DNA of 64,000 nucleotides. Source: Methanobrevibacter sp. YE315 (GTDB taxonomy: Archaea > Methanobacteriota > Methanobacteria > Methanobacteriales > Methanobacteriaceae). Shown in pieces: positions 1 to 64,000 of the stretch. The position numbers and the translations under genes are program-made. The stretch is taken from NCBI RefSeq assembly GCF_001548675.1, contig NZ_CP010834.1, positions 1,275,501 to 1,339,500 on the forward strand. The letters run 5' to 3'. The notes under the pieces were generated by a model. The model made no database searches and was not told where the DNA came from. It worked only from the letters and a program-made list of their open reading frames with translations. How positions within the stretch are numbered: the stretch's first letter is position 1; the number at the start of each line of letters is the position of its first letter.

Positions 1-2105
1 ATGCCTATTCCTCCTTCATAACCATCATAAATAAAGATTGTTGCTTCCTGCGTATCCTCATGGTAGTTGGTTGATAATCCACCTATGTCAAACCTGTCAC
101 ACATTGTATGGAGCGGGAATAGACCGATAAGTGCATGTTCTGCTCCATGAAGCCCCCCTTGGAATACCTCTTCTTCATTTGGAAACATGTCATCCAAAGT
201 ATCCTTTACTCTTTTTGGAATTGTAAACCATAACCCTTTTGTATTAAACTTTAAAGGAGGTAAATCCAGAGGATATGTTCCAATAGGTTTTGAAAAGTGC
301 ATTTTCTTATATTTGAAGTAATCTTCGCTTACGGTTAGCTCACCGAAGTTGATTGTTAGTTTTCCATATTTGGTTTTGGACAATTTCTTTCTAATGTTAA
401 TCTCGGTTTTGTTCAAAACCATAGTATGGTAATCCACGGTTTGCTGTGAAACGTTCACATAACCCCTGGCCAAATTAATGCTATTGACAACATATGTGTC
501 TCCCTTATTAATTAGAATGGCTCCTTCATGCGCTTCCCTATAAACCTGGGAACGTTCCATTGTCTCCAAAAGCCTTCCATTATTCATTACTTTGAATTCT
601 TCAGAGGAAATCTGGTCAAGTGAATGGTCCATTGCAGGATTATCATCATAGGGATACATATAGTCTCCCCTGTGGTTTTCATGAAGGTATTTTTTAGAAA
701 CCAAATCATCCAATATTTCCTCATCGATGCCGAAATATTTTTCGCATTCCCCTATTTTTATAGGCAATTCTTTAGCAGCACACAACAGGTGAGCTTCCTG
801 CAGGATTGGATTGGACAAGTCAATGATTGCATTTTCATGTGGCTTATCAAAGAAAAACTTAGGATTGTTCATGAAATACTGATCTAACTGGTTTTCAAAA
901 GCGATTAGAATAGCAATTGATTTTTGATTGCTTCTTCCAGCTCTTCCTGACTGTTGCCAAGTTGAAATCATTGTTCCGGGATAACCTGAAATGATAACTG
1001 CATCAAGTGAGCCTATATTTATTCCAAGTTCCAGTGCGTTTGTACATGTAACTCCCAAATATTTTCCGCTTTTAAGGCCTTCTTCTATTTCACGCCTTTC
1101 CTGAGCCTGATAGCCTGCCCTATATGCGGCTATTCTATGGGCCAGTTTACCCTTCACTTGAGTCATGTCCTTTTTAGCCCACATGGCAATGAGTTCTGTG
1201 GTTTTTCTTGAAACGGTAAAACACAATGTTTGGATGTTTTTCAGCATCAAGTACATGAATATGTTTTCTGTTTCCATGTGAACCGATGGAGTATTTTGGG
1301 TATAAACCTTGTTTCTTACATAATTTTTAAATGGATTATATAAAATAAAGTCCTTTTCACCGCTTGGTGATGTGTCCTCATCAATTAATAAAAACTCTTC
1401 ACCTGTCAATCTATTCGCCAATTCCAACGGATTAGCCAAAGTTGCCGAAGACAGGATAAACTGTGGATATGAACCGTAAAAGTTAGCTATCCTCTTTAAC
1501 CTTTTGATTAAAAATGCAACGTTTGATCCGAAAACACCCTTATAGTAATGTGCCTCATCAATTACTATGTATCTAAGATTCTTGTAAAATCTTGACCATT
1601 GGTGGTGCCATGATAAAATTAGGTGCAGCTGGTATGGATTTGTTAAGACAATCCTTGATTTTTCACGGATACCCTTCTTTTCATTTCTTGGCGTGTCCCC
1701 ATCATATGTGCGGGGATTGATTTTAATGTCCAATTCCCTTTCCAGATCTTCCAAAACGTGCAACTGGTCATTGGACAGGGCCTTTGCAGGATAAATGTAA
1801 AGGGCAGTTGCCTTTTCATCCCCTATCATGGTCTCCATAATCGGCAAATTAAATGCCAACGTTTTGCCTGATGCTGTTGGAGTTGTTATAATAACGTTTT
1901 CATCGTTTTTAATGGCTTCATATGCATCTGCCTGATGTTTATAAAGCTTTGCATCTTTTGAATCAAGATAGCTGATTATTTTATCATCTAAATTATCGAC
2001 CTTTTTAAAACTAGCTTTTTTAGCTGGTATTGTTTCAATATGAGCGATATTTTCCCTATATCTCACATCATTTTTAAACATGTCAATATTGTTAACCTCA
2101 GACAT
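1..2105 (-). CDS. MrfA/YprA-like DEAD/DEAH helicase with DUF1998 region (3' end outside window)
   Basis: Reading leftward from the ATG at 2105, the frame stays open to the window edge (about 701 codons), so the C-terminus is missing. Visible motifs are a Walker A (TTPTASGKT, about residue 75), a DEAH box in VIDEAHYYKG, a motif III SSATLA, and a motif VI QQSGRAGR. Near the edge, EHAL, CDRFDIGG and IYDGYEGGIG match the MrfA-type zinc-binding/DUF1998 region; its cysteines would lie beyond the window. The family (B. subtilis MrfA/YprA, fungal Hrq1) is a 3'-5' DNA helicase linked to crosslink repair. It is divergent from the UvrD-nuclease pair. A YprB-like exonuclease, the bacterial partner, is encoded at 27085. 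The family is well supported; the repair role here is inferred. Confidence 0.88.
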   Translation of the reverse strand, partial: MSEVNNIDMFKNDVRYRENIAHIETIPAKKASFKKVDNLDDKIISYLDSKDAKLYKHQADAYEAIKNDENVIITTPTASGKTLAFNLPIMETMIGDEKATALYIYPAKALSNDQLHVLEDLERELDIKINPRTYDGDTPRNEKKGIREKSRIVLTNPYQLHLILSWHHQWSRFYKNLRYIVIDEAHYYKGVFGSNVAFLIKRLKRIANFYGSYPQFILSSATLANPLELANRLTGEEFLLIDEDTSPSGEKDFILYNPFKNYVRNKVYTQNTPSVHMETENIFMYLMLKNIQTLCFTVSRKTTELIAMWAKKDMTQVKGKLAHRIAAYRAGYQAQERREIEEGLKSGKYLGVTCTNALELGINIGSLDAVIISGYPGTMISTWQQSGRAGRSNQKSIAILIAFENQLDQYFMNNPKFFFDKPHENAIIDLSNPILQEAHLLCAAKELPIKIGECEKYFGIDEEILDDLVSKKYLHENHRGDYMYPYDDNPAMDHSLDQISSEEFKVMNNGRLLETMERSQVYREAHEGAILINKGDTYVVNSINLARGYVNVSQQTVDYHTMVLNKTEINIRKKLSKTKYGKLTINFGELTVSEDYFKYKKMHFSKPIGTYPLDLPPLKFNTKGLWFTIPKRVKDTLDDMFPNEEEVFQGGLHGAEHALIGLFPLHTMCDRFDIGGLSTNYHEDTQEATIFIYDGYEGGIG

Positions 2106-2484
2106 AATATCAGCTAAAATAAAAATCAATAATTATATTTAAGTTGAAATAATATTTAAACTATTCGTGTATTTCAAAAAGAGTAAGTTAGAAACAAAAT
2201 TGTCTCTAACTTATTTATGCATATTACGGAAGAAAATTAATTTCTTCCATAAAAAGAAATTTGACGCTTAAAATATATATAACTTGTTCAATGGCAAAAT
2301 TACATTCATTCAAATTCATTTTACACCCATAATACAAAAATACCTTGATTTTTTTAAATCAAGAATGAATAGTTGAAAATGGAGCAATTCTTTGAAACCT
2401 TTAGTACCTTTCAAATGCTCTCTCAATTAATTTATTAATAACATATTAATAAAAATTAAAATATATTAAATTTAGAGGGAAAAA
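2106..2484. other. Divergent intergenic region with three hairpins and a dispersed motif
   Basis: This 379-bp gap separates two divergent helicase genes. Inverted repeats are AAGTTAGA/TCTAACTT (about 2187-2214), GGAAGAAA/TTTCTTCC (about 2226-2246) and CTTGATTT/AAATCAAG (about 2343-2362). An imperfect inverted pair at 2382-2421 ends with TTTCAAATGCTCT (2409-2421), a motif found again at 50653 and 52734. No open frame of convincing quality is seen. AT-rich TATA-like stretches occur near 2150 (leftward) and 2458 (rightward). The hairpins could be leader structures, terminators or a small RNA. Confidence 0.5.
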
Positions 2485-4929
2485 ATGATTTCATATGAGG
2501 AATTTGAAGATGTTGTCGTGAATATATTAAAAAGAGACATCTCTTCAAATCAGGACCAGAAAAAAGCAATATTATCACCACCCAACAAATCCCTTTTCAT
2601 TGTAGCCGGTCCAGGATCTGGAAAAACAACAGTAATGGTTCTTAAAATACTCAAATACATTTTTGTCGATGACGTTAATCCTAATGAGATATTGGCCACA
2701 ACATTTACAAGAAAAGCTGCCGATGAACTATACTCCAGAATACTCGGTTGGGGAGATGAGATTAAAAATTATCTAATAGATAACATGGATGATGATAACT
2801 TTGAAAATATCCTAAAAATAGATAGGATTGATTTTAACCAGATAAACATCGGTACAACAGACAGCATAGCCGAAGAATTACTTAGAGACTATAAAAAACC
2901 TGGGGAAAATCAGGCAATTGTTATTGAAGAGTTTGTTGCAAACTCTGCAATGATAAAAATCCTTATTGATGGTGAAAAATACCTTAACAAGGAGCTGGTT
3001 GAATACCTGAAGGAACTAAGCGGAAAGGAAAAAATTGAAGAACCCTCTAAACTAAGCGAAATTCTCATTGAAATTAAAAATAGAATCTATTATGACCAAG
3101 TAGACTTCAATGAATTGTATGAAAAAACACAGAAGGGAAGCGGCGCTCGCCTTGCACTTGAATGCATAAAAGAATATGAAACAACCCTTAAAAATAGAAA
3201 TACAATTGATTTTGCAATGCTTGAATCAAAGTTCCTCAAAAAACTAAAAAACGGCGATTTAAAAACCTTTATGGATGAAATAAAGATTGTATTGATTGAT
3301 GAATATCAGGATACCAATCTGATTCAGGAGGACATCTACTTTACAATAGCAAAATCAGCGCTTGAAAATGATGGAAACATAACCGTTGTAGGTGACGATG
3401 ACCAGTCCCTTTACCGGTTTAGGGGAGCGACAGTAGATCTGTTTACAAATTATCAAAAACGTATCAAAGAAAGGTTAGGCATTGATGTTGAAGAAATCAA
3501 CTTAAGAACAAACTACCGTTCAACAGAAAACATTATTGAACACTGCAATCAGTTTGCAGAACTTGACAAGGAATATCAAAACGCAAGAGTGGAAAACAAG
3601 CCAAAAATTATTGCTCCTGATTTTGAAAAGGATAAAATGCCTATTTTAGGAATGTTCAGGAATAACCCTGAAATGCTTGCAGTGGATTTGGCTAAATTAA
3701 TAAATAAATTGGTGAATAAAGGAGAATGCCAATTAAAAGTTTTAGAAGTTCTGGACAAGGAATATTATGAAAAAGTGAATGGCGAAATCAGCATTGCAAG
3801 ATTGCAGCAAATAAAAAGTCAAAAAATAAGAGAAGGAAAAGAAGTCAAGAAGATAACACTCAAATTGGATAGCGACTACGGTTCCGCTTCAGATATTGCA
3901 ATCCTTTCATACTCACCAAAAGAGCTCCAATACGGAAAGCGTTCATTCTTATACTTTTTAAGAAGAAATCTCAAACGATTTAATAATCCAATTGAAATGT
4001 TCAATCCAAGAGGAATTGACCTTCAAGACATTGATGTTGTAGGAGTGTTCTGCGGTTTAATTCTAGAATGCATAGACCCCGAATCCAGCTTCCAAAATTC
4101 AGATAAGACAATTCCAAACCTGGCCAAGAGAAACATGAGACGCTGGAGAGTGAAAGCCCAAGAATATATAAAACTAAATCCTGAGCCAAGAGAACCTATT
4201 ACATTATCACAATTCGTTACATCATGGCAGATTAGAAGGCCAAGGGGATATGATGAATGGCCAAAATCAGCGAGTCTTATGGAACTTGCATATAAAATAA
4301 CAACTTGGATTGAAGAATTGCAGGATGATGTTGAAGGAATCGTATATCTGGAGGCAATTACCAAATCAATTACTCAAACCGGATTTTTCAATGATTACCA
4401 TTCAAATATCTCATTTAGAAGTCCGAAACAGGAAAGAGATTCCGTGCTTGAGGCCATCTGGAATATTTTCATCCCATTATCAACCGGAGGAGTCAGCATT
4501 GATGAATCACTGCTTGAAACTCTGCCTGATGATAGGGTGAATGTTTTATCAATCCACCAATCCAAGGGATTGGAGTTCCCATTGGTCGTTGTTGATGTAG
4601 GCTCCAGGTTTAAAACCAATAATATCAAGACTCAAAGATTGAGATTTCCTAAAACCCTCAAGGATGAAGCTACCATTGAAGACACTATAAGACAATACAG
4701 CTCAATTGGTAAAAATGACAGAAGTGAAAAGGACAGATCTTTTGATGACTTAACAAGACTGTATTTTGTTGCATTTTCAAGAGCTGAAAGTGTTTTGTTA
4801 TTGGTTGGCCTTAACTCAGCTATTGAAGGTTATACCAATAAAAACAATCATTATGATATACCGAATGTCGCTCTTGGATGGAGCAGGGATGAAGAATATG
4901 TTGGATTTAATGAGATTTATCTTATATAG
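2485..4929 (+). CDS. UvrD/Rep-family ATP-dependent DNA helicase
   Basis: An 814-residue superfamily 1A helicase. The motifs appear in order: Q-like motif NQDQKKAI, Walker A AGPGSGKTT (residues 41-49), TTFTRKAADEL, DEYQDTN (motif II, about 270), GDDDQSLYRFRGA (motif III), RTNYRST (motif IV), VLSIHQSKGLEFP (motif V) and LYFVAFSRAE (motif VI). It should unwind duplex DNA in the 3'-5' direction using ATP. A GAGGG ribosome binding site precedes the ATG. The stop codon lies inside the ribosome binding site of the next gene, a RecB/Cas4-like nuclease, so the two are almost certainly co-expressed and may form an AddAB-like helicase-nuclease complex. The helicase call is certain; the complex is inferred from gene order. 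Confidence 0.95.
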   Translation: MISYEEFEDVVVNILKRDISSNQDQKKAILSPPNKSLFIVAGPGSGKTTVMVLKILKYIFVDDVNPNEILATTFTRKAADELYSRILGWGDEIKNYLIDNMDDDNFENILKIDRIDFNQINIGTTDSIAEELLRDYKKPGENQAIVIEEFVANSAMIKILIDGEKYLNKELVEYLKELSGKEKIEEPSKLSEILIEIKNRIYYDQVDFNELYEKTQKGSGARLALECIKEYETTLKNRNTIDFAMLESKFLKKLKNGDLKTFMDEIKIVLIDEYQDTNLIQEDIYFTIAKSALENDGNITVVGDDDQSLYRFRGATVDLFTNYQKRIKERLGIDVEEINLRTNYRSTENIIEHCNQFAELDKEYQNARVENKPKIIAPDFEKDKMPILGMFRNNPEMLAVDLAKLINKLVNKGECQLKVLEVLDKEYYEKVNGEISIARLQQIKSQKIREGKEVKKITLKLDSDYGSASDIAILSYSPKELQYGKRSFLYFLRRNLKRFNNPIEMFNPRGIDLQDIDVVGVFCGLILECIDPESSFQNSDKTIPNLAKRNMRRWRVKAQEYIKLNPEPREPITLSQFVTSWQIRRPRGYDEWPKSASLMELAYKITTWIEELQDDVEGIVYLEAITKSITQTGFFNDYHSNISFRSPKQERDSVLEAIWNIFIPLSTGGVSIDESLLETLPDDRVNVLSIHQSKGLEFPLVVVDVGSRFKTNNIKTQRLRFPKTLKDEATIEDTIRQYSSIGKNDRSEKDRSFDDLTRLYFVAFSRAESVLLLVGLNSAIEGYTNKNNHYDIPNVALGWSRDEEYVGFNEIYLI

Positions 4930-4940
4930 GAGGTTTGATT

Positions 4941-6176
4941 ATGAAGTTACCGTCAAGATCTAAATCATACATGATTCCGGAATATAGCCTAACCGGAGAC
5001 CTATTGTCATTTTTAACATGCAATTTGCAGTACAGATATCAGAATAAGGGAACATTGCCTCCTTCAAAACCTGTCCAGAGATGGTTCGGAGAATTTATTC
5101 ACGGAGTGCTTGAAGAAGCATACATACAATGGAAACAGGAACAGACACAATTCCCATGGGACTGGAAAAGAGATATCAGACCGATTGAAGAGCTAATAGA
5201 CTTGAGATTGCAGGTCAGAGGACTTTATCCTCACGATGAAGATTTGTTTTTCAGCATATTGAATCAGCCGGACAAGGATTTGACAATTGACGATTTGAAT
5301 GAGCATGACCACCAGAAATTGGCCAGTGCCAGAGCTGAAAGGGCCATAAACATTTGGGGAAAACATTTATTCCCATTAATTGACTCTTCAGAGCTTTTAA
5401 TCAAAGGCATTCGTAAAATGCCCGATTACAACGAGCATACAAGCAGATCCAATTATTATGGTATTAATGGAGTTGTTGATGTATTAACCTCTATGAAAAT
5501 TAATAAAAGCTTAGAACAAAGCACTTTGGATAATTTTAACAATAAAATAATTGAATTCCTTAAAAAGGATTCTGATTTTCAAAAAAGAATTTCAAAATTC
5601 AGCGATGGAGATGACTATGAAATAATTATCGACTATAAGGGAATGAAAAGGCCTCCTTTAAAAATGATTGACTCCAAAGCTGAAGACAAATGGGAGACTC
5701 ATAAACAGCAGATACTAACATATTCATGGCTTAGGTCAAAACAAGAGGATGCAAAGCCAATAGTTGCCGGAATTATTTTCTATTTAAATGAATTGGTTCC
5801 ATCAAAAGAGGATTTGGTCTTGATTAAAGACGAATTGAACAACAATTTAACTGATGTTGGATATGAATATGAAAATGATGTTAGACTAATTGAAAAATGG
5901 CAGGAAGAAGACAAAGCCCCTGAATTAAGCAATGACTTTAAAATTGAGAGATCCATCAGGATAATCAATGTTGATGAAAAAGAACAGGATAATGCTCTTT
6001 TAAAGTTCGACAGCGTTGTGGCCAATATTGAGAATTCATTGATTAAAGAAATGAACGGGTGTAAAATACAGGACTCCTGGAAAGCAGATTCCGATGAAAG
6101 AACTTGCAGTGCATGCGATTTTAAGACATTCTGTAAAAATAACAGTGTTAAAACAAAAGACTTTAAAATTCCTTAA
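4941..6176 (+). CDS. PD-(D/E)XK nuclease of the Cas4/AddB type with Fe-S cysteines
   Basis: A 411-residue protein. The ATG at 4941 is chosen because AGGAGG (4928-4933) sits 7 nt upstream; an in-frame TTG at 4935 is too close to it. Nuclease motifs are GINGVVDVL (D180), IIIDYKG (D231, K233) and QILTY (257-261). One cysteine near the N-terminus (C27) and three near the C-terminus in ERTCSACDFKTFC match the four-cysteine 4Fe-4S arrangement of Cas4 and AddB. There is no CRISPR array or cas gene nearby, so a Cas4 role in spacer acquisition is unlikely. Coupling to the upstream UvrD helicase suggests DNA end processing. The nuclease family is confident; the biological role is inferred. Confidence 0.9.
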   Translation: MKLPSRSKSYMIPEYSLTGDLLSFLTCNLQYRYQNKGTLPPSKPVQRWFGEFIHGVLEEAYIQWKQEQTQFPWDWKRDIRPIEELIDLRLQVRGLYPHDEDLFFSILNQPDKDLTIDDLNEHDHQKLASARAERAINIWGKHLFPLIDSSELLIKGIRKMPDYNEHTSRSNYYGINGVVDVLTSMKINKSLEQSTLDNFNNKIIEFLKKDSDFQKRISKFSDGDDYEIIIDYKGMKRPPLKMIDSKAEDKWETHKQQILTYSWLRSKQEDAKPIVAGIIFYLNELVPSKEDLVLIKDELNNNLTDVGYEYENDVRLIEKWQEEDKAPELSNDFKIERSIRIINVDEKEQDNALLKFDSVVANIENSLIKEMNGCKIQDSWKADSDERTCSACDFKTFCKNNSVKTKDFKIP

Positions 6177-6200
6177 AACAATATAATATTAGGCGATTGT

Positions 6201-6875
6201 ATGACTAATTTAGAAACAAATAAAAAATATTGTGAAGTTATCGAAAGTAAAATTAAGCTCGATGCAAAACCTGTTGCAATGAAATTAATTAAAACTGAAG
6301 ATGACTTGCCTGATGGCATCGATTTAATCGACGAAAAAATCAGACACTGTGAAATGGTTAGAAAAGCTTCTTTAGGAGATACATTCTATTCAACTATTGA
6401 CCAACAAATGTGTTTGGGAGGAGCAGGTGCTATAGGACTTAGAGATATGCCTGAAAAATTAGCTAATGGAGAAAAATATTTCTCATTAGGCAGATTCCAA
6501 GATTTAGAAACCGCTAAAAATTTAACCAGCAAACTTTCAATTATCAAAGACATCAGTTGGGGAATCATATATGCTCCATTGGATGAAGCTGATTTTGAAG
6601 CAGACGTTATCCAAGTCATAACTGAACCAGTTGGCGGAATGAAACTTGCTCAAAGTATCGTTTACAAAACTGGTGAAAAGATCAACCCATCATTTGCAGG
6701 TATCCAATCACTATGTGGAGACGCATTTGCAAATCCATACCTAAGCGAAGGAGTTAATTTCACTTTAGGTTGTGATGGTTCCAGAAAAGCGGCTGATATT
6801 AAAGACAATGAAATGACCGTTGGTATTAGTAAAGCTAAAATCGAAGAGGTTATTTCAGGTTTAGAATCAATCTAA
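6201..6875 (+). CDS. DUF169 family protein
   Basis: A 224-residue cytoplasmic protein of the DUF169 (COG2043) family, recognised from KLDAKPVAMKLI near the N-terminus, the Cys-containing RHCEMVRKA and QQMCLGGAGAIGL segments, and the C-terminal PSFAGIQSLCGDAFANPY and LGCDGSRKAADI regions. Conserved cysteines are compatible with a metal or cluster site, but the function of the family is not established. It lies 25 nt after the nuclease gene and its last codons overlap the convergent nucleotidyltransferase gene by 9 bp. A second DUF169 protein is encoded at 61774. No membrane segment or signal peptide is visible. Confidence 0.85.
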   Translation: MTNLETNKKYCEVIESKIKLDAKPVAMKLIKTEDDLPDGIDLIDEKIRHCEMVRKASLGDTFYSTIDQQMCLGGAGAIGLRDMPEKLANGEKYFSLGRFQDLETAKNLTSKLSIIKDISWGIIYAPLDEADFEADVIQVITEPVGGMKLAQSIVYKTGEKINPSFAGIQSLCGDAFANPYLSEGVNFTLGCDGSRKAADIKDNEMTVGISKAKIEEVISGLESI

Positions 6876-7520
6876 AAGCTTTAAATAATCATCATAATGA
6901 TTAATATTAATTAATTCTTCTTCATTTTTTTCTTTTATTCCATAAAACATATAGCCGTCCGCAAATATTTTCCTTAAAATCGGATTAAGGTTATCATCCT
7001 CATTTTCCAAATATTTCATTAAATTTTCACGCGGTGCAACGAAAGGCATCCCCAATCCTTCAGCAGTGTCTAAAAGACCTGTTTTTCTTCTTCTTAAAAT
7101 TGATATTGTCCTGTAAGGGTCTTGTGAATTCTGACTAACTTCAATCATCCTATTGAATGTTTCTGTTGATACTGTCGGTTGGTCGGCAGTTATGCATAAT
7201 GCAAATTCAGAATCGGTATTTGACAATCCATTGAAAAGAGATACTGATAAACCTACATCAACAGGATTATTTTCTATGAATTTTACAGAGTCTTTATAAT
7301 TATCAAAAATTGCTTCTTTAATCTCACTAGAATAATGGCCAAGTACCACAATACAATCATCTACATTTGCAGATAATGCATTATCAATTGTTGTCTCTAT
7401 AACCGTCTTATTTTTAAAGGGCAAAATAAGTTTATTTTTTAATTCGATGTTTCGAGAAATCTGATCTCTTCTCATTCTGGAGTTCTTTCCAGCGGCTGTA
7501 ATGATAGTTGAGATTGACAT
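6867..7520 (-). CDS. MobA-like NTP transferase
   Basis: A 217-residue nucleotidyltransferase of the MobA/MocA-like fold. The N-terminal IITAAGKNSRMRRD is the nucleotide-binding loop, followed by the conserved FKNKTVIETTIDNAL segment and the ITADQP metal-binding motif (about residue 110). Such enzymes transfer CMP, GMP or similar to a pterin cofactor or to a sugar/alcohol phosphate; the substrate cannot be read from the sequence. Molybdopterin-related genes (MoaE, Mop) lie about 14 kb away, so cofactor cytidylylation is one option. It follows the VanW-like gene by 24 nt on the same strand and overlaps the convergent DUF169 gene by 9 bp. Confidence 0.8.
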   Translation of the reverse strand: MSISTIITAAGKNSRMRRDQISRNIELKNKLILPFKNKTVIETTIDNALSANVDDCIVVLGHYSSEIKEAIFDNYKDSVKFIENNPVDVGLSVSLFNGLSNTDSEFALCITADQPTVSTETFNRMIEVSQNSQDPYRTISILRRRKTGLLDTAEGLGMPFVAPRENLMKYLENEDDNLNPILRKIFADGYMFYGIKEKNEEELININHYDDYLKLLD

Positions 7521-7544
7521 AAAAAAAGTAAAAGAATGATATAT

Positions 7545-8735
7545 TCACTCATTTGGAATATATCTTATAATTTGTGCATAGATACCCATACCAGTACCTT
7601 CACCTTCAACCCACATATTTAATTTGACTGGGTAATCGTGGTTATTATATACTAAAATACCTTGTGCCGGATTGTATCCGAACAATACTGCATCTTCATC
7701 CCAGCACATACCTACAGGTAAATCAAATCCTTCAGCAGTGACTGCAGCCCTTAAAGCTCTTGCAGGAGGACATACACCGTGTGCTGCACTTCCACCAGGT
7801 GCTTGTGCATCATTTGCAGATTCAAAGTATACATAATCTTTACCACTACTAGTGGAGTTAGGTGGGATAACTGTTCCGTTCCATGCTTCGACAAACTGTC
7901 TTGCATTTATTTCCCGGGTTCCATCTCCGTATTCAGGGTGGGAACCTAATGAGGTACCATAAACTTCACCAGGTTGTTCAGTATAATTACCGGAATATAA
8001 CAATATAGGAGAACCAGTTGGATACTCAGCAGCATAATCCACTACATCCTGACCGAATATTTTTGGCACATCAGCTGAACTGATGTCGTTTCTTCCATCA
8101 GAAAAATCGGACATTCCTTTTTCAAGTGTAAAAATTGACCCAACAGAAGCATCATAATTATACCAGCTTCTGATTGTCTCATTGTCAAAATATTGACTGG
8201 AGAAATTTAAATTCTTAATTTCAGATTCTGGAACTGATTTAATAACAGTTCCATTTTCTACAATATCAACACCGGTTTCAGTTTTATTTAGATATTTGTA
8301 GGTATCACTATATCCCCATACATAATTATCAGGTGCTTTTACGGCCAATTTATCGCCTTCGAAAGTTAAAAATCCTGGCCCTTCAACATTAGCCACATGC
8401 CCATAGGAATCTATACCCGAACCGGAAATAGATGAAAAGTCCATTGGGACAAAACCTGTCGATAAAGACATCAGAATGCCCTGTAAATCAAGAGCTAATA
8501 TTTGATGAATTATAGATCCCGGACTAGCTAAAAACGGAAGCTCAATAGGATCTCTTGTTCCTAAAATCGAATCATTTTCAAACATTGATTGACCAATTGG
8601 TAGCTGATATTCATCAACAACTGATTGAGCTGTTAATGGAGTACTATTTACAGCACCAAATACCATGAATAGAATGCATAAAAAAATTAATGCAATGAAT
8701 ATTGTTATTGAAAGTTTTCTCCAACTGCGAGTCAT
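7545..8735 (-). CDS. Membrane-anchored protein with VanW-like domain
   Basis: Start chosen at the ATG 8735, preceded by AGGTG with 6-nt spacing; an in-frame GTG at 8744 overlaps that site. The 396-residue product has one N-terminal membrane segment (about residues 7-28) and a large extracytoplasmic part. The C-terminal 150 residues resemble the VanW domain: NARQFVEAWNGTVIPPNST, then HGVCPPARALRAAV with a single conserved Cys, then FGYNPAQGILVYNNHDYPVK. VanW proteins in bacteria are linked to cell-wall metabolism but have no settled activity. The gene follows a pseudomurein-type Mur ligase on the same strand, 64 nt away, which fits a wall role. The VanW resemblance is by motif reading and unconfirmed. 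Confidence 0.6.
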   Translation of the reverse strand: MTRSWRKLSITIFIALIFLCILFMVFGAVNSTPLTAQSVVDEYQLPIGQSMFENDSILGTRDPIELPFLASPGSIIHQILALDLQGILMSLSTGFVPMDFSSISGSGIDSYGHVANVEGPGFLTFEGDKLAVKAPDNYVWGYSDTYKYLNKTETGVDIVENGTVIKSVPESEIKNLNFSSQYFDNETIRSWYNYDASVGSIFTLEKGMSDFSDGRNDISSADVPKIFGQDVVDYAAEYPTGSPILLYSGNYTEQPGEVYGTSLGSHPEYGDGTREINARQFVEAWNGTVIPPNSTSSGKDYVYFESANDAQAPGGSAAHGVCPPARALRAAVTAEGFDLPVGMCWDEDAVLFGYNPAQGILVYNNHDYPVKLNMWVEGEGTGMGIYAQIIRYIPNE

Positions 8736-8799
8736 TAAATACACCTAAGTAATTATATTATTAATATATTAATTAAACATTATATAAAAATATTATTAT

Positions 8800-10086
8800 C
8801 TATCTAGACAATTTCTCAGAGATTAATTTAATTCTTTCTTGAATATCTATAATTGTATCTTGACCATTACCGCCTATTAATATTGCATCTTCATGCGAAT
8901 ACTCTGCAACCAACTCAATAATTTCATCAAGAGTGTTGACAGTAATGATATTTCCCATATAACCCAAGGAATTTAGCCTATAAATTGCAATATCCAATGT
9001 ATCATCCAAACCTGGGAACAATACAATGACTTCAGGATTATATTTGACGGCAACATCCAAAATATCTAAACGATGCACCTCATTGCGACGAGGGGTTCCA
9101 AGAAATATTGCATAAAAATCCTTTTCAGTCAATACAGAAGCTAATGCGTCCGAATTATCAGTTTTTCCAACATAAACTGATGCATTATTGATTTTATAAA
9201 CGTTTAATCTGCCTTCAACAGCATTAAATTCGGCAAGTGTTGACCTGATAATATCCTTAGGAATCTTTAATTCTCTTGCGATGGCAGTTGCCAAGCCCGC
9301 ATTGAGCAAATTGAATTTACCGAATAATTTTAATTCATCTTGATATTCAAAATAAGGAATTGTTTTTGAAGCGGATTCTTTGAAATCAGCATTGAAATCT
9401 TGATTGAATGCAGTAAATATCTCTTTATTTGAGAAAAATCTTACTAAGGAATCTTTATAGTTTGCAATGGTTTTGTGAACATCCATATGGTCATTGCCGA
9501 TGTTTGTAAGCCCAATCATGTCAAAATCAAAGCAGTATCTGCAAAAATCAAGGGTCATATCGCATACTTCAACCAATAATATGTCATATTCTCCTTCATT
9601 GGCTTCAAGGATTAAATCATAATAGCCTGAAAATCCTCCCCCACCGTTTCCGCCAACTAATACCTTTTTGCCGGCGCTTTCCAAGATTTCCCTTAACATG
9701 TGGACAGTAGTGGTCTTGCCGTTTGTTCCTGTTATTCCAATTGTGAAAATATCTTTATGTTTATCTAAAACATCACTTAAAAGAAAACCGTTTTCCAATA
9801 ATTTTGTTGCAAATGACCCGCCAAACATGCTGGGGCTAATGGCTATTGCATCACACTGTTCAATGGCGTAAGGGTTTGTAAAACCCAAATCCACAGTTAT
9901 ACCGTCACCCACAATTGAAACTGTCTGATTTTCATCAATCATATTCATAGACAACATTGGTAAATTCAAGCCAGATAAATCAACGTTAATATTTAAATCA
10001 GTAGCATAAATCTCCCATCCATGGTTTATAAGAGAGTTTAATGCTTTTTTTCCTTCTACACCTAATCCAATAACTGCTGCTTTCAT
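8800..10086 (-). CDS. Mur ligase family protein, probably pseudomurein peptide ligase
   Basis: A 428-residue ATP-dependent ligase. Residues 1-90 look like a MurC/MurD-type Rossmann domain (AVIGLGVEGKKAL). The central ATPase has GITGTNGKTTT (about 118-128) and the NIGNDHMDVH motif; the C-terminal domain carries FNAVEGRLNVYKI and a DNSDALASVL segment. Mur-type ligases add amino acids to a UDP-linked precursor; methanogens of this order use such enzymes for pseudomurein peptides. The exact position in the pathway cannot be decided. It is likely transcribed with the downstream VanW-like gene. A leftward TATA-like stretch lies in the AT-rich 120 bp before the start. Confidence 0.85.
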   Translation of the reverse strand: MKAAVIGLGVEGKKALNSLINHGWEIYATDLNINVDLSGLNLPMLSMNMIDENQTVSIVGDGITVDLGFTNPYAIEQCDAIAISPSMFGGSFATKLLENGFLLSDVLDKHKDIFTIGITGTNGKTTTVHMLREILESAGKKVLVGGNGGGGFSGYYDLILEANEGEYDILLVEVCDMTLDFCRYCFDFDMIGLTNIGNDHMDVHKTIANYKDSLVRFFSNKEIFTAFNQDFNADFKESASKTIPYFEYQDELKLFGKFNLLNAGLATAIARELKIPKDIIRSTLAEFNAVEGRLNVYKINNASVYVGKTDNSDALASVLTEKDFYAIFLGTPRRNEVHRLDILDVAVKYNPEVIVLFPGLDDTLDIAIYRLNSLGYMGNIITVNTLDEIIELVAEYSHEDAILIGGNGQDTIIDIQERIKLISEKLSR

Positions 10087-10206
10087 AAAAAATAATTCCT
10101 TAAAAAATAATTTATATAAATACTTAATATTTTAAAATTAATAAATATTTTGTAACACAAAAAATTATATATTCTAATTACTATTATATAAAAGCAAGGT
10201 GATTAA

Positions 10207-10602
10207 ATGTTTGAAGATGAAAGAGATGACAAAATTTATAATTTAATCATAAGTAACGGCACTGACCTGAAAGGAGAATACAGACAATTTGTTGAAAAGG
10301 TTTACTCAAAAACTGATTTTTTATGGAAAGAATCCATTTCATCTTCTTATTCAACAGCCGGCGAAGAATTCTACAAAAAGGTAGATAGAATTATCCTATT
10401 ATCCGGTCTTTACAAAGATAATAAAGATACCTTCCATGATCTTTTAGAGGCAGCTGAGAAATATAACATACCAATTGTTTTGGTAAGGCCATACGGCGTT
10501 GAAGAAGTGCCTGAAATATTGGAAGAAAAGGCCGCAACCATTGTCGGATGGAATGCCAACTGCATAATTGATTCTATCAAAGATTCAATTGATGTAATAT
10601 AA
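10207..10602 (+). CDS. Orphan TIR-like (MTH538/DUF1863-type) protein
   Basis: A 131-residue single-domain protein that resembles the flavodoxin-like TIR family typified by MTH538 and Thoeris ThsB. Clues are an N-terminal strand IYNLIISNG, a central helix and strand with VDRIILLSGLY, and a C-terminal IPIVLVRPYGVEEVP followed by TIVGWNANCIIDSI. An AGGTGATTAA site precedes the ATG, and a TATA-like AATTATATATT lies about 35-40 bp upstream. Neither neighbour (Mur ligase, Rad50) is a Thoeris effector such as ThsA, so it stands alone. TIR domains of this type make signalling nucleotides or mediate protein contacts; whether this one is catalytic is unknown. Confidence 0.6.
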   Translation: MFEDERDDKIYNLIISNGTDLKGEYRQFVEKVYSKTDFLWKESISSSYSTAGEEFYKKVDRIILLSGLYKDNKDTFHDLLEAAEKYNIPIVLVRPYGVEEVPEILEEKAATIVGWNANCIIDSIKDSIDVI

Positions 10603-10623
10603 AAAAAAGGAATTAAATGTAAA

Positions 10624-13371
10624 TTAAACTATTACATTTGAAATTCCATTAACTTTTTCTACTTTTATTAGATTATCGGCAGCATTTTCAAGCTGAGCCT
10701 CATGAGTTACGATAATCATTTGTGGCAATAGAGACATTTCCTTTAATAAGTTAATCAATTCATGTTTTCTAGAGTTATCCAAATGAATTGTAGGCTCATC
10801 CAACAAAATAGTATCCAATTCGCCATTGGACATGGCTTGAGTAATACCCAACCTTAAAGCCAATGCGATAGCTATTTTTTCACCGCCACTAACCATGCTC
10901 ATAGATGATTTTCCTTCAGGACCATAAACGGTCACGTCATATTCCTCATCAAGAGTCAAATCAGAATAGTTGAAATTAAATTCGTTGAAGAATTCCTTAG
11001 TATATTTCTGGATTAATGGTCTTGAAATATTTCTCAAATCTTTTTGAATACCATTTTTACTATATAAACTTCTAATATGGTTCAATAGGTTGATGTAATC
11101 GGAAACATCATTGTATTCTTGTTGGAACTTATCTGCCTTTTCTATTTTTTCAGTCAAGTCTTTAACATATACAATTGTTTCACGAGCCCTACCCTTAATT
11201 TCAGAAAGTTCATTATTAAATGTATTATACCTTCTTTCATACATATCGGAACGATAGATTATCTGCTCGTATTTTTCCTCATCATAAACAGATGCATTAA
11301 TCTTATTTTTGATAATGTCAATCTGATTGATAGACATTCCAATATCCTCTTTAATTGAATCCAATTGAGTTAAATAAGATTGTTTATTTTTAACAAAACC
11401 CTTGAGTTGGTTAAATTCCTCATTTTTCTGTTTCAAATCATTTATACGATCTTGAAGCTCTTCTTCACTAATATCACCGCTCAAGTGAGGATCCTGTTCA
11501 ATGACCCATTTAATGCTGGATACATGATTATCAATTTCATTGTTGATTTGATTTAATTGATATTGAAGCTCGGTTACACTACCCAAAACTTCCAAAGCTC
11601 CCTGTGCTTGATTATATAAGTCATAAGATTCTTGACATGACTCTCGTTCAGATTTTTTATTAGCGATTAAAAGTATGATTTCGCCTAATTTGTTGCTAAT
11701 ATATTCTTTAGACTCAAGTTTTTCATCAATTTCATTCAATTTGTATATTTCGCTTTGCAGATGATTGAATTTTTGTTTATATTCAATGATGTTCTTTGAC
11801 AAGTCAAGCAGAATATCATATTTTTCTTCAAAGCTTTCTTTATTTTTAGTGAGTAAACGTACAGCTTCCTCATTTTCAGATATTAATCGTTTATTTGTTT
11901 CAATGTCATTAGAATATTGGTCCACTAACTCTTTTTTCTTATTTTCATCAATGTCTGATTGACATACCGGACATTTGTTATCAATTTCACCCAATTCCTC
12001 TAATGGTCTTTCACAAGCCTTGATATTTTGTTTGAATACTACAATATCCTCATTCTTAGATATGATGTCTTTACCTAAATCTTTGATTTTTGTAGAAGTT
12101 TCATCAAGGAAATCATTAGTTGCATTTTCAATCTGGGTAAAATTATCAATTCCGGCGACAATATCCTGATCTAAACCATTATCATGCAATTTTTCTTTAG
12201 CTCTTGAAAAGAAGTTATCAATATCGTTTCTTTCATCTTCAATTTGTTTTAAGAAATCCTTTTTATCTTTTTCAAGTTTAGCCATTGTTGCCAATTCTTT
12301 TTCGAGTGACAGCTTTTGCTCGTCCAATTTAGAAATTTCCTCATCGGAAACCAAAAATTTGTTATAATTCTCTTTATTATCAGCAATGATTTCTTTTTGA
12401 CGATTAATAGAATCTATCTTTTCATTGATTTCTTTTTCTTTTTCTTTCAAGTTTTGAATGCTTGTTACGGATTTTTCAAAGTCAAGATAAGTATCCAGTT
12501 TAGATACATATTTCTCCAATCTTTCGATTTCTTCTTCAGCATTGTTGATCTTATCTAAATCATCTTGAACTGTACGTTTGTCATTTTCCAATTTAGATAA
12601 AGTTTTTTCTTCAGAAATCAAATTATTTGATTGGGCTTCATAAATCTCCTTTTCACGTTCCATATTACGTTTGCTTTCAGAAATTTCATCGCGCAACTCA
12701 TTGACTTCTTCAATATTCTTTTCTAATTCATGACCTCTTTCTTTTAAGGAATTCAATTCATCTTTTTTCTTTTCAAGATTTTCCTTCAATTCATCAGAAT
12801 TATACAATTTACCCTTAAGTTCTGAGAGTTCATTTTCATAATCAGTAATCAATGGCAATAAATTATTCCAAGCTTTTTCAAGTGAATCTATACCCAATAA
12901 TTTGCCGATTAGCTTTTTCTTTTCAGCAGGAGTCTTATCAACCAACTCTGATATTTCGCCTTGCCTTATGTAAATTGCATTTAAGAACAAATCAGAGTCA
13001 ATGTCTAAAATCTGGCGAATTTCATTAGCCACTTCTTTATCTCCGCTGCAGATATGAACATAATCTCCATCAGCTGAAGTTTTCTTATATATTGATGATG
13101 TTAAATTAGATTTTTTCTCACGGATAATCTTATATTGCCTGCCATTGGAAGTAAATCCCAATTCAACCAACATTGATTGTGCATTATTCCTAACCAAATC
13201 ATCGATTTTCTTTCCTGTATGCTGTTTAAATAAGGCAAAACTAATGCCCTCTAAAATTGTGGACTTACCAGCACCATTTTCACCAACAATTACACTAATC
13301 CCCTTATCGAATTTAATGATTGTGTTTTCATGAGATTTGAAATTAATTAACTTTAATTTAGTGAAAATCAT
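10624..13371 (-). CDS. rad50: DNA double-strand break repair ATPase Rad50
   Basis: A 915-residue SMC-like protein. The ATG at 13371 is preferred: GAGGGG lies 7 nt upstream, and a start at 13386 would overlap mre11. Walker A GENGAGKST (30-38) is followed by the Q-loop region YIRQGEISE, two long coiled-coil arms (about 175-440 and 480-740), a CPVC zinc hook (C467/C470), the SGGEKIAIALALRLG signature and Walker B ILLDEPTIHLD. Rad50 with Mre11 tethers and processes DNA ends. It begins one base after the mre11 stop codon, so the pair is translationally coupled. It is followed by a convergent TIR-like gene. Confidence 0.97.
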   Translation of the reverse strand: MIFTKLKLINFKSHENTIIKFDKGISVIVGENGAGKSTILEGISFALFKQHTGKKIDDLVRNNAQSMLVELGFTSNGRQYKIIREKKSNLTSSIYKKTSADGDYVHICSGDKEVANEIRQILDIDSDLFLNAIYIRQGEISELVDKTPAEKKKLIGKLLGIDSLEKAWNNLLPLITDYENELSELKGKLYNSDELKENLEKKKDELNSLKERGHELEKNIEEVNELRDEISESKRNMEREKEIYEAQSNNLISEEKTLSKLENDKRTVQDDLDKINNAEEEIERLEKYVSKLDTYLDFEKSVTSIQNLKEKEKEINEKIDSINRQKEIIADNKENYNKFLVSDEEISKLDEQKLSLEKELATMAKLEKDKKDFLKQIEDERNDIDNFFSRAKEKLHDNGLDQDIVAGIDNFTQIENATNDFLDETSTKIKDLGKDIISKNEDIVVFKQNIKACERPLEELGEIDNKCPVCQSDIDENKKKELVDQYSNDIETNKRLISENEEAVRLLTKNKESFEEKYDILLDLSKNIIEYKQKFNHLQSEIYKLNEIDEKLESKEYISNKLGEIILLIANKKSERESCQESYDLYNQAQGALEVLGSVTELQYQLNQINNEIDNHVSSIKWVIEQDPHLSGDISEEELQDRINDLKQKNEEFNQLKGFVKNKQSYLTQLDSIKEDIGMSINQIDIIKNKINASVYDEEKYEQIIYRSDMYERRYNTFNNELSEIKGRARETIVYVKDLTEKIEKADKFQQEYNDVSDYINLLNHIRSLYSKNGIQKDLRNISRPLIQKYTKEFFNEFNFNYSDLTLDEEYDVTVYGPEGKSSMSMVSGGEKIAIALALRLGITQAMSNGELDTILLDEPTIHLDNSRKHELINLLKEMSLLPQMIIVTHEAQLENAADNLIKVEKVNGISNVIV

Positions 13372-13372
13372 T

Positions 13373-14614
13373 TTAAAACCCCTCATTTAATGTTGTTTGA
13401 ACATCCTCTGATTCCTCTTGAGGTGTTTCATCTCTCTCAATTTCTTCTGTTTTGAATTCTATATCATCATTATTGCTGCTATAATAATCGTTATAAAATT
13501 GATTAATTAAGTCTCTTGATTCCTCAATCTTATCCTTTGAGAGGAAATCATACAAATCAACAGCCAGCTGATTAACATCACTGTTTCCATAACCTTCCAA
13601 TTGTTCAACGATTAACTCTTTAGGACCAACAGAATCATTTTGCTTAAGAATTTCATCAATGCTTTCCTCTCCGGCCATGATAAATTTTGGTCTAATCATC
13701 AATGCCAAATCGCTTAGCTCATCATTAATCATTTCATAAACTATATTTGTATCAGATTCCACATTATGAATTTCCAAATCCAAAATAGGTTGTTTATCAA
13801 AGTCTTTAATTAATTCTTTGATGCCTGCAATACCGCTGTCCAAGTTATTGTAATCAAGAGATCTCCTAATAAATTCTCGGGGAATATCTATTTTAACTCG
13901 TTTGACCAGTGGTTTTGAACCATCAAAGTCGACCAAAACGAAACCCTTTCCGTTTTCCTTATAGTCAGGTATTTCAGTTGTTTTCCAAATTTCGCCTGAT
14001 CCAGGATAAACTAGCCTTCCTTCACCAAAAGAATCATTGACATATTTATGGATATGTCCAAGCGCATAATAATTAAAGTTATCTGGGATATCTCCAATTT
14101 CCAACTCGTATTGGTAACCGAAATACTTGTCAATTCCCTGGTGCAATACTAAAATAGACTTGTCATAGCGTGCCGCCTTTTTAGATAATTCCATTAGCTT
14201 AGATTTTAAAACTTTGCTTTGTGATGATGGGAAATATGGGAGGCCCGCAATAAAAATATCACCATGCGTATAATTAGTGTTAATAGGGCTGATTACCTTT
14301 AAACCTAATTTTTTAAATATCACTTGTGGAGGAATTGCTCCTTTACGCATTACCATATCATGGTTTCCTGCAATTGCATACATAGGGATTCCTGCACCTT
14401 TTAGTCTTAACAATCCTTTTTGGAATACCAAAAGTGCATTTGGAGATGGCCTTGCAGTTTCAAACAAATCTCCACTATGTATTACAAAATCCACTTTTTC
14501 TTCAATTATTCTATCTATAACCTTTTCAAATACTTCATAAAAGTCTTTTTCACGTTCAACTAAACCAAATTGACGATAACCTAAATGAGTATCTGCTAAA
14601 TGTGCAAATTTCAT
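13373..14614 (-). CDS. mre11: DNA double-strand break repair nuclease Mre11
   Basis: A 413-residue Mn-dependent nuclease. Phosphoesterase motifs are ADTHLG (D8, H10), IHSGDLFE (47-52), AGNHD (82-86), LVLHQG and YALGHIH. The C-terminal 100 residues are acidic and low complexity, as expected for the Rad50-binding tail. It acts as the nuclease of the Mre11-Rad50 complex, opening ends for resection by HerA-NurA, encoded just upstream on the same strand. The start ATG is preceded by a weak AAGGTAATAT site. A 200-bp T-rich gap separates it from herA, so it probably has its own promoter. Confidence 0.97.
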   Translation of the reverse strand: MKFAHLADTHLGYRQFGLVEREKDFYEVFEKVIDRIIEEKVDFVIHSGDLFETARPSPNALLVFQKGLLRLKGAGIPMYAIAGNHDMVMRKGAIPPQVIFKKLGLKVISPINTNYTHGDIFIAGLPYFPSSQSKVLKSKLMELSKKAARYDKSILVLHQGIDKYFGYQYELEIGDIPDNFNYYALGHIHKYVNDSFGEGRLVYPGSGEIWKTTEIPDYKENGKGFVLVDFDGSKPLVKRVKIDIPREFIRRSLDYNNLDSGIAGIKELIKDFDKQPILDLEIHNVESDTNIVYEMINDELSDLALMIRPKFIMAGEESIDEILKQNDSVGPKELIVEQLEGYGNSDVNQLAVDLYDFLSKDKIEESRDLINQFYNDYYSSNNDDIEFKTEEIERDETPQEESEDVQTTLNEGF

Positions 14615-14816
14615 TATATTACCTTTTTAATTTTTTTGTATATAACCAATTTAAACACTTATAACAGTATTTAATTGAATAATATTATATCTGATTGTAT
14701 ATTTAATATTTTTCCAAGAGAGCAATTGAAAACAAATAAAAATTGTTTTAAAAATATAAAAATTCATTATAAAAAAAATAAAATAAAAAAGAGTAAAAAG
14801 AATAATAAAAAAAGAA
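14615..14816 (-). terminator. T-rich termination region between herA and mre11
   Basis: On the minus strand, the 60 bp after the herA stop contain several runs of five to eight T, typical of intrinsic archaeal termination. The rest of the 202-bp gap is AT-rich and should hold the mre11 promoter. No small gene is seen. Confidence 0.55.
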
Positions 14817-16319
14817 CTAATAATCATAGCCCATATCTAAAATATCTTTTTCGGCCTTTTTTAGTTCTTCTTCCTCCTTTTCAATGGAACGGATAAAATG
14901 GGAAACTATATCCATATCATCACCATGGCGGCGACCTTTAAACTTGTCAATTTTAACTAATGTTGGTACTCTAGTCATTAAACCCAAAACAATAGCTTCT
15001 CCAACATTTAATGAAGGAAGCTGGTTTATTAAATCCTGAGATAGACTTTCACTAGCTGATTGGACATGCCTTTGGTCTTCAGGTTCGACAAGCCTTAGAA
15101 TAATCATGTTATTCATTTGAGACAATGCATCATGATCAACTGTTTTTGGAGATTGGCTTACCAGACACAATCCCAAACCAAATTTACGCCCTTCTCTTGC
15201 AATTCTTTGAATCCACCTTTTGGAATCGGAGTCTCTTTTATTTGGGGCTAAAATATGCGCTTCTTCTAAAATGAAAAATACGGAATTATCCAACAGCTTA
15301 TCCTTATCTCCATTGTGAGCTGCATCTTTACTTCTTTGAAGTGAATTCCTCAAGATATGACTTACAAGCACATTGGCTACAGATTCATCCACTTGACTCA
15401 AGTCCAATACATTTGCCTGCGCTTTTTTAATACTGGATAATATGTTTCCAGCATTGTTATCGAACAGATTAGAATACTTATCCATAGAATCATCAATCTT
15501 ATTCATTACGTCTACGATTTGCTTGTCTGAACCTTCCTCCCTGGAATCCATTTCCAAAATGTCATAAATGATTTGTAAAAAATTATTGGTATGGGCAACA
15601 CCATCACTAATCATCTTTTTAGCCTGTTTAAATGCTCTTCTAAAGTGCCTTTCCTGAATAAAGCTGTTTCCACCAATATTGACTAATTTTTTGATTTCAT
15701 AGAAATTCATGTATTTAGGGTTGATTTTTGGTTTGATTACATTTACATCCCCATTTGGAAACTCGGCATCCTTATATTCCCCATGCATATCAAATACGAA
15801 TATAGGAATATTATAACCCAATAACTGATCTATTAAGACGGATACTGTATTTGATTTACCTGCACCAGTCATGGCCAAAATTGCAAGATGTCTTGACAGG
15901 ATAGGGTTAGCATCAACATTAACATCAACATCACTTTGATTTACAAGTGAACCCAGTTTAATTGGATGTTTTACTTTGAATATTTCCTTTAAAATACTTG
16001 CATCAGCCAATTTAATCTCAGTACCCGGAACTACGGGTGTTCTTGGCAATTTTAAATCATCGTTAACATCTCCAAGAATCTTTACCTTTCCGCGAATGTA
16101 ATTGTCTTCAACGCCTATTCTTGATATTTTTTGAATAGCTTTAAAATCATTGATATCCACATTTAAAGCATCGTTTCCACGGATTAAGTTTTCAATCATC
16201 CCCAAAACTAGTTTGCCGTCATATTCCATAGTAACATATTCTCCAACTTTAGGCATTTGATTTGAGATGAATGTAACTTCTGTTAATGAGGTTTCCCCAA
16301 TGCAAATTCCTACTACCAT
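14817..16319 (-). CDS. herA: Bipolar DNA helicase HerA
   Basis: A 500-residue hexameric FtsK/HerA-type ATPase. An N-terminal HAS-barrel region (about 1-100) is followed by Walker A MTGAGKSNT (150-158), a Walker B-like FVFDMHGEY, the second acidic motif FILEEAHIL, and an arginine-finger region IARRGRKF-like at IAREGRKFGLGL. HerA translocates along duplex DNA and works with NurA to resect ends after Mre11-Rad50. The first seven bases overlap the end of nurA, so the two are translated together. A C-terminal Glu/Lys-rich helix closes the protein. Confidence 0.95.
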   Translation of the reverse strand: MVVGICIGETSLTEVTFISNQMPKVGEYVTMEYDGKLVLGMIENLIRGNDALNVDINDFKAIQKISRIGVEDNYIRGKVKILGDVNDDLKLPRTPVVPGTEIKLADASILKEIFKVKHPIKLGSLVNQSDVDVNVDANPILSRHLAILAMTGAGKSNTVSVLIDQLLGYNIPIFVFDMHGEYKDAEFPNGDVNVIKPKINPKYMNFYEIKKLVNIGGNSFIQERHFRRAFKQAKKMISDGVAHTNNFLQIIYDILEMDSREEGSDKQIVDVMNKIDDSMDKYSNLFDNNAGNILSSIKKAQANVLDLSQVDESVANVLVSHILRNSLQRSKDAAHNGDKDKLLDNSVFFILEEAHILAPNKRDSDSKRWIQRIAREGRKFGLGLCLVSQSPKTVDHDALSQMNNMIILRLVEPEDQRHVQSASESLSQDLINQLPSLNVGEAIVLGLMTRVPTLVKIDKFKGRRHGDDMDIVSHFIRSIEKEEEELKKAEKDILDMGYDY

Positions 16320-17386
16320 GACATCACTTCCCTGTTTGTTGTTTCATAAATCTTAGCTATCTTCAATAATTCCTTCATATTCCTATCAGTGATAACTACA
16401 TCATTGTGAGCCTTATTGAGCAAATAAGGGTAACCTTGAACTGATAGGACATTTATTTTTTCAACTATATCCAGAACTTCCTTTTCTGAAGCTCTGTAAG
16501 GCAATTCAACCTTCAATACATTTTTGTTATCCTGCAGACGTATGTAAAATACCGTGAAAGTCAACTCTTTAAAGAACTCTTTATGATATGGAAAAGCCGC
16601 CTTTTCGAAAACTTTCCTATATTTGATTCTTGAAATTCCTTGCTTTTTGGTAAACTTATCCAAAAATGCTATATCAGGAATATTCCATCCGAACAATTCA
16701 TTATCTGATGATGTTTTTGAAATTGAAATTATCCTTTCTTTATAATTCAATATTTCCCTTAGAAGAATAATCTTTTCAATTGACGCCAAATGCAGATTAG
16801 TCTCCTCCTGTTTATTTGAATTTTCATTTTTCGGCATTTCCAATAACTTCAATGAGTCAATCAAATCAGGAAATACCAATCCAGAGTTTTTCAAGTCAAG
16901 TCTTCTTTCAAACTCATTCAATAATGAAGAATCCAAATTATCCCTTAATTTAGAAGGTAGTTTAGCACCTCTTGGAAATGCATTTTGCAAATCTCCTAAA
17001 ATAGAACCATCTAACATATAATAATCAACATCATAATCCTTAATAGCCCTTAAAGCACATTTAAGTTCATAAATGGCCATATAGTTTCCTAAAAGCTCAT
17101 CTAAAAAAGAAACGTGAGATATCTCAAAAATATCCGAATCATCTATCTTTTTGATTTTGCCATCGTAGATTATGGATTCCGCACCAACTGCACAAAAGTT
17201 AATTGTCAAGAACTTCTTTTTGTTGAAGCTTCCGTCACCTGCAGCGATAGAGAAATCATCAGCACTTTCGTTAATTGCTCTACTAAACCAGTTAAATTCA
17301 AGCTGAGATTCAATATTGGTCTGTGAATCTAAATCTTGGATAAATCCTCTTTTAGCGATGGCCTTTTCATATAATGAATTTAACAT
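16313..17386 (-). CDS. nurA: 5'-3' nuclease NurA
   Basis: A 357-residue protein with the NurA domain: an RNase H-like core with the catalytic AAGDGSFNKKKF (D about 51), the second acidic site in YYMLDGSILGDL, and a C-terminal PYLLNKAHNDVVI segment that carries the conserved H-x-x-V-x-I pattern. NurA degrades DNA in complex with HerA. The 3' end overlaps herA by 7 bp. The ATG at 17386 has a GTGTGATATT context upstream. The central region (about 190-240) is variable and Glu/Asn-rich. The family assignment is firm from both motif content and the herA overlap. Confidence 0.93.
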   Translation of the reverse strand: MLNSLYEKAIAKRGFIQDLDSQTNIESQLEFNWFSRAINESADDFSIAAGDGSFNKKKFLTINFCAVGAESIIYDGKIKKIDDSDIFEISHVSFLDELLGNYMAIYELKCALRAIKDYDVDYYMLDGSILGDLQNAFPRGAKLPSKLRDNLDSSLLNEFERRLDLKNSGLVFPDLIDSLKLLEMPKNENSNKQEETNLHLASIEKIILLREILNYKERIISISKTSSDNELFGWNIPDIAFLDKFTKKQGISRIKYRKVFEKAAFPYHKEFFKELTFTVFYIRLQDNKNVLKVELPYRASEKEVLDIVEKINVLSVQGYPYLLNKAHNDVVITDRNMKELLKIAKIYETTNREVMSW

Positions 17387-17450
17387 AATATCACACTCAA
17401 TAATTATGTTAAGATATAATAAAAAAAAGAATGGTGAGAGCAGTTGAAAA

Positions 17451-18203
17451 CTACTCCATTGAAGCTTTTTTGATAGCTCCGGTTAATTCTTGAATTTTAG
17501 CTTTTACATCATCAACTTCTTCAACAACAGTACCTGTTACAACAATGTCCGCTCCAGCTTTAGCTGCAATGTAAGCCGCTTTAGCATCACGGATTCCACC
17601 ACCGACAACTAAAATAATATTTTGAGCAGCTTTTCTTGTGTAACCAATCATTTCTGGCGGAATAGGTTGATCTGCACCAGAACCTGCTTCAATATAGAAG
17701 AATTTGAATCCGAACATTTCATGAGACATTGCATAAATTGCTGGGATTTTTGGCTTGTTTCTTGGAACTAACTTTGCATCTCCAACCCAACCAACAGTTC
17801 CACCAGGTTCTGCTACCATATAAGCCATTGGTAAAATTTCAATGCCTGATGCCTTAACTGATGGTGCTGCGAGAGCTTGTGCGCCGTTAATCCAGTATGG
17901 ATTAGTAGAATTAATGTAGCTCATGTAGAAAATTCCATCCGCATATGTGCTTACACTACTAGTATTTCCAGGGAAAATAATAATAGGTACTGCAATATTT
18001 TCAGATAAAATTTTACAGGTATTATCCAAATCTTCACCGTTTATGGTTGATCCTCCAATCATTATTCCGTCAGTTCCGCCTTCAATAGCTTGAGTAGCTA
18101 TATCCAATGCTTCTTCAGGTGTTTGCTCATCAGGATCAATTAAGGTAAAATGAATGCTTCTAGTTTTTAAAATATCCCTAATATAATTTTCAACATCTTT
18201 CAT
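17451..18203 (-). CDS. Geranylgeranylglyceryl phosphate synthase
   Basis: A 250-residue TIM-barrel enzyme that joins geranylgeranyl diphosphate to sn-glycerol-1-phosphate, the first committed step of archaeal ether lipid synthesis. Recognisable parts are FTLIDPDEQ near the N-terminus, GGTDGIMIGGST, FPGNTSSVS, the YIEAGSGADQPIPPEMI loop and the phosphate-binding VVGGGIRDAKAA with ADIVVTGTV. The length fits the group II archaeal enzymes. It lies 64 nt after nurA in the opposite reading order and has its own AT-rich upstream region, so it is probably a separate unit. Confidence 0.96.
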   Translation of the reverse strand: MKDVENYIRDILKTRSIHFTLIDPDEQTPEEALDIATQAIEGGTDGIMIGGSTINGEDLDNTCKILSENIAVPIIIFPGNTSSVSTYADGIFYMSYINSTNPYWINGAQALAAPSVKASGIEILPMAYMVAEPGGTVGWVGDAKLVPRNKPKIPAIYAMSHEMFGFKFFYIEAGSGADQPIPPEMIGYTRKAAQNIILVVGGGIRDAKAAYIAAKAGADIVVTGTVVEEVDDVKAKIQELTGAIKKASME

Positions 18204-18307
18204 AAAATAAGATTTAGTGAAAATAATATATTAAATTAATTGTTTTAAAAAATAGATGCATATAAAAAAAGTGTGAAAATAAAAAAATAGTAAGTAAGAG
18301 AATAAAT

Positions 18308-18454
18308 CTATCCTCTTGGTTCTTTAGCTTTGTATCTTAAACCTTTGTAACCGCATTTTCTGCAAGTAGTAGCACCAGCAGGGTTACGAGCATTACATTT
18401 TAAGCAGATTTTTACATTGAACATTCTGTTTTCTGCTTCTTCGAATCTTGCCAT
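18308..18454 (-). CDS. rpl40e: Ribosomal protein L40e
   Basis: A 48-codon gene. The product begins [20 protein letters not shown] and contains two CxxC pairs (C17/C20 and C31/C34) that form the zinc ribbon of the large-subunit protein L40e, ending in a basic tail. The ATG at 18454 is preceded by AAGGAGGAG with 6-nt spacing, one of the strongest ribosome binding sites in the window. A leftward TATA-like TTTAAATACTA lies near 18565. Length and cysteine spacing agree with archaeal L40e. Confidence 0.95.
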
Positions 18455-18638
18455 TAATAACTCCTCCTTGTAATCATGAAAATTAATAATAATAAAGTGT
18501 TATGAAATTAAAAACAACATTTCAGTTTTCATAACTATTAATAAATTATTTTAACTTAATAGTATTTAAATGTTTAGTAAAATAGACCTAAATCTAGGAA
18601 AATTCCACTAATAAAAAAATAATTGAAATAGGATATCC

Positions 18639-19172
18639 CTATTCCTCCTCTGAATCAATGCCATTTTGTGACAGGAATTCATTCTGAATCTGCACCACTT
18701 CAGCACTTGTATCCGCTTCACTATAACTTTCCAACAAGTCATGATTCAATTCCAAAAATGTATGCCCCCATTTAAAACCGTCCATAAGTTGGCGGGCCTC
18801 ATCCTTAAAACGGGTAATGTATAATGTAGCCGAAATTGCTTCAACAGTGGATAATATGCAAGGTTTTCCATAATTAACAGGATTTGTGGCTATTAAAAAT
18901 GGAAGGGATCTATGGTATTTTGACAAGGAGAAGAATTTCTTTGATTTGTTAACGTCATTCCATGAACAGTCAAGACCAACGATTCCTCTTCTGTGAACAT
19001 ACCTATAGTCCTCATAGGATACAGCCTTTTCAGCATATGGATTTAGAACAATTGCGCCGCTGGGAATCTTGTTGATGTTGTAAACCAGCCTGCATTTGCC
19101 CATTTTTTCCATTTTAATGGAAGTGCATTTTTTTCTATCGCACTCATCTGCATGAAAAACTGTAATCTTCAT
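18639..19172 (-). CDS. DUF367/Tsr3-like rRNA aminocarboxypropyltransferase
   Basis: A 177-residue protein of the DUF367/Tsr3 family. Typical segments are HADECDRKKCTSIKM, IVLNPYAEKAVSYEDY, GIVGLDCSWNDV, LPFLIATNPVNYGKPCILS and a C-terminal FKWGHTFLELN. Yeast Tsr3 and its archaeal relatives transfer the aminocarboxypropyl group of SAM to a pseudouridine of small-subunit rRNA. The first codon directly follows the stop codon of the upstream anchored protein gene, so the two are likely co-transcribed. The adjacent L40e gene also concerns the ribosome. The assignment is by family signature. Confidence 0.88.
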   Translation of the reverse strand: MKITVFHADECDRKKCTSIKMEKMGKCRLVYNINKIPSGAIVLNPYAEKAVSYEDYRYVHRRGIVGLDCSWNDVNKSKKFFSLSKYHRSLPFLIATNPVNYGKPCILSTVEAISATLYITRFKDEARQLMDGFKWGHTFLELNHDLLESYSEADTSAEVVQIQNEFLSQNGIDSEEE

Positions 19173-19835
19173 TTATTGAGCTCCACTTAAAGCTGAAACG
19201 TTTCCTGCCTTATATTGGCGAATCAAGTTTATTTGTTCGTTGAATTGTTCTTTTGTAAGACCAAACTCTTCATTGATAGCCGGAACATTCTTGCTTTCTT
19301 TTAAGGTTATGCTTTTAAGCAACGGTTCCATATACTTGATGTAACCTTCGCCGTAAGTATTTAAAGTAGTATTTATATCTGATTTATCTCCAATAATCAT
19401 GTAAACCAAATAACCCTGCTTTTCCTTTTGACATTCTGCAATGATAATATTCATGGTTTCATTTGAAACTGCAGAAGTGTTATTCAATGTTGGAGCTGCT
19501 TGGGTAAAGTAGATGTTCCAATCATTTCCGTTAAAGTTTCTCACATCCGGATTTGTAACACCCTGAAGCTCATAGATTTCCATCAATGCGGAGGAATTAT
19601 CGACAGTAGAAATGTTATAAACAACATTATGCTGCTTATCTTCATAGGAATGCATGAATTTTTGAGTGCCGTTTGCAAGAGTTACATTTCCAGCGAAAGT
19701 TCCTTCCATAAACTCTGTTTTGAATGGAGTAGTTACTGAATTATCTCCATTCAATATTCCAGTAGCAAAAATAACGCCGACTGCAATGACGGCTATGATT
19801 GCAACTGCTATCAATATAATATTTTTATTTTCCAT
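19173..19835 (-). CDS. Membrane-anchored extracytoplasmic protein of unknown function
   Basis: A 220-residue protein with a lysine-containing N-terminus, one hydrophobic segment (about 6-28) and an outside domain with many Asn-x-Ser/Thr sites (NVT, NGT, NIS, NTS, NET). No family is recognised. The topology suggests an N-terminally anchored surface protein. It sits immediately upstream of the Tsr3-like gene with no spacer. The region to the right (19836-19962) is AT-rich and should hold divergent promoters for this gene and the M14-like peptidase gene. Confidence 0.75.
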   Translation of the reverse strand: MENKNIILIAVAIIAVIAVGVIFATGILNGDNSVTTPFKTEFMEGTFAGNVTLANGTQKFMHSYEDKQHNVVYNISTVDNSSALMEIYELQGVTNPDVRNFNGNDWNIYFTQAAPTLNNTSAVSNETMNIIIAECQKEKQGYLVYMIIGDKSDINTTLNTYGEGYIKYMEPLLKSITLKESKNVPAINEEFGLTKEQFNEQINLIRQYKAGNVSALSGAQ

Positions 19836-19962
19836 TAAGAAAACTCCTTAATTTTAATAATTTATTTTTAGTTAAAAGTATTTAATATAATTTTAGTTAA
19901 TTACAAAAGTATTTTAATAAATAACAACAAAATTAATTTAAAAGAAATAATAAGGTCAATTT

Positions 19963-21215
<1,253 letters not shown>

Positions 21216-21263
21216 CAATAGTTATTTATACATGAAATATAATATTAAATTGGAGAGATAAAC

Positions 21264-21701
21264 ATGACTGTCAGAGTTATTGAATCAAATGAAGATAAAG
21301 TTACAATGGCTGATTTAATCGTCGAATTAAAACAAAGTACTAAAATTGATTATTCAGGAGCTATTTTTACTTTTGAAGGCATTGTCAGAGGAAAAGAAGA
21401 AAATATGAACTTGGAAAAGTTGATCTTAACCACTCCTGATAAAGAAAAAACACAAAAAGAAATTGAAAAAATAGTTGACAATGCAAAAATTAAATACAAT
21501 GTTCATGAAATATCCGTTATCCACTACATCGGTGAATTCGACAAAGGAGATATGTTATTTTTAGTTGCGGTTTTAGGCAATCACAGGGGAGAAACCCTCG
21601 AAGCTTTAAAAGAAGTTATTGAAACCGTAAAATACGAAGTAGAATTTAAAAAAGAAGAAATTTCAAATGAAGGTACAAAAACAATCTTAGCAGGTGGTTA
21701 A
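21264..21701 (+). CDS. moaE: Molybdopterin synthase catalytic subunit (MoaE-like)
   Basis: A 145-residue MoaE-family protein. FTFEGIVRGKEEN corresponds to the conserved G-x-VR segment, followed by the ISVIHYIGEFDKGD strand and VLGNHRGETLEAL, where the usual MoaE motif has H-R. The C-terminus contains VEFKKEEISNEGT, matching the WKKE-like lysine motif of the active site. The enzyme transfers sulfur to precursor Z to make molybdopterin. A GGAGA site precedes the ATG. The convergent Mop genes just downstream also concern molybdate or tungstate. Confidence 0.85.
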   Translation: MTVRVIESNEDKVTMADLIVELKQSTKIDYSGAIFTFEGIVRGKEENMNLEKLILTTPDKEKTQKEIEKIVDNAKIKYNVHEISVIHYIGEFDKGDMLFLVAVLGNHRGETLEALKEVIETVKYEVEFKKEEISNEGTKTILAGG

Positions 21702-21703
21702 AA

Positions 21704-21838
21704 ATGATTTTTCATATAATAAGATTAATAATATTATTCTTGATAATCTATGCTGTTATTAAAAACTTAAAAACATTATTAAAAGCAGGAATAATTATAT
21801 TTGTTATTTTAATATTATTAGGATTATTGGGATATTAA
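21704..21838 (+). CDS. Small hydrophobic membrane protein, 44 aa
   Basis: An open frame of 44 codons that begins 3 nt after the moaE stop. AGGTGG within the end of moaE lies 6 nt before the ATG, a good ribosome binding site. The product is almost entirely hydrophobic with two likely membrane helices (about 3-19 and 28-43) joined by a short lysine-bearing loop. I recognise no family. Coupling to moaE suggests real translation. It could be an assembly factor or simply a small membrane protein. Confidence 0.55.
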   Translation: MIFHIIRLIILFLIIYAVIKNLKTLLKAGIIIFVILILLGLLGY

Positions 21839-21857
21839 ATCCCAAAATTACCTAAAT

Positions 21858-22064
21858 TTATTTTCCGATGATTACTTCAGTAGATTTAATGATAGCTGCT
21901 ACATCATCGCCTTCTTTTAAACCTAATTTTTCAGCAGACTCTTTGGTAATAACTGCAGTAATAACATTAGGTTCGGTTACTTCGATTTTAATGTTAGCCA
22001 TTACAGCACCAAGATCGACATTTGTAATTTTACCATTTAATTGATTTCTTGCACTAATTTCCAT
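21858..22064 (-). CDS. Molbindin (Mop/TOBE domain), copy 4 of the array
   Basis: A 68-residue single Mop domain with SARNQLNGKITNV, GAVMANIKIEV, VITAVITKESAEKLGL and a C-terminal AIIKSTEVIIGK. Mop proteins assemble as hexamers that store molybdate or tungstate oxyanions. This is the last gene of the array in the direction of transcription and faces the small membrane protein and moaE genes. It differs from copy 3 at two positions (L for F at residue 18, I for L at residue 66). GGAGG lies 8-10 nt before the ATG. Confidence 0.93.
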   Translation of the reverse strand: MEISARNQLNGKITNVDLGAVMANIKIEVTEPNVITAVITKESAEKLGLKEGDDVAAIIKSTEVIIGK

Positions 22065-22089
22065 TCTATAATCCTCCTTAATATTAAAT

Positions 22090-22296
22090 TTATTTTCCGA
22101 GGATTACTTCAGTAGATTTAATGATAGCTGCTACATCATCACCTTCTTTGAGGCCTAATTTTTCAGCAGACTCTTTGGTAATAACTGCAGTAATAACATT
22201 AGGTTCGGTTACTTCGATTTTAATGTTAGCCATTACAGCACCAAAATCGACATTTGTAATTTTACCATTTAATTGATTTCTTGCACTAATTTCCAT
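22090..22296 (-). CDS. Molbindin (Mop/TOBE domain), copy 3 of the array
   Basis: A 68-residue Mop domain, 66/68 identical to copy 4. Compared with copy 2 it starts MEIS rather than MQLS and has VTEPN rather than ISEPN, changes in the strand that faces neighbouring subunits in molbindin structures. It has the same GGAGG ribosome binding site and 26-bp spacer as copy 4, so the four genes are presumably one transcript giving a high dose of oxyanion-binding protein or a mixed oligomer. Confidence 0.93.
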   Translation of the reverse strand: MEISARNQLNGKITNVDFGAVMANIKIEVTEPNVITAVITKESAEKLGLKEGDDVAAIIKSTEVILGK

Positions 22297-22321
22297 TCTA
22301 TAATCCTCCTTAATATTAAAT

Positions 22322-22528
22322 TTATTTTCCGATGATTACTTCAGTAGATTTAATGATAGCTGCTACATCATCACCTTCTTTGAGGCCTAATTTTTCAGCA
22401 GACTCTTTGGTAATAACTGCAGTAATAACATTAGGTTCGGATATTTCGATTTTAATGTTAGCCATTACAGCACCGAGTTCGACATTTGTAATTTTACCAT
22501 TTAATTGATTTCTTGCACTGAGTTGCAT
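22322..22528 (-). CDS. Molbindin (Mop/TOBE domain), copy 2 of the array
   Basis: A 68-residue Mop domain. The coding part follows the 232-bp periodicity, but the sequence before the ATG (a T-run and GGATGTGAAA) differs from the leader of copies 3 and 4. That leader resembles copy 1, and residues 1-35 are also intermediate between copy 1 and copies 3-4 (ELGAV, ISEPN). This supports an order of duplication from the promoter-proximal copy outward. Confidence 0.93.
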   Translation of the reverse strand: MQLSARNQLNGKITNVELGAVMANIKIEISEPNVITAVITKESAEKLGLKEGDDVAAIIKSTEVIIGK

Positions 22529-22576
22529 TTTTTTTCACATCCTTTGTAATACTATATTATATTGTTTAATATTTAA

Positions 22577-22783
22577 CTATTTTCCTATAATTACTTCAGT
22601 TGATTTGATGATTGCACATACATCATCGCCTTCAGACAAACCTAATTTCTCTACAGACTCTTTAGTAATAACTGCAGTGATAACATCAGGTTCTGATATT
22701 TCAATTTTAATGTTAGCCATTACAGCACCAAGTTCAACATTTGTAATTTTTCCATTTAATTGATTTCTTGCACTAAGTTTCAT
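22577..22783 (-). CDS. Molbindin (Mop/TOBE domain), promoter-proximal copy 1
   Basis: A 68-residue Mop domain and the most divergent of the four, with VEKLGLSEGDDVCAI in place of AEKLGLKEGDDVAAI. The extra cysteine is unusual for a molbindin. It is the first gene after the promoter near 22831-22840 and probably the ancestral copy. The ATG is preceded by a TGTGAAATT context rather than GGAGG, so its translation may be weaker than that of the downstream copies. Confidence 0.92.
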   Translation of the reverse strand: MKLSARNQLNGKITNVELGAVMANIKIEISEPDVITAVITKESVEKLGLSEGDDVCAIIKSTEVIIGK

Positions 22784-22802
22784 AATTTCACATCAATATA
22801 TT

Positions 22803-22840
22803 TTCGACATCATAATATTGCATCGAATTGTATATAAATG
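22803..22840 (-). promoter_or_regulatory. Promoter of the mop array with operator-like inverted repeat
   Basis: Leftward TATA box CATTTATATA at 22831-22840. An imperfect palindrome beginning TTCGA (22803-22807) and ending TCGAA (22823-22827) lies around the expected transcription start. A similar ATCGACAT word occurs upstream near 22898. It could bind an oxyanion-responsive regulator; no regulator is adjacent. Confidence 0.45.
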
Positions 22841-23129
22841 TTTCGTTTTTTATGAAAATAAACCTTTTGAAAACGATTACAGAAAATGCTTCATATCGAC
22901 ATAAAAAAATAAGAAATTAAATTTTAAAATAATTTTAATAAATTATTTTATACTATAAACAAATAATAAATGAATATATTAAAAAATAATATTATATAAT
23001 ATTTAAAATAAAAATATAATAAATTATATAAATTTATAACTAATTTTATCGAAATTCATATTGTTTCAACATTCTGAATATTTGAGGAATTAGAAAATTT
23101 TATTAAAAAACAAATCGAAAATAAATATT
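22841..23129. other. AT-rich gap between the mop array and trmO
   Basis: About 290 bp of very AT-rich sequence between divergent genes. I see no open frame, hairpin or tRNA of note. A rightward promoter for trmO must lie here; the TATA-like stretch is not distinct enough to place. The trmO ATG lacks a ribosome binding site, so its message may be leaderless or short-leadered. Confidence 0.4.
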
Positions 23130-23615
23130 ATGAAAATCGAAATGGAATCAATTGGTACAATACATACCGAATTTACAGAAATCGAAGGAATGCCAATTCA
23201 GCCAACCGGGGCAAAAGGGATTAAAGGAACAATAGAAATTAAAGACAAATACATTGATGGTTTAAAAGACCTTCAAGGATTCTCACATATTCATTTAATA
23301 TATCTGCTTCATAAAGTCGAAGGATACATGCTTGAAGTTAAGCCGTTCATGGACAATGACACTCACGGAGTGTTTGCAACAAGATCACCGAAAAGACCAA
23401 ATCGCATTGGAATGAGCGTTGTTAAAGTAATTAAAGTTGAAGGAAATACTGTACATGTTGAAAACGTGGATATCCTTGACGGAACACCACTTTTAGACAT
23501 AAAACCATACGTTCCCCAATTATACGAAGATACAATTGATGAGTTAAGTATAGGATGGTTTGAAACAAAACATCAAAAGGCAAAGTCACAAAAAGCGGAT
23601 GACAGGTTCAAATAA
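23130..23615 (+). CDS. trmO: tRNA (N6-threonylcarbamoyl-A37)-N6-methyltransferase TrmO
   Basis: A 161-residue protein of the TrmO/UPF0066 family. Hallmarks are ESIGTIHTEF at the N-terminus, the GLKDLQGFSHIHLIYLLH segment, GVFATRSPKRPNRIG, which binds SAM, and ILDGTPLLDIKPYVP. It methylates t6A at position 37 of some tRNAs. The C-terminal tail is short and lysine-rich, so the second domain present in bacterial TrmO is absent, as in many archaeal members. No ribosome binding site precedes the start. Confidence 0.93.
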   Translation: MKIEMESIGTIHTEFTEIEGMPIQPTGAKGIKGTIEIKDKYIDGLKDLQGFSHIHLIYLLHKVEGYMLEVKPFMDNDTHGVFATRSPKRPNRIGMSVVKVIKVEGNTVHVENVDILDGTPLLDIKPYVPQLYEDTIDELSIGWFETKHQKAKSQKADDRFK

Positions 23616-23658
23616 CTTATTTAAATTATTCAAAAACAAAAAAAAAGAAAGTTTAAAG

Positions 23659-24687
23659 CTATAATTTATTTATAGCTTCAGTAATCAGTTGAATTGTTGA
23701 TTCAACATCTTCCATACTGCACACACTGACCGGAGTGTGTATATAACGTGTAGGAACAGATAACACACCGGTCGGGATACCCTCACGGACCAAATGAATT
23801 GCAGATCCGTCAGTTGTTCCACCATCACTCACTTCTAACTGGTATGGGATATCATTTTCATCACCGGCATTGATGAGCATGTCTTTAATGGATTGATGGG
23901 TCAAAATACCCCTTCCACTTGCATCTGATAAAATAACAGCCGGACCTTTACCTATAACAACAGGCGCTTCATCTGGCTTGATTCCAGGATGGTCACCTGA
24001 TAAAGTTACATCAAGTGCAATAGCCATGTCGGGATTTAATTTGAATGCAGAGGTTCTTGCTCCTTTAAGACCCACTTCTTCCTGTACGGTACCTACAACA
24101 TAAACAGTGGCTCTTGTTTTAACTCTTTTTAAAACTTCAATCATAACATAACAGCCTGCACGATTGTCTAAAGCTTTACCCATAACCAAATCATTAGGAT
24201 ATTCTGCAAATAAAGAATTGAAGGTCATCTTATCCCCAATTCTTACCATTTTTTCTGCATCTTCCTTATCTTTTGCACCAATGTCAATAAACATATCATC
24301 ATACTTAACAACTTTATTTTTTTCTTCGGCAGTTGTTACGTGTGGTGGTTTTGAACCGATTACTCCTATGAGAGGTTCTCCTATTGAAGAGTGAACTGTT
24401 ACAGTCTGATTCATAAGCATTTGGTCGTTGATTCCACCAATTTTTGAGAATTTAATAAAACCATTATCATCAATGTATCTAATCATTAGTCCAATTTCAT
24501 CCATGTGAGCTGCCAACATTACAGAAGGGGCTTTCTTTTCACCTTTTTTAGTAACAATTAAGTTCCCCAAACTGTCTGTTTCGATTTTATCAGCTACACC
24601 TTCTAATTCACGTGCAATAATTTTAGCTACTTCCTCTTCAGACCCAGATACTCCCGGTGCTAAAGATAGCTCTTTCATTAATTCCAT
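23659..24687 (-). CDS. M42 family metallopeptidase
   Basis: A 342-residue aminopeptidase of the M42 (endoglucanase M/TET) family. Metal ligands are visible in [17 protein letters not shown] and IALDVT, the catalytic base in [10 protein letters not shown], and [10 protein letters not shown] and TRYIHTPVS complete the site. Two ATGs stand in tandem; the second (24687) has the GGTG-to-ATG spacing of 5 nt used elsewhere in this window. It would act in the cytoplasm on short peptides, often as a dodecamer. It is convergent with trmO across 43 bp. Confidence 0.93.
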
Positions 24688-24827
24688 CATATCACCAATA
24701 ATTCATATATATTTTATATTATTAAATAATTCGTATTAATATTTAATTAACTGTTCATTGCAAAAAAAATTGTTATCAGAAATCATTAAGTGAATCAATC
24801 ATATAAATATTAATAATAGGTGAGAGT

Positions 24828-25586
24828 ATGAAAAAAATTATAAAAGTATTTTTTAGTCCATCCGGTACAACCAAAAAAGTTGTTGGAAAAATAGCCGGCA
24901 ATTTCAAACAGGAAAAAGAAAACTGTGACTTATTGAATTTTGACAGCGAAAGAGAGTTTGGCGAAAACGATATTGTTATTGTAGGAATGCCTGTTTTTGC
25001 TGGAAGAATACCGAAAACCGCAAGCGAAAGATTATCAAAATTAACTGGAAACAATACCAAAGCAATCGCCGTTGTAAATTATGGAAATGCCCATGTAACC
25101 GATGCATTGCTTGAATTGGTGGACATTTTAAAGGAAAACAACTTTGATGTCATTGCAGCTGCATCAACCATAAGCCATCATTCCATATTTGATGGTGTTG
25201 CAGTCGGCAGACCTGACAGTTCAGATATTGAAAAGATTAATGAATTTGCACAGAAATGTATTGAAAAAATAGAATCCGGTGAATCCCTGCAAAGCGAAAT
25301 TCCTGGAAACAGACCATACACAGATTATAAACAGTTACCATTTGTAATAAGCTGTGATGAAACAGTCTGCGCATTCTGTTACGACTGTGTTTCAATATGC
25401 CCTGAACATGCAATTCCTGAAGAAGACCCTGTAGATACCGACCTTGACTTGTGTTCAAGATGTACAGCATGCATACATATCTGTCAGGAAGACGCACGTA
25501 TGTTTACTGGAGAAGCGTTTGAAAGTAAAAAACCAGCGTTTGAACAAGCAAACAGTGAAAGAAAAGAGCCTGAATTTTACCTATAA
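24828..25586 (+). CDS. EFR1-type flavodoxin-ferredoxin fusion
   Basis: A 252-residue redox protein. The N-terminal flavodoxin-like domain has VFFSPSGTTKKV (FMN phosphate loop) and VGMPVFAGRIPK. The C-terminal part binds two 4Fe-4S clusters through CAFCYDCVSICP and CSRCTACIHIC. Proteins of this type (EFR1 family) transfer electrons between ferredoxin-like and flavin centres; the partner is unknown. GGTGAGAGT precedes the ATG. The last 6 bp overlap the convergent HEAT-repeat gene. Confidence 0.9.
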   Translation: MKKIIKVFFSPSGTTKKVVGKIAGNFKQEKENCDLLNFDSEREFGENDIVIVGMPVFAGRIPKTASERLSKLTGNNTKAIAVVNYGNAHVTDALLELVDILKENNFDVIAAASTISHHSIFDGVAVGRPDSSDIEKINEFAQKCIEKIESGESLQSEIPGNRPYTDYKQLPFVISCDETVCAFCYDCVSICPEHAIPEEDPVDTDLDLCSRCTACIHICQEDARMFTGEAFESKKPAFEQANSERKEPEFYL

Positions 25587-27083
25587 ATTCAATCTCTTTT
25601 TTGCAACATTCCGTACATATTCGCTTTCATCATTGATTGAAACATCCTTTAATATCTTTTTGCTTGCTATTTTTTTAACGGCAGCTTCACGAACCCTCCA
25701 TGAAGGGTCGTTTTCACAGATATAGGTTAGCTTCTTTTGATCTTTTAATAGGGAAACTGCCCTTACAGATATATTTTCAGAAATACCCTGTTCATAAATC
25801 TTATATAAGCATGATTGAACTTTAATTTTGTTTAAAGCCTTAAGTGAAAACTCTTCATCTTCATTTGCAAGAACTATTCTTATTAATGTTTCCAAATCAT
25901 TAATGTTATCTAAAGTGGATTTCCTGATGCTGTCGATTTTTGCATTCTTCAATATGTCTATGAATGAATCTTCATCGGAAATGTGATTTAACGCTTCGCT
26001 TGCAATATCCTCATGTGTTGAATTGATTGCAACGTATTTGAAATCATCTTCATCAACAATGGCAGGATTTGTAATTGCATGATTTCTTACAAACTGGTCT
26101 TCATCTTCCAAGGCTATTTTAATTAATTCCTTAGGATCTGTCAGGTTGTTGACTGCAATTTGGCGAACAAACCTGTCTTCTTCACTGGACAATATTTTAA
26201 GCAGTGCAGTTTCATTATTTATTTTTTTAACTGCTTCACTTCTTACAATCTTATCAGGGTCATTTAAAGCTATTTCTTCAAGAAGTTCCTCATCATCCAA
26301 TTTGCTAACCAAATCCAGACGAACATCTGCTTTTTCAGAATTCAAAACAATGTTTTTTAGGATTTCGGAGTTGGTTATCTTATCAAAAATTAATGACCTT
26401 ACTTTTGCATTATCTTCATTTTTAGCGATTTCAGCCAGATCATCTTCATTTTTAATTTTGCTTACAGCTGCCTTTTTGACTGATTCGTCCTTATCTTCAA
26501 TAGCTACCTTTTTGAGGATATCTTCACTTACAAACGAGTCTTTTAAAACTGCAGATTTTCTAATGGATGCATCAGATGATTTGAAAACCAAGTCGTATAG
26601 CACATCAGCATCGTTTATTTTTTCCAGTGACAATCTTCTGTAATTTCTATCACTTGCCTCAATTGCAATCCATTCAAGAGTTTCCTCATCGACAATCTTT
26701 TCGAAAATCGCATCTACATGAGGACTTTTTTTAGTGTTAATGACAATTTCAGCGATTGATTTGTTGTTTTCACCCAGCCTTTCCCATGCAAAGCTCCTTA
26801 CATCAAAAAACTGTGAGTTTTCAGCTGCGTCCAGCAACAGGTCCTTATCTTTCAATTTGTTTACAGCAATCAATCTAATTGCTCTGTCCTTTACGGTTTT
26901 GCACATGTCAAGGGCTACAAATTGGTCTGTAATTTTATCGGCAGCCGCTGCCCTTTCAATCCTATCCTTGCTGGTTGTGGCTATCTTTTTTAGGATCAAT
27001 TGATCTTCATCGATTTCCATTTCATCAGGATTGACCTTTTTTTCCTTTTTATCATCTTTTTTAAATCTATCAAATAATCCCAT
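25581..27083 (-). CDS. HEAT/adaptin-like repeat protein
   Basis: A 500-residue acidic protein. After a charged N-terminus (GLFDRFKKDDKKEKK) it consists of about fourteen imperfect repeats of roughly 30 residues, each with the pattern VRxxAVxKI followed by a short helix. Such alpha-solenoids bind proteins or nucleic acids; no catalytic site is seen. It follows the YprB-like exonuclease by one base on the same strand, so the two are co-translated and may work together as a nuclease with a scaffold. The GLFDRFKK start is typical of proteins that contact membranes or partners through an amphipathic helix. Confidence 0.85.
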   Translation of the reverse strand: MGLFDRFKKDDKKEKKVNPDEMEIDEDQLILKKIATTSKDRIERAAAADKITDQFVALDMCKTVKDRAIRLIAVNKLKDKDLLLDAAENSQFFDVRSFAWERLGENNKSIAEIVINTKKSPHVDAIFEKIVDEETLEWIAIEASDRNYRRLSLEKINDADVLYDLVFKSSDASIRKSAVLKDSFVSEDILKKVAIEDKDESVKKAAVSKIKNEDDLAEIAKNEDNAKVRSLIFDKITNSEILKNIVLNSEKADVRLDLVSKLDDEELLEEIALNDPDKIVRSEAVKKINNETALLKILSSEEDRFVRQIAVNNLTDPKELIKIALEDEDQFVRNHAITNPAIVDEDDFKYVAINSTHEDIASEALNHISDEDSFIDILKNAKIDSIRKSTLDNINDLETLIRIVLANEDEEFSLKALNKIKVQSCLYKIYEQGISENISVRAVSLLKDQKKLTYICENDPSWRVREAAVKKIASKKILKDVSINDESEYVRNVAKKRLNL

Positions 27084-27084
27084 G

Positions 27085-28131
27085 CTAATTTACTTCCTCA
27101 TACATTCTCTCTAAAAAACTCGCAAGTGAAATAATATCCTGGCAGTTGTGCTCTATTATGGGCACAACCGGACCTATATTGCTTTTTGATAAATAAGTAT
27201 CATAATAACCTGGAATATACTGTCCCGGAACATCTTCCTCACGTTCAATTCCGAAAATCTCCTTTTCGATTGTTTGAAGCTGACAATTTGGAAGTTTGTC
27301 TTTCCATAAGCCTTTTGCAAAATACATTAAATCAAGATGCACCATGTCAAGGTCTGCATTGATTCCATTATACCTGCATCTATTTTTAATAAAAGGTACA
27401 TCAAAAGTTTTTCCATTGAATGTAACATGTATTGAACTTTCATCCAAATGTGACATATAAGCTTCAATGATATTGGGTTCTTCAAAGTAGTCCCTCAAGA
27501 AGTATTGCGATGCAATGATTTTATTGTTCTTTATCTCTGCAATGCCAATCAGTATTATGGGGACATTTGAAAGTCCTTTGGTTTCAATATCCATGAACTT
27601 GAAGTTTTCAACATCTGTCATGCTTATGCATTTAATCAAATTGTCCCTGCATTTTTTTGAATATCTATTATTGTCCAACAAATCAAAAGTTTCCTTGAAT
27701 GACATATCGTCAATGCGATTCATGAACTTGGAAGCCATATCGCAATATTTATCATGGCCTTCAAGGGATTCTATTGTTGTGAATCCTTTTCTTTTTAGGT
27801 TTTCCTCTGTTTTCAACCCTATTTTCGGCAACAGCTTAAGATTACTGTTAATCTGATTTTTAAAATTGTTGTCCTCAATCTTAAAATCAATCCTTTCTGT
27901 TTTAGTTATCTTTAATGCATCCCCAAAAGAAGTCTTTGAAACCTTGCAGTCCATAATGTCGCTTAAAGACTTATTTTCATATTCTATCAGAAGCTTTTCC
28001 TTTAAATCCTGGAAATAGGAACTTGATAACTTTCTAGCTTTTTGTTTTGTATCTTCTGAAGGGTTTGAAGAACTGATTGAATTAGATAATGCATTTCTAA
28101 GATATTCTTCAAATTTATAATCATTAGTCAT
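27085..28131 (-). CDS. YprB-like RNase H-fold 3'-5' exonuclease
   Basis: A 348-residue protein. Residues about 85-125 contain a helix-hairpin-helix-like stretch (LPKIGLKTEENLKRKGF). The C-terminal DEDD exonuclease has FMDIETKGL (motif I), VTFNGKTFDVPF (motif II), DLMYFAKGLW and EHNCQDIISLA (motif III). This matches B. subtilis YprB/MrfB, which works with the helicase MrfA/YprA in mitomycin repair. An MrfA-like helicase is at the left end of this window, 25 kb away. The ATG is preceded by no clear ribosome binding site. A leftward TATA-like AAGTATATAATG lies about 35 bp upstream. Confidence 0.88.
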   Translation of the reverse strand: MTNDYKFEEYLRNALSNSISSSNPSEDTKQKARKLSSSYFQDLKEKLLIEYENKSLSDIMDCKVSKTSFGDALKITKTERIDFKIEDNNFKNQINSNLKLLPKIGLKTEENLKRKGFTTIESLEGHDKYCDMASKFMNRIDDMSFKETFDLLDNNRYSKKCRDNLIKCISMTDVENFKFMDIETKGLSNVPIILIGIAEIKNNKIIASQYFLRDYFEEPNIIEAYMSHLDESSIHVTFNGKTFDVPFIKNRCRYNGINADLDMVHLDLMYFAKGLWKDKLPNCQLQTIEKEIFGIEREEDVPGQYIPGYYDTYLSKSNIGPVVPIIEHNCQDIISLASFLERMYEEVN

Positions 28132-28208
28132 TCAATTAAACTTTATAAATTAAGCATTATATACTTTTTTAGTAAAGTATACTTGATTTTTTTTAAATTA
28201 TAATAACA

Positions 28209-28218
28209 TTTATATATA
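28209..28218 (+). promoter_or_regulatory. TATA box for the candidate RNA at 28241
   Basis: TTTATATATA with the first hairpin base 23 nt after its end, the spacing expected between an archaeal TATA box and a transcription start. The downstream words ACCAACAA also follow the TATA element of the candidate RNA at 38238. Confidence 0.5.
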
Positions 28219-28240
28219 CCAACAACCAAATAATATAATT

Positions 28241-28370
28241 GGCTACAAAGTAGCCAGAGAGATAGATTAAACAGCCAAATTTTAAAATTCATTTCTCTAA
28301 AAGCTTGTAAAAACAAGTTGTTAGGTAGTTAATTTCATTATCTACCTAACCATCCCAAAACTATTTTTTT
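28241..28370 (+). ncRNA. Candidate structured non-coding RNA, about 130 nt
   Basis: Starting at the predicted transcription start, the sequence folds into four consecutive stems: GGCTAC/GTAGCC (28241-28255), AGAGAGAT/ATTTCTCT (28256-28298, with one G-U), CTTGT/ACAAG (about 28305-28317) and GTTAGGTAG/CTACCTAAC (28320-28350). A T7 run at 28364-28370 could end transcription. No open frame is present. There is no C/D box pair or H/ACA layout that I can recognise, nor any tRNA, SRP or RNase P signature. It could alternatively be a leader of the membrane protein gene at 28467, but that gene has its own TATA-like sequence near 28408. Confidence 0.55.
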
Positions 28371-28466
28371 ATTAAATTAAAATCATTTGTTATTATCAAC
28401 TTAGAAAACTTTATATTTTTTTAAAATTATAAATAAAACATATAATTATTTGTTTAAGGTTTAACT

Positions 28467-28847
28467 ATGGAACTCAAATTAGCTATAATATACGGGATAC
28501 TGATATGGATTTTATCATATATTATTTCAATGTTCAATCCCGTTTTTACGGATAATTTAGCTTATGTGAACATAGTTGGGCTAATAACAATGATAATTAT
28601 AATAGGATTCTTTGGAATACTTTATATACGAAATATAGAAAGCAATGAAGTTATTGAAGGAATAATAGTTGGAATAATTTTTATTATAGTTCATTTCATT
28701 TGCGATTTGATTTTTACAATTCTGCCAAATTACAACCCAACAATTCTAGAAAACTATATTCCACATATATTATCCATGGCAATAATGACTTTAATAATAA
28801 CAACATCTTTAGGATATTTTGCTCAGATGAATGTTGATTTAAAATAA
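28467..28847 (+). CDS. Small integral membrane protein, about four helices
   Basis: A 126-residue hydrophobic protein with four likely membrane helices (about 5-22, 30-50, 62-85 and 98-120) and few charged residues. I recognise no family. AAGGTTTAACT precedes the ATG. It ends 12 nt before the 4-phosphopantoate-beta-alanine ligase gene and is probably co-transcribed with it, so a transport or accessory role in the same unit is possible but not shown. The candidate RNA at 28241 lies upstream. Confidence 0.75.
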   Translation: MELKLAIIYGILIWILSYIISMFNPVFTDNLAYVNIVGLITMIIIIGFFGILYIRNIESNEVIEGIIVGIIFIIVHFICDLIFTILPNYNPTILENYIPHILSMAIMTLIITTSLGYFAQMNVDLK

Positions 28848-28859
28848 GGAGACTAAAAT

Positions 28860-29597
28860 ATGATACCAAAATCACACCCTCGATATGAATCTTTACTTTT
28901 AAGAGATAAAATGGTTAAAGCATCACAAGCAGGATACTTAGCGGATTCTGCATTGATTGCACATGGAAGAGGCGAAGCTTTCGACTATTTGATTGGTGAA
29001 AAAACCACTTACCCTGCAAAAAGAGCAATGTATGTTGCCGTTGCAGCCTTACTATTATCCAATAATCCTGTTATCTCAGTTAATGGAAATGCAACTGCAT
29101 TAGCTATTGATGAAATAATTGAGTTTGCGAATACCATTAAAGCTAAAATTGAGATAAATCTATTTTATAGAACTAATGAACGAGTTAGATTAATCACACA
29201 ATTATATAAAGATCACGGCTACAAAAACATTTTGGGAAGCCTTGAAGATGAAATGGAATATTTCGATGAAATCGAAAACAATAGAGCTTCAGCCAGTAAA
29301 ACAGGAATTTACGTAGCGGACACAATATTAATCCCTCTTGAAGATGGAGACCGAGCAGAAATATTGAAGAAAAATGGAAAAAACATCATTACTATAGATT
29401 TAAATCCGCTTTCAAGAACTTCAAAAATGTCTGATGTTTCCATTATGGACAATATTGTAAGAGCAATACCTTTCATGACAAAAATCGCTGAAGATTTGAA
29501 AACTCAAGATAAGCAAATATTAATTGAACTGGTTAATGACTTTGACAATGAAGAAAATCTTAAAGAATCATTAGAACAAATTAAAATAAAAGAGTGA
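28860..29597 (+). CDS. 4-phosphopantoate-beta-alanine ligase
   Basis: A 245-residue enzyme of the former DUF137 family that makes 4'-phosphopantothenate in the archaeal coenzyme A pathway. Conserved stretches are PKSHPRYESLLLRDKMV, GLIAHGRGEAFDYL-like ALIAHGRGEAFDYLIGE, INLFYRTNERV, ILIPLEDGDR and the C-terminal TIDLNPLSRTS. GGAGACTAAAAT precedes the ATG. The next gene, 6 nt downstream, encodes a kinase-like protein often annotated as dephospho-CoA kinase-related, which supports a CoA unit. Confidence 0.94.
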   Translation: MIPKSHPRYESLLLRDKMVKASQAGYLADSALIAHGRGEAFDYLIGEKTTYPAKRAMYVAVAALLLSNNPVISVNGNATALAIDEIIEFANTIKAKIEINLFYRTNERVRLITQLYKDHGYKNILGSLEDEMEYFDEIENNRASASKTGIYVADTILIPLEDGDRAEILKKNGKNIITIDLNPLSRTSKMSDVSIMDNIVRAIPFMTKIAEDLKTQDKQILIELVNDFDNEENLKESLEQIKIKE

Positions 29598-29603
29598 ATA
29601 TAA

Positions 29604-30143
29604 ATGCAAGTATTTGGAATAACCGGGATGCCAGGTTCCGGGAAAAGTGTAGTTTCTGACATCGCATGTGAAAAAGGAGCGATTATCGTAAGTATGGGAG
29701 ATATTGTTAGAGAAGAAGCTAAAAAAAGAGGAGAAGGTTCTAAAGAAACTGCTAAAAACTTAAGAGCTGAATACGGCCAATATATTGTTTCTGAATTAAC
29801 AATTAAAAAGATCAAAAAACTTTTGGATGATGGAATCGAGAACATAATAATTGTCGAAGGGATTAGAAGCCATCATGAAGTGGAGATGTTTAAAGAAAAC
29901 TTTGAAGAATTCTTTATCTTATCAATTTTTGCAAATTCCAATCTACGTTTTGAAAGGTTAAAAAAGAGAATGAGAGAAGACGATTCAACAGATTATGCTG
30001 TATTTAAAGCTAGAGATGAATCTGAATTAACTTTCGGCATTGGAAATGTTATTGCACTTTCAGATAAAATGATTATTAACGAAAGCGATTTGGAAAGCTT
30101 CGGTGAAAAAATCAACGAGTTCCTGAAGGAATTTGATTTATAA
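29604..30143 (+). CDS. UPF0200 nucleotide kinase (dephospho-CoA kinase-like)
   Basis: A 179-residue P-loop kinase. GITGMPGSGKSVV is the Walker A; SMGDIVREEAKKRG follows as in the UPF0200 group; VEGIRSHHEVEMF and RLKKRMREDD form the LID-like region. It is related to dephospho-CoA kinase but the true substrate of this archaeal group is not settled. Its position right after the phosphopantoate ligase favours a CoA-related role. It is convergent with the Dph6-like gene, one base apart. Confidence 0.85.
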   Translation: MQVFGITGMPGSGKSVVSDIACEKGAIIVSMGDIVREEAKKRGEGSKETAKNLRAEYGQYIVSELTIKKIKKLLDDGIENIIIVEGIRSHHEVEMFKENFEEFFILSIFANSNLRFERLKKRMREDDSTDYAVFKARDESELTFGIGNVIALSDKMIINESDLESFGEKINEFLKEFDL

Positions 30144-30144
30144 A

Positions 30145-30825
30145 TCATTTATCCTCTAAAATCGCATCTTCTATAATAAACACACCACTATCAACATCCC
30201 ATTCCTTTTTATATTTTAAGATTTTAATTCTTTTTTTGAAAATAGGTCCGTCAATAGCCAATGTTTCAGCCTCTCCGCCTTCAAAAGCTATGTCCAAATA
30301 ATACTTCTCATTGAGTTTTACAAGCTCATCAATAACATCATCATCAATGACCCTGCCCAACCAGGATTCATCCAAACCCCATGCTGCAACACCACAAATG
30401 ATAATCTTAAAACCGAGAGAGACTATTTTTCTCATATATTCCAATTCATCAACATGCCAATATGGCGAAAATACCTTCAATCCGACTTCATCCGCCAATT
30501 TTTCAATTCTTGATTTTTGATAAACGGAATAAAGTGCACCGGTATATATGGCCTCAACGCCTAAACTTTTAAGATTTTCAAATGCACTTCTCAAATCTTC
30601 AAGTTCCTCTTCTTTAATGCCATCAGTTTCAACTGAAATTATCGGAATATCAAGTGCTTGTGAGAGCAAATCGGTAATGTGAATATTTGGGACATGGAAC
30701 ATGTATGATTCATCATTCTTTGATTTCATTGAAAGAAGATATTTTACATCTTCTTTCGATTCTAAGGCATTGAATAATGCCATAGTACTGTCTTTTCCAC
30801 CTGAAAACAAGACCGCAACATTCAT
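30145..30825 (-). CDS. Dph6-like diphthine-ammonia ligase family ATPase
   Basis: A PP-loop ATPase of about 226 residues. The ATG at 30825 is chosen because it places the SGGKDST loop at residues 8-14, as in the family, and lies just after the upstream stop; a longer frame from 30849 would overlap that gene. Further family segments are ALDIPIISVET, GVEAIYTGALYS, FSPYWHVDELEYM and YYLDIAFEGGEAETLAIDGP. Eukaryotic Dph6 amidates diphthine on elongation factor 2; the archaeal role is presumed the same. It is probably co-transcribed with the membrane protein gene before it. Confidence 0.88.
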   Translation of the reverse strand: MNVAVLFSGGKDSTMALFNALESKEDVKYLLSMKSKNDESYMFHVPNIHITDLLSQALDIPIISVETDGIKEEELEDLRSAFENLKSLGVEAIYTGALYSVYQKSRIEKLADEVGLKVFSPYWHVDELEYMRKIVSLGFKIIICGVAAWGLDESWLGRVIDDDVIDELVKLNEKYYLDIAFEGGEAETLAIDGPIFKKRIKILKYKKEWDVDSGVFIIEDAILEDK

Positions 30826-30829
30826 AGAA

Positions 30830-31645
30830 TTACCGTTTACGTTTTTCATTTAAGAATTTTCTGAATCTTCTATATGCAGGGACTACAGAATCTATATAGA
30901 TTCCCAAAACAGCCACAACTACTCCCAAACATCCGCATAGGACTGTAAATTGGGTGTTGGAAAGCATTGATGAATTTGTTTTTTCTATACTGTTTTGAAC
31001 TGAACCCTCAATATGGGATGCAACTATTCCTCTTGAAAGCAGGCTTTGCTCAAATGTATCTAAAGCAGATGAATCCACAACCAATACGGCGTGAACCTGA
31101 GCATAAGATAAGGTACCTCCATAAACTAATTGATACCAATCAGAAAAGGATTTTAAAGCATCTGCAGAAGAATAATTATTAATAAGACTAATCTCAATTT
31201 CCCCTGTGGAATTTACAGTGTAATTTCCATAGTTCGAATCGATATTTCCTACAATATCCTCAAAATAAGCTTGTTCCTGTTCATTAAAACTCCATAATGG
31301 AATCGTAACCGAAGTTTCCTCAAATGATTTGAAACCTTCAGTAGCAGATAGATTTTCCCTCAATTCCTTCACATTAACGGAAGATGATAAATCCAAATAT
31401 AATGTCTCTTCATTATTAGGTATGTTTTTTTCAATCATGCTTGCAAAATTAGGCAGTTCATCATAAATCGGATCCAGGAAAAATGCCCCTCCAATTGAAC
31501 CAACTAAAAAAGCGACAAGCAATACCAAAACAATTTCCTTTTTAGGCATGTAATTTCTCAACATTCCAATCGAAAAAACAAATACCATTAAAATAATAAA
31601 CAAAATAAGGTAAATAATTGTCGTTATAACATCCATAAAATTCAC
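30830..31645 (-). CDS. Membrane protein with large extracytoplasmic domain, unknown
   Basis: A 271-residue protein with two N-terminal membrane helices (about 7-28 and 37-58), an outside domain of some 170 residues with several Asn-x-Ser/Thr sites, and a third helix near 237-258 before a short basic tail. The sheet-rich outside domain (LYLDLSSSVNVKELREN, QVHAVLVVDSSAL) has no family that I recognise. The stop lies 4 nt before the Dph6-like start. The next gene upstream on the same strand is a pilin-like gene. Confidence 0.75.
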   Translation of the reverse strand: MNFMDVITTIIYLILFIILMVFVFSIGMLRNYMPKKEIVLVLLVAFLVGSIGGAFFLDPIYDELPNFASMIEKNIPNNEETLYLDLSSSVNVKELRENLSATEGFKSFEETSVTIPLWSFNEQEQAYFEDIVGNIDSNYGNYTVNSTGEIEISLINNYSSADALKSFSDWYQLVYGGTLSYAQVHAVLVVDSSALDTFEQSLLSRGIVASHIEGSVQNSIEKTNSSMLSNTQFTVLCGCLGVVVAVLGIYIDSVVPAYRRFRKFLNEKRKR

Positions 31646-31703
31646 AGCCAGTTAATAATATATTATATTTAACATATGATTATTAAAATAATTTATCATA
31701 AAA

Positions 31704-32138
31704 TCAATAATATTTTTGATAAATTATCATGCAATTACTGTTAACCGGCCATTCAACGACTATGATATTTTCACCTTCACCCAAAACCAGGGATGTTTTT
31801 TCGAGATTTGAATTGAAATGCTCATAGATATTCTTATTCTGATTATTTTTAAGTGGTATTGTTGACGAAATATGGTTTTCTGCGACATTTACCTTTATCT
31901 TTTTTGAAACATGGAGTTTAACCGTGTGTTTTGATCCCTGGCCTTCACCGTAAACCTCTTTTATTGCCTGGGAAATTTTAGATAAGTCTGATTTTGCATT
32001 TAACACATCCGAAATATCCATCGTGCTTTTAATTGATTCTTCAGTTAACGGCAATGTGAAAACAATCAATATTACCAGGGAAATTGTAAAAATCATCATG
32101 TATTCAAATGAAATTTGTCCTCGAGACTCCTTTATCAA
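31704..32138 (-). CDS. Class III signal peptide (archaeal pilin-like) protein
   Basis: A 144-residue protein beginning MIKESRGQISFEYMM. The QISFEY word directly after a basic Arg-Gly and before a hydrophobic stretch (about 15-33) is the class III signal peptide of euryarchaeal pilins, cut before Q8 by a dedicated peptidase. The rest is a soluble domain with a hydrophobic C-terminus. Its stop-to-start neighbour, one base upstream, is a prepilin peptidase homologue, so substrate and processing enzyme are encoded together. Whether it forms a pilus or is a minor surface subunit is open. Confidence 0.88.
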   Translation of the reverse strand: MIKESRGQISFEYMMIFTISLVILIVFTLPLTEESIKSTMDISDVLNAKSDLSKISQAIKEVYGEGQGSKHTVKLHVSKKIKVNVAENHISSTIPLKNNQNKNIYEHFNSNLEKTSLVLGEGENIIVVEWPVNSNCMIIYQKYY

Positions 32139-33005
32139 TTACATCACCAAATGAAAATTATTTACGGCTATCATCATAATATCACCATAAAAAATGGCTA
32201 TTATCAATCCGAACAATATTGCTGGCGTGAACGGGAATGAAGCTTTTATTGAGATTTCATCTGAAATAAAATTTTGGGAATTCATGATTTTCAGCAAGTA
32301 CATATCCTTATTTGTTATTCCGCCGGCACTTTGAGACTTGAAATAATATTTGAAATCTGAATTGCTGGCTTTGTAGACCTTCAGATTGCCATTGATGTCA
32401 TTTATCAGCTCGATTATATGTTCATCATCAAAATAATAATCATTAACAATCATTCCTTCTTCTAAATCTTTAACCAATATCAATTTATTGAATGTCGAAT
32501 CAATGATGAATTTTAAACTGTTTATATTGAATATATTCACTAACAAATCAATATTCCGATTAAATATATTGTTTTTAATAATCAGATGGATTAAAAAAAT
32601 CAAAAGAAATGGAAATGAAACCAGAATGCTGTTAACTATTACGCTGAATGAAAACGGATATATGGATAATTTAGGAAAAAGATTTAAAAATTCGATATTA
32701 ATGCCCGATGGTATTACTGTGGCGATGGCTGTAAATAATTTTACATCCCCTCCTGCCCATATATTTAATTTCCATAAAAGATATGTTACGATATATGTAA
32801 TAACCATTGAAATAAATGAAGCTGAAATGAATTTAATGTTATTTGAAATTAATGAAAGAATCAAGTTTGATATCAGTCCAAAAAACATCAATGAAAAATT
32901 TAATTTATCCGGAACAATATTCCTTTTCAAGTCATAAAATGAAGCCATTATAGTAAAAACAATTGTAGTTATTATTTGAATAAAAAATATGATGCTTAAA
33001 TTCAT
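32139..33005 (-). CDS. Prepilin peptidase-like A24 family membrane protease
   Basis: A polytopic aspartic protease. The ATG at 33005 is preferred to an in-frame TTG at 33026; neither has a clear ribosome binding site. The first catalytic aspartate is in SFYDLKRNIVPD after helix 1, the second in the WAGGDVKLFTA motif. Six or so membrane helices surround a hydrophilic insert of about 90 residues (roughly 165-255). It should cleave class III signal peptides such as that of the adjacent pilin-like protein (EppA/FlaK relatives). The long insert is unusual for the family. Confidence 0.85.
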   Translation of the reverse strand: MNLSIIFFIQIITTIVFTIMASFYDLKRNIVPDKLNFSLMFFGLISNLILSLISNNIKFISASFISMVITYIVTYLLWKLNIWAGGDVKLFTAIATVIPSGINIEFLNLFPKLSIYPFSFSVIVNSILVSFPFLLIFLIHLIIKNNIFNRNIDLLVNIFNINSLKFIIDSTFNKLILVKDLEEGMIVNDYYFDDEHIIELINDINGNLKVYKASNSDFKYYFKSQSAGGITNKDMYLLKIMNSQNFISDEISIKASFPFTPAILFGLIIAIFYGDIMMIAVNNFHLVM

Positions 33006-33099
33006 AATCTTATTATTTAAATTCAAATGATATTAATTAGATAGAAAATAAGCTTATCAAATTGATTTTAGATTATAAAATTAAATAAAAAAAGAAAAA

Positions 33100-34716
33100 T
33101 TAATTTTTAGAATACTCATAAATAGCTTCTAAAAATGATTTAAATAATGGATGAGGCCTATTAGGTCTTGATTTAAATTCAGGATGGAACTGGCAACCAA
33201 TAGCCCATGGGTGATCCGGCAATTCTACAATTTCAACTAAGAAATTATCAGGACTGGTTCCAGAAATTATTAAACCTTTTTCTTGCAAATCATCCCTGTA
33301 ATCATTGTTAACCTCATACCTGTGCCTGTGGCGTTCTTCAATGTCGGTTTCACCATAAGCATCAAAAGTTTTAGTGCCTTCAACGATTTTGCAGTCATAA
33401 GATCCTAAACGCATTGTTCCACCCATGTTTTTGATTTTCTTTTGCTCTTCCATCATATCAATAACAGGGAATTCCAGATTATCATCGAATTCAGAACTAT
33501 TTGCACCAGGATAACCATTGATTCTTGCAAATTGAGTTACCATACATTGCATTCCAAGACAGATTCCAAATAAAGGAACATCGTTTTCGATTGCGTATTC
33601 AACTGCATCCAGTTTACCTTCAAAACCGCGTTCTCCGAATCCTCCAGGGATTAGAATACCGTCCAATTCATCCATAACATCTTGATCCAACTCTTCCACA
33701 TCTGAGCTTAAGAAAATAATATTAGCCTTAACGCCAATGCTTGCCGCTGCATGAAGCAAGGATTCCCTGATACTGATGTATGAATCTTCAAGTTCAACAT
33801 ATTTACCTACAATACCAATATTAACAACAGGTTCATTAATCTTTAGGGATTTGACAATTTCCCTCCATTCATCCAATTTAGAGGAATCCGGTTCGATGCC
33901 CAATCCGATTCTGTTAACGATGAACTTACCGATGTCATGCTCTTCGAGAACCAAAGGAACTTCATAGATTGTGCCTGCATCGGGAGTGTTTACAACAGCT
34001 TCATAGTCCACATCACAGAAGTGAGCGATTTTTCCTCTTAAGGCATCGTCGATTGGCTCTTGTGATCTGCATACTATAACATCAGGATTTATACCTACAC
34101 TTCTTAATTCTTTTGTAGAGTGTTGGGTTGGTTTTGTTTTGAATTCTCCAGCTGCATTTAGGTAGGGGATAAATGTAACATGGACAAACATAACATTTTC
34201 ACGACCTTCCTCATTTCTGAGTTGTCTTAATGCTTCAAGGAAAGGTTGGCTTTCAATATCTCCGACAGTACCACCAAGTTCAACTAAAACCACATCATAA
34301 TCAGCGCTTTCAGAGTTTTCCCTAATCATTTCCTTGATACGATTAGTGATGTGCGGAATAACTTGTACACATTCGCCAAGATATCCTCCTTCTCTTTCTT
34401 TAGCTATGACTGATTCATAAACTTTACCTGTAGTAATATTAGCTAAACCATCGAGTTCAACATCCAAAAATCTTTCATAATGACCAAGATCCAAGTCGGT
34501 TTCCATACCATCATGAGTTACATATACTTCACCATGCTGATACGGGTTCAGTGTCCCAGAGTCCCAGTTTAAATATGGGTCTATTTTAATAGCTGAAACT
34601 TTTAAACCATAAGATCTTAAAATTCTTCCCATAGATGCAGAGGTAATACCTTTACCTATGGAACTAACTACCCCACCAGTTATAATAATATATTTTGTCA
34701 GAAAAATCCTCTCCAT
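33100..34716 (-). CDS. pyrG: CTP synthase
   Basis: A 538-residue enzyme converting UTP to CTP with glutamine or ammonia. The synthase domain has [36 protein letters not shown] and [10 protein letters not shown]; the C-terminal glutamine amidotransferase has GICLGMQ (nucleophile Cys) and CQFHPEFKS. The ATG at 34716 gives an N-terminal extension MERIF relative to the usual start. GGAGAGG overlaps these codons and lies 6 nt before an in-frame CTG at 34701, which would give the typical TKYIIITGG beginning. A leftward TATA box lies near 34755. The enzyme call is certain; the start is not. Confidence 0.97.
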
Positions 34717-34785
34717 AAATAAAAATTACACTATAATTTTAGTATTTTATGATATATAAAAATTTAATTTCGTTTATATATGGAA

Positions 34786-35145
34786 TTAATATCTACCATT
34801 TTCCCAAGAAAATAGTTTGTTTTTAATGGTCCTATCCGTTTCGTCAAACTGGAACTGACCTTCATCACCATAGTTTGCAAAATCCCTTTCTTGGACAAAC
34901 AGCTCACATGAATCATCCGGACCGTTGGAAAATTGGCCTTTCCTACATACCATTCCATGAGCCCTTCCATATGGGCTTACAGACCAAAAAGTACAGTTCA
35001 AACAGATATTGTCTCCATTATTCACCATTGAATTAAAATCCTGTTGTTCAAACTCATATGAATCGTTTTCTTCATCGAAAAATTCGCAACATTCACTGCA
35101 ATAGTTATCTTCATCCAAAATGTTGCCGCAATTAGGACATCTCAT
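34786..35145 (-). CDS. Small zinc-ribbon protein of unknown function
   Basis: A 119-residue protein. The ATG at 35145 follows GGGGGTG with 6-nt spacing; an upstream TTG lies inside that site. It starts MRCPNCG and has CSEC at about 17-20, forming one zinc ribbon, then an acidic linker, then ICLNCTFW and MVCRKG with a later SCELF, suggestive of a second cysteine cluster. No catalytic motif is seen. It lies between pyrG and an esterase gene on the same strand. Confidence 0.75.
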   Translation of the reverse strand: MRCPNCGNILDEDNYCSECCEFFDEENDSYEFEQQDFNSMVNNGDNICLNCTFWSVSPYGRAHGMVCRKGQFSNGPDDSCELFVQERDFANYGDEGQFQFDETDRTIKNKLFSWENGRY

Positions 35146-35188
35146 TATCAACACCCCCAACCATATTAGAATATTGTTAATAAAATGA

Positions 35189-35968
35189 TTATAAATTTAA
35201 TGTTTTTATAAATTCCTTAATGTATTTGTCACAGAATTCCCAGGTATGCTCTCCCGGAGCCTGAATGAAATCCACATTAACGTTTTTAGACTTTAAAAAA
35301 TCATAAAAGTCAACGTTTTTATCTATTAGAAAGTCATTTTCACCGCAGGCCATGAAAATATCCGGAACATTTTCAGTATTTTCAATCAGATATTTCGGAT
35401 CCTTATCAGAATCCTTAATCTTATCCAAATCGCCAAAAACTGATTCATAAAATTCCCTTGAACGCAAAACATTGCTATCAGATACATAATCAACAATTTC
35501 ATCAGTAATCAATGCTGCTGAAATCATTCCAATCTTTGAGAAGTTTTGAGAGTATTTCAAACCATTCCTGATAGCTCCGTATCCTCCCATTGAAAAACCT
35601 GCAATAAATGTGTCTTCCCTCCTATCCGATAACGGAAATATGTTTCTTGTAATATCCAAAAGTTCCTGACCGACATATTCTCCATAATAGGCATGAGCTT
35701 TTTCATTGTCAAGATAAAAACTGTTGTCCCCGCAAGGAATTACAATAGCTATGCCATGGTCTTCCGCAAATTTCTGGATAGAGGTGTTTGCAAGGAATAT
35801 GTCGTCGCTGCCATACAACCCATGAAGCAGGTACAATGTTTTATAGGGTTGTGGAACAATCTCTTCTGCATCCTGCAGGAAATGAATATTGTCTGACGGC
35901 AATATCACGCTAATCGATGTTCTTCTCTGCAGGCTTTTGCACTTAATGTCTCCTCTAAACAAAACCAT
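35189..35968 (-). CDS. Alpha/beta-hydrolase esterase (esterase D type)
   Basis: A 259-residue hydrolase. LYLLHGLYGSDDI holds the oxyanion-hole region, AGFSMGGYGAI the nucleophile serine, GENDFLIDKNV the aspartate and APGEHTWEF the histidine. It resembles tributyrin esterase/S-formylglutathione hydrolase-like proteins and lacks a signal peptide, so it acts in the cytoplasm on unknown acyl esters. The second of two adjacent ATGs (35968) has the better spacing to GGTG. The gene follows a GNAT gene by 10 nt and is part of a MATE-GNAT-esterase unit. Confidence 0.88.
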   Translation of the reverse strand: MVLFRGDIKCKSLQRRTSISVILPSDNIHFLQDAEEIVPQPYKTLYLLHGLYGSDDIFLANTSIQKFAEDHGIAIVIPCGDNSFYLDNEKAHAYYGEYVGQELLDITRNIFPLSDRREDTFIAGFSMGGYGAIRNGLKYSQNFSKIGMISAALITDEIVDYVSDSNVLRSREFYESVFGDLDKIKDSDKDPKYLIENTENVPDIFMACGENDFLIDKNVDFYDFLKSKNVNVDFIQAPGEHTWEFCDKYIKEFIKTLNL

Positions 35969-35978
35969 CATTACACCT

Positions 35979-36386
35979 TCATGTCCATAAATCTGTTATG
36001 AAGAGCGGACTTGCATCATCGGCCTTTTCAAATCCGCAGTTTTCATAAAATCCAATTTCCTCATCATATCCCACTACAACAATGCGCAGATAATCCTTAT
36101 AAATCTCTTTAACTCTTAAAACAAGTTCCTTTCCAATTCCCTTATCCTGATATTCAGGTCTTACGAGCAGATAATGGACGTAAGCTGTCATTATTCCATC
36201 ATCCATCGCGCAGATCATTCCAACCAGCTTATCCCCATCCCATGCGGAGATTACAGTTTCAAAGTTTCTCATTGCTATTTGAAGCTTTTCTGGAAAATGA
36301 CCTGAAGACCATTCCACCGATAAGAACAAATCCTGCAAATCTTCTTTTGTAAATTCGTGAATTTCCTTGTATTCTATTTCACTCAT
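35979..36386 (-). CDS. GNAT family N-acetyltransferase
   Basis: A protein of about 135 residues with the acetyl-CoA binding signature YQDKGIGKELV and the C-terminal YDEEIGFYENCGFEKAD, both typical of GNAT enzymes. The substrate is not evident. GGTGGT overlaps the end of the MATE gene, and two ATGs (36389 and 36386) follow; the second has the usual 5-nt spacing. The first forms an ATGA overlap with the MATE stop, so translation is coupled in either case. Co-location with an exporter may hint at drug or metabolite modification. Confidence 0.87.
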   Translation of the reverse strand: MSEIEYKEIHEFTKEDLQDLFLSVEWSSGHFPEKLQIAMRNFETVISAWDGDKLVGMICAMDDGIMTAYVHYLLVRPEYQDKGIGKELVLRVKEIYKDYLRIVVVGYDEEIGFYENCGFEKADDASPLFITDLWT

Positions 36387-37750
36387 CATACCACCCTGTA
36401 TTCTGTCCATCTATTTGAGAAATATCTATAAACATAAATTCCTGCCCTTACATACCAGTCGATGAACATGGCAATCCATGTTCCGAATACACCGATTCCC
36501 ATCCAGTCTGCTATAACATAAGATAAACCTATCCTGCATATAAACATTACTGCCAAACTGATGTACATCACTGACTTTGAATCGCCCGCACCCCTGAATG
36601 TAGCAGGCAATGTGAATGCAAGAGGCCAGATTACGATTGAAAATATGCCGTGCCATATTACCATTTCCGTTGTCATTGCTGCAGTCCGGGCAGATAAATT
36701 GTAAACGCCCAAAATCAAAGGCAGACCTGCAAAAATCAGGAGATTGATGATAATATGTGAAACGACAACGATAATCAGACACTTCTTGTTATAATATCTT
36801 GCCTGTTCATAGTCATCAGCACCGACACATCTTGAGATTATTGCAGTCAATCCAAGATTAATTGCAAATCCAGGCAAAACCGAAAACACTCCAACAGCAT
36901 ATCCAACAGAGTTTGCAGCTATTGCCATTGTTCCGAAAGTTGAAACCAGGCTTAAAACCAAAACCCTGCCCAACTGGAATAGTCCGTTTTCAACACCATA
37001 TGGAATGCCGACCTGCAACACTTTCTTAAGGATTTTAAAGTCGAACTTATGCTTTAGAGTCCTTTTGATATGCAGTTTATAGTCGTCATCCGCAACAAAG
37101 TACAATATCAAGATTGCTGAAAGGGCTCTTGATATGACAGTTGGAATAGCTACGCCCCTGACGTCCCATCCCAAATAATAAATACAGAATGCATTTCCTA
37201 TGACATTTAAAACATCACAAATAAGCAATATCTGCATAGGCAGAGCTGCATTATTGGTTGTTCTGAAAATGGCCGCACCGGCATTATAGATTGCTAAAAA
37301 TGGAATTGACAATGCTACAATGTACAAATACATTTCAGCATTCTGCCAGACATCCGCTTCAATCTGGCCGAACAGAATCCCAATTAGAAACTGCCTTAAA
37401 ATGATTACCGCAATCATCAAAACAGTGGATAAGATTGTTGAAAACCATACCAGCTGTGTTGCGGAGTTTTGTGCCTTTTCAACTTGATTATCTCCTAAGT
37501 ATTGGCCAGCTACAACAGCACCTCCTGTTGCAAGAGCTGAAAAAGAAAAGATAAGAAGCTGAACTAAAAAATCAACTAATGAAACTCCTGAAATTGCCGC
37601 TTCACCTAATGATGCAACCATTATAGAATCGGCCAATCCTACACAGAATTCCAAACCATATTCTATTAAAAGCGGAATGAACAATGCAAGCAATGCCCTA
37701 TTTGAGTATATATAGCCTTCAGGAGTTTTAAATAAATTATTAATGTTCAT
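36386..37750 (-). CDS. MATE family multidrug/sodium antiporter
   Basis: A 454-residue polytopic protein with twelve predicted helices in two similar halves. Conserved MATE features include the N-terminal LADSIMVASLGEAAISGVSL region, VAGQYLGDNQVEKA and the second-half copy IISRCVGADDYEQARYY. It would export cationic compounds in exchange for sodium or protons. It is the first gene of a unit with a GNAT enzyme and an esterase. No clear ribosome binding site is seen before the ATG, and the upstream 600-bp region should contain its promoter. Confidence 0.93.
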   Translation of the reverse strand: MNINNLFKTPEGYIYSNRALLALFIPLLIEYGLEFCVGLADSIMVASLGEAAISGVSLVDFLVQLLIFSFSALATGGAVVAGQYLGDNQVEKAQNSATQLVWFSTILSTVLMIAVIILRQFLIGILFGQIEADVWQNAEMYLYIVALSIPFLAIYNAGAAIFRTTNNAALPMQILLICDVLNVIGNAFCIYYLGWDVRGVAIPTVISRALSAILILYFVADDDYKLHIKRTLKHKFDFKILKKVLQVGIPYGVENGLFQLGRVLVLSLVSTFGTMAIAANSVGYAVGVFSVLPGFAINLGLTAIISRCVGADDYEQARYYNKKCLIIVVVSHIIINLLIFAGLPLILGVYNLSARTAAMTTEMVIWHGIFSIVIWPLAFTLPATFRGAGDSKSVMYISLAVMFICRIGLSYVIADWMGIGVFGTWIAMFIDWYVRAGIYVYRYFSNRWTEYRVV

Positions 37751-37813
37751 AATATCAGAAAAAATAATTCTAAATAATAATATTAAAATGAATGCATATG
37801 AACTTTTGTATCA

Positions 37814-37903
37814 GTTAATTGTTGAACTATAAATGCCGAGAAAACTAGTCAATCAACATTGCGATATCATCCTATAAACTACTAACTAAATTCAACAATT
37901 AAC
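37814..37903. repeat. 90-bp element bounded by 13-bp perfect inverted repeats
   Basis: Arms GTTAATTGTTGAA (37814-37826) and TTCAACAATTAAC (37891-37903) match perfectly across a 64-bp interior. The right arm begins 2 bp from the stop codon of the small peptide gene. Flanks show no obvious target-site duplication, so a transposon-derived origin is not supported. In RNA it could form a long-loop hairpin serving as a 3' structure of the peptide transcript. Confidence 0.65.
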
Positions 37904-37905
37904 CC

Positions 37906-37992
37906 TTAACTACGACATATTAGTATAGTCAAGTGAAGATAATACATAGCTAAAACAAGATATGCTAAAGCTACTAGAAAATCTTCTAACAT
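37906..37992 (-). CDS. Candidate 28-aa hydrophobic peptide
   Basis: A 28-codon frame with a strong ribosome binding site (GGAGGTCAAGTC then ATG, 6-nt spacing). The product is a single membrane helix with the charged start MLEDF and end ICRS. A leftward TATA element, AATTTATATT, lies near 38056, and two copies of TTGTACA (near 38014 and 38052) flank the likely transcription start. The stop codon abuts the 90-bp inverted-repeat element. The layout resembles small toxic or regulatory membrane peptides, but no antisense RNA is demonstrated. Confidence 0.45.
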   Translation of the reverse strand: MLEDFLVALAYLVLAMYYLHLTILICRS

Positions 37993-38237
37993 GACTTGAC
38001 CTCCAAAATGAGTGTACAATTTCCATTTTCATTTCCATCATACCATAATGTACAATATAAATTTTTTGACATTTAGAAATTAGGATATGCTTCAGATATT
38101 ATTTAAATTAAATAGAAATTCATTGTGTAAAATTGATTTTATTGTGAAAAATTGATTGAAAATAAAAATATTGAATTAATAATTGTTTAAATAGAAAATA
38201 GAAGATTTTAAATATTTGTACCAACAATATCAATATT

Positions 38238-38330
38238 AAACATCCATGATGTTTAGTTCATGACTTGAACTTAGTGTATAATATAAAAAGGATGGGGATT
38301 TTATCCTCATCTTAATTTAAAACTATTTTT
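38238..38330 (+). ncRNA. Candidate small structured RNA, about 90 nt
   Basis: A TATA-like TTTTAAATATTT at 38206-38217 is followed by ACCAACAA and, at transcription-start distance, by three stems: AAACATC/GATGTTT (38238-38254), AGTTCA/TGAACT (38255-38271) and GATGGGGA/TCCTCATC (38291-38311, with G-U pairs). AAAACTATTTTT then closes it. The arrangement of promoter, opening hairpin and AAAACTATTTTT end resembles the candidate RNA at 28241. No open frame is seen. Confidence 0.4.
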
Positions 38331-38358
38331 ACTAAAAAAAGAATTGAAAGGTAAAAGA

Positions 38359-38991
38359 TTACCTTATAAAGTTTGTACGTGGCTTAGGCTCTTCAGTTGG
38401 TGTTAAGCCTTTTTCGCTTCCAGCTTCAAGACATTGCAAGAAAAATGCCATATTATGACCTAATTGCCTCATAGTACCTAACCCTTCTTCATCCTGCATT
38501 ACCTCTTCAGGAGTGTTTCCGTGAACCATGTTCCAGTAAAAAGATGAAATAATAGGCATTTGGGAAATTCCCAAGTACTTGATTAGCTGATCATAAGTTG
38601 AAGTGGTTCCTCCACGTCTTGCAGAGCAGACTACAGCACCAGGCTTATGCTTAAAAGCTTCAGCACCTGAACCATGGGAGTTTGAATAAAATGCACGGTC
38701 CAAAAATGAAGTCATAGAACCGTTTGCACCTGCGTAATAAACCGGTGAGCCAAATACGAATGCATCTGCATCATACGCCTTTTCTACGAATTCGTTTACA
38801 ACATCATCAAATGTGCATTTGCCCAATTCAGAACATTTTCCACATGCAATACAACCTGTAATTGGTTTTGTTTTAATCCAGAATATTTCTGTTTCGATAT
38901 CATGGGTTTCTAAAGTTTTTGCAATTTCTGTTAAGGCTGTGTAAGTGCAGCCTTTTTTATTTGGACTTCCGTTTACTAGTATTACTTTCAT
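38359..38991 (-). CDS. Flavodoxin-fold iron-sulfur flavoprotein / NAD(P)H-FMN reductase
   Basis: A 210-residue protein. VNGSPNKKGCTYTAL is the FMN phosphate loop, CIACGKCSELGKC supplies cysteines for a cluster as in iron-sulfur flavoproteins, and FGSPVYYAGANGSMTSF follows the FMN-binding core. It would act in electron transfer or oxygen detoxification in the cytoplasm. The first base of its start overlaps the last base of apgM, so translation is coupled, though no functional link is obvious. Confidence 0.9.
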   Translation of the reverse strand: MKVILVNGSPNKKGCTYTALTEIAKTLETHDIETEIFWIKTKPITGCIACGKCSELGKCTFDDVVNEFVEKAYDADAFVFGSPVYYAGANGSMTSFLDRAFYSNSHGSGAEAFKHKPGAVVCSARRGGTTSTYDQLIKYLGISQMPIISSFYWNMVHGNTPEEVMQDEEGLGTMRQLGHNMAFFLQCLEAGSEKGLTPTEEPKPRTNFIR

Positions 38992-40202
38992 TAATAATCA
39001 CCATCAATCAATCTTTTAACCAAGAAGTGGCCTTTTTTGAATTCAAGTGAACCTTTTTTGACTCCTTCCTCATCAAATGATTCACACTCATCGCCTTGAC
39101 GAGAACAATCATAGATTACTAAAGGCACATTATCACGGGTATGTGTTCCAACGCTAATTGGAGTTGGATGGTCCGGCAATATCGCCGCTCTGAAGTCTTG
39201 ACCTTCCAAACTATCGATAATCGGACCGACAATAAATTCATCAATTCTTTCAATGGCCCTGACTTTCTCTTCAGTATTTTGAGCATGACCCGCTTCATCA
39301 GGAGCTTCAATATGAATCAATAATAAATCTGTTTCTTTTAAGGCCTCAATTCCATACTTTCCTTTAGCCTCATAGTCAGTGTCGAAGTACCCTGTAGCTC
39401 CAGGAACATCAACAATATTCATGCCCGCGAAGTTTCCAATTCCTTTAAGCAAGTCAACACCTGTGATTACTGAAGCTGTAATTCCATAGGTTTCTTCAAA
39501 GTTAGGCAATTTAGGTGTTACGCCTTGTCCCCATAGCCATACCATATTGGCAGGTATTTCCCTTTTCTGGTTGACTTCAACATCCTTAAGGTATTCTCTT
39601 GATTCAAACATGATTTGCTGGATTTCTTGAGCCAGTTCGCATTCTCCAAACAAGTTATCGACTAATTTTTCACCCACCATATCATGAGGCGGAATTGTTT
39701 GAATGCCTGACAATATTTCTGCATCTTCAACACTATCACATGAATAGATAAACAAATGCCTGTAGCTTACGCCTGTATAGAATTTGCCTTTAAAATCAGG
39801 GTATTTTTCAGTGAAATACTCATTCAAGCCTTTCATCAATTCATCAGCTTCCTCAGTTGAAATATGACCTGCATTAAAGTCATCCATTTCACCATTTTCA
39901 CTGAATATGGTATTGCATCTGAATATCACATCTTTTGGAGTTGTTGGAATACCTTCGCTACCTGCTTCCAATGGTCCTCTACCAGTATAGAAATCTGCAG
40001 GGTTGTATCCGAAAATACTCATATTTGCAACATCAGACCCGGGAGTGTACTGTTCTGGAACGTTATTTGTGAAACCGCCAAAACCTCCGCGAGCCAATTT
40101 ATCAATATTTGGAGTATTTGCTACCATTAAAGGAGTTTTGCCGTCTAATTCGTCTACAGGATAATCACTGGATCCATCTGGGATAAATATTACGTATTTC
40201 AT
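38991..40202 (-). CDS. apgM: 2,3-bisphosphoglycerate-independent phosphoglycerate mutase, archaeal type
   Basis: A 403-residue alkaline phosphatase-superfamily enzyme that interconverts 2- and 3-phosphoglycerate. It begins KYVIFIPDGSSDYPVDELDGKTPL; metal-site segments include TPGSDVANMSIFGY with the catalytic serine, HIEAPDEAGH, and LPDHPTPISVGTHTRD. Length and motifs match archaeal ApgM. It is followed by the flavoprotein gene and preceded by hom on the same strand, 29 bp away. Confidence 0.96.
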   Translation of the reverse strand: MKYVIFIPDGSSDYPVDELDGKTPLMVANTPNIDKLARGGFGGFTNNVPEQYTPGSDVANMSIFGYNPADFYTGRGPLEAGSEGIPTTPKDVIFRCNTIFSENGEMDDFNAGHISTEEADELMKGLNEYFTEKYPDFKGKFYTGVSYRHLFIYSCDSVEDAEILSGIQTIPPHDMVGEKLVDNLFGECELAQEIQQIMFESREYLKDVEVNQKREIPANMVWLWGQGVTPKLPNFEETYGITASVITGVDLLKGIGNFAGMNIVDVPGATGYFDTDYEAKGKYGIEALKETDLLLIHIEAPDEAGHAQNTEEKVRAIERIDEFIVGPIIDSLEGQDFRAAILPDHPTPISVGTHTRDNVPLVIYDCSRQGDECESFDEEGVKKGSLEFKKGHFLVKRLIDGDY

Positions 40203-40231
40203 GTTATCAAAAAAAGTAAAAAAAAAATTAA

Positions 40232-41251
40232 TTAGTTTTTATTTTTTAAAATACTAATTAAATCAGTCAACATTGCTGAAGCAGTTTCAAGAGATCCTGC
40301 TCCGAGTCCTATTACAGATACCTCATCAGCCAAATCAGTTTTGATGGTGGCCATGTTCAGAGTTCCGCTTACATCATAAGAGCTTCCCCTTTTAACTAAA
40401 CGTGGAGACACCTGCAGATTATCAGGAGAAACTTCAGCTATCAACTTGATTAGGAAATCATCTTTTTTAGCAAGTTCAATAGCTTCTGAATTAATCTTTG
40501 AGATACCCTCAACTTTAACATCACTGTATGTCGCATCAATTCCTAAAAGGGAATTGGCTAAAATAACAGTTTTACAAGCTGCATCAATACCTTCAACATC
40601 TTGTGTTGGGTCTGTTTCTGCTATTCCCAAATCCTGTGACTCTTTAAGAATAACTTCATACTCTGAACCCTCTGAGGTCATTCTTGATAAGATATAATTT
40701 GTAGTACCGTTTAGGATACCTTTGATTGATTTGATTTCACAGGATGCCAAGGTATCTCTTGTGAAATTAATGATAGGCATTGATCCGCCGACACTGGCCT
40801 CATACTTAAATTCGACGCCAGCTTCTTCAGCCGCACCGACAACCTCTTTGAATTTCAAAGCCAAATGCCCTTTATTTGAGGTCACCACATCTTTTCCTTG
40901 TTCAAATGCCTTTAATGTTAGGGAAAGTGCTGGCTGTGCATCAACGATATTAGTAGGAGTTGCTTCAATAAGACAATCGTATTCAACAGCATCTAAAACG
41001 TCCAAACCGTTTATTTCAGATCCGAATTCAGGATATGCTGATAATTTTCCTTCATTATTTTTAGTTTCGACAAGTAATTTCTCATCCAATCCATCCTGTG
41101 ATATTGCAGATGTAGATGAGTCGGCAGCAGCTACAACCTTAACCGCCACGCCAGTCTTTTCATATATTAAATCCTTTTTCATGGAAAGTGCATTGGCCAC
41201 ACCTTGACCTACTGAACCAAATCCCATGATAATGACTTTACATTCATCCAT
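40232..41251 (-). CDS. hom: Homoserine dehydrogenase
   Basis: A 339-residue NAD(P)-dependent enzyme that reduces aspartate semialdehyde to homoserine for threonine and methionine. [10 protein letters not shown] is the Rossmann loop, [11 protein letters not shown] and [12 protein letters not shown] belong to the catalytic domain, and [12 protein letters not shown] with [14 protein letters not shown] are diagnostic. The ATG at 41251 is used because GTGATT upstream is its ribosome binding site. It lacks a C-terminal ACT domain; a separate ACT protein is encoded just upstream and may supply regulation. Confidence 0.95.
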
Positions 41252-41260
41252 AATAATCAC

Positions 41261-41746
41261 TTAAACTTCATTAATCACTAATAAATCTTTTTCTTCTGCA
41301 ATTTCTGCAATTTTATCAAATACAGTTTGTTTTTTACCCACATCAACTTCAATATTAATTAAAGATGTTGATTTATCTTCACCATTCAATTTGATATCAA
41401 ATGCAACGATATTGACACCCTCAAGTTCATTAATCCTGTCCATGCTGTCCCTTAAGTCCTGGTCAATAACATGGCCAAAGAAGATAGTGGTAACCTTTTC
41501 TTTTTTAACAATACCGTCCATTTCAATGATGGTAAATCCTAACTCTTCAAACTTGTTTACAAGTTTCTTGAGATCTTCGAGTTCCCCTTCCAGTGTAAGT
41601 TGAACCGGAACTTTACCGCTGTCATTTTTATAATCCCTTTTATGGATAACAGTTACTAAATTAGCACCAAATACACTTATTGGCTCTAACACTTTAAGTA
41701 ATTGGCCTGGAGCATCTAAAAGTTCTAGAACTAAATCTATTCTCAT
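41261..41746 (-). CDS. ACT-domain regulator paired with homoserine dehydrogenase
   Basis: A 161-residue protein with two ACT-like halves: the first begins MRIDLVLELLDAPGQLLKVLEPI, the second VTTIFFGHVIDQ. Start at 41746 after AGGGGGATTTAT; a longer frame would overlap gatC. ACT domains bind amino acids, and the position between gatC and hom suggests that it senses an aspartate-family amino acid for hom. It ends 9 nt before the hom ATG. Confidence 0.85.
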   Translation of the reverse strand: MRIDLVLELLDAPGQLLKVLEPISVFGANLVTVIHKRDYKNDSGKVPVQLTLEGELEDLKKLVNKFEELGFTIIEMDGIVKKEKVTTIFFGHVIDQDLRDSMDRINELEGVNIVAFDIKLNGEDKSTSLINIEVDVGKKQTVFDKIAEIAEEKDLLVINEV

Positions 41747-41757
41747 ATAAATCCCCC

Positions 41758-41973
41758 TTAATTTGTCCAATCAGCCCTTTTAACAATGAGATTTCCTTCC
41801 TTATCAATGTTAGCATTTCTTAATATTTTTTCAGGGTTTTTCTCATGTGGCACATCATTACGTGTTAAATTTAAATTATCAGTAATATACCAGGTTTCAT
41901 CAGAATCCGGAATATCTTCTAAAATTTTTGAGAACTTTTCAATAATCTCTTCTGCATCTTTTTCGATTGACAT
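41758..41973 (-). CDS. gatC: Asp-tRNA(Asn) amidotransferase subunit GatC
   Basis: A 71-residue acidic helical protein followed by a C-terminal tail (NLTRNDVPHEKNPEKILRNA, then GNLIVKRADW) that resembles archaeal GatC, which stabilises GatA in the GatCAB complex. GatCAB converts Asp-tRNA(Asn) to Asn-tRNA(Asn). GatA and GatB are not in this window. The gatC-ACT-hom order would link asparagine-tRNA formation with aspartate-derived amino acid synthesis. The assignment rests on size, tail motif and context. Confidence 0.75.
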   Translation of the reverse strand: MSIEKDAEEIIEKFSKILEDIPDSDETWYITDNLNLTRNDVPHEKNPEKILRNANIDKEGNLIVKRADWTN

Positions 41974-42107
41974 TTAATATGAACTCCCTAATAATTAATA
42001 ATATATTTATTATGTTTTTTAACATTAATAAAGTTAAAGATATCGGGCCAGTATATGCAATTTATATTTAAATAGTAATATACAATTAATTACCTTAAGG
42101 TGATATC

Positions 42108-42527
42108 ATGAAAAAAATATATGTTTTTGGACTATTTTTAATAATAGCTATTTCAAGCATAGGCATTGCTTGTGCGGCTAGTGAAGACATTGGAGGATAT
42201 ACTTTCAATATTCCTGACGGATATAATGAAGTAAACAGTAATGAAAGTCATCAAACAGTATTCACAGTGGTTGAGAAATTTTTTAAAAATGACAAAGGAG
42301 ATACTCTAAACATTACTGTTGACACCTGTGATGCTGGAGCAAGAATTACCTCATTGGATCCGGGACCAAACTTCGATAATAAAACACTCGAAGGCCATGC
42401 TGGAATTTACACTCCAAAAAGCCCTACTACCAATTCTCCGGTATTCAAATTTGTAACAGATGACGGTAGCCAACAAATTACAATTGCAGCTTCCGATGCC
42501 TCTTGCATCAACAAATGTTTAAAATAG
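42108..42527 (+). CDS. Small secreted protein with signal peptide
   Basis: A 139-residue protein with a lysine N-terminus, a hydrophobic signal stretch (about 4-20) and a cleavage-like ACAAS. The mature part (GYTFNIPDGYNEVN, FVTDDGSQQITIAA) looks like a small sheet-rich domain seen in Methanobrevibacter secreted proteins; I cannot name a family. AAGGTGATATC precedes the ATG. A TATA element (TTTATATTTAAA) lies near 42060. It ends at a hairpin terminator. Confidence 0.75.
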   Translation: MKKIYVFGLFLIIAISSIGIACAASEDIGGYTFNIPDGYNEVNSNESHQTVFTVVEKFFKNDKGDTLNITVDTCDAGARITSLDPGPNFDNKTLEGHAGIYTPKSPTTNSPVFKFVTDDGSQQITIAASDASCINKCLK

Positions 42528-42552
42528 GTGTATCCTTTACACCTCTTTTTTT
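42526..42552 (+). terminator. Hairpin terminator after the secreted protein gene
   Basis: AGGTGTA (42526-42532) pairs with TACACCT (42538-42544) and is followed by a T7 run. The hairpin begins at the stop codon. It also separates the convergent asnB gene. Confidence 0.7.
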
Positions 42553-42555
42553 ATT

Positions 42556-44001
42556 TTATATAAACTGTGAAAGGTCTGTATCTTTTATAATCTTCTTTCT
42601 CAATATTTTATCAATGCCGGTTCCATATTGAGCAGCCTTTTTAGGCCTGTAGGCTATCTCATAATCAAGACCTTCTTCAAAAGCCAGTTTTCTCAAAATG
42701 CTTTTTCTCATATCATCATGCATTGAAACAATCTTTTTATTGTCAGGGATATTTAATACCAATTCAACAAGTTTCTTATCTAAAAACGGCAATCTCAACT
42801 CAACGCCATTAAGCATTGAGCATGCATCATCCCTTTCCAAGTTGACATGGTACATGTTTGACATGTCCACCCTCAAATCATAATTAAGCGTTCCATCTAC
42901 AAAGCTTTTCAGATAACGCTTATATCCTCCGAACAGCTCATCGGCGCCTTGTCCTGAAATGGCTACTTTAATATCATCCTCTTTAACCATTTTTGTTGCA
43001 AAATAGGTTGTAAGACCAACTCCTACCTTCATCAGATTATCGTCACCGATTGCATTAACTACCTCAGGTAAGGCTTCACGCACAAGTTCCTCTGTCACTT
43101 CACAAATTTCCAAGTCCATGTTCAAGAATTTTGAAGCATATATTGCCGCTTCCACATCCTTTGAGCCTTCGGCCCCTACCGCATACAATTTAATTTTTAA
43201 GGGAATGTTTTCTGAAATCTCTTTTAAAAGCAGAGCCAGATATGAGCTGTCAAGACCACCCGAAAATATTACACCGACCTCTCGTAATCCTTCAATTCTT
43301 TTAAGTAAACTTAATCTTAACATCTTGTCTATTTTAGATACGTCGCCTTCAAAGATTTTTTCATAAATAGGTTGCGCTGGAGCTATATCCTTCCAGTTAA
43401 ATAGGATGTGTTCTGGCTTTAAGGTTTCAATTTCATTGAGCCCGACTTCCTTTAAAGCATTTCTTGTAGATGCAAATCCTTTTAGTTCGCCATTTTGAGC
43501 GTAAAATAGCGGCTTGACTCCAAGAGGATCACGTGCTATGGCCAAGTTTTGCCCATCCCAGACAGCAAAGGCATAATCGCCATCGATTAATTTGGTTGTC
43601 ATCTGAATGGCTTTAACCAAATCCCCTTTGTTGTAAAAATCGATTAAGTAAAGCAATGCTTCCGCATCGGACAGTATTTCATTTTCAACGCCGACCTTGG
43701 AAAGCAAGTTTCTGATTGTTTTAAAGTTATAGACTTCACCGTTGAAAACCAATGTAAGATTGCCGTTTGATACCGGTTGGGGCTTTGATTGTCTGTCATC
43801 CAGATCATAGATGGAAAGTAGATTATGGCCAAAACCTACAGGATAAACATTATCATCATCGAATTCATCTAAATTGATGTCAGTGTGGATTTCATCTAAA
43901 AAAAGACCTGATGAATCCGGACCCCTATTTTTAGAGCTCTTTAACATTTGTATAATACTATCTGCTTTAACATTGCCTTGCAGGCCAACTATTGAACACA
44001 T
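42556..44001 (-). CDS. asnB: Glutamine-hydrolysing asparagine synthase
   Basis: A 481-residue enzyme. The N-terminal class II amidotransferase starts MCSIVG with the Cys2 nucleophile and has RGPDSSG and LVFNGEVYNF. The C-terminal synthetase has the PP-loop IFSGGLDSSYLA and SGQGADELFGGY. It makes asparagine from aspartate, glutamine and ATP. Length is typical of short archaeal AsnB. A leftward TATA-like sequence lies between it and the zinc-ribbon gene at 44066. Confidence 0.95.
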   Translation of the reverse strand: MCSIVGLQGNVKADSIIQMLKSSKNRGPDSSGLFLDEIHTDINLDEFDDDNVYPVGFGHNLLSIYDLDDRQSKPQPVSNGNLTLVFNGEVYNFKTIRNLLSKVGVENEILSDAEALLYLIDFYNKGDLVKAIQMTTKLIDGDYAFAVWDGQNLAIARDPLGVKPLFYAQNGELKGFASTRNALKEVGLNEIETLKPEHILFNWKDIAPAQPIYEKIFEGDVSKIDKMLRLSLLKRIEGLREVGVIFSGGLDSSYLALLLKEISENIPLKIKLYAVGAEGSKDVEAAIYASKFLNMDLEICEVTEELVREALPEVVNAIGDDNLMKVGVGLTTYFATKMVKEDDIKVAISGQGADELFGGYKRYLKSFVDGTLNYDLRVDMSNMYHVNLERDDACSMLNGVELRLPFLDKKLVELVLNIPDNKKIVSMHDDMRKSILRKLAFEEGLDYEIAYRPKKAAQYGTGIDKILRKKIIKDTDLSQFI

Positions 44002-44065
44002 ATTATAATATTATAAAACAATAATACTTAAAATTTAATTAAAAAAAAGAAAAAAAGTGAGCCGA

Positions 44066-44338
44066 TTAATCATTTGCCCATCTTTTTAGTTTAGGAAATA
44101 CTTCCTTCATCATTGCACTAGCTTCATTCTTGTCAATTTCAGGATGAACTTCAACCATCTTATCAATGCAGAAATTCATCATCTCATCCATTGTCATGTC
44201 TGAAGTGAATTCGCCATCCTTAAAACAGTACATGCAATAATCTTCATTTTTTGTACCGTCCGCATTAGTTCCAAAAAGATCTTCGGTCATCGGCATTGCA
44301 CAGGACTGGCAAAACTTTTGATTTTCGAAATCATTCAT
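44066..44338 (-). CDS. Zinc-ribbon domain protein, 90 aa
   Basis: A small protein with FCQSCAMPM at residues 10-18 and DYCMYCFKDGEF at about 33-44, giving four cysteines for one zinc site, followed by a helical C-terminus (MDEMMNFCIDKM, MMKEVFPKLKRW). It matches the putative zinc-ribbon family often seen next to acetyltransferase or transport genes. Its function is unknown. It is the last gene of the run that begins with the regulator at 47944, separated from the permease by 70 bp. Confidence 0.85.
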   Translation of the reverse strand: MNDFENQKFCQSCAMPMTEDLFGTNADGTKNEDYCMYCFKDGEFTSDMTMDEMMNFCIDKMVEVHPEIDKNEASAMMKEVFPKLKRWAND

Positions 44339-44408
44339 ATTATCACCATTACTTACTATATGATTCTATTATATTTAAATTAACTTGAAGAGCATATGAT
44401 AACTAATC

Positions 44409-45134
44409 TTAAAGTGAAACATCGGCCTTTGTAAAGTAGATATATGAAATGGCCAATCCGATTAGGAAAGTTGCCAGAATAACTCCATAAGACACTCCTA
44501 TTCCCGCACTATACTCCGCAATTTCTCCGGATGCAATCAGATACGGGCATACCCAAGGAACATATGGTGCCCAATTCTGGCCATAAACCATCAGATTTAC
44601 CAATGTAAGGCCTGCTCCCCCAACCATTGCCGGAACCATATTTGTTATAAAAAGTGAAATGAACACAAAAGGTGAGAATGTCAGATACAATAAGACATTT
44701 GCAAATAGAAGCTGCACAAAGCTATCCACAAACAGCTTTAGGCTAAATCCTTCAAGACCTGCAATAAAGCCGAATATGAGTGTTGATAAGCTTGTAACTG
44801 CTGTCAAAATCACAATCCATACTAAAAACATGAGATATTTACTTGCAAGAAACTTTTCTCTAGATACAGGGATTGTCAGCATTGTCTTTAATGTATGTTC
44901 ATTGTATTCCCTGCCGAACAGGTAGGATATGATTATTGTAAAGATAAGAACTGCAAATATTGCAGACATGTACATATTCACATTAGTAAACAGCATTTCA
45001 AAGCTATGTCCCTCGTCAAAGGAAGTTACCGCTATAAACATCAGCAACGGAGGCAAAATAGCTCCCATCAAACTTAATAGAAATATCCTTGATCTTTTGA
45101 GTTTTAAAAATTCCATTTGAATAAAAGTCAACAT
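44409..45134 (-). CDS. ABC-2 type transporter permease
   Basis: A 241-residue protein with six membrane helices and the ABC-2 start MLTFIQMEFLKLKRSRIF. The cytoplasmic loop EYNEHTLKTMLTIPVSR is typical of lantibiotic- or Nat-type permeases. It would pair with the adjacent ATPase to export a peptide or lipid-like compound or to confer immunity. GGTGATAAT precedes the ATG, 9 nt after the ATPase stop. Confidence 0.9.
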   Translation of the reverse strand: MLTFIQMEFLKLKRSRIFLLSLMGAILPPLLMFIAVTSFDEGHSFEMLFTNVNMYMSAIFAVLIFTIIISYLFGREYNEHTLKTMLTIPVSREKFLASKYLMFLVWIVILTAVTSLSTLIFGFIAGLEGFSLKLFVDSFVQLLFANVLLYLTFSPFVFISLFITNMVPAMVGGAGLTLVNLMVYGQNWAPYVPWVCPYLIASGEIAEYSAGIGVSYGVILATFLIGLAISYIYFTKADVSL

Positions 45135-45143
45135 ATTATCACC

Positions 45144-46061
45144 CTAGTTATTTGAAACGAATCTTGTAAAAAAGTCTTCCAGATTTTCTTCACACAGATT
45201 TACCTTTTTTACATCGATTCCCGCTTTGACAAACAATTCATTAAACTTATCCCTTAAATCCAAGTTAGAATATAAGCAGATAACTCCTTGATTGATTGTG
45301 AAATCAATATTTTCCTTAAGTCCCAGTTCAATTAGAATCTTGATTGCCAAATCAATATCTGACACTTCAAATTCTACAAACTTATTCAATTTATTGAAAA
45401 GCTCTTCTTTTGAAATTTCATCAATCAAAACACCCCCATCCATAAATCCTATGACGTCTGCAATATTTTCTATTTCACTCAGTATATGTGATGAAATCAG
45501 AATTGTTATTCCAAATTCATGAGACAGTCTTTTAAGCAATGTTCTGATTTCCTTAATTCCAAAAGGATCAAGACCGTTGATCGGTTCATCCATAATCAAC
45601 AGTTCAGGATTATGCATAATGGCTGCAGCTATTCCCAAACGCTGCTTCATGCCCAATGAAAAATCCTTATATTTCTTTGAATTCACATTGCCCAAACTAA
45701 CCATTTCAAGGACTGAATTAATATTGATTGGATTATACTCACCCCTTAATTTGGCAATGATTTTTAGATTTTCATAGGCAGTTAAGTTTTCATAAAATCC
45801 CGGAGTTTCAATAATGGAACCTATTCTGGAATAGATTTCATTTGAATCCCTTCCAGGGTCTTTTCCGAAAAGGAATATTTCACCACTGCTTGGATGCGTG
45901 AGATTTAAAAGCATGCACATGGTTGTGGTTTTTCCAGCCCCGTTTTTGCCCAAAAGTCCATAGATCTTTCCTTTTTCAACATGCATATTGATTGAATCTA
46001 CAACCTTATTATTGGAATATATTTTTGACAAATTATTTGTTTCGATAACATAGTCTGCCAT
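45144..46061 (-). CDS. ABC transporter ATP-binding protein (BcrA type)
   Basis: A 305-residue ATPase. GLLGKNGAGKTTT is Walker A, FSLGMKQRLGIAAAI the signature, LLIMDEPINGLD Walker B and LISSHI the H-loop. A C-terminal extension of about 80 residues resembles that of bacitracin-type exporters. The ATG at 46061 is taken because an upstream TTG-like extension overlaps its AAGGGAG site. It energises the adjacent permease. Confidence 0.92.
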   Translation of the reverse strand: MADYVIETNNLSKIYSNNKVVDSINMHVEKGKIYGLLGKNGAGKTTTMCMLLNLTHPSSGEIFLFGKDPGRDSNEIYSRIGSIIETPGFYENLTAYENLKIIAKLRGEYNPININSVLEMVSLGNVNSKKYKDFSLGMKQRLGIAAAIMHNPELLIMDEPINGLDPFGIKEIRTLLKRLSHEFGITILISSHILSEIENIADVIGFMDGGVLIDEISKEELFNKLNKFVEFEVSDIDLAIKILIELGLKENIDFTINQGVICLYSNLDLRDKFNELFVKAGIDVKKVNLCEENLEDFFTRFVSNN

Positions 46062-46126
46062 ACCCAAAAACTCCCTTAAAATCACTTAAAAAAAAATAAA
46101 ATTGAATGTTTAAAAAAACATTCTAA

Positions 46127-46960
46127 CTATTTAATCGCTTCTCTGTAGATTGATCCGCAAACCCTATTGTAGAACACTTCACAATAGGAAGTGACGAACA
46201 ATCCTTCAATTACTGTTACAAAGGCTGATACTGCCAATGCCTGATTGTTGACAGTTGCTGCAAACATCACACCCAGCATGCTTAATATGAAACCTGCCGC
46301 GGCCATGATAATCATGTATACAATCAATGTAAATATGATTATTCCAACATATTTGCCCCATCCGAGATTAGAGATATTGTCGATTATTTCCCTAAAGTCA
46401 AATGCCTTTTTAATGCTGTCATGTGCAATCATATTGTTCAGTGCCATGATCATGAAGAAAAACACAACCACAAACAATATCATTGAAATCAATGTTAACA
46501 ATAGAAATATTGATGAATCGCCTGTTGCTAATCCTATTCCAATTACTATTATTGGAATAATGCTATATACCAAAGTCACAATGAAATATTTTATTCCATT
46601 GATGAAGACGTTCAATATGTCCATCATTCCCGGAAGTTCCTTTTTGTCCTCTATTGAGAATTTGACAATATTATACTTATATCCCATTATGAATAATGAA
46701 ATAATGAAGCTGACGACTGTCAGACCTATTACAAATTTGATATCAGTAATAGGCAACTGTGAAACATTTAGAGATGATACGGAACCTGGAACATTCTCTG
46801 TCAGATGTACCAGTGTTCTGTAAATATCGAAGGAATTATAACTAATTGATAATGATATCAGATTGAGAATTGCGAATATAACGCCAAAACCTAAAACCTT
46901 TTTTACATCATTAAAAGGATATTTTAATCCTTCCACCACATTGTCAGTTATGCTTGCCAT
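46127..46960 (-). CDS. DUF4013 family membrane protein (second of pair)
   Basis: A 277-residue polytopic protein with five or six helices; VVEGLKYPFNDVKKVLGFG at the N-terminus and GWGKYVGIIIF in the middle are typical of DUF4013. AAGGTGATTTG precedes the ATG. It is 9 nt after its paralogue at 46970, with which it shares topology but low identity, so the duplication is old. Possibly a membrane partner of the ABC exporter. Confidence 0.85.
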   Translation of the reverse strand: MASITDNVVEGLKYPFNDVKKVLGFGVIFAILNLISLSISYNSFDIYRTLVHLTENVPGSVSSLNVSQLPITDIKFVIGLTVVSFIISLFIMGYKYNIVKFSIEDKKELPGMMDILNVFINGIKYFIVTLVYSIIPIIVIGIGLATGDSSIFLLLTLISMILFVVVFFFMIMALNNMIAHDSIKKAFDFREIIDNISNLGWGKYVGIIIFTLIVYMIIMAAAGFILSMLGVMFAATVNNQALAVSAFVTVIEGLFVTSYCEVFYNRVCGSIYREAIK

Positions 46961-46969
46961 CAAATCACC

Positions 46970-47701
46970 TTAAATCTGCATTGTATATAATAATCCAACT
47001 GATCTTGAATTGAATATGCTTAGATATGGTCCAACAATGAACATTGATACGAGTGAATTAATTACTAAACCTAAACCGAATATTCCTCCCGCATCAGCAC
47101 CTAAAGCCGCTCCGGAAACTCCAAATATTGCAAATATTATTGCAATAATTAGGGTAACGACAAAGGATATGACTAAAGTTATAATTATCAATCCTAAGTA
47201 TGTTGCAATACATTGGGACCATCCTATTTCATCTATGACCTCTTTAATTTCGCTTAAAGCGAATGCTTTTGAAAATGAACCGTCATTATATGCCATATGA
47301 CATATTCCCATTTGGCTCATCAAACATGCCGCAATAATGGCAGCAAGTGTAATCAAACATCCAATAATCATTATCGCATTTGATAGAATTCCAGTTAGTT
47401 GTCCTGAAATAATTCCAAATATCACAAATATAACGAATGGCACGAGCAAATATGGAATCTGGACAATCACAACTTTCAATCCATCGATGAACATGCTTAT
47501 CAAATCATCGAAATCAGGTAAAGGATCTTTTCCGTTTATAACTCCATGTACCGCTGTATTAATAACTCTGTAATTGTATCCTGTAATCAAGAAAATTGGT
47601 ATCAATAAGAAACTAAACAAGCAGAATATTCCTAATACAAATAGTGTTACCAAGTTCTTTGCTGAATATTCAAATGCATCTTTGTATATGTCTAAAATCA
47701 T
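46970..47701 (-). CDS. DUF4013 family membrane protein (first of pair)
   Basis: A 243-residue polytopic protein. ILDIYKDAFEYSAKN, then helices at about 18-40, 70-95, 105-130, 165-195 and 200-235; GWSQCIATYLGLIII corresponds to the GW-containing segment of the paralogue. ATG 47701 after AGGTGATAAAA. It directly follows the regulator gene, so the regulator and both DUF4013 proteins form one transcript with the ABC genes. Confidence 0.85.
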   Translation of the reverse strand: MILDIYKDAFEYSAKNLVTLFVLGIFCLFSFLLIPIFLITGYNYRVINTAVHGVINGKDPLPDFDDLISMFIDGLKVVIVQIPYLLVPFVIFVIFGIISGQLTGILSNAIMIIGCLITLAAIIAACLMSQMGICHMAYNDGSFSKAFALSEIKEVIDEIGWSQCIATYLGLIIITLVISFVVTLIIAIIFAIFGVSGAALGADAGGIFGLGLVINSLVSMFIVGPYLSIFNSRSVGLLYTMQI

Positions 47702-47710
47702 TTTTATCAC

Positions 47711-47944
47711 CTAATAGTAATCATCGAAAATAAATATATCTTCCATGACGAAGTATTGTTCTCTATCTCCTTTAAACATCATTCTATTAAAAACCTGGGT
47801 TATGTCATACGCTAAAAATAAAGATGGATTATACCTACCATTTTCCAGTGCATTAATGGTTTGTCGGGTGACTCCAACTTTATCCCCCAGTTCTTTTTGG
47901 CTCATCTTGAGCTCTTGTCTTAAATATTTAATCATGGTCCTCAT
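47711..47944 (-). CDS. XRE-family (YgzD-like) helix-turn-helix regulator
   Basis: A 77-residue DNA-binding protein. MSQKELGDKVGVTRQTINAL is the helix-turn-helix, followed by ENGRYNPSLFLAYDIT, as in short YozG/YgzD regulators. ATG 47944 is chosen; a TTG at 47956 would lengthen it by four residues. It heads the DUF4013-ABC unit. An inverted repeat GTAATTA/TAATTAC lies upstream of its TATA element, a likely autoregulatory operator. Confidence 0.9.
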   Translation of the reverse strand: MRTMIKYLRQELKMSQKELGDKVGVTRQTINALENGRYNPSLFLAYDITQVFNRMMFKGDREQYFVMEDIFIFDDYY

Positions 47945-47976
47945 AGTATCCCACAAATTAATTCATTTTTGCAAAA

Positions 47977-48017
47977 AGTATTTAAGTGACAAAGTAATTA
48001 TGTTAAAATCTAATTAC
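47977..48017 (-). promoter_or_regulatory. Promoter and candidate operator of the regulator-ABC unit
   Basis: Leftward TATA-like CTTAAATAC at about 47977-47986. Just upstream, GTAATTA (47994-48000) and TAATTAC (48011-48017) form a perfect 7-10-7 inverted repeat, with further half-site-like AAATTAC at 48031. Size and position fit a homodimeric helix-turn-helix protein such as the one encoded by the first gene. Confidence 0.55.
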
Positions 48018-48230
48018 TTATGTTAATGTTAAATTACATGGTATATAAACTTTACGGTTTTTAATTAAATAATTTAAAACTAATAAAATCAATTAAAAAT
48101 AAATATTATCTATTAAAATATTATAAATATAATTTTTAATATTAATTTAAAAAATTAAATTATAATTCATTGTTAAATTAAAAATTAAACAAAAATAAAT
48201 TATTATTTTATTAAAAACTAAAAACGAAAG

Positions 48231-48402
48231 ATTTATATATGAGGTAATCCATCTTTAACATATGTAACATTACATTAACACATTATGTTACAAATAGGTT
48301 CCAAGCGGGAAAAAACTCGATTTAAATTTATAATATTATCAACCTATTCCTCCATTTTACCTCCTGCTTGGAACTGGAAAAATCAAAAAAATGGAATAGG
48401 AT
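48231..48402 (+). ncRNA. Candidate structured RNA with mutually exclusive stems
   Basis: TATA element ATTTATATAT at 48231-48240. From about 48264 the sequence can form GTAACAT/ATGTTAC (48264-48291), then a 12-bp stem GTTCCAAGCGGG/CCTGCTTGGAAC (48298-48309 with 48363-48374, one G-U). CCTATTCC (48343-48350) in its loop can pair either with GGAATAGG downstream (48393-48400), making a pseudoknot, or as AACCTATT with AATAGGTT (48293-48300). The loop also holds TTACCTCCT, complementary to ribosome binding sites. The strand is uncertain: on the minus strand it would lie beyond the metX terminator. Confidence 0.45.
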
Positions 48403-48440
48403 AACACCAAAAAAATTAAAATAAAAAAAATAGAAGTAAT

Positions 48441-49907
48441 TTAACTAAGTAAATTACTAATTTGATCTACTGTAATAAGACCTAAAACTACCATATCCTC
48501 ATCAACGACCGGAAGACAGGATATATCAAATTTACGCATTATGCGAGCGACTTCTTCTATATTGTCACCGGCATTACAATATTTGACAGTTGTTGTCATT
48601 ATATCTTTCAGGCTATTAGAGTTGGTAGCGATAGATTTAGATAAATCCCAGCTTGTAACAATACCAATCAACTTATTTTCATCAGTCACTACAGGAATAT
48701 GAGTTACATGTGTATCCAACATTAATTTAGCTGCTGCAACAACATCTGCATCTTCCTTGATTGTAGCTACATGTTCCATCATCAGGTCTTCAACGACATT
48801 GTCTGATAGGAAATTTGAGAAAATATAGTTCAATTGCCCTTTTTCAAGTAAAAATGCATCATGACCATAATTGGATTTTATCTCTGAAAATGACACATCA
48901 ACCTCATTAGCGTTCAGGGCTGTTACAATTTCAGTGCTTTGCTCTGTTGGATATAACCAATCAGTATCAACTGAAATCACTTCAATTTTAGCTTCAACAT
49001 CTTTGAGTCCATCAATTAAAGAATCATTAATGGACAAATCAAACAGGTCAACGGCCTTTGTGATATATAAGTAACTGTTAGCATCAAAACGCTTTACAAA
49101 TGATTCCCCTTGGTATTTCAAGTAACTTTCAACTTGGAAATCAACAGTAAAGTCATAACTGATTTCATCCTTATCCTGAAGGCCACGTCCAAATTTGATA
49201 TCCATTGATTCATCACTCAAATAGGTAATGTGGGCAATCATACGAGCCAAAGACAATCCGTTTCTTGGAATTTGACCTGATTCATAGTAGTTTCCACCAT
49301 TCCAGCAAGGATCTGAAAATATTGACTGACGACCAACAGCATTGAATGCGATTTGCTGAGGATAGGACATTGCTGCTGTGGCTATCGGGATTGCTTTTTT
49401 CATCATTTTAGGATAGGATACCATCCATTCAAGAACCTGCATTCCTCCCATGGACCCGCCAATAACAGCATATAATTGCTTAATATTAAAATGATCAACC
49501 AATTTCTTTTGAACATTAACCATGTCCCTAATTGTGATTACCGGAAAATCGAGACCATATTCTTTACCTGTATCCGGGTTGATTGAACTTGGGCCGGTTG
49601 TTCCTTTACATCCACCCAATACATTGGAACAGATTATAAAGTATTTTTCGCTGTCCAATGCTTTTCCAGGACCAATCACTATCTCCCACCAGCCAGGTTT
49701 TTTATCTCCTTTATGCCAACCTGCTGCATGAGCATCACCAGTTAAAGCATGACAAATTAAAATAGCATTAGATTTATCTTTATTGAGTTCACCATACGTT
49801 TCATAAGCAATGGTAACTTCTTCAAGAACTTTTCCACTATCCAAATCAATTGGTTCATGTATATTAAGATATTTAGTTTCAACAATTCCAACAGATTCCT
49901 TATTCAT
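48441..49907 (-). CDS. metX: Homoserine O-acetyltransferase with C-terminal CBS pair
   Basis: A 488-residue protein. Residues 1-370 are the alpha/beta-hydrolase MetX ([28 protein letters not shown] with the nucleophile Ser, SNYGHDAFL with the His). Residues about 375-488 form two CBS motifs ([20 protein letters not shown] and [18 protein letters not shown]) that could sense adenosyl compounds. It activates homoserine for methionine synthesis. The start follows the rnc stop without a spacer. Several T-runs follow the stop codon and may end transcription. Confidence 0.94.
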
Positions 49908-50579
49908 TTAAAACACCTTAATATTTAATTTTTCAATAGCTACTTTGGCAGCTGCTTGTTCAGCCTCTTTTTTATTTTTACCTTTTCCAATACCCATTTC
50001 ATGTCCATCTATTAAAATTGATATTGTGAATATTTTATCATGGGGTACGCCTTGCTCATTCAATACTTCATAGCTTATTTCCAAATCTTTGGCATCGCCA
50101 TATTCCTTCATTGCTGATTTATAATCTGCAAAGAATATCTTATTTTCATCGATGTATTTGAAGATGATTTTAGATACAAATTCCTTTGCGAAATCCATTC
50201 CCTGATCCAAGAATATAGCTCCTAAAAATGATTCGAAGATATCTGCAGTTATGGAAAGTATTTCATTTTTAGTTAGATTCGATTCTTCGGCAGCTACTCT
50301 AAGATATTCATGCAATTCCAATTCATGTGAGTAATAAATTAACGCAGACTGGCAAACATAATTCGCCCTCAATTTTGTTAATTTTCCCTCTTCATATTGA
50401 GGATATTTCTCATACAGATAATCTGATACAATTAAACTTAAAACTGAATCCCCCAAGAATTCCAATCTTTCATAATTGTAATTTAATCTGTATTTTGTTG
50501 AATAGGAACCATGCGTAAACGCTATTTCATATAGATGTTCATTCTCCGTTTTTATATCAAATTTTTCAAATAAATTCAT
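49908..50579 (-). CDS. rnc: Ribonuclease III (bacterial type)
   Basis: A 223-residue enzyme. The RNase III signature YERLEFLGDSVLSL (about 40-53) is intact, the second acidic site is in TADIFESFLGAIFLDQG, and a C-terminal double-stranded RNA binding domain (SYEVLNEQGVPHDKIFT, GKGKNKKEAEQAAAKVAI) is complete. It should cut double-stranded RNA. RNase III is scarce in archaea and was presumably acquired from bacteria. The gene is fused in translation order to metX. Candidate structured RNA substrates occur nearby. Confidence 0.95.
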   Translation of the reverse strand: MNLFEKFDIKTENEHLYEIAFTHGSYSTKYRLNYNYERLEFLGDSVLSLIVSDYLYEKYPQYEEGKLTKLRANYVCQSALIYYSHELELHEYLRVAAEESNLTKNEILSITADIFESFLGAIFLDQGMDFAKEFVSKIIFKYIDENKIFFADYKSAMKEYGDAKDLEISYEVLNEQGVPHDKIFTISILIDGHEMGIGKGKNKKEAEQAAAKVAIEKLNIKVF

Positions 50580-50616
50580 ATGTAAAGCCCAAAGTATTAG
50601 ATATTCTATTATTACT

Positions 50617-50665
50617 TTGCAATTCTAATTATATATAAGTAATCATATTTCTTTTCAAATGCTCT
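50617..50665 (+). repeat. Dispersed element with TTTCAAATGCTCT
   Basis: TTGCAATTCTAATTAT (50617-50632) followed by TTTCAAATGCTCT (50653-50665). The same pair of words, with one mismatch, occurs at 52694-52746, and the second word again at 2409-2421. A TATA-like TTTATATG lies just downstream, so the element may be a promoter upstream sequence for the gene at 50725. Confidence 0.45.
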
Positions 50666-50724
50666 CTTACTTTTTATTTATATGTCAATGAAAATCAAAA
50701 TAAGAATAAAAAGGATTTGGTAAC

Positions 50725-51060
50725 ATGATGATTAATTGGCAAGAAGAAATAACTAAAATTGACCCAGACATAAAATTTAGGGCTCAAGGCGGATGGTTAA
50801 AGACAATAAACAAATTAGACAAAACAGTCAAGAACGGATATTCCCTCGTTGGAGACTTTGTTCAAGCTGGTGATTTCGAAGAAAATTATGATGAAGGCCT
50901 GTACCTTGACTGCAATAAGGAAGGAAGTGCCAAAAAACCACAGCAAGACTATAGGCTATTCCGATTTAGAGACGGTAAAGTAAGACTGCTCGATATGGTA
51001 ATTGACGGTTCCCAAGGTTGGGCTGTTGACTTATGGGATGCTGTTGAAAGCGAACTTTAA
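50725..51060 (+). CDS. Conserved-looking 111-aa protein of unknown function
   Basis: A 111-residue soluble protein with no membrane segment (INWQEEITKIDPDIKF, then GYSLVGDFVQAGDFEE, then YRLFRFRDGKVRLLDMVIDG). Two adjacent ATGs (50725, 50728) follow GGTAAC. No family is recognised. It is flanked by convergent unknown genes at 51068 and 51464, with only 7 bp between the stops. Confidence 0.7.
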   Translation: MMINWQEEITKIDPDIKFRAQGGWLKTINKLDKTVKNGYSLVGDFVQAGDFEENYDEGLYLDCNKEGSAKKPQQDYRLFRFRDGKVRLLDMVIDGSQGWAVDLWDAVESEL

Positions 51061-51067
51061 AAAAAGA

Positions 51068-51457
51068 TTATTCGGAAACTATGTTTTTCGGTTTGAACTT
51101 TGAAAAACCAGTTTTTTGAACGTTCATCCTATAATCCAGGCAGGTAGGTTCCTGCAGGAGAATAATCTTATGGTCCAGATTTTGAGGGAAATTTTTCCCT
51201 TTTCCTTCAACAATTCCTCTAAAGCTTACACTAAATGCACCGGTATCCCCAATGTCCATATCTAATTTTTCAGAAGCAATCATGTCACTGAAAAAAACCT
51301 CTATATCCATTGCTTCAAATACAGGTGCAATATAGCTTAAAGCCATTAAACCATTTTCGTTTTCTCTGATTTTGACTCTTCTTTGATCCAGTTTAATAGA
51401 TTCTTTTGTTTTTCTGTTTGTTAATGTAATGTAGTTTGAAAACTCTGAATTAAACAT
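51068..51457 (-). CDS. Unknown protein, second gene of a pair
   Basis: A 129-residue protein rich in beta-strand patterns (YITLTNRKTKESIKLD, VFFSDMIASEKLDMDIG, KIILLQEPTCLDYRM). No known family is recognised. It begins 6 nt after its neighbour at 51464 and shows a similar build (an acidic middle and a terminal strand-rich part), so the two could be distant paralogues or subunits. Confidence 0.65.
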   Translation of the reverse strand: MFNSEFSNYITLTNRKTKESIKLDQRRVKIRENENGLMALSYIAPVFEAMDIEVFFSDMIASEKLDMDIGDTGAFSVSFRGIVEGKGKNFPQNLDHKIILLQEPTCLDYRMNVQKTGFSKFKPKNIVSE

Positions 51458-51463
51458 GCATAT

Positions 51464-51874
51464 CTATCCTATGTGGCAGAATTCACAACAAGCACATGTC
51501 GGTTCAAAATAGGAATCTTCAGGCTCGACAATTGCTTTTTGCGCAAACAATGTAATGTTGAATTTCGGGTGATATTCACTGCTGACTTCCTTGTTGATTG
51601 GAGACAGTCCCCTGTAATAAACGGGCCTGTAGCCAGTTTGTGAAATGTCAAAGTAGAATTTTTCTCCTGTTGCAAACTTATTAAAATATTCTTCTAGTTT
51701 CAATGTTTCATTTGGGCTGAGTGAGAATGTGAATCCCATTGTATCATCACTTCTTTGTCTGATTCCGGCGTTTGAAATGTCAACGGCCAGAATATCGTCC
51801 TTGCCTCTTATGAAAACAACACAGTTTTCCAAATCTACCTCATTTTCTTTAGCTATGTCCTTCAAGTCACTCAT
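51464..51874 (-). CDS. Unknown protein with C-terminal cysteine cluster
   Basis: A 136-residue protein ending in CACCEFCHIG, a compact four-cysteine cluster plus His that could bind zinc or a metal cluster. The body (CVVFIRGKDDILAVDIS, MGFTFSLSPNETLKLEEYF, YFDISQTGYRPVYYRGL) is strand-rich. AGGAGGTCTTTT precedes the ATG. No family is recognised. It is the first gene of the pair with 51068. Confidence 0.65.
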   Translation of the reverse strand: MSDLKDIAKENEVDLENCVVFIRGKDDILAVDISNAGIRQRSDDTMGFTFSLSPNETLKLEEYFNKFATGEKFYFDISQTGYRPVYYRGLSPINKEVSSEYHPKFNITLFAQKAIVEPEDSYFEPTCACCEFCHIG

Positions 51875-52027
51875 AAAAGACCTCCTAAAAATTTAGTCAT
51901 GATTAAATTTAGTATAATATCAATTGTTATATAAAGTTATCTAAAAAAAGCGATTATCTAAGTATTTCGTAATTAAAAAAAGTAGTTTGAAGAAGATTAA
52001 TTAATTAATCTTCAAGTCTTTTGCCAA

Positions 52028-52216
52028 CTATACTAACCTTTGTCTAGTAGTTGGTTTTTTATTTTGCCAGCTGTATCTCCTTAATTTTTTAGATTTACCG
52101 AATCCACAGGAAGCACAGACTTTTTTACGTATATGGTAAGTGTTTCTACCACATCTTCTGCATCTGATATGGGTCTTTTTATTTTTCTTACCCATTGATG
52201 GAGTTCCCTTTGACAT
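52028..52216 (-). CDS. rpl37e: Ribosomal protein L37e
   Basis: A 62-residue basic protein. [20 protein letters not shown] is the zinc ribbon of L37e, preceded by [16 protein letters not shown] and followed by the basic [26 protein letters not shown] lies before the ATG. It is 60 nt after the LSm gene and co-transcribed with it, the classic archaeal LSm-L37e pair. Confidence 0.97.
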
Positions 52217-52276
52217 TGATACACCTCCTCACTTTCTCATTGAAAATATAATCTCGAAATAAGTATTGAATAATAT

Positions 52277-52516
<240 letters not shown>

Positions 52517-52647
52517 TTATATTATCAAAATTTTAGTTTTTTTTAGTATGAATTGAGTAAGTAATACTCGCTATTAGACATAATATAATCAAGTTAAGAT
52601 AAGACAAAACCTAATTAAAACTAATACTATTAATTATAAATTACCTA

Positions 52648-52657
52648 CTATATAAAT
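52648..52657 (-). promoter_or_regulatory. TATA box of the LSm-L37e unit
   Basis: ATTTATATAG read leftward; transcription would begin about 25 bp further, leaving a leader of roughly 110 nt to the LSm ATG. A TTGCCT/AGGCAA hairpin sequence lies just upstream (about 52658-52675). Confidence 0.5.
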
Positions 52658-52693
52658 GTTGCCTTATTTTAGGCAAAAAGAATAAAAAAATAA

Positions 52694-52746
52694 TTGCAAT
52701 ACTAATTATTAACCTTCCCCTATTTAAATTATTTTTCAAATGCTCT
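52694..52746 (+). repeat. Dispersed element with TTTCAAATGCTCT, second full copy
   Basis: TTGCAATACTAATTAT (52694-52709) followed by TTTCAAATGCTCT (52734-52746), matching the element at 50617 with one mismatch in the first word. The TATA-like TATTTAAATTATT lies between the two words here, and the Panacea gene starts 22 bp after the element. Confidence 0.45.
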
Positions 52747-52767
52747 TAGACTTTCTTTAAAAAGAAC

Positions 52768-53316
52768 ATGCAAGAAAAATACTATCACCAACCATCACAG
52801 GCAAACACCATGAAATTCAACCGCGAGAAATATGCTGACCTTATAATGTACATCCTGTCCCAAACGTACAACAGGCCCAATTTAGGAAAAACAGTGCTCT
52901 GCAGCATATTATACTTCATCGATTTCAACTATTACGAGCTCTACGGCACATTGCTTACAAAAGAAACCTACATCAAATCAAAAAAGGGAATAAAGCCAAA
53001 ACATTTCCACGAGGTTACAAGCGAACTGATTTCAAAAAAACAGCTGTTTTTAAGAAAGGAACCCTACTACCACAGAACCATCCACAAATACTACCTAACC
53101 ATAATACCCACATTCAAATTCAGCAGAAAAGAGCTTGAAATAATCGACTTCAGCATTGAACGGCTAAGCGGCAACAATGCAAGCACCATCATAAAATATG
53201 CGATAAAAGATCCTCCACTGATTATTGCCGACTTTGGTGAAAATATAGATTACAGATACGTATTTTCAAGAAACAATCAATATTCAATGAAAAAAATTAA
53301 ACCAATAAACAAATAA
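52768..53316 (+). CDS. Panacea (SocA/DUF4065-like) domain protein, orphan
   Basis: A 182-residue protein. KFNREKYADLIMYIL, GKTVLCSILYFIDFNYYELYG and TKETYIKSKKGIKPKHFHEV match the Panacea/DUF4065 antitoxin domain, which in bacteria neutralises diverse toxins. No toxin-like gene is adjacent (flanks are LSm and a PUA protein). Alternative start M15 at 52810 would remove a non-conserved N-terminus; neither start has a ribosome binding site. Its base composition is more GC-rich than that of its neighbours, suggesting transfer. Confidence 0.6.
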   Translation: MQEKYYHQPSQANTMKFNREKYADLIMYILSQTYNRPNLGKTVLCSILYFIDFNYYELYGTLLTKETYIKSKKGIKPKHFHEVTSELISKKQLFLRKEPYYHRTIHKYYLTIIPTFKFSRKELEIIDFSIERLSGNNASTIIKYAIKDPPLIIADFGENIDYRYVFSRNNQYSMKKIKPINK

Positions 53317-53370
53317 ATTTATTTATTTAAAATACAAAATATTATTCATTAAAAAAATATTGGGGTTAAC

Positions 53371-53853
53371 ATGGCTATAAAAGTTAAAAAAAGAAATTTC
53401 TTGAAAAAAAAGAAAATAAAAGAAATAAAGGCTGAATTAGGTGAATACGGCAACTTACTTCAAGGCAAAAAAAATATAGAGATACTTGAAGCAGAACCTA
53501 ATTCATTCATCTTGGTAGACGGAGAACCATACATCATTCTGATTGACGACAAACCATTTCCAACACTTAAGGCAGCGCTTGCCAATGAAATTGAAGCCAA
53601 AACCGTGACCGTAGACATGGGAGCCATCAGATTTGTAAGCAATGGTGCAGACATAATGAGTCCGGGAATCGTAGCGACATCCGAAGGCGTTGAACCGGGA
53701 GACATTGTTCTAATCATAGACGAAACCCATGGAAAGCCACTGGCTATCGGAGTAAGCTTAATAAGCGGTGAAGAAATGGTTGAAAACGATTCAGGAAAAG
53801 CCGTGGAAACAAAACATTATGTCGGTGACGACATCTGGAACTTTGAATTATAG
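53371..53853 (+). CDS. PUA domain RNA-binding protein
   Basis: A 160-residue protein: a basic N-terminus (AIKVKKRNFLKKKKIKEIK), a DUF1947-like domain to about residue 75, then the PUA domain (TVDMGAIRFVSNGADIMSPGI, VEPGDIVLIIDET, KPLAIGVSLISGEEM). Archaeal proteins of this build bind RNA and are thought to act in ribosome or tRNA biology. GGGGTTAAC precedes the ATG. The arfB gene follows after 9 bp. Confidence 0.9.
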   Translation: MAIKVKKRNFLKKKKIKEIKAELGEYGNLLQGKKNIEILEAEPNSFILVDGEPYIILIDDKPFPTLKAALANEIEAKTVTVDMGAIRFVSNGADIMSPGIVATSEGVEPGDIVLIIDETHGKPLAIGVSLISGEEMVENDSGKAVETKHYVGDDIWNFEL

Positions 53854-53862
53854 GTGATCGAT

Positions 53863-54555
53863 ATGGCTGAATTAAGATACAGGGCAGGAAAAATCAGAAA
53901 TCCCGAAGTCCACAAAGTCGGCATTATCGCACTTGGTTCCCACCTGGAAAATCACGGCCCAGCACTCCCAATAGATACCGACGCCAAAATCGCAGCTCAT
54001 ATCGCATTTCAATCATCTCTTGAAACCGGCGCCAAATTTTTAGGAATAATATTTCCAGCCTATGAACTGGACACTATAGACCATGGCATTCATGTTTCCC
54101 TTGATACACTGAAAGAGAATGTTATAAATACCCTCAATTCTGCTAAAAAATTCCTAAATGTTGAAAAGGTCGTTATCGTAAATGCACATGGAGGCAATAT
54201 CCCTCTCATGACAGAATTATGGGAAATTGAAGACAAGACAGATATGGCAATCATATTCAACAACAAGGTAATCTCATCAGAAGGCCCTCATGGCGGAAGC
54301 GGCGAACTGTCAATGGCAAAAGTTCTAGGAATCATCAACGAAGATGAAGTTGAAAATCAGGCAAATGTTAACGAATATGAAGAAGTTGGTCTATATGGAT
54401 TCGAACAGGCACGCCGAGATGATCCGAACATCGACGAAGGTGCAAGAGACGTTGAAGAAAACGGGGTTTATGTCGATGAAGAGTACGGAGAAAGACTGTT
54501 CAATTTAGCTATTGCATCCGTAATACTTGATGTCGAGAAGCTATTGGATTTTTAA
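53863..54555 (+). CDS. arfB: ArfB-type formamide hydrolase (creatininase family)
   Basis: A 230-residue metal enzyme. LGSHLENHGPALPIDTDAK carries the metal-binding Glu, His and Asp, VNAHGGNIP the second His site and EGPHGGSGELSMA the last. ArfB deformylates the product of GTP cyclohydrolase III (ArfA) on the way to F420 and riboflavin. The ATG at 53863 is chosen because an in-frame GTG at 53854 is part of the GGTGATCGAT ribosome binding site. Confidence 0.93.
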   Translation: MAELRYRAGKIRNPEVHKVGIIALGSHLENHGPALPIDTDAKIAAHIAFQSSLETGAKFLGIIFPAYELDTIDHGIHVSLDTLKENVINTLNSAKKFLNVEKVVIVNAHGGNIPLMTELWEIEDKTDMAIIFNNKVISSEGPHGGSGELSMAKVLGIINEDEVENQANVNEYEEVGLYGFEQARRDDPNIDEGARDVEENGVYVDEEYGERLFNLAIASVILDVEKLLDF

Positions 54556-54575
54556 AAAAAAAAGAAAAATAGAAA

Positions 54576-54881
54576 TTACAATCCAGTATAATTATTATCA
54601 ACAGTAGTTTCAACATTGGGACTATCCGTTGGTTTAGAATCGACAGTAGTTTCAACATCAGAACTTGAGGAAGAACTTTCACTATAATCTTGATAATAAT
54701 TGTTATCATCACTTCCACTGTCAACTGGAACATTTGAAACATCATTTGATGTATTTTCTGAATCAGTTCCATTAGGCAAGATTGATATTGGTCCTGTCAT
54801 GGCTGCAAAAACGCTAGCCAAACAAAAAGCGACAATAGCCACTATAAAAATTACTATAAATGTAGCAGATTTACTTGACAA
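54576..54881 (-). CDS. Membrane-anchored Ser/Asp/Thr-rich surface protein, probable TTG start
   Basis: A single N-terminal membrane helix (residues about 6-27) is followed by a low-complexity outside tail with runs of Ser and repeated VETTVD words. AGGTGG stands 5 nt before a TTG at 54881, which gives a 101-residue product; an upstream ATG at 54911 lacks a site and would run the coding sequence through that AGGTGG. The TTG start is therefore favoured. Function unknown; probably a surface-exposed stalk. Confidence 0.65.
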   Translation of the reverse strand: MSSKSATFIVIFIVAIVAFCLASVFAAMTGPISILPNGTDSENTSNDVSNVPVDSGSDDNNYYQDYSESSSSSSDVETTVDSKPTDSPNVETTVDNNYTGL

Positions 54882-54948
54882 TATTACCACCTTCAAAAAA
54901 TTAATTAACAATAATATGTTTAATGTTATATAAAAAGATATTGATACA

Positions 54949-55545
54949 ATGAAAACTATCAGAAACCCAATTCAAAGCGAAATAAATGTGAAAAAATCAC
55001 AGTTCATCTGTTCTTTGTTTCCAACAAGAACCAAAGCCGAATCCAAAAAGGTCATTCAGGAGCTTAATGAACAGTATTCTGATGCAACACACAATTGCAC
55101 AGCCTATATTGTAAGTGATGGGGAGGGCTTTGATGATGATGGAGAACCTGGCGGAACTGCCGGAAAGCCGATGATCAATGTTTTAAGGAAAAACGAGCTT
55201 CACAATGTAACTGCAGTTGTCACAAGATACTTTGGCGGAATCAAGCTTGGTGCCGGAGGGCTTGTGCGTGCATATTCAAAATCAGTTATGGAAGCCATTG
55301 GCAAAGCTGAAATACTTGAGATTGAAGAATATGAAGTCTATGAAATCGTATTCGAGTATTCAGATATTAAAATAACAGATACCGAGGTCAGAAACAACAG
55401 CCTGGAAGTCATCGATAAAAATTATACTGATAAGGTCAGCTATGATATTGTATCAAAAGACAACAGAGATATCGTAAAGATATTTGAAAAATACTCTGGA
55501 AAAATTAGTGTTGATTTTAAAAATAAACAGTTTTTAGAAAAATAA
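54949..55545 (+). CDS. YigZ/IMPACT family protein
   Basis: A 198-residue protein of the UPF0029 family. KKSQFICSLFPTRTKAE, ATHNCTAYIV, DDDGEPGGTAGKPM and VVTRYFGGIKLGAGGLVRAYS are family hallmarks, followed by a C-terminal DUF1949-like ferredoxin fold. Family members are linked to translation control, without a defined reaction. No ribosome binding site is visible before the ATG; a TATA-like TTTATATAA lies close upstream, so the message may be leaderless. Confidence 0.92.
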   Translation: MKTIRNPIQSEINVKKSQFICSLFPTRTKAESKKVIQELNEQYSDATHNCTAYIVSDGEGFDDDGEPGGTAGKPMINVLRKNELHNVTAVVTRYFGGIKLGAGGLVRAYSKSVMEAIGKAEILEIEEYEVYEIVFEYSDIKITDTEVRNNSLEVIDKNYTDKVSYDIVSKDNRDIVKIFEKYSGKISVDFKNKQFLEK

Positions 55546-55558
55546 ATAATTGAAGAAC

Positions 55559-55669
55559 TTATTGTTCTTCAAAGTTTGCTGCAGGTACACCGCATACAGG
55601 GCAGGTGTAGTCTTCAGGTAATTCATCTTCTTCAAGAACGTATCCACAAACTTTACAAACGTAAGCCAT
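55559..55669 (-). CDS. Rubredoxin, copy 3 of a tandem set (36 aa)
   Basis: A very short rubredoxin: CKVCGYV and CPVCGVP provide the four cysteines for one iron, joined by a short acidic loop. At 36 residues it lacks much of the usual 52-residue fold. AGGTG overlaps the stop codon of the upstream rubredoxin, 6 nt before the ATG. It carries single electrons, for example to oxygen- or peroxide-reducing enzymes. Confidence 0.9.
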   Translation of the reverse strand: MAYVCKVCGYVLEEDELPEDYTCPVCGVPAANFEEQ

Positions 55670-55678
55670 CTGAGACAC

Positions 55679-55798
55679 CTATTCTACTTTTTCAAACATA
55701 TCAGCAGTAGCGCCGCACATAGGACATTTATAGTCTTCTGGAAGTTCTTCGAATTCTTCAGTTACATATCCGCAAATTTTACATTTAAATTTTGCCAT
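55679..55798 (-). CDS. Rubredoxin, copy 2 of a tandem set (39 aa)
   Basis: Cysteines in CKICGYV and CPMCGAT; the connecting loop (TEEFEELPEDYK) is again shortened. GGAGATTGTTAGA lies before the ATG. Sequence is close to copy 3 but with its own C-terminal MFEKVE, shared in kind with copy 1 (MFEKID), so all three derive from one ancestor. Confidence 0.9.
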   Translation of the reverse strand: MAKFKCKICGYVTEEFEELPEDYKCPMCGATADMFEKVE

Positions 55799-55872
55799 TC
55801 TAACAATCTCCTTAAATTATACTAAATCGTATATTTAATTAAATATATTTTAATCATTTGTGATATATAAAA

Positions 55873-56034
55873 CTAATCTATTTTTTCAAACATGGCTTTT
55901 GGCATTCGACATTTAGGGCATTTAAAAGAGGAAGGTAACTCATCAAACTTGGTCCCTTGGGGGATGTTTAAACCTTCTTCATAGTCGTCTTCGTCGATAG
56001 TGTAACCGCAAATCTTACATTTATAATGGGCCAT
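55873..56034 (-). CDS. Rubredoxin, copy 1 of a tandem set (53 aa)
   Basis: A full-length rubredoxin: CKICGYT at the start, then the standard loop EGLNIPQGTKFDELPSSF, then CPKCRMPK. The second knuckle has Arg instead of the usual Gly after the cysteine. GGAGATTGTTCTT precedes the ATG. It is the first of the set in transcription order, 16 nt after the acyltransferase gene. Confidence 0.92.
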   Translation of the reverse strand: MAHYKCKICGYTIDEDDYEEGLNIPQGTKFDELPSSFKCPKCRMPKAMFEKID

Positions 56035-56050
56035 AAGAACAATCTCCTTA

Positions 56051-56875
56051 TTAAAATCTGTTAGGAACTTTCAAATGATCAGGAAGTGGCTTGATACGTG
56101 CAGGTGTTCCAATAGCCAAATAGAATGGTGGAACAGAGTGTATTACAATAGCTCCGGCAGCAACAATGGATCCTTCTCCAATCTCCACATTGGACAGGAA
56201 TGTAGTGTTACCACCAATGGAGGCACCACGTCTAACTTTAGGTCCTTGAAGTTCATAGTTTATCCTTACAGGATATTTGTCATTGGTAAAACAAGCGCAA
56301 GGTCCGATAAATACATTATCCTCAATTACAGAATTGGTTGGAATATATACATTGGATTGGATGCTGACATCATTTCCAATGATAACATCGCCTTCAATAA
56401 CGGTGTTTGTTCCGATTAATACATCATCTCCAATGTTGGTGTTTTCCCTTATGACAACATTATGTCCTGTCCTGAAGTTATCACCAATAACCACATCATT
56501 GTAGATAATGGAATTTGACCTTATGGTGTAGTTCTTACCGATTACCGGCGGCTTTGAATTTGGAGAGTATTCGACCCCGAATTGAATGTTTTGATCAGCA
56601 GGGAAATTTAATTCTGGTTTTGAATAATCAGGTTTGATGGATTCCTTTTCAAATATTGGCATTTCATAAGCAATATCGGTCGGATCTTCCTGGAATTGCC
56701 TGTAGAAATCATCATCTGGGTAGGCAGGTTTTTGCTGATAGGATTGTCTTGGAGGTTGACTGTACAACCTGTCTTCTTTAACTGCATGAGATTGTCTTTC
56801 ATAAGCATTGAATTGCTCATAAGGTTCTTGCTTCTTTGATTGCCTATCACCCAGAGTTTGTGAAAATCTAACCAT
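56051..56875 (-). CDS. Left-handed beta-helix (hexapeptide repeat) acyltransferase
   Basis: A 274-residue protein. Residues 1-90 are a hydrophilic, Gln-rich extension of unknown role. From about 105 on, hexapeptide repeats ([31 protein letters not shown]) form the beta-helix, with a loop at about 190-205 and the C-terminal [16 protein letters not shown] typical of sugar-nucleotide acetyltransferases. It probably acetylates an amino sugar for surface polysaccharides. The N-terminal extension is unusual. Confidence 0.88.
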
Positions 56876-57528
56876 ATTATCAAACCTTCATTTAATTAAA
56901 ATTAATTTCTTAATGAATTAATTTATGTTTTTAATTAGTATATATACTAAATGGTTAATTTATGAATATTTTTTAAGATTTTACCCCAACTCTCCATAAA
57001 TGTTGAGTGAAAAGTAGCCCCTTTAACTTTTTAGTCAAATCCATACTGAAAAATACAACTGCAAACGGACCCAACCAATAATCAGATATTATTCCGGAAT
57101 GAATAAAACCACCAGCCAATAAATGCTTGAACCACCAAATCACCTTCCAACAATGAAACGGCATCTTATATTGATTTAAGAAAAAGCAAGAACTTCAAAT
57201 ACGATTAAAAACATTATGTAGACAAAGATTACTGATGTTCAGTCAATGATGGATTATATATCTCTGGTAGATGATGACTTTATCCGCATCCATTAAATTA
57301 TAATATTGACCTTTAAATATTGATTAGATATTGTAAAATATTTATTTTTCAAAACAACTTGTTGATTATTTAATTTTTTGAATTTTATCGTGCAAGTAGG
57401 CACTTACATTCGAAAACATTTATATATCAAATATTACGAATATATGAACATACTTTGAAGATATGATTCAAGTATCCCAAAAAATAAAAATTATTATTTA
57501 ATTCATATTCAAGATAGGAGGAGATTAT
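56876..57528. other. 650-bp gap with possible gene remnant and surface-protein promoter
   Basis: A minus-strand frame at 56973-57164 (63 codons) reads like part of a membrane protein (HLLAGGFIHSGIISDYWLGP) but has no ribosome binding site, and frames break on both sides; I take it as a possible decayed gene. The rest is AT-rich, with a short CAAC/GTTG palindrome near 57355. The right end holds the promoter of the gene at 57529. Confidence 0.4.
57417..57428 (+). promoter_or_regulatory. TATA box of the surface protein gene
   Basis: CATTTATATATC with about 75 nt of leader to the ATG. The leader contains ATACTTTGAA/TTCAAGTAT (about 57450-57475), which can form a hairpin with one bulge, and a strong AGGAGG site 7 nt before the ATG. 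Confidence 0.6.
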
Positions 57529-57918
57529 ATGAAATTCAATAAAAATGTCATTGCAATTTTGGCAATATTTTTAGTTGTAATTTCTGCAAGCGCTGTTTGT
57601 GCTGAAGACACTAGCATTGCAACTGACGAAGGTCAAGATGATGCTGCTATAGATGGCGGAGCAGCTGGTGATGCTGCTGCTGTAGACAACACTACTGCTG
57701 AACCTGCAAGCGATATAACCAATACAACTAACAATACTGTTGTAGACAACACAACAAACACTACAAATACAACTAACATAACAACCAATGGAACTACTAA
57801 CTCAACTAATTCAACCAGTCCTTTAGATTCTTTAGCTAAATTTGCTACTGGTAACCCAATCTTAATCTTATTAGCTGTATTTGCTGTTATTGGTGTTTAC
57901 ACAATGAAAAGAAAATAG
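57529..57918 (+). CDS. Asn/Thr-rich surface protein with C-terminal membrane anchor
   Basis: A 129-residue protein. A signal peptide (about 1-25, ending AVCAED) is followed by an Ala/Asp/Gly-rich stretch and then dense NTT/NTTN repeats that are potential N-glycosylation sites, then a membrane helix (NPILILLAVFAVIGVYT) and a basic MKRK tail. It is probably a short glycosylated surface stalk similar to adhesin-like proteins of gut methanogens. It has a strong ribosome binding site and its own terminator. Confidence 0.85.
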   Translation: MKFNKNVIAILAIFLVVISASAVCAEDTSIATDEGQDDAAIDGGAAGDAAAVDNTTAEPASDITNTTNNTVVDNTTNTTNTTNITTNGTTNSTNSTSPLDSLAKFATGNPILILLAVFAVIGVYTMKRK

Positions 57919-57955
57919 GTAGGTAAAAACCTATCTTTTATTTATTTTTTTAAAC
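57918..57955 (+). terminator. Hairpin terminator after the surface protein gene
   Basis: GGTAGGT and ACCTATC (one G-U pair) enclose a short AAAA loop right at the stop codon and are followed by T-rich sequence ending in seven T. Confidence 0.6.
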
Positions 57956-58049
57956 TCTTTTTTTTTAAATTTAAAACTTTTTTTAGAATTATTTTAATAG
58001 ACTTGATTTAATGATAATTTAATAATCTAATAAAAAAAAAGAAGAAAAT

Positions 58050-58718
58050 TTAAATATTTTCTTTTAGATAGTATCCCAAATATACTCCGAAATATGCTGC
58101 AATAGGAATAGCTAAGATAAACACTATTACTTCAAAAGCAGTTCTCAAATCCAGAGCTGAAGTACTTGTTTGAACTGTCGGTTGAGACATGCCTGAAGAG
58201 TATGAGGGACTTAATGGAGCGGAAGAACTTAAGGAACTTGATGAACCTGATGAACCGGATGAGAAAACAGAACTTAAAGCTGAAATTAAACCCATTGAAA
58301 AAGTAAATACCAATCCAAAGATTGTTAAAATCACCGCATAAATACTTCCCATGAAAACTGAAAAGTTTGGAATGACGTAAGATTTATCCTTACACCCAAA
58401 GTATCCGACAAACAATCCTGCAAAGAATATTGCAAATGCTATAGTCAGTATGCAGTATGTTATGAAATCAATAATTCCAGCAGTCATGAATGATGACCAT
58501 ATTAATGATCCTATAAACAGGAACACTCCAAATATGATAAATGCAAATACAATTATTGAAAAGCTTGTTTTATCAATCAGATTATCGAAAAATCCGTTTG
58601 AACTATTATCTATTTTGTTAACTTTACCAGTTAAGCTGCATCCGCACTCTGTACAAAATTCAATGTCTTCATCAGTTATTTCATTTCCGCAACCAGGACA
58701 ATATTTTTTAACAGTCAT
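58050..58718 (-). CDS. Zinc-ribbon membrane protein
   Basis: A 222-residue protein. KYCPGCGNE and FCTECGCSL form an N-terminal zinc ribbon, followed by four membrane helices (about 47-70, 76-100, 110-140, 190-215) with a Ser-rich loop (about 148-170). Zinc-ribbon/membrane proteins of this build are common in Methanobrevibacter; their function is unknown. Its end lies about 130 bp from the surface-protein terminator. Confidence 0.8.
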   Translation of the reverse strand: MTVKKYCPGCGNEITDEDIEFCTECGCSLTGKVNKIDNSSNGFFDNLIDKTSFSIIVFAFIIFGVFLFIGSLIWSSFMTAGIIDFITYCILTIAFAIFFAGLFVGYFGCKDKSYVIPNFSVFMGSIYAVILTIFGLVFTFSMGLISALSSVFSSGSSGSSSSLSSSAPLSPSYSSGMSQPTVQTSTSALDLRTAFEVIVFILAIPIAAYFGVYLGYYLKENI

Positions 58719-58752
58719 TTAAAGCACCTTTGTTATTAAAATAAATCAAACA

Positions 58753-59160
58753 TTATCTTATAATACTTTTACGTAATTTTTTAGCCCTTTTACTATTATC
58801 AGGGCCCCAAGTGGTGTATACACCACCTTTTAAATCAACATGTGTAATTTTACCAAAATTTACATCATCTTCTGATTCTATGTAATCCTTGTTTTTTACC
58901 ATAGGCTTTTGTTTACTAATATTACTGTCATCAGCTTCAATTTTAGAATTTTTTATCTTTTTCTCAGAACTTACTTGCCTTACAGTTTTCTTGTTAAGTT
59001 CTTCGGAGGTTTTTTCTTGGAGAGTTATATTTTTAAATGCTAATTTAAACTTTAAATCATTCCAATCTTTTGCTTCTATTTTAAATCCATCTCCTAGATA
59101 AATAAATTCAAAAACACCTTCTGATCTAAAAAGATTAACATATTTAGTTTCTCTCACCAT
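58753..59160 (-). CDS. Unknown charged protein, 135 aa
   Basis: A soluble lysine-rich protein. The N-terminal part (VNLFRSEGVFEFIYLGDGFKIE) looks like a small sheet domain, the middle is a charged low-complexity linker, and the C-terminus ends in GGVYTTWGPD and a basic tail. The ATG at 59160 follows GGTGAGT; an in-frame GTG at 59166 lies within that site. No family is recognised. Confidence 0.65.
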   Translation of the reverse strand: MVRETKYVNLFRSEGVFEFIYLGDGFKIEAKDWNDLKFKLAFKNITLQEKTSEELNKKTVRQVSSEKKIKNSKIEADDSNISKQKPMVKNKDYIESEDDVNFGKITHVDLKGGVYTTWGPDNSKRAKKLRKSIIR

Positions 59161-59231
59161 ACTCACCTTTTACTAACAATTTTAATTATATTAGTAAATG
59201 TATATAAAAATTATTATAAAAAAATTTAATA

Positions 59232-59325
59232 AAAAAGAATAATAACAACTTTAATTTTGTTATTTAAACATAATAACAATTTTAACATCAGGTGGAGTTT
59301 AATAACTTCACTTTATTTATTTTTT
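59232..59325. terminator. Two hairpins, probably bidirectional termination
   Basis: AATAACAA/TTGTTATT (about 59240-59263) is followed on the minus strand by a T6 run, fitting termination of the DUF1002 gene. GTGGAGTT/AACTTCAC (about 59293-59312) is followed on the plus strand by T-rich sequence. A TATA-like GTATATAAAA at about 59200 could start a short plus-strand RNA between them; this is not shown. Confidence 0.45.
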
Positions 59326-59347
59326 TAAAAAAAAAGAAAGAATGGAA

Positions 59348-60205
59348 TTAAATCCCATTCACAAATGATTTAATCCAATCAAACAAACTGTCAATTGAAA
59401 ATCCACTGGTGGAATTTTCACCTAAAAACTCGTTTACTTGAGTTTTGTAGTAGTTTACATCCCCTTGAACGTTTTGCACTTGTTCAATTGAATCAGCCAG
59501 GTTTTCAATATCGTTGTTTGTTATGTTAATGTTATTGTTTTCAACATGATTGCTAATTATATTAACAATTGTGTCGTGATCTGTAACATTATCGCTTGAT
59601 ACTTCATCTTTTACTTCATTTACCAAGTTTGCCAATTCATCAGCGCTGACATCGGAATTGTTTACAATTTCAGCTTCGGTGACAATTTCATCGTTTGCTG
59701 CTTGTTTAACGGTTTCTGGGATTTCAACATCAGTCACTACTTCATAGGAGTTCATTATTCCTGCAAGAGCAGATTCACCGGTTGCTTCTACAGGGCTTGT
59801 CACATATACGTGTCCTTTTGTAATTCCAGCTGATTTTAAGGCTGAAATGTACATGTCACCTGTTATTGTAGTGATTTTTGATTTGTCTACGCTGACTTTC
59901 AAATCACTATTGTCGTTTAAATCCACAAGCGCTGAGGACAATATTTGATTGGAGTTATAATATTTACCAGTTATTCCGCCAGATATTTTATTTACTTGAT
60001 CGGCAGTAATAATTTTTGTATCAACATTATTTACATTTACATTTGCTTGATTTGAGAAAAATGTGTCTACAAATGATTTATAGTTTGAATTTGAATAGGT
60101 AGTTTCACCATAAGTTATTACAACATTGGAATCAGTTGAGAATCCTGCTGGGATTAACATGCCAACAAGGATTAAAGCTAATATTGCTATAGTAATCTTA
60201 CGCAT
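59348..60205 (-). CDS. DUF1002 family secreted protein
   Basis: A 285-residue protein. A signal peptide (about 3-24) is followed by the DUF1002 region, including ITYGETTYSNSNYKSFV, ITGDMYISALKSAGI and KGHVYVTSPVEATGESALAG. The C-terminal part is helical and Asn-rich (VENNNINITNNDIENL). DUF1002 proteins, known from Firmicutes such as YpuA, are extracytoplasmic and uncharacterised. The ATG at 60205 follows GAGGTGATAA. A TTTAAATAC TATA element lies near 60255. Confidence 0.85.
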   Translation of the reverse strand: MRKITIAILALILVGMLIPAGFSTDSNVVITYGETTYSNSNYKSFVDTFFSNQANVNVNNVDTKIITADQVNKISGGITGKYYNSNQILSSALVDLNDNSDLKVSVDKSKITTITGDMYISALKSAGITKGHVYVTSPVEATGESALAGIMNSYEVVTDVEIPETVKQAANDEIVTEAEIVNNSDVSADELANLVNEVKDEVSSDNVTDHDTIVNIISNHVENNNINITNNDIENLADSIEQVQNVQGDVNYYKTQVNEFLGENSTSGFSIDSLFDWIKSFVNGI

Positions 60206-60292
60206 ATTTATCACCTCTTATAAATTCCTATTAAAGATTATCAGAAGTAGTATTTAAATCTTTCACTTTGAATATACACTAAATTATTACCT

Positions 60293-60320
60293 GCATTTGA
60301 AAAATACCCCTTTCAAATGC
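60293..60320. repeat. Perfect inverted repeat GCATTTGAAA / TTTCAAATGC
   Basis: Ten-base arms around an 8-base spacer, 88 bp upstream of the DUF1002 start codon. The right arm matches the core of the dispersed element TTTCAAATGCTCT found at 2409, 50653 and 52734. A symmetric site suits a dimeric regulator. Confidence 0.6.
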
Positions 60321-60374
60321 CCATAAACTATAAATAAGAAATATGGAAACATTAGTAAATATTATTATTGTCAT

Positions 60375-60482
60375 TTACAAATAAAAAAGGGATTTTAAGG
60401 TCAAACGTTGGAGATAAATTTGAAGATTCTGCATGCTGCATACAATGTTGTTATTGAGTTTCTCCATAAGTTCCCGATCCAT
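60375..60482 (-). CDS. Candidate 35-aa protein downstream of the gene at 60486
   Basis: Thirty-five codons from ATG 60482, starting 3 nt after the preceding stop, with TAGGAT just before the ATG. The product (MDRELMEKLNNNIVCSMQNL and a hydrophobic C-terminus) shows no family. Close spacing to the previous stop favours translation, but coding evidence is thin. Confidence 0.3.
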   Translation of the reverse strand: MDRELMEKLNNNIVCSMQNLQIYLQRLTLKSLFYL

Positions 60483-60485
60483 ATC

Positions 60486-60920
60486 CTAATCAATCAGATT
60501 ATCTATTTTATCAAAAAGTTCATGATAGTTTTCAAAAAGATTCCTTATTTCATCATCATTTTTAGACATCAGAACTATCTTTAGCCTTTTGTCTTCTTTA
60601 AAGATTTTCACTTGATCTGATTCATGATTGCTATCGAATGAATCAATAATTAATGATTTGATTTCATTATACTTATCTTCAGTTAAATTATACATTCTAT
60701 TATGGTTTAATATGTTCATTGCATGGATAATTCCGTTATCCTCCATATCAATACATGAAGACATCCTGATTTTGGTATCCATATAATATGGGGCTTCTAT
60801 TTTATCTCGGCGAAGCAGAATTGAAATTTTTGATATCACATGATCATCACTGGAATTTTCATTTATGAATCTGACCAATTGGAACTGTTTTATATTTGCA
60901 CCATCATTCATGAAAGTCAT
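60486..60920 (-). CDS. Unknown soluble protein, 144 aa
   Basis: A hydrophilic protein with alternating strands and helices (FQLVRFINENSSDDHVI, KISILLRRDKIEAPYY, MNILNHNRMYNLTEDKY) and a C-terminal helix. Serine- and aspartate-rich segments occur, but no family is recognised. The ribosome binding site is weak. It is followed by the 35-codon frame at 60482. Confidence 0.6.
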   Translation of the reverse strand: MTFMNDGANIKQFQLVRFINENSSDDHVISKISILLRRDKIEAPYYMDTKIRMSSCIDMEDNGIIHAMNILNHNRMYNLTEDKYNEIKSLIIDSFDSNHESDQVKIFKEDKRLKIVLMSKNDDEIRNLFENYHELFDKIDNLID

Positions 60921-61184
60921 GTTAATATATTATTCCTTTCTATTAGATTAATGTCTCTATTATGGATTCATCAACACAGATTTCCAATAGCTAGTCCTGC
61001 AATAACACAAACAAATCACAATTATCTGCTTAAATCATAATGGCCTGATTTTACTGCGCCCTGCTTTCATTAATAAATATCATTTGGTGAAAATGACATT
61101 ATTGGAAAATAATTTTAAAAAAGGATAATAAAAAATAGTAAAAAAAGATATTTTTTTAGAATTTTATTCAACCTTAAAAATCAT
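60921..61184. other. Gap without a supported gene
   Basis: About 260 bp between two minus-strand genes. Short translated fragments that look membrane-like occur in shifted frames, which could be gene debris. The left end should contain the promoter for the gene at 60920. No hairpin or tRNA stands out. Confidence 0.35.
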
Positions 61185-61625
61185 CTAGGATATTTCAATA
61201 GGATTGCAATCATTGAGCTTGTTAAACTTGAATAACTCATAATTGGCTTCCTGTAATATTTCAGGCTGAGAAGAGATGTTATTTGTTCCATTACATTTAA
61301 CAAAAACGTGATAATCCTTGCCATCTATGTTAACAACTTCTAAAAGAGTGTTGCCATCCTGATAAAGATTTCTATCAACTTCTGTTAAATTCTTAGAATC
61401 TATATTAGTGTTAAAATCAACACCGAATTCCAATGAATGGTTCTGTGAAAATGCAACTAAGCTTGAACTTCCATTAACTTCAGAAATATTTCTATCAATC
61501 CATGTTTTAGGTAATGATAAATCCCCTAATTTTGCATTGGAATCATCAGATGCACTTACACTAATCATTGCAACCGAACTAAGCACAATTATTAAGGTTA
61601 ACATCAAAATTAACATTTTTTTCAT
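61185..61625 (-). CDS. Small secreted protein with signal peptide
   Basis: A 146-residue protein. A signal peptide (about 2-26, ending VSASDD) is followed by a mature domain (LPKTWIDRNISEVNG, LVAFSQNHSLEFGVDF, HVFVKCNGTNNIS). It resembles the secreted protein at 42108 in size and architecture but not clearly in sequence. Function unknown. GGGGGTTTTTC lies before the ATG. Confidence 0.75.
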   Translation of the reverse strand: MKKMLILMLTLIIVLSSVAMISVSASDDSNAKLGDLSLPKTWIDRNISEVNGSSSLVAFSQNHSLEFGVDFNTNIDSKNLTEVDRNLYQDGNTLLEVVNIDGKDYHVFVKCNGTNNISSQPEILQEANYELFKFNKLNDCNPIEIS

Positions 61626-61773
61626 GAAAAACCCCCATTATCTAATTAGCATATAAAATTATATCCTTAATTATATAAACTTTTAGGTTTTCAATTCAAG
61701 TTTTTACAAATAAAGATTTTTTCAAAATCAATATAAATTCTAAAATATAAAATTATCATTAGAGGTAGTTAAT

Positions 61774-62574
61774 ATGCAAAGCAATATCACAGAAGAAATG
61801 GATTTCAGATTTCCACCGATAGTACTAATCAAAAGTAACACCAAACCGGAAAATGCAATAGGGCCTAAAGAGGGAAAAGGCGGATGTGTAATGAGTTTTA
61901 TTGCACAAACAATAGCTAAGAGAAAGACCAGCTGCTTTGGTCGTGAAAACATCACCTGCGGAGGGCTTGCTACAGGTTTTGGCTGGGGAGATGGCTTTAA
62001 GGATGAGGATGCACTTGACTTTCAGGCAACATTTCTCTCCTGCGGTGTTGAATCAGCACCCAACAGGGAGGAATATGAAACCAAATTGGGTTATATGAAA
62101 AAACACACAAGGGAAATGTTCAGGGAAGGCGAAAGAATATTCACTGATTTTGAAACAGCAAAAACAAATATCAAAAACCGCCCTATTTATGATACTGAGG
62201 ACTATGTGATATTCAAAGGCCTTGAAAATTTGGAGGATGGTGAAATCCCACTGTCTGTTATTTTTACTGTCAATCCTGTAGAATTGACTGCATTAATCCA
62301 GATTAACACATCATTTAGAACAGAAGGGGCTTATCTTTTAACTCCACAGGCATCATCATGTCAGGCAATAGGCAGCTTCACATTCAAAGAGGCTGAAAGC
62401 GAAGATCCAAAACCTATTCTCAGTCCGATTGACTTTGCAGGCAAAAGAAAAACAAAACACTTCATCCCAAATGAGTATATGCACCTGTCAATGCCTTGGA
62501 AACTGTTTTTAAAATTAGAAGAGGTCAGCAAAAAAAGCGTTCTTCAAACCGAACTGTGGCAAAAGTTCAAATGA
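61774..62574 (+). CDS. DUF169 family protein, second copy
   Basis: A 266-residue DUF169 protein, longer than the one at 6201. Cysteine-bearing segments are GGCVMSFIAQTIAKRKTSCF, ENITCGGLATGFG and TPQASSCQAIGSF; the C-terminus has NEYMHLSMPWKLF. Functions in this family are unknown. GAGGTAGTTAAT precedes the ATG and a TATA-like AAAATATAAAAT lies about 33 bp upstream. Identity to the other copy is low, so they are not recent duplicates. Confidence 0.85.
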   Translation: MQSNITEEMDFRFPPIVLIKSNTKPENAIGPKEGKGGCVMSFIAQTIAKRKTSCFGRENITCGGLATGFGWGDGFKDEDALDFQATFLSCGVESAPNREEYETKLGYMKKHTREMFREGERIFTDFETAKTNIKNRPIYDTEDYVIFKGLENLEDGEIPLSVIFTVNPVELTALIQINTSFRTEGAYLLTPQASSCQAIGSFTFKEAESEDPKPILSPIDFAGKRKTKHFIPNEYMHLSMPWKLFLKLEEVSKKSVLQTELWQKFK

Positions 62575-62681
62575 ACATTCAAAAATCGCTGGTTGGAGCA
62601 ATTCCAACAGCTTTTTCTATTTTTATAGACAATAAATGATTGTCTATTTAATCAAAACCATTACCACAATTGATTATCCTA

Positions 62682-64000
62682 CTATTCCTCAAAGGAAATC
62701 ATCCTATTTTGACTATTCAGGGTATTGTAATAGTATCCTTTTTGTTCCAGCAATTCTTCATGAGTTCCATGCTCAATAATGTGACCGTCATCAATTACAA
62801 TTATCTTATCTGCATCCCTAACGGTTGAAAGCCTATGGGCTATGATGAAACTGGTCCTATTCTCCATTAAGCTATCCATAGCCTTTTGAATTAATTTTTC
62901 TGTTCTTGTATCAACTGATGAAGTCGCTTCATCTAGAATCAGTATCTGCTTGTTTGAAAGGATTGTTCTTGCAATTGTCAAAAGCTGTTTTTGACCGTGG
63001 GAAATATTGTCTGCATCCTCATTGAGCATCATTTCATATCCTTCAGGGTTTTGCATTATAAAATGATCTGCATGAGCCTCTTTTGAAGCGGCTATGACTT
63101 CCTCATCAGTGGCATCCAATTTACCGTAGCGAATGTTATTGAAGATTGTGTCATTGAACAGCCATGTATCTTGAAGCACCATTCCTACAAGGGATCTGAT
63201 GCTGTGCTTATCGTATCTGTTGATGTTTACTCCATCAATTTTTATTTCACCGCTGTTTACATCATAGAATCTCATTAGAAGCTTTACGATTGTAGTTTTA
63301 CCCGCTCCGGTTTCACCTACAATAGCTATCTTTTCTCCTTTTTTAACCTTAAATGACAAATCCTTTATTACCAGTTCATCTTCAGAATATCCGAAGTTAA
63401 CGTTTTCAAAGCTGATTTCTTCATTAATCTCTTTGATTTGTTCTTCATATGGATTTTTTTCGACATCTATTTCTAGGAATGCAAATATCCTTTCACTTGC
63501 CGCCATTGCGGTTTGAATCATGTTCATGATTCTTGTAATCTGTTCGATTGGGGTTGTGAAGTTTTTGGAGTACTGGATAAATGCCAAAATGTCACCGACA
63601 CTTATTGCATTTTGAAGTACAAACACCGCACCAAGAACTGATATTATTACATACTGCAGATTGGAAATGAAATGTACCAGAGGGCCTGATAGGCTTGAGA
63701 AGAACTTGGATTTCCATTCCTGTTCATACCAGTTTTCATTTTCCTCATCAAAAATGTTCATGGATTCCTCTTCCTGGTTGAATGAACGGATGATTTCATG
63801 GCCTGTAAATGACTCTTCAATTTGTCCGTTGAGCCTGCCCCGGTATTCCAATTGCTTTAAATAGTAATCCTGTGAGAATTTGGTAACCTTGAATATAATG
63901 AAAAATGAGATTGGAACCAATACTATTGTAGCAAGTGTCAGCCATACGTTGATGGATAGCATCATTGCTGTAACGCCGACTATTGTAACTACACCTGTCA
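62682..64000 (-). CDS. ABC exporter, ATPase-permease fusion (5' end outside window)
   Basis: The frame is open through the right edge, so only the C-terminal 439 or so codons are visible; an internal ATG at 63965 is not the start. The visible part has the last membrane helices, then Walker A VGETGAGKTT, the Q-loop GMVLQDTWLFNDT, the signature ISHGQKQLLTIA (GHG rather than GGQ-like), Walker B ILILDEATSSVD and the H-loop IIAHRLSTV. It is a lipid- or drug-exporter type (MdlA/B) half transporter. A partner gene may lie beyond the edge. Confidence 0.92.
   Translation of the reverse strand, partial: TGVVTIVGVTAMMLSINVWLTLATIVLVPISFFIIFKVTKFSQDYYLKQLEYRGRLNGQIEESFTGHEIIRSFNQEEESMNIFDEENENWYEQEWKSKFFSSLSGPLVHFISNLQYVIISVLGAVFVLQNAISVGDILAFIQYSKNFTTPIEQITRIMNMIQTAMAASERIFAFLEIDVEKNPYEEQIKEINEEISFENVNFGYSEDELVIKDLSFKVKKGEKIAIVGETGAGKTTIVKLLMRFYDVNSGEIKIDGVNINRYDKHSIRSLVGMVLQDTWLFNDTIFNNIRYGKLDATDEEVIAASKEAHADHFIMQNPEGYEMMLNEDADNISHGQKQLLTIARTILSNKQILILDEATSSVDTRTEKLIQKAMDSLMENRTSFIIAHRLSTVRDADKIIVIDDGHIIEHGTHEELLEQKGYYYNTLNSQNRMISFEE

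Follow-up and report, generated by a model that had tools for sequence, protein, structure and literature searches.

What kind of element lies beyond the metX gene of Methanobrevibacter sp. YE315, at positions 48231 to 48402 of the 64,000-nucleotide stretch analysed here (the window, from a source genome of 2.27 Mb in a single contig)? A preliminary description had read it as a pseudoknot or switch-like RNA. Using DNA searches and a covariance model built from 23 sequences, we found the element in 31 of 67 Methanobrevibacter genomes; no genome from the 16 other genera searched within the family gave a match. It is present as a single copy, one contaminated genome excepted, and the relatives that carry it are all labelled Methanobrevibacter, many of them from ruminant guts. 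Judged by this comparison, the locus encodes a small RNA that is conserved among methane-making archaea of the gut and had not been listed before; a small RNA gene on the plus strand, with its stem, loop motif, promoter and an operator common to two divergent promoters, is well supported by the conservation described below. Rfam returned no credible match at gathering or relaxed thresholds. We dismissed a match to XIST_intron (E 0.011), which lies far under the gathering score of that family, as AT-rich chance. Among viral contigs, a conserved 20-mer had zero exact matches.

The features of the RNA gene are as follows.
48225-48229 and 48232-48239, plus strand: BRE (CGAAA) and TATA box (TTTATATA), the small RNA promoter
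48262..48381, plus strand: small RNA body, putative extent (covariance model match 48251-48381, 105.7 bits)
48263-48269 / 48286-48292, plus strand: hairpin 1, TGTAACA with TGTTACA, 98.8% of cells paired
48297-48310 / 48362-48375, plus strand: hairpin 2, the long stem, five double-changed pairs, 94.6% of cells paired
48340..48362, plus strand: loop motif, CAACCTATTCCTCCATTTTACCT here and CAACCCAUUUUCCUC as the consensus of relatives, complement of a Shine-Dalgarno site plus AUG
48343..48350, plus strand: CCTATTCC, with two alternative partners (48293-48300; 48393-48400), which we regard as a chance or species-specific feature

The long stem proposed in the preliminary description is real: in the window, 5' GGTTCCAAGCGGGA pairs with TCCTGCTTGGAACT over 14 bp, two of them G·U, and related genomes keep a stem of 13-14 bp with compensatory changes. 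RNAalifold recovered both hairpins without prior input. Across the alignment, 96.1% of cells are paired in this structure, compared with 29-41% when the partner is slid by one to three columns. Double-sided changes occupy 10 cells against 2.7 in shuffles, and none of 500 shuffles scored as high, so that the covariation proposed as a check of the stem was indeed found. These compensatory changes sit in hairpin 2. Hairpin 1 has zero double-sided changes and holds seven of the 34 G·U cells; since it varies little and overlaps the operator described below, it could be an RNA hairpin, the DNA half-sites of an operator, or both. Single-sequence folding was only modestly better than in shuffles (z -1.9 on the plus strand, 10 of 200 shuffles; z -1.5 on the minus strand), and comparison across relatives was therefore needed to decide.

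The same comparison assigns the strand. Pair variants include G·U in 34 cells at 10 positions and A·C in two cells at two positions; transcription from the minus strand would reverse these numbers, and the RNA is thus read from the plus strand, the one favoured from the outset. The count of positions (10 versus two) is the safer figure because the cells are not independent, changes being common to related sequences. An element of the minus strand, either a 3' UTR or terminator of metX or a leader with a tiny open reading frame (AGGAGGTAAAATG GAG GAA TAG), would account for the U-rich runs that follow metX on that strand and for the Shine-Dalgarno-like site and ATG found there in this species. 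However, it would turn the G·U changes of the stem into A·C, the tiny frame is not conserved, and the upstream gene differs among relatives; we consider such an element very improbable.

A plus-strand RNA is also consistent with the promoter. The TATA box noticed earlier proved to be a real, conserved promoter element, present with minor variants in all aligned relatives, and most of them have the BRE as well, as expected for an independently transcribed RNA. We infer a 5' end about 26 nt past the TATA centre, near 48262. No protein-coding frame is common to the relatives in our alignments, where loop lengths range over 41-54 nt and not in steps of three. T-runs lie 5-30 nt 3' of the stem in many relatives, as in archaeal termination; in the window species, the first T-run after the stem on the plus strand does not come before 48676. 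In two related genomes (loci L026 and L030), a sequence with a strong GC-rich inverted repeat (GACCCTTGCCGGTCGG) interrupts the RNA after the 5' arm, perhaps as an insertion.

The switch-like reading rested on CCTATTCC, which in this sequence has two mutually exclusive complements: GGAATAGG downstream (48393-48400) and, for AACCTATT, AATAGGTT upstream (48293-48300), overlapping the start of the stem. Both partners are present as described, but they belong to this species only, the pairings being absent from every relative with an alignable stem, and neither a pseudoknot nor an exclusive-pairing switch is supported. Sensing of methionine or SAM near metX fares no better: nothing in Rfam matched at gathering score, and the RNA is not the 5' leader of any gene, the plus-side gene being convergent here and in relatives. 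That convergent gene is metX-CBS in the window and azlD, a PAP2-type phosphatase gene or others in relatives, whereas the divergent HTH gene is present wherever the contig of a relative reaches that far; the RNA therefore belongs with the HTH operon and not with metX. Since the CCTATTCC pairings are species-specific and the metX neighbour differs among relatives, the riboswitch and metX-antisense readings both fail, and a methionine- or SAM-sensing switch strikes us as extremely improbable. What stands of the preliminary description is a structured plus-strand RNA with a TATA box and a loop complementary to ribosome binding sites. The window's MetX itself is a homoserine acetyltransferase with a fused C-terminal pair of CBS domains (48441-49907, minus strand).

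The loop enclosed by hairpin 2 is about 50 nt long and contains a conserved motif, UUUUCC(UC), complementary to a Shine-Dalgarno site plus AUG. Counts among the 23 loops, with shuffled means in brackets, are 20 for TTTTCC (0.6), 16 for TTCCTC (0.4) and 12 for CCATTTTCC (0.01). CCCAUUUUCCUC is complementary to GAGGAAAAUGGG, in which AUG comes after a Shine-Dalgarno site. The window has its own version, UCCAUUUUACCUCC; its loop contains ATTTTACCTCCT at 48353-48364, and the stretch quoted in the preliminary description is present; the complementarity to ribosome binding sites claimed for it extends to most relatives. CAU, the partner for AUG, is lost in some relatives (CCCUUUUUUCC). In one subclade (L005, L011, L018 and L019), the seed AACCCAU is doubled within the loop (GAACCCAUnAUAUGCAAACCCAUUUUCC or similar).

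This resemblance to the reverse of a ribosome-landing site suggests that the small RNA probably silences some mRNA. We searched seven genomes for 16-nt complementarity to the loop, a search blind to short seeds of 6-10 nt, and recovered the RNA gene itself and scattered positions, mostly within coding sequences; these genomes yielded no conserved mRNA that is almost fully complementary to the loop. The 23-nt window loop matched only itself in its own genome. The HTH and DUF4013 mRNAs paired with the RNA no better than did cross-species or shuffled pairs. Of the translation starts in the operon, that of the ABC permease paired best in some species, reaching -19.6 kcal/mol (z -4.0), but this pairing was absent in others. 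A strongly conserved loop motif, yet no conserved pairing partner, is what would be seen if the RNA acted via a protein or as a sponge, its C-rich loop copying the 16S anti-Shine-Dalgarno sequence or binding an RNA-binding protein, with the stem serving only to display the loop. Trans-acting RNAs, however, often use seeds of 6-10 nt, which are invisible to a 16-nt search, and the exact anti-Shine-Dalgarno core is not constant, CCTC being present in 18 of the 23 loops and CCTCC in two. We regard action through a protein or as a sponge as rather improbable, and favour base pairing with mRNA.

On its other side, the RNA gene is divergent from an operon headed by a regulator.
48240..48292, plus strand: operator-like block, AGGTAATnCATCTTTAACATATGTAACAT...TTAACAcAT...TGTTACA, from the TATA box to about +30
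47994..48049, minus strand: HTH operon promoter and operator, TTTATATACCATGTAATTTAACATTAACATAAGTAATTAGATTTTAACATAATTAC
47711..47956, minus strand: HTH_3 regulator of 81 aa, presumed repressor (Pfam HTH_3, E 7e-16)
46970-47710 and 46127-46963, minus strand: DUF4013 membrane proteins, presumed HTH operon
45144-46085, minus strand: ABC ATPase, presumed HTH operon
44409-45134, minus strand: ABC permease, presumed HTH operon

The HTH_3 regulator is the first gene of this divergent operon, which presumably spans 44409-47956. The small RNA and HTH promoters contain an operator-like block of the same layout, which on the HTH side reads TTTATATAnnATGTAAT...TTAACATAAGTAAT...TTTTAACATAATTAC on the other strand, and all relatives have the block AGGTAATnCATCTTTAACATATGTAA with minor variants. 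With up to three mismatches, the pattern TTTATATANNNNGTAANNNNNNNTTAACATANGTAA had exactly two sites in the genome, in the small RNA and HTH promoters, and 0 control matches; the HTH promoter region (47979-48030, minus strand) also gave a weak match to the RNA model (17.7 bits). Related sites also occur in other Methanobrevibacter species, where they lie ahead of an HTH-DUF4013 pair, a lone DUF4013 gene or the ABC ATPase gene. Given the two divergent promoters here and the same gene types elsewhere in the genus, the site is most likely the operator of this HTH family. It stands both in the regulator's own promoter and in the candidate promoter, as a shared operator of an HTH_3 regulon should. 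In archaea, a protein bound just past the TATA box usually represses, and the small RNA is apparently controlled by the neighbouring repressor gene.

As to what the operon responds to, the ABC genes are similar to transporters for lantibiotic protection (immunity), at scores below curated cut-offs, and the nearest named solved relatives of the HTH regulator include CylR2 and the 434 repressor. On account of these two likenesses, the HTH-ABC unit may respond to a membrane-active peptide. A literature search on DUF4013 found nothing relevant.

The two promoters stand at a fixed distance.
48050..48231, no strand: AT-rich spacer of 182 bp between the divergent TATA boxes, fixed in length and weakly conserved in sequence

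In 35 of 37 loci, 182-185 bp separate the back-to-back TATA boxes (span 48042-48239 here); the other two loci have 172 bp, about one helical turn less. The spacer has about 57% ungapped identity compared with 42% in shuffled sequences. In the same set of loci, the distance between the small RNA TATA box and the 3' stem arm varies with a spread of about 16 bp, which a few imperfect matches exaggerate. The spacer is not alone in its constancy, since the HTH gene's 5' leader is fairly constant in length too (spread 1.8 bp). Calculated from the pattern, the distance between the central palindromes of the operators is about 241-242 bp, close to 23 turns of 10.5 bp, and in the variant 231 bp, close to 22 turns. 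A/T-tract phasing peaked at 9.75 bp across all 37 spacers; among 11 divergent spacers it was not significant, 65 of 300 shuffles being as high. DNA looping between the operators is possible. That the HTH protein bridges the near-identical operators at this helically phased distance, switching the transporter operon and the small RNA together, is a tentative proposal that we hold to be unlikely. The operator and TATA pattern occurs twice in tandem, 184 bp apart, ahead of an ABC ATPase gene in a species that lacks the HTH-RNA unit (locus L168; genome G029, contig 1, 245457 and 245641).

The spacing also raises the question of whether the locus is mainly a DNA element, that is, a second HTH operator held at fixed distance for a loop or for chromatin, with the RNA secondary. 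In favour of this are the duplication of the operator in both promoters, the constancy of the distance (182-185 bp in 35 of 37 loci, 172 bp in two) despite the low identity of the spacer, and the retention of promoter and operator where the RNA body is absent. In about 15 species (at least 15 genomes with an HTH orthologue), the second hairpin is absent while the divergent promoter and operator are kept, more or less degenerate, with the small RNA TATA box among what remains. The promoter accordingly has a use or a history beyond the RNA, and the promoter pair probably predates the RNA body or can at least be separated from it. On the best HTH-gene tree, presence of the RNA requires at least seven changes; one origin on this tree is possible. 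A DNA element would nevertheless leave unexplained a downstream stem with G·U-consistent covariation, the loop motif and the conserved TATA box, and we doubt that it is the main function of the locus.

Our findings thus favour, as a rather likely overall model, a plus-strand small RNA under HTH control that base-pairs with mRNA and so keeps translation from starting. The RNA would be transcribed from its own plus-strand promoter, divergent from the HTH-DUF4013-ABC transporter operon. Most likely, the operator that closely follows the TATA box in both promoters is bound by the Xre/Cro-type HTH protein, which would thereby repress its own operon and the small RNA together; its release would turn both on. 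The stable stem would then present the large loop with its C-rich anti-Shine-Dalgarno-like motif, which most likely pairs with the ribosome binding sites and start codons of at least one mRNA and blocks their translation. A start suited to the loop motif would read GGAGGUAAAAUGGA.

Methanobrevibacter species are the main methane makers of ruminants and people, and regulatory RNAs and their control are scarcely known there; our searches of the literature turned up no account of a small RNA from this genus. The locus provides a precisely defined small RNA that can be put to the test, together with a candidate repressor, operator and loop motif, and the fixed spacing of its divergent promoters makes a clean test case for archaeal DNA looping or chromatin phasing. 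If true, bridged operators would amount to a self-contained archaeal control unit that joins a transporter operon to a small RNA directed against ribosome binding sites.

Several known systems resemble parts of this unit. Bacterial small RNAs such as RsaE likewise expose a conserved C-rich anti-Shine-Dalgarno motif, unpaired within a hairpin, that matches ribosome binding sites by complementarity. The likeness to RsaE-type RNAs lies in the C-rich anti-Shine-Dalgarno loop and implies no homology, Rfam being without a matching family. For the regulator, the closest parallel is CylR2/CylR1, since the HTH protein has CylR2 among its nearest relatives of solved structure. In Enterococcus faecalis, the small HTH repressor CylR2 (PDB 1utx) is encoded together with its membrane partner, CylR1, and acts at overlapping divergent bacterial promoters in a lantibiotic-type system, for which the review names no small RNA (PMC3709268). 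The likeness extends to the ABC genes, which here resemble lantibiotic-immunity transporters, and to DUF4013 and CylR1, both membrane proteins encoded alongside an HTH protein, with no kinship implied. The closest functional parallel is sRNA162 of Methanosarcina mazei, likewise a methanogen intergenic RNA beside a regulator gene, the likeness drawn here being one of function. sRNA162 adjoins a transcription factor gene and has targets in its gene neighbourhood: an unstructured region pairs with the mRNA of a nearby regulator, MM2441 of the ArsR family, across a ribosome binding site and start codon, and so masks the site (PMC3510493). Whereas that target is known, the neighbouring HTH mRNA is not predicted as a target here; and, in a further difference from sRNA162, the promoters of the RNA and the regulator have an operator-like site in common.
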